DNA of 22,820 nt, taken from positions 1 to 22,820 of IMG/VR virus record IMGVR_UViG_3300037094_000058, one strand, 5' to 3'. This document shows positions 1 to 22,820 of this stretch, in pieces (position 1 is the first letter of the stretch; each line of letters starts with the position of its first letter). The notes under the pieces were generated by a model. The model was not told the DNA's origin. It ran no database searches and was given only the letters and a program-made list of their open reading frames with translations. The position numbers and the translations under genes are program-made. The stretch comes from a virus.

Positions 1-17
1 GAAGGGAGTGTGAAAGA

Positions 18-872
18 ATGAATCTGCGACCGCCTCCACCATCACGCAAGCAGGCCATACGCTCTCTGTCCAGAGTCCAACGGACGTGGCAAGAGGTTCT
101 CCAGGCCGCTGGGTATCCCACGACGGTCATCACGCTGGACTTCGAAACATACTTCGACACCGCGTCCAAGTATGACTTGAAGCAACTAAGCACTGTTGAG
201 TATCTGACTGACAAACGGGTAGAGGTGCTCGGTTTGGCAAGCAAGCATGTTGGCCACACGGAGGATGTGGCCCAATGGCACAACGGAAGTGAGGTGGCTG
301 CGGATTTTCTGACGCGGTTGCAATCAGTGTATGGTGACAACTTAGACCGCTGCACTCTCGTTTGCCACAATGCCCCGTTCGATTGTTCTGTGCTCGCCCT
401 GATTTATGGGGTCTATCCGAAATACATCGTGGATACATTGGCCCTCTCCCGTGCATGGGACACCCGCCGTAAGCACGGCCTGGAACACCTCGCCGAAGCC
501 TATAATCTAGGAGCTAAAGGGGACACAGCGAATTTTGATGGTCTGAGCAATCGGGTTCGGGTAACGCCCGCCAAGCTAGTGCGGGGCAAGGTTAAGCCCC
601 CAGCCCGTCGCTCGCCCATGCCCCCGGAGCAGCAGCAGGCCCTCGCCGGCTACGCAACGAACGACGTAGAACTAGAGTGGAAGTTGTTTACCCTACTGCT
701 CCCTCGTCTTAGCAGGCCCGAAGCGGAACTACTGCTGGCCCAGCATTGCGTTGAAATGACCACGAAGCCCGTCCTGATGGTGGACTATGCGAAAGCGGCC
801 AGTATCATCACTCGCATGGAGGCGAAGGTTCAAGAGGCGGTGGAGAAGGTGATGGTGATGTATGGAGACTAA
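18..872 (+). CDS. DNA polymerase family A, 3'-5' exonuclease part (split gene, N-terminal half)
   Basis: This 284-residue protein is the proofreading half of a phage family A DNA polymerase and would remove misincorporated 3' nucleotides. All DEDDy exonuclease motifs are visible: Exo I TLDFETY (D41, E43), Exo II CHNAPFD (N118, D122) and Exo III YATND (Y212, D216). There is no 5'-3' exonuclease domain. The protein stops after a helical stretch (about 250-284), just where an unsplit phage polymerase would continue into the thumb and palm. That remainder lies in the gene at 1389-2633, beyond an HNH gene. The ATG at 18 has a GGGAG ribosome site at 4-8. The last 11 bases overlap the HNH start. The two halves probably act as a complex; this is inferred. 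Confidence 0.9.
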   Translation: MNLRPPPPSRKQAIRSLSRVQRTWQEVLQAAGYPTTVITLDFETYFDTASKYDLKQLSTVEYLTDKRVEVLGLASKHVGHTEDVAQWHNGSEVAADFLTRLQSVYGDNLDRCTLVCHNAPFDCSVLALIYGVYPKYIVDTLALSRAWDTRRKHGLEHLAEAYNLGAKGDTANFDGLSNRVRVTPAKLVRGKVKPPARRSPMPPEQQQALAGYATNDVELEWKLFTLLLPRLSRPEAELLLAQHCVEMTTKPVLMVDYAKAASIITRMEAKVQEAVEKVMVMYGD

Positions 873-1392
873 AACCTGCTCTAAGTGCAAGCAGTTGAAG
901 CCGACATCCGCGTTCTATACTGCGAAACACCATAGGGATGGGCTGGCGTCCGCATGCAAAAGTTGCCGTCGAGTAGTTCAATATGTGTGGAACGGAAAAC
1001 ACCCGCACAAAAAGGCAGAATACTGCCGTCGGTCATATCGTCGGAATCTCGCCAAGAAACTTGCGGAATCAGCGGAATATCACCGGCTAAACCCGATGTA
1101 CCAACTAAAAGCCCACCTTCGGAGCTCGTTCGGACTTACGATCCAAGACGTAGAGCGGATGTTCGCGGATCAAAGCGGAAAATGTGCTAATTTGGGGTGC
1201 GGGAAGGAGATTAGCCTCGTCCCCGGTACAACAAACTATCGCCATGTGGATCATGACCACACAAAAGCGAAAGGCGACCCCGGATTTATCCGGGGCTTAC
1301 TGTGCGGGGGATGCAACGCGGCTGCGGGACTCCTAAAAGATTCGCCCGATCGGTGTCTAGGACTTGGCATTTACCTGGAGAGTATCCGATGA
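862..1392 (+). CDS. HNH endonuclease of endonuclease VII type, inserted between polymerase halves
   Basis: This 176-residue protein is probably a homing endonuclease that cuts intact alleles and spreads its own gene. An N-terminal zinc ribbon (C6, C9, C32, C35) precedes the nuclease core: C108 and C113, the HVDHDH motif (128-133), then C148 and C151 with N152, the layout of the recombination endonuclease VII family. The gene starts inside the end of the exonuclease gene (11-base overlap) and ends in an ATGA overlap with the polymerase gene, so no intron-sized flanking sequence remains. A close relative lies at 3431-3820. Base composition looks somewhat less GC-rich than in the genes further right, which fits a mobile gene, though this was not measured. 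Confidence 0.88.
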   Translation: METKTCSKCKQLKPTSAFYTAKHHRDGLASACKSCRRVVQYVWNGKHPHKKAEYCRRSYRRNLAKKLAESAEYHRLNPMYQLKAHLRSSFGLTIQDVERMFADQSGKCANLGCGKEISLVPGTTNYRHVDHDHTKAKGDPGFIRGLLCGGCNAAAGLLKDSPDRCLGLGIYLESIR

Positions 1393-2633
1393 CCCCAAGC
1401 GAATGGCGAGTTGCCTTATCGAGCGATAAACAGTTTGAAGCCCTGCTGTCTGACGCCCTGGCCGAAGTCGGGGAATCGGTGATTACATACACAAAGTTTG
1501 GTAAGCGTGGGGCGATGCTCGCGTTAGCTAAGGGGGATGAACCCCGTCGTCTGTTGGGAACCCACAAGAGCGAAAAGGTACGGGCGTTGATAGAAGGCCG
1601 TAACGCGATATCCACATGGCCCGTCCACATGAAGAAAGCTTTGGCCATCGTGGACATGGCTAAGGCCGGTGGAGGAAAATTGCCCGCATGTTTGAACTAC
1701 CATGCTGCCCATACTGGTCGCTATAGTGGGGGCGGTGGAATTAACCTTCAATCAATTGGGGCACGCGGGGAAGCACTGGTGTCTGAGATCAGAGAGATTC
1801 TGATTGCTCCACCGGGGCACAAACTTGTTGTGGTTGATCTGGCGGGCATTGAAGCCCGAGTGCTCGCGTGGTTGGCGGGTCAAGACGATCTGGTGCAGGC
1901 GTTCCGTGATGGAGCCGACATCTACAGCCAGTTCGCCAGTGCTTTCTACAACTGCCCTGTGCGGAAACCTAAAACTGGTGGCATTCCCAGTATCGAAAAG
2001 AAAATGAAAGATCGGCGGGGGTTCGGCAAGACGGTTATTCTAGGTGCAGGATACCAGATGGGACCCACCCGCTTCGCAGAGTATGCCAACTGCGATGAAA
2101 CTGTGGCGGCTTCTGCTATCAAGACATATCGTAGCACCTACGCCATGATCCCGGCTCTCTGGGATCGGTACAACAAAGCATTCATCTTCACCGCCAAGTA
2201 CGGGGAACCCCAGGACGTGAACAAGGTTCGGTTTGAATCCCGCCCTGAGTGTGATGTTGTGATTACGCTGCCCTCGGGTCGCGAGTTGCACTATCAGAAG
2301 GTGAGACTGGTTGACGATCGATATGGGGATAAAGTCGAGGTCTGGAACGACCTGACGAAGTCCTGGGATGGGCTGTTCGGGGGGTTGATCACGGAGAACG
2401 TGGATCAGGCGGTGAGTAGGGACCTCCTCACTGACGCCGTGCTGCGGGTTGAAGCCCGTGGATTCAAGGTGGCGTTGCTAGTTCATGATGAAATTGTGGC
2501 CGTAGTTCCTGATGGTCAGGCCGATCAAGCCCTCGCTACGGTGATTGAAGAACTGGTGAGGGAGCCGGACTGGGCACCGGGACTGCCCCTGGACGCAAGC
2601 GGCCACATCTCTTCACGCTACGGGAAGGACTAA
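1389..2633 (+). CDS. DNA polymerase family A, polymerase part (split gene, C-terminal half)
   Basis: This 414-residue polymerase domain has all three catalytic motifs: motif A VVVDLAGIEARVLAWLA (D150, E155), a motif B/O-helix segment around RRGFGKTVILGAGYQMG (R209/R210, K214), and motif C LVHDEIV (H366, D367, E368). The stretch HTGRYSGGGGINLQSI (108-123) matches the conserved template-binding region of phage PolA enzymes. The ATG at 1389 was chosen because it shares ATGA with the HNH stop. An earlier in-frame start at 1302 lies inside the HNH gene and would add an unconserved leader. The N-terminal SSDKQFEALL resembles the SSN-x-KF-x-LL segment that follows the exonuclease domain in unsplit relatives, so little is missing. 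It is in the same reading phase as the exonuclease half. Confidence 0.9.
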   Translation: MTPSEWRVALSSDKQFEALLSDALAEVGESVITYTKFGKRGAMLALAKGDEPRRLLGTHKSEKVRALIEGRNAISTWPVHMKKALAIVDMAKAGGGKLPACLNYHAAHTGRYSGGGGINLQSIGARGEALVSEIREILIAPPGHKLVVVDLAGIEARVLAWLAGQDDLVQAFRDGADIYSQFASAFYNCPVRKPKTGGIPSIEKKMKDRRGFGKTVILGAGYQMGPTRFAEYANCDETVAASAIKTYRSTYAMIPALWDRYNKAFIFTAKYGEPQDVNKVRFESRPECDVVITLPSGRELHYQKVRLVDDRYGDKVEVWNDLTKSWDGLFGGLITENVDQAVSRDLLTDAVLRVEARGFKVALLVHDEIVAVVPDGQADQALATVIEELVREPDWAPGLPLDASGHISSRYGKD

Positions 2634-2635
2634 GG

Positions 2636-2875
2636 ATGACGGAGCACAAGCTGGAGTTTCAAGATGAAAGAACAAAGCAAGAATGGCTCTACTGGTGGGA
2701 GCACTGGGGGCAGGCCCAGTTCCAGGAGTTCTTCCGGTTCATCCGGCGTGCCAAACGAGTCAAGTCCACAGAGGTTGGACCGCGTCGATCTGACGTGGTG
2801 CGTCATTCTGGCAGTGGCAGTGTTCCTGTGGTGCTGGGTGGCGACAATGAAGTGAAGCGCCCCGAAAGTCAATAG
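2636..2875 (+). CDS. small unknown protein, outer frame of a nested pair
   Basis: No family is recognised for this 79-residue ORF. The first 45 residues look like real protein: charged, rich in Trp and Phe and probably helical (for example EWLYWWEHWGQAQFQEFF). Codon third positions there are mostly G or C, as in neighbouring genes. After about base 2765 the third-position pattern in this frame weakens, and the nested frame starting at 2664 takes over. The start has a GGGAAGGA ribosome site at 2620-2627 and lies two bases after the polymerase stop. The TAG stop merges with the ribosome site TAGGAGG of the resolvase gene. Either two genes overlap here or one product is made by a frameshift. Confidence 0.5.
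   Translation: MTEHKLEFQDERTKQEWLYWWEHWGQAQFQEFFRFIRRAKRVKSTEVGPRRSDVVRHSGSGSVPVVLGGDNEVKRPESQ
2664..2855 (+). CDS. possible small tail-anchored membrane protein, nested in the previous ORF
   Basis: This 63-residue ORF lies wholly inside 2636-2875 in the +1 frame. Residues 1-35 are Ser/Gly-rich and low in complexity, while residues 41-62 form a hydrophobic helix (LTWCVILAVAVFLWCWVATM) ending in a lysine, typical of a short membrane anchor. Its second half has very high G/C third positions (gac cgc gtc ... ctg acg tgg tgc gtc), unlike the outer frame there. A GGAG at 2652-2655 sits eight bases before the ATG. The nesting recalls Rz/Rz1 spanin pairs, but there is no lipobox, so no lysis role is claimed. 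The helix could instead be the C-terminus of a frameshifted product of the outer ORF. Confidence 0.4.
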   Translation: MKEQSKNGSTGGSTGGRPSSRSSSGSSGVPNESSPQRLDRVDLTWCVILAVAVFLWCWVATMK

Positions 2876-2883
2876 GAGGCTCT

Positions 2884-3450
2884 GTGGCGATCTGGAATGC
2901 AATCCTAGGCTGTGACCCTGGCAGAACTGGCGGCTTCGCGGAAATCCGTATCAGGACGCGACTGGTGAGGTCCTGGGCGATGCCCGAGGCCGACGATCGG
3001 GGATTGAATGTCGAAGGCGTCCTAGGAATCCTCGATCAGCTTGCCCCAACCTCCACGCTTGCCTATATTGAATGGCCATCGGGCCGGCCCGGTGAGTCGG
3101 CGGAGTTTGCCTTTCGGTTCGGGCTTCAGTGTGGTGCCCTGGATGCCGCCATGAAGGCCCGAGGGTTCAGTGTACGCCACCTGTCGCCCAATGCCTGGAC
3201 GGGGGCACTACGACTGGTAGGGAAGCAGCACCCGGACGCGATCAAGATCAGGCAAAAACTGTGGGCTGAACTTTATCCTGCATTTTCTCATTTGACCCGA
3301 GGCCCAAAAGGGGGTACACTGGACGGTATCCTTGATGCGGCTTTAATCGCCCACTACGGACTGCTCGCGAACTCAGGCATGGGCCTGAAGACGGGCCGAA
3401 GACAGCCTAACTTGACGTTGGAGGGACCCGATGGCATTCGCGAAACATGA
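2884..3450 (+). CDS. RuvC-like Holliday junction resolvase
   Basis: This 188-residue protein has an RNase H-type fold as in RuvC and would cut branched DNA left by replication and recombination before packaging. The acidic residues are in the expected order: D11 in GCDPG, E63 in YIEWP, and D147 and D151 in LDGILDAALIAHYGL. The length is close to bacterial RuvC. The start is GTG, preceded by TAGGAGG at 2873-2879. The last 20 bases overlap the start of the second HNH gene, so the C-terminal tail after about residue 165, which carries no conserved motif, may be partly a by-product of that insertion. The family call is firm; substrate preference is inferred. Confidence 0.82.
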   Translation: MAIWNAILGCDPGRTGGFAEIRIRTRLVRSWAMPEADDRGLNVEGVLGILDQLAPTSTLAYIEWPSGRPGESAEFAFRFGLQCGALDAAMKARGFSVRHLSPNAWTGALRLVGKQHPDAIKIRQKLWAELYPAFSHLTRGPKGGTLDGILDAALIAHYGLLANSGMGLKTGRRQPNLTLEGPDGIRET

Positions 3451-3820
3451 AGACTACGTCGCGTACCATGCTGCGTACCGTGCCAAGAACCGCGATCGGA
3501 TAAACGCGAGGAGTAAACAGTACAATTGGGAGAATCGGTGGATGGTGTTATACGGGGTAACGCCGGCCTACCTGGACCTGTTGTTCGTGAAGCAAGATGG
3601 GAAGTGTGCGGTGTGCGGTGACCCAATGAGCATGGAGCCCAGGACTCCGAACTACCGCAATGTGGACCACGACCACGCGAAGCAGAAAGGCGATCCCGGA
3701 TTTGTGCGGGGTTTGCTGTGTCGGAATTGTAACCAGGCCGAAGGGTTCTTGAAGAGTGACCCTGGCAGAGTCCGAGCCCTGGCCGATTATCTAGAACGCC
3801 CCATAAGGAGAACGCTGTGA
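3431..3820 (+). CDS. second HNH endonuclease, endonuclease VII type
   Basis: This 129-residue protein has the same core as the gene at 862-1392: C59 and C62, VDHDH (78-82), and C97 and C100 with N101. The shared segment (YRNVDHDH here, YRHVDHDH there, followed by KGDPGF-x-RGLLC) shows that the two are relatives. This copy lacks the N-terminal zinc ribbon and has only a short basic leader. It starts at ATG with GGAGGG about seven bases upstream, inside the end of the resolvase gene, and overlaps the following nuclease gene by four bases. It is probably a free-standing homing endonuclease. A host-like role in resolving branched DNA, as for T4 endonuclease VII, cannot be excluded. Confidence 0.85.
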   Translation: MAFAKHEDYVAYHAAYRAKNRDRINARSKQYNWENRWMVLYGVTPAYLDLLFVKQDGKCAVCGDPMSMEPRTPNYRNVDHDHAKQKGDPGFVRGLLCRNCNQAEGFLKSDPGRVRALADYLERPIRRTL

Positions 3821-4956
3821 ACAAGATCAGTGCATCTTCAATCTCTGCCTTCCGTAAGTGCAGCACCGCCTATCGTTTGGCCTACATCGAGGGCATCCGT
3901 CCTGCCATCGAGGCAGACACCCTGCGAGTCGGGTCATCGTGGCACGGGGCCTTGGAAGCATACGAGAAGGCCACCGGGGATAAAATGATCGCCGCCGTCG
4001 AGTATCTGAACGAGCGGTACGCGGAATGCCCCACTCACAAGGACCTGAAGGACTGGCGGCTGGAGCATACGACCCTGATCACATGCCTCGCCGGCTATGT
4101 CTGGTATTGGACCAACGACCCCATCGAAGTCCTGGCCGTGGAACTACCCTTCGACCTCCCACTCCACATGCCCAAGAGTGGCCTCCCGCTTCCCACCGCC
4201 GAGGTGGTTCGCACCGGGAAGATTGACGCCCTGGTGCAGCGGGGTGGGAAGATTGGTGTGCTGGAGCGGAAAACCACGAGCCGCAGCCTCGACCCCGACT
4301 CTGATTACTGGGATCGGTGGCGGAAGGACACCCAGATCAGCAACTACTGCCTGGCATTGCGGGACATGAAAGCCGCTGGCTTGCTCCCCAAGAATATTCC
4401 CCTTGACATGCCGTGGGCCGGTGTTATAGTTGACATCTTCAGGAAGCCAACGATTGGACCGAAGATGTTGACCCAGGGTGACACCAAAGCCTTCATCGAA
4501 TCAGGCGATTACATGGGCGAGAAGTTCGCGGTCGAAGTCACCGGGGAAAGTCCCATCGTCCGAGTAGACGGCGAAATGGCCGATCTCGAAATGGGCAAGA
4601 AAGGTTTTGCCATCCGCGAAACCCTGAAGATGTTCTCTGCTCGCCTCTTGATGGACATTCAGCAGACCCCGGAGAAGTATTTTGCCAGGCGTGAGATCGC
4701 CAGGACTGACCAGGAGTTGAACAAGTTCCGCAAGGACCTGTTCGTTACCTATCAGTCGATGAAGATGCACGACACGCACGACCTCTGGGTGGAGAACGAA
4801 AGTTCTTGTGACGCACCCTACCGCTGTGCCTACAAGAGTATCTGCTACGGTGCTGGTAGCGAGGCAGCGTGTGATCGTCAGGCCCCAGTGCCGGCAGGGT
4901 TTAAACGCCTCGCGTACGTGGACCTGACTGTGTCCGCGAAGGGAGACGAAGCATGA
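3817..4956 (+). CDS. PD-(D/E)XK nuclease, Cas4/RecB-like, probable Fe-S cluster
   Basis: This 379-residue nuclease has H43 in GSSWHGALEAYE, D137 in GKIDAL and E150-x-K152 in VLERKTTS, the RecB/Cas4 catalytic pattern. C15 near the N-terminus (FRKCSTAYRL) and C331, C337, C343 near the C-terminus (SSCDAPYRCAYKSICYG) are placed like the four cysteines of the AddB/Cas4 iron-sulfur cluster. A phage enzyme of this type usually resects DNA ends to make 3' single strands for annealing. That fits the Sak4-like ATPase one gene downstream. No CRISPR array or other Cas gene is present, so an adaptation role has no support. The gene overlaps its neighbours by four bases on each side, so translation is likely coupled. 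Confidence 0.85.
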   Translation: MNKISASSISAFRKCSTAYRLAYIEGIRPAIEADTLRVGSSWHGALEAYEKATGDKMIAAVEYLNERYAECPTHKDLKDWRLEHTTLITCLAGYVWYWTNDPIEVLAVELPFDLPLHMPKSGLPLPTAEVVRTGKIDALVQRGGKIGVLERKTTSRSLDPDSDYWDRWRKDTQISNYCLALRDMKAAGLLPKNIPLDMPWAGVIVDIFRKPTIGPKMLTQGDTKAFIESGDYMGEKFAVEVTGESPIVRVDGEMADLEMGKKGFAIRETLKMFSARLLMDIQQTPEKYFARREIARTDQELNKFRKDLFVTYQSMKMHDTHDLWVENESSCDAPYRCAYKSICYGAGSEAACDRQAPVPAGFKRLAYVDLTVSAKGDEA

Positions 4957-5195
4957 GTAACGGCAAAGGATCGCGTTATCGCCCCGTAAACAAACAACGT
5001 TTTGACGAGAACTTCGAGAGGATTTTTAGAAAGGAAGAACTACATGCCACCCCCGACACGACCTGCTCCCTCTGCGGCTTCTCCCCCTGCATCCTCGACA
5101 AAGCCCAGTCTGCCCCCGCAGCCGAAGCCCCAGGCAGCCCCAGCCCGGCAGCCGGCGAAGACATTCTCGGTTGTGACTCAATCGTCCTCGACTGA
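4953..5195 (+). CDS. small conserved phage protein (GKGSR type) with cysteine-rich tail
   Basis: This is an 80-residue protein. The first 27 residues (MSNGKGSRYRPVNKQRFDEN, then FERIFRK) resemble a short protein common in phage replication regions, of unknown function. In relatives as I recall them the protein ends near this point; here it continues with TCSLCGFSPC (C38, C41, C46) and an Ala/Pro-rich end. The extension overlaps the first 152 bases of the ATPase gene in another frame, where that protein has a low-complexity Pro/Ala leader. Third positions are strongly C-rich in this frame too, so both frames could be used. It overlaps the nuclease gene by ATGA. The N-terminal part is well supported; the tail may be a chance extension. 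Confidence 0.6.
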   Translation: MSNGKGSRYRPVNKQRFDENFERIFRKEELHATPDTTCSLCGFSPCILDKAQSAPAAEAPGSPSPAAGEDILGCDSIVLD

Positions 5196-5952
5196 TGGCG
5201 AGCGGCTCCTCCTGTACGGAAAGTCGGGCCTGGGGAAGACGACGCTCGCCAGTCAGGCTCCCGGTGCGGTGTTTATCCCGCTCGACGACGGCAGCAAGAA
5301 ACTCAACGCCCCGGCAATCGGCGGTGTGGAGTCGTTCACTGATCTGCGTGATGCGATCGCCCAGGCCACGAAGCTGATCCCCGTCAAGGGTAGCCTGGTG
5401 ATCGACACCATCACGAAGGCCGAGGCGATGATCGAGGCCCATGTGCTGGACACGGTGAAGACCGAGGGCGGCAAGACCGCCACCAGCATGGAGACATACG
5501 GCTACGGCAAGGGGTACAGGCACCTGCTGGAGCACTACCGGTTGATCCTGGCCGACCTGGACAACTTGATCCGTGCTGGCCGGAACGTCATCCTGCTGGC
5601 CCAGGAAGCCCCGGCCCGTATCGCCAATCAGGACGGCGTGGATTACATGGAGGCTGGTCCCCAGCTTTACCATTCCAACAACGCCAGCCTGCGAACCGAA
5701 ACCTGTGCCTGGGTTGACTTCGTGCTCCGCATCGGGTACAGTGACCTCAGCGTGTTCAAGGAAAATGAAAAGGCCCGTGCGGGCAAGGTCACCGGTGACC
5801 GCACGAGAGTAATTTACAGCGACGGCCCTCTCAGCTTCGTGGCTAAGAGCCGACCCGTCTCCGGAAAGAAACTGCCCGCCGCCATCAGCTTTGCCAATGA
5901 GCAGGATGATTCGCTGTGGGCCATGATCTTCCGGGGTGCTATCCCGGAGTAG
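5044..5952 (+). CDS. AAA_24 / Sak4-like RecA-type ATPase (single-strand annealing or recombination)
   Basis: This 302-residue protein has a Pro/Ala-rich leader (1-40), then a RecA-like core with Walker A YGKSGLGKTTLAS (58-70) and Walker B GSLVIDT (D121). The later stretch RNVILLAQEAPARI matches the next core strand. The pattern fits the phage nucleotide-binding family AAA_24, which includes Sak4-type annealing proteins that act with a single-strand-binding protein. The ATG at 5044 was chosen because AAGGAAG lies just upstream; the longer form would need a TTG at 5002 without a ribosome site. The TAG stop is embedded in the ribosome site of the GroES-like gene and is in phase with it. An annealing role is inferred from family and neighbours. 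Confidence 0.82.
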   Translation: MPPPTRPAPSAASPPASSTKPSLPPQPKPQAAPARQPAKTFSVVTQSSSTDGERLLLYGKSGLGKTTLASQAPGAVFIPLDDGSKKLNAPAIGGVESFTDLRDAIAQATKLIPVKGSLVIDTITKAEAMIEAHVLDTVKTEGGKTATSMETYGYGKGYRHLLEHYRLILADLDNLIRAGRNVILLAQEAPARIANQDGVDYMEAGPQLYHSNNASLRTETCAWVDFVLRIGYSDLSVFKENEKARAGKVTGDRTRVIYSDGPLSFVAKSRPVSGKKLPAAISFANEQDDSLWAMIFRGAIPE

Positions 5953-5960
5953 AGGAGAAC
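5953..5960 (+). promoter_or_regulatory. strong ribosome site joined to a TAG stop
   Basis: AGGAGAAC follows the ATPase TAG stop directly and sits one base before the ATG of the GroES-like gene. Twelve bases separate the T of the TAG from the A of the ATG, so the two genes are in the same phase. Confidence 0.7.
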
Positions 5961-5961
5961 C

Positions 5962-6291
5962 ATGTTCAAACCGCGTAATACGTTAGTAGCAGTCAAACTC
6001 GATCCTATCTCTGCGGAGAAGAAAGTCGGCAACATTGTTGTCGGCACTGGGTCCGATGAGTTCGGGACCGGAATCGTTGTGGCCGTGGGGCCGGGGACCG
6101 TGCACGCCGAAGGTGGCGTCTCTGAAACCGCCGACCTTCACCCCGGTGTCGCTGTCCTGGTCAAGGCGTTTAACCTGCGACCGTCTCGTCTCGGGGGCAC
6201 TGAGAAGGCCCCTGCGTATATCTCGTACGAGTATGAAGGGGGCACCGTCGCCCTCTTCGAGCAGAGCAGCATCGCTCTGATCCTGGACTGA
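5962..6291 (+). CDS. GroES-like co-chaperonin (Cpn10)
   Basis: This 109-residue protein has the Cpn10 layout: N-terminal RNTLVAVKLDPISAEKKVGN corresponding to the GroES start, a loop (VVGTGSDEF, about 26-34) where the mobile GroEL-binding loop lies, then TGIVVAVGPGTV matching the conserved GEVLAVG strand. Further on are HPGVAVLV, corresponding to VGDIVIF, and a C-terminal SSIALILD matching ESDILAIVE. It is slightly longer than bacterial GroES (about 95-97). The mobile loop lacks an obvious hydrophobic IVL tripeptide, so partner contacts may differ. No GroEL gene is present, so it would cap the host chaperonin, perhaps for virion proteins, as T4 gp31 does; that role is inferred. It sits inside the recombination cluster, not by structural genes. 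Confidence 0.78.
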   Translation: MFKPRNTLVAVKLDPISAEKKVGNIVVGTGSDEFGTGIVVAVGPGTVHAEGGVSETADLHPGVAVLVKAFNLRPSRLGGTEKAPAYISYEYEGGTVALFEQSSIALILD

Positions 6292-6302
6292 ATCTCATAC
6301 CC

Positions 6303-6325
6303 AAACCCTTTTCAAGAAAGAAAGA
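6303..6325 (+). repeat. A-rich leader element, copy 1
   Basis: AAACCCTTTTCAAGAAAG and the purines after it lie 10-32 bases before the ATG at 6335. A similar element (AAACCCTCTTCAGGAAAAGG) lies at 13172-13195, about the same distance before the ATG at 13201. It may raise translation of the following gene; this is inferred. Confidence 0.35.
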
Positions 6326-6334
6326 GAGAATCAT

Positions 6335-7228
6335 ATGTCAAATATAGACCGTACTGGGGCGTTTCTCGCCACCATCACCGAAGCGGCCTACGGGGAAACG
6401 AAGAAGGGCTTCCCCCAGTTCGTCGCGAAGTTCGTGGCGACGAAGCGGTACGTGGTGGAGAAGTCCGAAATGGCTGTCCTTACGCCGCCAATCACAGAGG
6501 CCGGCTGGGTAGACTGGAACTACGGCGATGAGATCATCGGCTACCTGGTCCTCTTCAACGACACCGGCCCGTTGAAGAACTTCGAGCAGATTCAACTGGC
6601 AACCGGCTGGAGCGGTGCCGACTTCCAGGAACTCGCGACCCTCTCCGGCAAGTCAGTCCTGATCCGCGTGGAGGAAAACACATGGGACAACAAGACCAGT
6701 CTCCAGGTGAACTGGATCGACGCCCCGGACGCCTCGCCGGAACGGAGCATCAAGCAGGCCGATGCCCCCACGATCGCAGCGGCCAACAGCAAGTGGCTGG
6801 CAGGTCGGAAGGCTCCGCCGAAGCCCACGGTGGCAGTGGCGTTGCCAAAGCCCGCAGTAGCGAAGCCCGCCGCACCTGCCGCTTCTGCGGTGGCACCTCC
6901 TGCTACTGCTGTCCCTGCTGCGGCAGCCCCTGCACCGACCACAACATCGGCTGCCCCTTCTACTCCTAAGAACCCGCCCGGTCGCAAGCCCAAGGCGAAG
7001 GTTGAAGTCCCTGTTGCCGCCACCGGCTGCACCCTGGCTGAAGCCTGGGAGGCCGTGAGCAGTGAATCCGCCCGTGGCAAGGTGGAGTTGACGGAGGTGG
7101 AGGACCTGTGGCTCACCCACCTCAACGTGATTGCCAAGGATGTCCCCGATGACAAGGTTACGCCGGAGCAGTACGCTGCCACCCGTGATGCCGTGCTCGC
7201 GGAGATCGCGGCGAAGAACAAATCCTGA
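6335..7228 (+). CDS. probable single-strand-binding or recombination accessory protein
   Basis: No family is firmly recognised for this 297-residue protein. Residues 1-140 look like a compact beta-rich domain (ATITEAAYGETKKGFPQFVA, ..., GKSVLIRVEENTWDNKTSLQ) similar in style to phage proteins that bind nucleic acid with an OB-like fold. Residues about 155-230 form a long Ala/Pro/Lys linker, as in many single-strand-binding proteins. Residues 232-297 form a helical C-terminal domain. The tail is not the acidic tip typical of bacterial SSB. Its place after a Cas4-like nuclease and a Sak4-like ATPase supports a single-strand-binding role, but by context only. The start at 6335 follows a purine-rich leader (AAGAAAGAGAGAATC). 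Confidence 0.55.
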   Translation: MSNIDRTGAFLATITEAAYGETKKGFPQFVAKFVATKRYVVEKSEMAVLTPPITEAGWVDWNYGDEIIGYLVLFNDTGPLKNFEQIQLATGWSGADFQELATLSGKSVLIRVEENTWDNKTSLQVNWIDAPDASPERSIKQADAPTIAAANSKWLAGRKAPPKPTVAVALPKPAVAKPAAPAASAVAPPATAVPAAAAPAPTTTSAAPSTPKNPPGRKPKAKVEVPVAATGCTLAEAWEAVSSESARGKVELTEVEDLWLTHLNVIAKDVPDDKVTPEQYAATRDAVLAEIAAKNKS

Positions 7229-7262
7229 CAATCGTGCGTGACACTGCCGAATAAAATGTCAA

Positions 7263-7336
7263 GCACACCGTAGCTGAACCGGTAAAGCACCGGGCACTAG
7301 GTCCGGGAGATATGGGTTCGAGTCCCATCGGTGTGC
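7263..7336 (+). tRNA. tRNA with CTA anticodon (possible amber suppressor)
   Basis: The cloverleaf folds by eye. The acceptor stem is CACACCG (7264-7270) with CGGTGTG (7329-7335). T8 and A9 are followed by a D-arm with GCT/AGC pairing and G18-G19. The anticodon stem CCGGG (7290-7294) pairs with TCCGG (7302-7306), then a 5-base variable loop, and a T-arm ATGGG/CCCAT around TTCGAGT. The seven-base anticodon loop is CACTAGG, which places CTA (7297-7299) at positions 34-36, able to read UAG. Two oddities: position 33 is A, not the near-invariant T, and an extra G (7263) can pair with C73 (7336), the pair that marks bacterial histidine tRNAs. CCA is not encoded. Misassignment through the unusual loop is possible. 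Confidence 0.7.
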
Positions 7337-7356
7337 CTTAACTAGGAGTACAGAAC

Positions 7357-8703
7357 ATGGCAACGATCCTTGTAGCATCAGGCGACGACCTCGCCGCAAA
7401 AGTTCAAGCGGCACACGCCGGCGACGTAGTTCAACTGGCGTCTGCCACATGGACTCTGGTCGCCAGTTTCTTCATTCCCTCGGGTGTGACGCTCCAGGGC
7501 GACCCGGACGGAGAATCCGAAATCATCTTCAAACTCTCGGGCCAGGACCTTCACGGTATCGTGCTTCCTGCCAACGCCAGCAACATCACCATTCGCAACG
7601 TGGATATTGTGTCTAGCAATGGCCTGATCAAGATGTGCGACGGGCAGGGGTATAATGTTGTCACCATTACGGGCTGCTCATTCGAGTACGGCGGCGGGCA
7701 GTACGCCAGCGGCACTGATGTCTTCGGCATCTTCGCCACGATCCCCGGGTTTGGTCTGACCATCAGCAACAACCTCTTCCACGACTCCCCGAACTCCAAC
7801 CGCAACTGGGAGTTGTACAATCAAACGAATCTCACGCTCAAGGACAACACCTTCCACAACATCGTGGATGGTGGCCACGTCGTCGAGCCCGGCAACAACT
7901 TCATTTTTGACCACAACATCGGCTCTGGCATCCAGCGGATGGGGCAGGAGATTCAGGGCAACGGCGTCGTGACTGGCATGCAGGTCACCAACAACACCTT
8001 CTACGACTGGCGTAACCCCTACGAAGACAGCTTCGGTATGTCCATCGTCATGCTGAACGCGGTCAGCCCCCTGATCCAGAGTAACTACGTCGAGTTCAGT
8101 ATGGCCCCTGGGGCAGTCTGGGGGCCGAAGGACTCCACCGGGGCTAACCGGTTCGGGTACGGCTACGAACTGGGAGGCAGCAATGTTCAGCTACTCAGTA
8201 ATACCTTCGTGGCTCTCTTTCGCTGTGGTGCGGGATACTGCACTGCCAGCAAGACGACCTACGCCAAGGGGAACACCTCCTACGACGCCAACAAGTTTGC
8301 CCAGTGGGGAGACTTTACAGCGGAGACTGGTGGAGCGTACACCAACGCGGCTACCCTTCTTTCTGACAATGCGGTAGAAACCGGCCCGGCACCACTCCCA
8401 AACGTCGCACCGGTGCCCGCCCCAGTTGTGGTGGTCGTGGCACCGACTCCCGCACCAGTTGTTACGCCTGTGGTGCCCGTCTCCACTACTCCGCCAGTCG
8501 TGACTCCTACTGCCCCTGTTGTGGCACCCACCGCCCCCGCAGTTACTGTTAAGACCATCGTCATCAGCCTCGTCGAATCTGATGGCTCGAAGGTGGACTA
8601 TAACCTGTCAGTGAGTCTCGTACCACCCAAGCACGTCGCCTCCGGCGTCCTGGCACTGGAGTTGTCAGACGGCACGACGCAGATGTATACGATCAAGGTC
8701 TGA
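7357..8703 (+). CDS. right-handed parallel beta-helix protein (pectate-lyase-like fold)
   Basis: This 448-residue protein has residues 1-330 in repeated short strands with asparagine ladders (NITIRNVDIVS, FGLTISNNLF, NLTLKDNTFHN, GMQVTNNTFYDW, NVQLLSNTFVA), the signature of a parallel beta-helix. It opens like a family entry domain (ILVASGDDLAAKVQAAHAGD). A Pro/Val/Thr linker follows (about 347-400), then a small beta domain (400-448). There is no signal peptide. Such folds are typical of tailspikes and polysaccharide lyases, but no catalytic set can be assigned. It is oddly placed between a tRNA and the primase on the early-gene strand, away from the structural block. AGGAG at 7343-7347 precedes the ATG. 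Confidence 0.7.
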   Translation: MATILVASGDDLAAKVQAAHAGDVVQLASATWTLVASFFIPSGVTLQGDPDGESEIIFKLSGQDLHGIVLPANASNITIRNVDIVSSNGLIKMCDGQGYNVVTITGCSFEYGGGQYASGTDVFGIFATIPGFGLTISNNLFHDSPNSNRNWELYNQTNLTLKDNTFHNIVDGGHVVEPGNNFIFDHNIGSGIQRMGQEIQGNGVVTGMQVTNNTFYDWRNPYEDSFGMSIVMLNAVSPLIQSNYVEFSMAPGAVWGPKDSTGANRFGYGYELGGSNVQLLSNTFVALFRCGAGYCTASKTTYAKGNTSYDANKFAQWGDFTAETGGAYTNAATLLSDNAVETGPAPLPNVAPVPAPVVVVVAPTPAPVVTPVVPVSTTPPVVTPTAPVVAPTAPAVTVKTIVISLVESDGSKVDYNLSVSLVPPKHVASGVLALELSDGTTQMYTIKV

Positions 8704-8715
8704 TGCGGAGGTCCT

Positions 8716-11046
8716 GTGGCAAACGACTGGAATGCCCTGCACTGCACGTTTCTGAACAACTGCACGCCGGGGATGTGCCAATGGCTAGGAACGAACCTGG
8801 GGGTGACCTCCGAGGCTCTGATCCAGCTTCAGATCGGGTACTCCCCGCGTGTAGTGTTCGGTGGTAAGGGCCTGAAGAAAGAGTACATTTCGTACGATGG
8901 TTGGTTCACCATACCAATGAGGGATGAGAATGCGAAGCTGACAGGCTTCAGTCTGAGGAACTGCGGGGGGAAGAAACTGATGTACCCAGGCTCCAAGCCC
9001 GGTACGTTCTATGTCGTCAATCCTAACCACAGAGAGGGTGAACATGGGTATTCTTCAGGCTCTCATAATTGGGTGCGTGTTGCTGACGCTGGTCAGAATT
9101 GCCCAATATGTAACCATAGCGATGGCTGTTTACTCTCGGCGGAAAACCCGTCTGACCCCAAAGCGGTAGTCTGCATCAGAACGGAAAGCCCCACGCCACT
9201 GAAGCTGGGCTGGCTCCATATCAGGAAAGATACGGGCATCCTGGCCAGTGCTTCCCCCCTCGCCGACAGTGAGAAGCCGGTGCTGGTGGTCGAGGGTATG
9301 TCTGACGTGGCAGCGGCTTACGATCTGGGCTTCCCTGCGATCGGTAAGCCCAACAACATCGGCGGTCAGAACATTGTGGCCGAACTGGTACGCGGTCGCA
9401 CCGTCATCGTGATGGGCGAGAACGACAAGAAAGCCAACGGAGAATGGCCCGGCCAGATCGGTGCCTCGATGTCTCTGAAGTCGTGCTTGACAACGACTGG
9501 GAAAGCCCGTATCCTGTTCCCGCCCGAGCATGTGAAAGACCTTCGGGCCTGGAAGAACAATTATGGCCTGACAGCAGCCACCCTCCTGGCTGATGCCGAG
9601 GAGAAGGGCCAGGAGCAGATCACCGATGACCTGATCCCCGACGATCGGCCCTTGACTATCTTCCGCCGATTCCTGAAGGAACAGTACACCGCCGGCAAGG
9701 TCACGCTGCTGAAGAACTGGGAAGACCGCTGGTACGTGTACCACGGTGCAGACGGCTGCTACAACAGCGTAGAGGAGAACGCCCTCATCGGTGAGTTCGC
9801 CCGCTGGACCGACAACAAGCAAGTGATCATGGACCGTGCCCAGGGTCCCAAGCCGGAGAAGCTGAAGTACACAGCGGGCCTCTGGTCTAGCATGCGTCAG
9901 GTGGCTCTGGCTGATGGGTACCTGATGGGCACGCTCCCCCAGTGGATCAATGGGAAGAATGGGCTTGACATGCATAGCCTGATCTGTTTTAATAACGGAG
10001 TGCTTGATGTTGATGCCTATCTTGAAAACTCGGCGGTCGCTCTCTTGCCATCCACCCCAGACCTTTTTACCGTTAATGCACTTCCGTTTGCGTTTGACCC
10101 AACGGCGACTTGCCCTCTCTGGCTCAATTTTTTGGAATCGTCGCTGGGTGATGATGCGGCGAAGATACAGTTACTTCAAGAGTGGCTGGGGTACTGCATG
10201 ACCTCAGACATCAGTATGGAGAAGATGCTGTACATGCGTGGCCCGACCGGTCACGGCAAGGGCACCATCCTGAACATCATCTCCCACCTGGTTGGGAAAA
10301 AGAACGTGGCCAGCCCCCAGTTCAAGAAGCTGGCTGACAACTTCGGCCTCCAATCCCTGATCGGGAAACTGGTGTGTCTGATCGGTGACGCTCGCGACGA
10401 CCGGGCCGGGGCCTCCCTGGTGGGGGCACTGGAAGTCCTGCTCTCGATCGTGGGTGGTGATGAACTTCAGATCGATCGTAAGTTCCTTCCACGGGTAGAA
10501 GGGATCAAGCTGACGACCAGGATCACGATCGCCTCGAATATCTTCCTGAATATCCCGGACCCATCAGGTGCGATGGAGCGGCGATTGATGCTCCTGGACT
10601 TCCAGAAGAAGGTCACGGAGGATCAACGGGATCACACTTTGAAACAGCGGCTCCCCGAGGAGATCGCGGGCATCGCGGCCTGGGCCTTGGAGGGTCTGAG
10701 GAGACTGCGTTTAAACGGTGCGTTCACTGTACCGGCGTCGAGCCTCACGGCGATGCAGGAGTGGAAGCTGTTCAACAACCCGCTGGCTAGCTTCCTGGAC
10801 GAATGTACGACGGCGGACCCCAAAGGTGTGGTGCCTCGTCGCATGCTGTTCGATGGATGGAATAGCTGGGCTGGGGCGAAGCGGCTGCCCGTGGGCACGA
10901 AGTCCCAGTTCTTTAACGACATCGTCACCCTGGCCACCTATGTATCACAAGACAGTATGGAGATCGGTGGCCGGCAGGAGATCATATACCGTGGACTGGC
11001 ATTCACTTCGGATGCCGCACGGCGGTACCTCGGCAAACCTTCCTAG
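8716..11046 (+). CDS. primase-helicase: zinc knuckle, Toprim-like domain, D5/SF3 helicase
   Basis: This 776-residue protein would unwind and prime DNA at the fork. Residues 1-105 form an N-terminal domain. A zinc knuckle follows (C129-P-x-C132, C138, C153). A Toprim-like domain then has VVEGMSD (E193) and VMGENDKK (E235, D237). The C-terminal half is an SF3/D5 helicase: Walker A GPTGHGKGT (509-517), Walker B LIGDARD (555-561), and sensor and arginine-finger region ITIASNIFLNIPDPSGAMER (604-622, N608). The start is GTG with GGAGG at 8707-8711, just after the beta-helix stop. The zinc knuckle lies after the first domain instead of at the extreme N-terminus as in DnaG. The TAG stop forms part of the next ribosome site and is in phase with the next gene. 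Confidence 0.85.
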   Translation: MANDWNALHCTFLNNCTPGMCQWLGTNLGVTSEALIQLQIGYSPRVVFGGKGLKKEYISYDGWFTIPMRDENAKLTGFSLRNCGGKKLMYPGSKPGTFYVVNPNHREGEHGYSSGSHNWVRVADAGQNCPICNHSDGCLLSAENPSDPKAVVCIRTESPTPLKLGWLHIRKDTGILASASPLADSEKPVLVVEGMSDVAAAYDLGFPAIGKPNNIGGQNIVAELVRGRTVIVMGENDKKANGEWPGQIGASMSLKSCLTTTGKARILFPPEHVKDLRAWKNNYGLTAATLLADAEEKGQEQITDDLIPDDRPLTIFRRFLKEQYTAGKVTLLKNWEDRWYVYHGADGCYNSVEENALIGEFARWTDNKQVIMDRAQGPKPEKLKYTAGLWSSMRQVALADGYLMGTLPQWINGKNGLDMHSLICFNNGVLDVDAYLENSAVALLPSTPDLFTVNALPFAFDPTATCPLWLNFLESSLGDDAAKIQLLQEWLGYCMTSDISMEKMLYMRGPTGHGKGTILNIISHLVGKKNVASPQFKKLADNFGLQSLIGKLVCLIGDARDDRAGASLVGALEVLLSIVGGDELQIDRKFLPRVEGIKLTTRITIASNIFLNIPDPSGAMERRLMLLDFQKKVTEDQRDHTLKQRLPEEIAGIAAWALEGLRRLRLNGAFTVPASSLTAMQEWKLFNNPLASFLDECTTADPKGVVPRRMLFDGWNSWAGAKRLPVGTKSQFFNDIVTLATYVSQDSMEIGGRQEIIYRGLAFTSDAARRYLGKPS

Positions 11047-11054
11047 GAGAGAAC
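11044..11054 (+). promoter_or_regulatory. ribosome site TAGGAGAGAAC overlapping the primase stop
   Basis: The primase TAG is the first part of this ribosome site, two bases before the ATG at 11056. The same 11-base word precedes the gene at 19925-20266 on the other strand (20267-20277), where no stop codon is involved. It is therefore a standard initiation signal of this genome. Confidence 0.65.
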
Positions 11055-11055
11055 T

Positions 11056-11889
11056 ATGTTACCATCAGGAAAGCAGGACAGAAAGGACCGGCCCGTGTTC
11101 AGTGGAGTATTCAAATACTTCCCTGACGCCTTGGCCGAGGTCGCCCACGTATCCTTTGTTGGCAACGTCCAGCATAATCCAGGCCAGCCCATGGCGTGGA
11201 GCAGGCATAAGAGCACTGATCATGGTGATTGCATCGCCCGGCACCTGCTGGAAGCCGGTACCACCGACAGTGACGGCCTGCGTCATTCGGCTAAGGTAGC
11301 CTGGCGTGCCCTGGCCCTGCTCCAGATCGAACTGGAAAACGAAGCGAAGCCCACGCCCTTCGAAGAGGTCGTCGGAATGAAGATGGAGGGGGCGTTCGGC
11401 CCTCTCATGTACGCCAACACCCACACGGACGCACGGGAGCCGGCTGCTTACGAAGCGGAACGTAAAGCCGCTGCCGTGGCAGACCATGTCGGCGGAAGCG
11501 AGCAGGTGCCGTTCATGACGGCTGCTTCGTTCGTCCCGCCGCCGCCCACTTTCTATATCGCCGGACCCATGAGGAATTACCCGGACTTCAACTTCCCCGC
11601 CTTCGATGCCGCCAAAGCACACCTGGAGGCCATGGGCTGTAATGTGATCAGCCCTGCGGACATGGACCGGGCGGACCCGCAACCCCGTGCGGCAGACACC
11701 CTTCCGCAGTACGTGTATGCGAAGCGGGATGCTGAGGCTCTGATCACGCTGGCGGAGGATAACAGCAACTTCAACCTGGAGAATGGCATCTACATGCTGC
11801 AGGGGTGGCAGAGGAGTAAGGGGGCACGTGCTGAACACGCCCTGGCCGAGTGGCTGGGACTGAAGATCGTTTATCAGGAGAACGAATAA
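11056..11889 (+). CDS. dATP/dGTP diphosphohydrolase-like domain fused to a DUF4406-like domain
   Basis: This 277-residue protein has two domains. Residues 10-95 (FSGVFKYFPDALAEVAHVS, NPGQP, KSTDHGDCIARHLL, DGLRHSAKVAWRALALLQIE) match my memory of the N-terminal domain of phage dATP/dGTP diphosphohydrolases, which hydrolyse purine dNTPs to shift the precursor pool. Residues 165-277 (FYIAGPM, FDAAKAHLEAMG, ISPADMD, GWQRSKGARAEHALAEWLGL) match DUF4406, related to nucleoside deoxyribosyltransferases. A Pro-rich joint (159-164) separates them. It sits in the replication block, as expected for precursor control. The substrate cannot be read from sequence. The stop TAA shares its last A with the next ATG. 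Confidence 0.72.
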   Translation: MLPSGKQDRKDRPVFSGVFKYFPDALAEVAHVSFVGNVQHNPGQPMAWSRHKSTDHGDCIARHLLEAGTTDSDGLRHSAKVAWRALALLQIELENEAKPTPFEEVVGMKMEGAFGPLMYANTHTDAREPAAYEAERKAAAVADHVGGSEQVPFMTAASFVPPPPTFYIAGPMRNYPDFNFPAFDAAKAHLEAMGCNVISPADMDRADPQPRAADTLPQYVYAKRDAEALITLAEDNSNFNLENGIYMLQGWQRSKGARAEHALAEWLGLKIVYQENE

Positions 11890-12728
11890 TGGCAAAGCGT
11901 AAGATCGACATCCGTAACGTGATCGCAATCTCGGACACCCATGTTGGGTGTCAGGTTGCTCTCTGTCACCCTGATGGGGCTGCTCTTGACGGAGGTGGGC
12001 TTTACATGCCTTCCCTCGTGCAGAAGAAGGTGTGGCAAATCTGGGAACAATTCTGGGGTGAGTGGGTGCCGAAGGTGACCCACGGCGAACCCTTCGCGGT
12101 CGTCCATAATGGGGACGCCATCGACGGCAGCCACCATAATTCCACGACCCAGTGGAGCCACAACATGAAGGATCAGGTTGAGCACGCCTACAAAATCCTT
12201 CAGCCGGTCGTGGAAGCGTGCGAAGGCCGGTACTATCACATTCGCGGCACCGAGGCTCATGTTGGCCAGAGTGGTGTCGAGGAGGAGAACCTGGCGAAGA
12301 AACTGGGGGCCATCCCCGACGATACTGGCAACGCCGCCCGATGGGAACTGTGGAAGCGAATCGGGTCGCACCTGATCCACTTCTCCCACCACATTGGGAC
12401 CACCAGCAGTGCCGCCCACGAGACTTCGGCGGTCAACGCAGAACTGGCCTCCTGCTTTAACGAGGCTGGACGCTGGGGACACGAACCCCCGGCAGTGGTT
12501 GTACGGTCGCATCGCCATCGCAACAGCGAGATCCGGTTGCCGGCGAAGTGGGGCTATGCTATCGGGTTCGTCACCCCGGCCTGGCAGTTGAAGACCCCGT
12601 TCGTATTCAAGATTCCTGGTGGGCGTACTAGCACGCCGCAGATCGGCGGCAGTATCATCCGTCTGGGTGACGAGGAACTGCACACCCGTCATTTTGTACA
12701 CGACATCGGTCGAGGGAGGACAGAATGA
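11889..12728 (+). CDS. calcineurin-like metallophosphoesterase
   Basis: This 279-residue protein has the metal-binding motifs in order: ISDTHVG (D-x-H), VVHNGDAIDG (GD-x-x-D, with G and D adjacent), RGTEAHVG in place of the usual GNH[ED], and RSHRHRNSE near the C-terminal histidine motif. Its role could be phosphodiester or nucleotide hydrolysis; phage members are usually unassigned. The ATG at 11889 was chosen because it overlaps the previous TAA as TAATG; the frame is open further upstream, but only inside the preceding gene. The end overlaps the next gene as ATGA. The altered GNHE motif (GTEAH) keeps the histidine, so activity is plausible. Confidence 0.78.
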   Translation: MAKRKIDIRNVIAISDTHVGCQVALCHPDGAALDGGGLYMPSLVQKKVWQIWEQFWGEWVPKVTHGEPFAVVHNGDAIDGSHHNSTTQWSHNMKDQVEHAYKILQPVVEACEGRYYHIRGTEAHVGQSGVEEENLAKKLGAIPDDTGNAARWELWKRIGSHLIHFSHHIGTTSSAAHETSAVNAELASCFNEAGRWGHEPPAVVVRSHRHRNSEIRLPAKWGYAIGFVTPAWQLKTPFVFKIPGGRTSTPQIGGSIIRLGDEELHTRHFVHDIGRGRTE

Positions 12729-13204
12729 AAACAGCCCCTGTGATCACGCTGGACGAATGGCTGGGGGCTACCGAGGCTGCACGCACATTTCGGCCTCCCG
12801 GATCGTACACAGCGACGGAGTACGCCGCGACCTCTGCGAAAGCCCCCGGTGCCGCCAGGCAGATGGTGTACCTGGCGGTAAGGCAAGGCATCCTAAAACG
12901 AGTTGGGACGGTCCCCCATCCAGGAGGTGGCCGACCAGTGCATCTCTTTGCCCATAGAGATGGCATTCCCGTGGAGGAATGGGGAGAGATCACTGAGTTT
13001 CCCACCCCGGAACCGAATACGTTCTGTGTGTCAGATGTGATGGCACGGGGTAAACCGGGGGGCACCGCTCGGCGATTTGTCAAGGCAGCATTACGATCAG
13101 GCGAGATTGCCCTGGTCGGGAAACGGACGACCCCCGAGGGAGGAGTTGCCCTCTATTACCGCGTCACCAAAAAACCCTCTTCAGGAAAAGGAAAGAAAAA
13201 ATGA
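12725..13204 (+). CDS. small protein with two tandem winged-helix-like repeats
   Basis: No family is recognised for this 159-residue protein, but it is an internal duplication. Residues 28-76 (YTATEYAATSAKAPGAARQM, VYLAVRQGILKRVG, HLFA) and 99-147 (FCVSDVMARGKPGGTARRF, VKAALRSGEIALVG, LYYRV) align as helix-turn-helix plus wing: a start strand, a basic recognition-like helix with A-R, a second helix ending G-x-[IL]-x-x-VG, and a beta hairpin. The end is very basic (KKPSSGKGKKK). This suggests a DNA-binding protein, perhaps a regulator near the end of the early block. It overlaps both neighbours by four bases. The DNA-binding role is inferred. Confidence 0.6.
   Translation: MKTAPVITLDEWLGATEAARTFRPPGSYTATEYAATSAKAPGAARQMVYLAVRQGILKRVGTVPHPGGGRPVHLFAHRDGIPVEEWGEITEFPTPEPNTFCVSDVMARGKPGGTARRFVKAALRSGEIALVGKRTTPEGGVALYYRVTKKPSSGKGKKK
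13172..13195 (+). repeat. A-rich leader element, copy 2
   Basis: AAACCCTCTTCAGGAAAAGG lies before the ATG at 13201 and overlaps the basic tail of the previous gene. It resembles 6303-6325 in sequence and in distance to the start. Confidence 0.3.
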
Positions 13205-13713
13205 GCACACGTCAAGCATGGATTTTCTTCGTCGCAGCTTTGGCCCTGTTTGTCGCCGGCCTCGCTCTCACTGGCTGTGCCGCCCATCCCCTGGTTCCGG
13301 CACCGACGCATGAGTTTGTCGGCCCTGGGCACACGCCCACAAGTCTGACCGCCGTGGCCAAGGGTCTGGATACCTTTATCCTCCTCAGCGTGATCGCCGT
13401 AGGAGTCGGCATCGGGTTGTTCCTCTGGCTGCCCACTGCCCACAACGCCTCGCTCGCGTTAGTGTTTATAGGAGGTGGGGTGGAGGCGAGCAGTCTCGCG
13501 ACCCGTGTCTCACTGTGGCTGGTGCCCTACGCGGTGGTGTCATTCGCAGTAGCAGCCCTGGCTGCATTGATCTACGAGATCATCCACAACCGGGCAACCC
13601 TAGAAGCGGACGCCTCGGCAGCGAAGTCTGACTTCGAGACAGAAGTGGACAAGGCTCTGGCTGCGGTGAAGTCTGGTGCCGCGACTGTGACGACCGAAGT
13701 GAAGAAAGCCTAA
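13201..13713 (+). CDS. membrane protein with lipobox and further membrane helices
   Basis: No family is recognised for this 170-residue protein. Residues 6-25 form a hydrophobic signal ending in LTGC (23-26), a lipobox for lipid attachment at C26. Two or three more hydrophobic stretches follow (about 57-78, 83-95 and 104-128), then a charged helical tail (130-170) rich in Ala, Glu and Lys that would lie on one face of the membrane. A signal-peptide lipoprotein with additional membrane helices is unusual; alternatively the first segment is simply a membrane helix. It could serve in lysis or host-surface change, but no endolysin is nearby. The gene overlaps the upstream gene by four bases and the next start by one (TAATG). 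Confidence 0.6.
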   Translation: MSTRQAWIFFVAALALFVAGLALTGCAAHPLVPAPTHEFVGPGHTPTSLTAVAKGLDTFILLSVIAVGVGIGLFLWLPTAHNASLALVFIGGGVEASSLATRVSLWLVPYAVVSFAVAALAALIYEIIHNRATLEADASAAKSDFETEVDKALAAVKSGAATVTTEVKKA

Positions 13714-13946
13714 TGCGACCCCTGCGTACAGATTCCGATTTCCTGGCCCTGGCGAAGGTAGGCGGGTCAGCCGCCTTCGCCAGGGCCTGTGATACCGGCA
13801 CCTATACCCCGCCGACTGAGAGAGCATTCCCCTGGGGTCATGGCTGGTCATTCACCGTGACCAGCGACCGGGGGAATCAGTGGTCCGTGAGAATCGCGGT
13901 GGACGAAGTGAAGCGACGGTATCGAGTCAACGTGAGGAAAATCTGA
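13713..13946 (+). CDS. small protein of unknown function
   Basis: I do not recognise this 77-residue protein. It has a helical start (DFLALAKVGGSAAFARAC), a Trp/Gly-rich middle (AFPWGHGWSFTVTSDRG) and a basic beta end (WSVRIAVDEVKRRYRVNVRK). There is no signal or membrane segment. It is tightly coupled to its neighbours: its ATG uses the last base of the previous TAA, and its TGA shares a base with the next ATG. This overlap chain and GC-rich third positions support a real gene. Confidence 0.55.
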   Translation: MRPLRTDSDFLALAKVGGSAAFARACDTGTYTPPTERAFPWGHGWSFTVTSDRGNQWSVRIAVDEVKRRYRVNVRKI

Positions 13947-14224
13947 TGGGACCCCCAAAAATCGTCACGGTCTACACCGCCACTGATGTCGCCACAGTGG
14001 ACATCCGGAGCATCGACCTTACCGCTGATTTCGTGGTCTGGAATCGTGGGGGTGAACTGCGGAAGATCAGCAAGGCCATCCTTCAGGAGGCTGCCCGTCT
14101 CTTCCTGGATGGACAGAGAATGGTATCAGCCGGCAGGCTCCCAGAATTACCGCCCGAGTGGACGTTAATCTACTGGGAAGCCTGCTTGCCGATAACCACA
14201 CACCGCCCCGTCACGGTCAACTAA
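13946..14224 (+). CDS. small protein of unknown function, last gene of the rightward block
   Basis: I do not recognise this 92-residue protein. The first half is beta-rich (IVTVYTATDVATVDIRSIDL), followed by a helix (KISKAILQEAARLFLDGQRM) and a Trp-containing end. An earlier in-frame start at 13880 exists, but the ATG at 13946 is preferred because it overlaps the previous stop as TGATG and has GAGG about ten bases upstream. Its last eight bases overlap the 3' end of the leftward gene at 14217-14498. Confidence 0.55.
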   Translation: MGPPKIVTVYTATDVATVDIRSIDLTADFVVWNRGGELRKISKAILQEAARLFLDGQRMVSAGRLPELPPEWTLIYWEACLPITTHRPVTVN

Positions 14225-14498
14225 TCTTCAGGTGGGACTTAACCCAGCCCCAGGCTGCGGCTAACCCCGCCGCAAGCCCAGCACTGAACACCCCGTACCC
14301 GATCAGAGCATGCTTCTGATCCTTCTCCAGTTTGTCGAGCCTGCCATCTGACGTAGCGGCGCACGCCTTCAGGTCTTTCACATCCTGGATAAGCGGGGTC
14401 ATGGAGTTTTGTAACTCGGTACGGACGGCCTGCACCATCGGTTCAACGAAGTGTTTGGTGAACTGATCGACATCATCAAGGTTAATCTGGATTCCCAC
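14217..14498 (-). CDS. coiled-coil plus single membrane helix protein, holin/XhlA-like
   Basis: This 93-residue protein has residues 5-65 in a long amphipathic helix (FVEPMVQAVRTELQNSMTPL, LIQDVKDLKACAATSDGRLD, KLEKDQKH) and residues 66-85 in one membrane helix (ALIGYGVFSAGLAAGLAAAW), followed by a short basic tail. This layout resembles XhlA-type and other phage membrane proteins linked to lysis, but the sequence alone does not prove it. The start is GTG and overlaps the end of the large upstream gene by 17 bases; the ribosome site is weak (AAGGCGG). It is the last gene of the leftward block. Confidence 0.6.
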   Translation of the reverse strand: MGIQINLDDVDQFTKHFVEPMVQAVRTELQNSMTPLIQDVKDLKACAATSDGRLDKLEKDQKHALIGYGVFSAGLAAGLAAAWGWVKSHLKIS

Positions 14499-17400
14499 TG
14501 GGCACCGCCTTTACTACTTTGTCACGGAGAGTCTCCCACGCCTGATACTCATCCGGCGAAGTTTTCTCCTCCTGGATATTTCCCATACGGTCGTAAAGTC
14601 CCTGACGCATTGCGTTCTGTTCCTCGGGGGTCGCTTTATCCCACGCCTTACTGAGCATCCACGGAGTCAACTGGGTATCATATACCAGGGAGCCGATACC
14701 ATTGGGGGCTTGGGATCGTTTATCCACTGACGACGCGATCGACTCCGTCATCCAGGGCTTATCTCGCATCTCGGCTCCCACCTCGTCCCGACTCCTACCC
14801 TCTTTGAGTTCCGCCGCCCACCGGGCCTCTGAGGTGTGCATATCCTGTGACCGAAGATTCCGGCCACCTGTCTCAGATAGACTGTGGAGATCATCGAAGA
14901 TCGACTGCTGGGCAGCAGAGTCTGTGGGGTGCGAAACGTGAACACCCCCCGCTTGGGCTGCTGTGTCCCTAGCCTTCTGAAGGAAGGTGCGGGGCGGCTC
15001 CTCTGCCGGCTCGCTCTTGAAGGGTTCAGTGAATACCCCGGACAGCAGACTGCCGCCGACATGAGCCGCACCACGAGCCACATTACCGAGTAGCGAACCC
15101 TCATCAGGTCGGACCTGGTTACCTTCGCGGTCCTTGTTCTCGTAGGTTTCCTTCAGAGCGTTGAAGGTGGGGTTCAGTTTGTTCAGCGTAGAATGAACTG
15201 GGTTGTCATACATCGCCAGGGCGTCCGCAACAGTGCTACCCCAGTTGAGACGGCCTTCGTTGCCATTCTCGTCGGGGATGCCAGTGCGGGGGTGAACCAG
15301 GTCTGTGAGGTCCTTGGGCTTCTCCGCAGTCCCGGTGTTCAGCTTCGTCATTAGCATCTGGAGAGCGGTGCTGATCACTGCTGTGGTCCCGACCATACCG
15401 GCAAATGCGGAGCCAGTCGCGATACGGGCAGCCTTGTCGCCCGCGATCGCGTTCGTAAGATTCGCGACCTGACCTTCCCAGTACCGTTCTGCTGGCAATG
15501 CGATCTCTGCGATCGACCGCCCGACCGTCTGCTTGAACTCTGGGGACCTGATGTGGGCACCGATCATGCGTTGAACGGCGTCAGCCTCAGCCGCCATCTC
15601 GGTACGACCTTGCTCCAGGGAAACACCCTGACGCATCTGGCGTTCAGCAACACCCTTCAGGTGGGCCGCGACCATGTTAGGGAGAATTTCCCCAAACTGG
15701 TAATCGTGCGGCATGGAGAGAACGTGGCCCACAGCCTTTGCGTAGTCCCCCTCCTTCACGGCGGTGAAAACATTCTTGAGGGGACCGGCGGGATTTTCTC
15801 CGACAACGGAGCGAAGTCGTACCGCTGGATTCACAGACATCACCCGCTCACCGACCTCACCGGCGGTCCCACTCTCCAGGGCACGCCGCAGTTTACTACC
15901 TGAGACCTGGCCGGCTGTGGCAGCATCAATCAGGCGTGCGGTCCTGGCTCCGGTATCCCCACCCTCACGGAAAAGGCTGGCGGTGTTCAAGCCGATCATG
16001 TTGGCAGCGGCTTTCGCGGAATGACCCATGCTCAGAGCGTACCGCAATTTGAGGCTCCCGCGTGCGAGTGATTGGGCGATGCCAGCGACGGTACCTTGTA
16101 TTGGCTGCTCGCTGAAGTTATTCAGTTTCGCGGCATCCTCGGGGGCCATGTAGAATGTGCCCTTCTGTTCCCGGCCAGTGAACGCATGGCTGGAGTCATC
16201 GGGAAAATCATTAGGACCTGGACGGTTATAGGTTGGTTCCTGGGCATCAAGAAACTTCTGGCCGTCGAAGTACGACATCCCGGCGACCCGGCCAACCTTC
16301 TGAGCCGGCAGAGATTCCTTCCGCGTCTCAGAACCGAGGATGCGATCATTAACCGGGATCAGCCCCTCGGGGGCCTTCTGCCCATCAGGTACCCATGTAG
16401 AGCGACCGTCATCCTCCAAGTCCCGCATCGTCCGCCGCGAGTTGAGGTTCTTCTCCACCTCGTATTGCCGGGCGATCTGCATATCCAGGGGGTTGTCGAA
16501 CTTGGGCTTCCCACCGTGGGCGATGGCGGCGTCGTAGGCTTCGCTAAACGTATCGTACTTCTGACGCTTCAGAGGGTTGTTGGTGCCAGCCACGGAGTTG
16601 CCTGTCCCGCCTCCCTGGTTATCAGGGAATGAGAACAGGCGGGACAGACCCTCGCCTTCGGGATCAAGATGCTTGATGCCGAGATCGATGGCGTCCTGTG
16701 CGTTCTTCTGACGTTGCTCCTGGAGCAGGCCAATCGCCTTCTCCACCGCTGGATGAGAACCGGCAGGTACCCGGCCCTTCTCCACCTGATCCATCCAGGT
16801 CTTCGTTGCCGCAGCATCCTTATCAAACGTGGGTACGTGCCCACGGGCGGGCTTCATCTGTGCTTCAAAGTCATGACCAGCCTTCTCTGCTTCACCCAGG
16901 GACTGCCGTACATCCAGGGAGGTTTCCTTTCCTGCTGATCCTCGGAGCGTACCGAGAAAAGACGCGGCCCTGGACATCAGAGATGGGGCTTGAGATTGAA
17001 CTGCACCGGGGGACGCTTGCTGTCCCTTTACGCCGTTGTACTGGTTGGGAAGCAACCCTGCCTTCTGCTGGGCGTAGGTCGTGTTCGCCGGGTTGGCCTG
17101 GTTGGCTGCCCCATGGGGTCCGTAGTTTACCCAGGAATTCTGCCCCCGTGTCTCAGCGGTCATGGCCGGCTTGGCAGCATCAGAGTACATGGCAACGTGC
17201 TGCTTCCAGGCGTGCTCCTCACCCTTGGGGCCGAAGCCGTTACCTTCCTGGGCGTGACCGAAATAATCATGGACTGCACGGAACACCGAATTGTAGTTCA
17301 TCCCGGTGCCAGGGGCTTCCTCGGCCAGCGGGTGGTCCGCCGGCATGGTGACGCCCGTGTAGACGTAGAGATGTCCCTTCGCGGCGTCAGCCGCCATTTC

Positions 17401-19077
17401 CTTGGAGTTGGCGTACGGCTGGCCTTCCTTCGTCCAGGGTTCGATCTTGACTCCCTGATCCTTCAGGTAGTTGTACTGATCCAGCGTCTCTTTCTTCAGA
17501 GCGTCATAGCTGGCCTTCACGGCTGGATCGTTCGGGTTGTGCTGCATCGCCTCATAATGCTTGGCGATTTCACCAGCCCGTTCTGTGTCCACTGGCTCGT
17601 AATTCCGATCAGGGTTGTGCTCGATGCCGGCCTGCTTGGCATATCCCTCGGCGTGACCCCTGATGGTTTCGTTCGGGGTAAGCTGACTCTTCAAATTTTC
17701 TGAAGGTTCCTGAACTTCCTCCGGGGCCTTGAACTCGTGCTCGGGAAGTGGTCCAGTGTCTTCGGCTCGCTGGCCTGGGTTTGGCTCTGCGGACTCCGTC
17801 CGACGTTCGGTGTCGTGTAAACGCTGTTCCAAGTCCCGAATACGATCACGGGCTTCCTCGGGAACGCCGGTACGGCCAGTCTTCGGGCCTTCCTCGAATG
17901 TCGCCGCTTGCTCCTGTTCCGGTGTCAACCCAGGGCCAAGATCAGGCTTATGGTCCACTGTCTCCACTTCGGGTGGGTTCTCTACCCGTCCACGCAGGGC
18001 CGCGAAGTCGTAGGGCCGCTGGGCGTCTTCCTCGGGGGTTGCTGCCCGACTGGGGTGTCCAGCCAAGTCACCGGGGGCGTTGAGCGGGCGATCTTCAGAT
18101 ATCGTTTGCTCCATACGTGCCTTGGCGGCATCCAGGGCGTTAGATGGCTCCTGGGTCGCCGTTTTCGGTTCCGCAGCAGGGCGGGCCGGTTCTGGCTGGG
18201 CGTTGGGCGTCTGACCTGGTTCGGTCAGGGCCTCATGGCCAGCGGAGAGAGCCCCGAAGGCCCCTTGCTGCACCACGCCCTGGGTTAGGTCCTGGTTGGG
18301 GTTGACGGTGAACTTGGCGACGAGGTTCCCCGCCGCCTGGACGCCGGCCTGGGCCAGGCCACGGGTGACAAGCTGGGGGCCCCATTTCGCGATCAAGCCA
18401 GGCAACACCTTCCCGAGAGCCGGCTCCACGGCTTCCGCCGCACCTTTACCGATAGGGAGGGCTTGAAGAACGCCCTGAAGAGTCCGGGTCGTTTCAAAGA
18501 TGCCGGCAGACACAGGATCAACCTGATGACCGGCAGCACGCTGCTGAGCGACTTCCTGTTCGCCCTCATGGGCACCGGCTGTGGCGAAGACCGGGAGAGC
18601 AGCCGGACCGGAGGCCACCGCAGCCCCCAGCGTGCCCACGGCCCCGCCGAGTTTACTAGCAAGGGCATTGGGATCAGTCTGAAACGTAGGAGCGGTCTGC
18701 ACGGGGGTGGGCAGCACTGACTCGGCAACCTGGGTGAATGGCTGACCAACACCGTGCAGAGCAGAAGCCGCGAAGTTACCCGCTGCACTCCGGTCTTGGG
18801 GTTTGGCCCCGATGAATGACGCAGCAGCCTGAGCGATGGGAGACTCTGGGATCGTGCCCGTGAGATACCCGAGGCCAACCTTCAGGTTAGTCAGGAAACC
18901 CGGATGAGCTACTGCCTCTGCCGGTGTTGGCCCCAGGCGGGGTTGGGCCTGCGGGGTTACCGGGACCAACTTCGTGGGGTCGAAGCTGGGGGCGTTCCCC
19001 ACCGGCACCAGACGGCTCGGATCAAATGCTGGAGGTTGGTCCACGGGGACGAGGTTGGCAGGATCGAAATCAGCCAT
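14482..19077 (-). CDS. very large polyvalent/ejection-type phage protein
   Basis: This is a 1531-residue protein. It opens with three copies of FDP-x-x-LVPV (4-12, 18-26, 32-40; 14-residue period), as seen at the start of some large internal virion proteins. Residues about 140-290 are Ala/Gly-rich and weakly hydrophobic. A Pro/Glu-rich charged linker follows. A compact domain then contains GHLYVYTGV, FRAVHDYFGHAQEGNGFGPK and ETRGQNSWVNYGPHG; I recall this block from other giant phage proteins, with unknown function. The C-terminal third is helical and includes LTDLVHPRTG, GNEGRLNW and HSTLNKLNPTF, also common in such proteins. It is probably carried in the virion and delivered with the DNA; this is inferred. 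The start lacks a strong ribosome site. Confidence 0.72.
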   Translation of the reverse strand: MADFDPANLVPVDQPPAFDPSRLVPVGNAPSFDPTKLVPVTPQAQPRLGPTPAEAVAHPGFLTNLKVGLGYLTGTIPESPIAQAAASFIGAKPQDRSAAGNFAASALHGVGQPFTQVAESVLPTPVQTAPTFQTDPNALASKLGGAVGTLGAAVASGPAALPVFATAGAHEGEQEVAQQRAAGHQVDPVSAGIFETTRTLQGVLQALPIGKGAAEAVEPALGKVLPGLIAKWGPQLVTRGLAQAGVQAAGNLVAKFTVNPNQDLTQGVVQQGAFGALSAGHEALTEPGQTPNAQPEPARPAAEPKTATQEPSNALDAAKARMEQTISEDRPLNAPGDLAGHPSRAATPEEDAQRPYDFAALRGRVENPPEVETVDHKPDLGPGLTPEQEQAATFEEGPKTGRTGVPEEARDRIRDLEQRLHDTERRTESAEPNPGQRAEDTGPLPEHEFKAPEEVQEPSENLKSQLTPNETIRGHAEGYAKQAGIEHNPDRNYEPVDTERAGEIAKHYEAMQHNPNDPAVKASYDALKKETLDQYNYLKDQGVKIEPWTKEGQPYANSKEMAADAAKGHLYVYTGVTMPADHPLAEEAPGTGMNYNSVFRAVHDYFGHAQEGNGFGPKGEEHAWKQHVAMYSDAAKPAMTAETRGQNSWVNYGPHGAANQANPANTTYAQQKAGLLPNQYNGVKGQQASPGAVQSQAPSLMSRAASFLGTLRGSAGKETSLDVRQSLGEAEKAGHDFEAQMKPARGHVPTFDKDAAATKTWMDQVEKGRVPAGSHPAVEKAIGLLQEQRQKNAQDAIDLGIKHLDPEGEGLSRLFSFPDNQGGGTGNSVAGTNNPLKRQKYDTFSEAYDAAIAHGGKPKFDNPLDMQIARQYEVEKNLNSRRTMRDLEDDGRSTWVPDGQKAPEGLIPVNDRILGSETRKESLPAQKVGRVAGMSYFDGQKFLDAQEPTYNRPGPNDFPDDSSHAFTGREQKGTFYMAPEDAAKLNNFSEQPIQGTVAGIAQSLARGSLKLRYALSMGHSAKAAANMIGLNTASLFREGGDTGARTARLIDAATAGQVSGSKLRRALESGTAGEVGERVMSVNPAVRLRSVVGENPAGPLKNVFTAVKEGDYAKAVGHVLSMPHDYQFGEILPNMVAAHLKGVAERQMRQGVSLEQGRTEMAAEADAVQRMIGAHIRSPEFKQTVGRSIAEIALPAERYWEGQVANLTNAIAGDKAARIATGSAFAGMVGTTAVISTALQMLMTKLNTGTAEKPKDLTDLVHPRTGIPDENGNEGRLNWGSTVADALAMYDNPVHSTLNKLNPTFNALKETYENKDREGNQVRPDEGSLLGNVARGAAHVGGSLLSGVFTEPFKSEPAEEPPRTFLQKARDTAAQAGGVHVSHPTDSAAQQSIFDDLHSLSETGGRNLRSQDMHTSEARWAAELKEGRSRDEVGAEMRDKPWMTESIASSVDKRSQAPNGIGSLVYDTQLTPWMLSKAWDKATPEEQNAMRQGLYDRMGNIQEEKTSPDEYQAWETLRDKVVKAVPSGNPD

Positions 19078-19079
19078 GA

Positions 19080-19922
19080 TTATTGCTCAACGTATTGACC
19101 GTTCTGAACGATGTACATCTTCCCGGTGGTTGGGTCTTTCAGCGTCTGACCCTCGGGGTGAATAGCTTTCACACCTGTCGGAGCCGCTGCCGGCTTTGCC
19201 TCAGCAGCTTGAGCCTGACCTTCGGGCGATGCTGTCTCTTCTGTCGTAACAGGACCAGGAGTCGCCGGTTGAGAGAACAAACCGTGCTTGCTCGAAACTT
19301 TGTCTTTCGCAATGTCCAAGCGTTCCTGACCTTGGGTCATTCGGGCCTGCTGGGTGGCGTACTTCCCCGTGCCCTGGAGAGACGCCTGGTAATCAGTGTT
19401 TTCTTTGTCGCCTTGTTCGCGAGCACGGGCACCGTCTTCTTCCTTCTGCTTGTACATCTGGAACTGCTGCTCCTGGGTCAGAGCGGGAGTCGCTGGTTCA
19501 CCGAAATCCTCAGTCGGATGGTCCTGCTGTCCTTGCTCAACGGTGTACTGCGGCATGTTCTGCCCTTCGAGACTACCAAAACCCTGATTGACGTACATCG
19601 AGCCACCGTTCTGGGCGGACACCCGTGACTGCTGAATCTGTTGGGTCATCGGCGTTTGGGCCATCGCCCGGTTCGCCATCATCCCACCGGCGGACTGTCG
19701 GGCCTGACGTTGCTGATGGTATTGTTGATAGGCGTGTGGAAGTGCCTGGTGTATGGGGGCCTGCTGCACATCCGTGATCTGCTGCTGGCTCGGGTTCATC
19801 GCAGGATCACCCAGCAACTGTGTGGGATCGTTAGGAGATGTCTGCATCGCGTTGATCAGACCAGCCTGAGCGAGTTGCCAGGGAGCCGGGGCTCCAGGAT
19901 TTGCGAGTTGGGGGAGGGGCAT
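19080..19922 (-). CDS. Gln/Pro/Ala-rich virion-type protein, unknown
   Basis: This 280-residue protein is low in complexity, with many Gln, Pro, Ala and Met residues. A middle coiled-coil-like stretch (FQMYKQKEEDGARAREQGDK, about 155-215) leads to a small C-terminal motif (GQTLKDPTTGKMYIVQNGQY) that looks like a short beta hairpin. No enzyme motif is seen. It lies between the fibre-side genes and the 1531-residue gene, two bases before the start of the latter, so it is likely made from the same message and may be an internal virion or chaperone-type partner. Function is not known. Confidence 0.6.
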   Translation of the reverse strand: MPLPQLANPGAPAPWQLAQAGLINAMQTSPNDPTQLLGDPAMNPSQQQITDVQQAPIHQALPHAYQQYHQQRQARQSAGGMMANRAMAQTPMTQQIQQSRVSAQNGGSMYVNQGFGSLEGQNMPQYTVEQGQQDHPTEDFGEPATPALTQEQQFQMYKQKEEDGARAREQGDKENTDYQASLQGTGKYATQQARMTQGQERLDIAKDKVSSKHGLFSQPATPGPVTTEETASPEGQAQAAEAKPAAAPTGVKAIHPEGQTLKDPTTGKMYIVQNGQYVEQ

Positions 19923-19924
19923 AG

Positions 19925-20266
19925 TTAGTTACCTGTGGTTGGCGGGGCGGTATAAGTGACCGTTCCATCCGCATTGATCACGATGGTCGCACCAGGCGGG
20001 ACTGGAGAGGGTACTGTGATACCTTCGTAAGCGAGCACAAGAGTGGCGTATGCGGTGGCTGCCGTGAACAAGTCCCCGGCTCCCGTGCCGAAGGCATCGA
20101 AGACTTCCTGGGGATTGGGATTGCCGTAGATGAAACCCGCAAGTTGACTGAACAAGAGATCAAGGCCATTGTACAGATTGTTCATCCGCGTGGTGAACGC
20201 TGCGGCCTGAACCTGGACAGCCGTGAGGGATGGAGGGGTGATCGGGGTGATCAATTTTGGGGGCAT
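19925..20266 (-). CDS. small structural-type protein, unknown
   Basis: I do not recognise this 113-residue protein. Residues 14-85 are helical and mildly hydrophobic (FTTRMNNLYNGLDLLFSQLA, FTAATAYATLVLAYEG), with an asparagine/proline break in the middle. The end (residues 88-113) is a Pro/Thr-rich beta tail (GATIVINADGTVTYTAPPTT). It has one of the strongest ribosome sites in the window (TAGGAGAGAAC at 20267-20277), which suggests an abundant product such as a minor virion or tail-fibre attachment protein. This role is inferred from location only. Confidence 0.6.
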   Translation of the reverse strand: MPPKLITPITPPSLTAVQVQAAAFTTRMNNLYNGLDLLFSQLAGFIYGNPNPQEVFDAFGTGAGDLFTAATAYATLVLAYEGITVPSPVPPGATIVINADGTVTYTAPPTTGN

Positions 20267-20277
20267 GTTCTCTCCTA
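20267..20277 (-). promoter_or_regulatory. strong ribosome site TAGGAGAGAAC
   Basis: On the minus strand this word ends directly before the ATG at 20266. It is identical to the site before 11056, although no gene ends here. This shows the TAG triplet belongs to the preferred initiation signal of the genome. Confidence 0.65.
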
Positions 20278-20301
20278 TTGATAAAGTTGAGGAAGCGGCA
20301 T

Positions 20302-22820
20302 TTAATTTTTTACCTCAATGAGTAGATAGGACATGAAAGTGGATGAGCCGGTATTCCCGAACGCGACTGAAACTCCGAAGTTGGAATTGACCGTAGTGTC
20401 TATGGCCGTGCCGATTTGAGAAACTAGCGTAGACGTACTGGTGGACCCTGTCAACCCAACGGTTCCGCCGGCGGACGCTGTACCACTGGACCCGTTCGTG
20501 AGAACAGTGAAATATGCGTCTACGGACCAGTGCTTATTGGTTCCTGCCACCGCCAGGGTGGATGTATCAAGAAGGACACTCGCCCCGAACCGAAGCTGAA
20601 AGTCCATCGTATTCGCCACGGTTGCGGTGTACGACCCAGTTGCGAAAAGATGTAGGGTGGAACCAGCAACCAACGTATTAGCTGGAATGACAGCGACTTG
20701 ATTATATTCAACTTGTGAAGTCGCTGTGATGGTTTGCGATTGGGTGGTGCTGACCAACAACGTACCACTCAGCACCTCGACGCCGTATGTCGTGTCGATC
20801 TTCGGAGTCGAAGACGTAGAGTTATACCATACCTCTGCGACTGCCGGGGACCCCGGATCAGCCGACAGTGTTTGGATGGCAGCGGCAGTGTTCGTCTCCC
20901 ACGTTATGCCAAGCGGATCACTGGGGTTTGAGACAGGGACCAGGCCAGAAGCCCCAACTGGCAACCGAGTTGGGGTCGTGCCATATATGAGAAGATCACC
21001 CTTTGTGGTCAGGGGGTTGGCGAGCAGGGTCCCGCTGGTTGGCAGAGTCACGTTGGTATTCGCCGTGGTGGTAAGCGTTGTGGTGAAAGCCCCACTAGTG
21101 GTCAGGTTGCCGCCCAGCGTGATGGTCTTCGTTCCATTGTTTACCCCAGTCCCGCCATAGGAGGGGCCAACAACAGTCCCATTCCAGGTCCCAGAACTGA
21201 TGGTTCCAACCGTGGTGATGTTAGCCCCCGTCATGGAGAGAACGCCACTGGTCAACGTCAGGCCATCTCCTGTCGTGACACTGGTGATAACCGCCGCAGC
21301 GGGGGTTTCCCAGTCCACCCCGTTGGTCGCTGCGGAGTTTACTGTCAGCACCTGGCCGTTGGTACCCACTGCCAGCCGACTGGGCGTCCCCACGCTGGTC
21401 ACAATGAGATCACCCTTCGTGGTCAGGGGGTTGGTCATCAGGGTGCCACTGGTAGGAAACGTGACATTCGTCGCCGCCGTCATGGTGAAGGTCGAATTGA
21501 AGGCCCCTGAGGTGGTAAGATTCCCGGCCAGAGTGAGTGTGTTAGACCCGTTGTTCACCCCCGTCCCACCGTAGGTGGGGTTGACCACGGTCCCCTGCCA
21601 AGTTCCAACTGTGATTGTCCCCACCGTAGTACAGGATGACCCCACGAACGCGATCGTGCCCGTGGAGTACGTGAGTCCGTCGCCGACAGTAACAGCAGTG
21701 ACATACTGGGCGGCTGGAGTCTCCCAGTCGATCCCATCGGTCGCGGCAGAGTTCGCAGTCAGGACCTGTCCGTTAGTGCCCACTCCCAGTTTGGCAACGG
21801 TCGTACTATACGTGAGAAGATCGCCCTTCGTGGTCAACAGGTTACCAGTTCCCCCGTAGGTCGTCGCGATTGGGGTAGCTTGCCAGGTCCCCGTCGTAAT
21901 GGTACCCACCGTCGTGAGCGATGAACCGATGAATGAGAGGGTTCCGCCACCGTTGAGATTCAACCCATCACCGTTAGTCACCGCCGTTACGATACTGGTG
22001 CTCGATGGAGTCGTCCAGTCGATTCCCCCTGACGCCGCAGAGTTGGCGGTCAACACCTGACCGTTGGTCCCGACGCCCACTTTCGTCACAGCGGTTGTAT
22101 CGTAGGTGAGAAGATCACCCTTTGTCGTGAGGAGGTTTCCGGTGCCACCGTACGCAGTGGCGATTGGTGTCGCCTGCCAGGTCCCCGTCGTAATGGTACC
22201 CACCGTCGTGAGCGATGAACCGACGAACGCGATCGTGCCCGTGGAGTAAGTAAGGCCGTCACCCACGGTAACTGATGTAACATATGACGCGGGGACCGGC
22301 ACCAGAATATGTTGCGTACTACTGCTATCTTCAAAGATCAGTTGATTTGAAGCGTTAACCCACAAGGCATTGGTGAGCGTGCCACCGGGCGAGATGGCCG
22401 TAAACTGGATATCGTTTCGGGCGTGAATCGTCCCGTTGGTATCTACAAGGGACAGACCGCCGCTAGACCCTGACACATAATTTATCTGTCCTGTCGAGGT
22501 ACAGAGTTCGAACCCGGTATTCGAATATACGTTTCCATACAAATCCGCAAGAAGGGGACCGTTGCTGTAGTAGAGGTTTCCGCTGTTGTCTGCCAGGAGA
22601 CCGCCATCGCCGTAGTATAAGTTTCCGCCGGCGTTCGCCAGGAGACTGCCATCGCTGTAGTAGAGGTTTCCGTTCTCGTCCGCCAGGAGACCGCCATAGC
22701 CGTAGTATAAGTTTCCGCTCCCGTCCGCCAGGAGACTGCCATCGCTGTAGTAGAGGTTTCCATTCAAATCCGCAAGAAGGAGACCGTCATCGCCGTAGTA
22801 TAAGTTTCCGCTCTCGTCCG
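20302..22820 (-). CDS. tail fibre / host-recognition protein, 5' end outside the window
   Basis: The frame is open to the right edge; the first start codon in the window (TTG, 22767) lies inside a repeat and is not the true start, so about 838 residues of a longer protein are seen. The first part is a run of 15-residue units of type GNLYY-x-x-GGLLAD. The middle holds repeated modules TTVGTIT-x-GTW, YGGTG, LTTKGDLL, GTNGQVLTANSAA and DWETP, common in phage fibres. The last 190 residues are non-repetitive beta sequence (from about LSADPGSPAVAEVWYNS) and probably form the receptor-binding or trimer tip. It is the first visible gene of the leftward block. Confidence 0.85.
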   Translation of the reverse strand, partial: DESGNLYYGDDGLLLADLNGNLYYSDGSLLADGSGNLYYGYGGLLADENGNLYYSDGSLLANAGGNLYYGDGGLLADNSGNLYYSNGPLLADLYGNVYSNTGFELCTSTGQINYVSGSSGGLSLVDTNGTIHARNDIQFTAISPGGTLTNALWVNASNQLIFEDSSSTQHILVPVPASYVTSVTVGDGLTYSTGTIAFVGSSLTTVGTITTGTWQATPIATAYGGTGNLLTTKGDLLTYDTTAVTKVGVGTNGQVLTANSAASGGIDWTTPSSTSIVTAVTNGDGLNLNGGGTLSFIGSSLTTVGTITTGTWQATPIATTYGGTGNLLTTKGDLLTYSTTVAKLGVGTNGQVLTANSAATDGIDWETPAAQYVTAVTVGDGLTYSTGTIAFVGSSCTTVGTITVGTWQGTVVNPTYGGTGVNNGSNTLTLAGNLTTSGAFNSTFTMTAATNVTFPTSGTLMTNPLTTKGDLIVTSVGTPSRLAVGTNGQVLTVNSAATNGVDWETPAAAVITSVTTGDGLTLTSGVLSMTGANITTVGTISSGTWNGTVVGPSYGGTGVNNGTKTITLGGNLTTSGAFTTTLTTTANTNVTLPTSGTLLANPLTTKGDLLIYGTTPTRLPVGASGLVPVSNPSDPLGITWETNTAAAIQTLSADPGSPAVAEVWYNSTSSTPKIDTTYGVEVLSGTLLVSTTQSQTITATSQVEYNQVAVIPANTLVAGSTLHLFATGSYTATVANTMDFQLRFGASVLLDTSTLAVAGTNKHWSVDAYFTVLTNGSSGTASAGGTVGLTGSTSTSTLVSQIGTAIDTTVNSNFGVSVAFGNTGSSTFMSYLLIEVKN
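20960..22290 (-). repeat. long modular repeats in the fibre gene (about 285-414 bp)
   Basis: The module GTIT-x-GTW ... YGGTG ... GDLL ... NGQVLT ... W-x-TP recurs four times. YGGTG codons lie near 22141, 21847, 21562 and 21148. Two copies share a perfect 49-base run (21881-21929 and 22175-22223, 294 bp apart). The two left modules also carry an extra NLTTSGAF segment. Confidence 0.8.
22522..22820 (-). repeat. 45-bp tandem repeats coding GNLYY units
   Basis: The codons for GNLYY (plus-strand word GTAGTA-[GT]-A-[GA]-GTTTCC) start at 22567, 22612, 22657, 22702, 22747 and 22795, with a degenerate copy at 22522. Spacing is 45 bp, except 48 bp for the last pair, where one Leu codon is added. Units alternate between two versions (GTAGTAGAGG and GTAGTATAAG), giving a 90-bp higher-order period. 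The array continues beyond the window. Confidence 0.9.

Follow-up and report, generated by a model that had tools for sequence, protein, structure and literature searches.

Variable tandem repeats in phage tails, shafts built from 15-residue repeats and stalks that vary in length are already known, as the available text of three reports describes (PMC6949934, PMC7248032, PMC9704523). The BACON arrays of tail-associated proteins in crAss-like phages are, like the array presented here, duplicated tandem arrays of a beta domain, and their number differs among lineages (PMC6949934, available part). BACON is a whole Ig-like domain, whereas the unit here is a predicted hairpin of 15 residues. The order of the BACON domains is given there as stable and conserved in crAssphage, whereas the unit number here differs between genomes that are 94% alike. 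No Pfam match to the BACON family was found for the fibre (up to E 0.1) or for the arrays (up to E 5).

The shaft of the adenovirus fibre likewise consists of a 15-residue repeat whose number sets the length and differs by type (PMC7248032 and PMC8869412, as far as their available text goes). It shows no sequence match here, and our monomer model has stacked hairpins where the adenovirus shaft is a triple beta-spiral. Single-layer beta-sheets, such as those of the CPAP G-box/TCP domain, OspA and MORN1, are also made of successive hairpins with glycine at the turns (PMC3776556 and PMC7725318, available parts). The MORN unit is described as having 23 residues with GxG and YEGEW (PMC7725318, available part), features that the 15-residue unit here lacks. 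A MORN repeat was rejected, as the unit has 15 and not 23 residues and no YEGEW; the family was absent from the Pfam matches of the fibre and arrays. The Periscope Proteins of bacterial surfaces likewise carry a repeat stalk whose number of repeats differs between relatives and alters its reach; they are described as bacterial monomers with repeats of more than 50 residues and near-identical DNA (PMC9704523, available part), whereas the units here have 15 residues, are 58–91% identical and belong to a phage. This class was also rejected, given 15-residue units in a virus record.

Since phage fibres with variable tandem repeats have been described before, the array taken by itself is a modest finding. 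Its contribution is a repeat of 15 residues absent from the family libraries searched (the arrays matched Pfam and PHROG entries weakly), with a natural copy-number series of 5, 8 and 10 units between conserved ends. We consider it probable that the array encodes a beta-hairpin module, G-x-L-Y-Y-S-x-G-x-x-L-A-D-x-x, which forms a shaft-like part of a tail fibre, gains and loses units by recombination and diversifies its exposed residues in relatives. The fibre function and a trimeric fold are what we infer for it.

The repeat array of the window

The stretch analyzed (the window), 22,820 bases long, constitutes an entire virus record. An open reading frame on the minus strand (20302–22818, 838 residues) is open at its 5′ end, which lies beyond the contig, and begins inside a coding tandem array of a 45-bp repeat that reaches the contig end. 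Tandem Repeats Finder (TRF) reported a 45-bp period with 77% matches (score 292) and a 90-bp period with 88% matches (score 368). The same-base agreement within the array was 0.70 at a shift of 45 and 0.73 at a shift of 90, and the maximum in 2000 codon shuffles was 0.41. The array is real and coding. An earlier note, made from the window's letters, had described a 45-bp array running off the window, and TRF, the register of the reading frame and the shift agreement all confirmed this.

Read in the coding direction, the array starts with DES, the last three residues of one more unit cut by the contig end (22810–22820), followed by six GNLYY units (22537–22809) and a degenerate GNVYS unit, all on the minus strand. 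Five of the six GNLYY units measure 45 bp and one measures 48 bp. Unit 1 (22762–22809) is the long one. Its translation, GNLYYGDDGLLLADLN, has 16 residues owing to the extra leucine codon that the earlier note had reported for one unit, and we located this codon in the unit closest to the end of the contig. Unit 1 contains an out-of-register joint, and its tail, CTTCTTGCGGATTTG, is identical to that of unit 6. The next units are unit 2 (GNLYYSDGSLLADGS, 22717–22761), unit 3 (GNLYYGYGGLLADEN, 22672–22716), unit 4 (GNLYYSDGSLLANAG, 22627–22671), which is 91% identical to unit 2, unit 5 (GNLYYGDGGLLADNS, 22582–22626) and unit 6 (GNLYYSNGPLLADLY, 22537–22581). The degenerate unit 7 (GNVYSNTGFELCTST, 22492–22536) has a DNA identity of 38–44% to the other units. 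Hence, of the "at least seven GNLYY units" first counted, six stand and the seventh is the GNVYS unit. The count for the window is a lower bound, as the array is cut by the contig end and the 5′ part of the fibre lies beyond it. Units 1–6 are 58–91% identical to one another at the DNA level, and the longest exact repeat within the array is 36 bases.

The identity of the gene as a fibre gene is supported by a match to the PHROG 9851 tail fiber protein (E 6.5e-5, residues 185–309 of the reading frame) and by its position before a 113-residue gene (19925–20266, minus strand), which follows it directly. In the relatives described below, the gene after the array gene encodes a protein of 108–113 residues, and the window protein is 55% identical to this neighbor over 94 residues. 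The fibre body that follows the window array (20302–22491, minus strand, 729 residues) is built differently from that of the relatives. Since the neighboring gene is the same and the body is different, the array sits in differently built fibres in one gene slot. One relative (L002) has fibre-body repeats in common with the window and lacks the array. A tblastn search of annotated phages (50,697 records) with the fibre body was negative, and the searches yielded nothing closer to the window's own fibre. The body also holds its own longer, older set of repeats (95–224 nt, 60–81% identity, spaced 291–579 bases apart).

Odd and even units do differ at codons 3, 6 and 9, which read TTA, GGC and GGT in units 1, 3 and 5, and CTC, AGC and AGT in units 2, 4 and 6 (CCC in unit 6). 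The earlier note had called this difference consistent. The alternation is real but thin: it is carried by 4 of the 21 variable columns of the window units, and six of the 21 pair units 1 and 6 against it. (One codon of the long unit was skipped to align units in the analyses of unit order, columns and pN/pS.) The mean identity of window units is 0.817 for units two apart and 0.747 for adjacent units. This excess is matched by 58 of the 720 possible orders of the six units (8%) and, with the seventh unit included, by 1380 of 5040 orders. The difference between shifts of 90 and 45 is matched by 1513 of 5000 synonymous-codon shuffles. Two relatives with longer arrays have practically no two-unit excess (lag 2 minus lag 1 of −0.02 in L003 and 0.01 in L004), and their best TRF periods correspond to three units. 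Growth by doubling of a two-unit block, which had been read from the alternation, is thus only a possible course, because 58 of the 720 orders do as well and six columns back another grouping; we rejected it as a proven history on the same grounds. The window array is better termed a mosaic, for which a two-unit duplication is one possible origin.

Array length among relatives

Eight IMG/VR contigs carry the G-x-L-Y-Y-S-x-G-x-x-L-A-D-x-x unit, in a fibre gene before the small gene. Three of them were recovered with the array as query, four with a degenerate two-unit pattern and one with the C-terminal part. One contig, L009, holds only the end of a unit. The whole array is present in six contigs, with 5 units in L045, L046, L047 and L048, 8 units in L003 and 10 units in L004, and the N- and C-terminal parts that flank it are conserved among the relatives. 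L004 has twice as many units as L045 (10 against 5), at 94.0% identity between the two over 5461 bases. The array length therefore varies among relatives. The claim that the copy number can change was borne out by this comparison, which the earlier note had proposed: the counts between conserved ends are 5, 5, 5, 5, 8 and 10, and not constant. In L003, units 4 and 5, which are neighbors, have 96% identity and share an exact 50-base repeat, the mark of a one-unit duplication. The number of units may rise and fall, by one or more per step, as similar units undergo slippage or recombine unequally, and each such event would alter the length of the fibre.

The further claim, that the length varies quickly, is unsupported, since the four near-identical contigs (L045–L048, 98.7–100% identical over aligned pieces) all have 5 units and since L003 and L005 agree across their four common units. 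The closest units within the window are 91% identical.

Three of the nine distinct contigs end in the array, namely the window, L005, which starts in it, and L009, which starts in its last unit. A rough estimate gives 0.55 expected (Poisson P 0.019). Such ends would be expected if the sampled populations contained length variants or repeats, and also from a plain failure of assembly. Distortion by short-read assembly could in principle have produced both the odd–even pattern and the copy number, with unit 1 as a mosaic at the contig edge. The window is a whole contig, and units 1 and 6 share their 15-base tail, as such an origin would have it. However, no exact repeat in the window array exceeds 36 bases, a length that ordinary assemblers can bridge. 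A similar added codon is also found in L045 and L048, in the same half of a unit as in window unit 1 and away from the contig ends. We regard assembly distortion as improbable, and gain and loss of units by recombination as the better account.

Beyond these contigs, tblastn with the array and with the L004 protein against annotated phages gave no match, and two repeat patterns found no stretch in contigs of cellular genomes. In the literature library searched, the motifs GNLYY, LYYSNG, YYSDGS and LLADGS were not found described for phages; the one match concerned another virus. A profile of the repeat compared with PDB sequences gave no convincing chain, and the best E value, 0.88, was chance-like.

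Substitutions within the arrays

The alignment of L046 with L048 contains 24 differences over 7282 positions. Thirteen of these differences fall within the 231 positions of the array and 11 within the 7051 positions outside it (Fisher P 4e-14). All 13 array changes alter the amino acid, with eight at codon position 1 and five at codon position 2. The L045 gene is identical to that of L046, and its comparison with L048 shows 0 nonsynonymous changes and 1 synonymous change in the remainder of the array gene. The count of 13 nonsynonymous to 0 synonymous changes within the array has a P value of 0.043. Over the 100 codons of the tip, L045 and L048 show no amino-acid change, against 13 substitutions in the array. 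As the arrays of L045, L046 and L047 are identical, this divergence represents one pair of types and not four cases.

The unit-to-unit pN/pS is 1.76 in L003 and 1.84 in L004, and it is 0.45 in the window, 0.66 in L045 and 0.69 in L048 (calculated for L045 and L048 on their units other than the 16-residue one). Together with the array substitutions, these ratios point to diversification in relatives but give no sign of it in the window. Among 31 units (a count that excludes the three 16-residue units of the window, L045 and L048, the degenerate window unit 7, and the units of L046 and L047, which duplicate those of L045), Y5 is present in 31, L3 in 29, and L11 and G8 in 28 each. Columns 9, 10 and 14 each show 9–10 residue types.

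The restriction of the 13 array changes to codon positions 1 and 2 led us to consider whether the array is the target of a diversity-generating retroelement, in which a template copy undergoes reverse transcription, with errors at A, and the product is inserted into the repeats. In its favor, every one of these changes alters the amino acid, and C is the last base of many variable codons in L003 and L004. None of the nine records, which are fragments or of uncertain completeness, matched the reverse transcriptase family PF00078; a control search of 14 known genomes gave a match in 4. In the six sources scanned, no candidate template copy scored above the shuffled controls. On these two grounds the retroelement is a weak rival, and we consider it very improbable.

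Under the hairpin-module reading, the two strands would be formed by L-Y-Y and L-A-D, with columns 2, 7, 9, 10, 14 and 15 exposed, and the exposed residues would be under diversifying selection in relatives. Such diversification would imply a shaft in contact with the host or a competitor, and so more than a spacer. In one relative pair, the shaft repeats changed and the tip was unchanged. We tentatively suggest, as a possibility well short of an even chance, that the shaft repeats, unlike the conserved tip, are the fast-diversifying part that faces the ligand, with invariant L-Y-Y and L-A-D strands, hypervariable loop columns that recur many times over the length of the fibre, and a changing number of units. 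If the diversification is true, it would suggest a shaft that itself makes contact and changes faster than the tip, an unusual division of labor.

Two further clusters of substitutions between near-identical contigs were seen at 5818–5846 in L048 and at 8497–8509 in L003. In the latter, which separates L003 from L005, the changes are spaced by three bases, as expected of synonymous changes.

Predicted fold and further features

The earlier note had proposed modeling the unit as a fibrous beta fold. In the best of the AlphaFold2 models for the window piece, most of the array has pLDDT values of 87–96 and each stretch of 15 residues contains two short strands; the array blocks of the L004 model reach 71–93. 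The hairpins of the best model agree with this proposal, but confidence varies widely among the five models made of this piece (means of 77, 69, 56, 55 and 49), and all structural matches have Z scores below 8, a range in which a common arrangement suffices to produce them. AlphaFold2 is described as over-predicting confident solenoids for perfect repeats (PMC11795689, available part); the window units are imperfect repeats, and the caution still applies.

The best structural matches of the window model are to the CPAP G-box (Z 7.2, rmsd 5.5, 117 residues), a baseplate chain of phage PhiTE (Z 6.7, rmsd 3.2, 97 residues), MORN1 (Z 6.7) and OspA (Z 6.5), all of them single-layer sheets made up of hairpins. 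The array of the L004 model matches CatPSAM-H8 (Z 6.0, rmsd 8.4, 158 residues). Most matches of the L004 model lie on its C-terminal tip and include glycoside hydrolase family 98 modules (Z 6.2) and snail H-type lectins (Z about 4.2). With Foldseek, nothing in the PDB or BFVD reached E 0.001.

These match lists leave room for fibre shafts that they do not contain, such as the adenovirus type. The array could form a shaft of fixed length in which three chains are wound into a triple beta-spiral and the repeat number sets the length alone. The 15-residue repeat, the hydrophobic positions and the conserved glycine are shared features, and the adenovirus shaft has 15-residue repeats in a number that differs by type (PMC7248032, available part). 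However, the repeat profile matched no adenovirus or other fibre chain in the PDB up to E 1, in a sequence search that misses relatives by fold only. The best monomer model folds alone as hairpins with pLDDT 87–96, although a monomer model is compatible with a trimer. Overall, we judge the triple beta-spiral unlikely and prefer the module of stacked hairpins.

Several other features of the window and its relatives were observed. The DNA polymerase of the window (18–2633, plus strand) is divided over two reading frames, an exonuclease (18–872) and a polymerase (1302–2633). The frame between these parts (862–1392) looks like a putative HNH endonuclease, and an Rfam search for introns in the window gave none above the cut-off. 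A reading frame of 1531 residues (14482–19077, minus strand) matches phage proteins in 200 records with its middle part. The coverage is at most 18% in the best 20 of the 200, and the names include lysin, large polyvalent protein and RelA/SpoT. Separate 18-bp arrays occur in L003 (841–1300) and L048 (340–713 and 3027–3620). At least the last of these encodes hexapeptides of the VYGNAR type on the minus strand, and we take the product of such an array to be probably a left-handed beta-helix protein. A tRNA with the anticodon CTA is predicted at 7264–7337 (plus strand) of the window, and three of the 22 reading frames checked end in TAG (2873, 5950 and 11044). Reading through two of these stops leads in frame into the next reading frame (5962–6291 and 11056–11889). 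From the sequence, the tRNA and the possible read-through hint at amber suppression or recoding.
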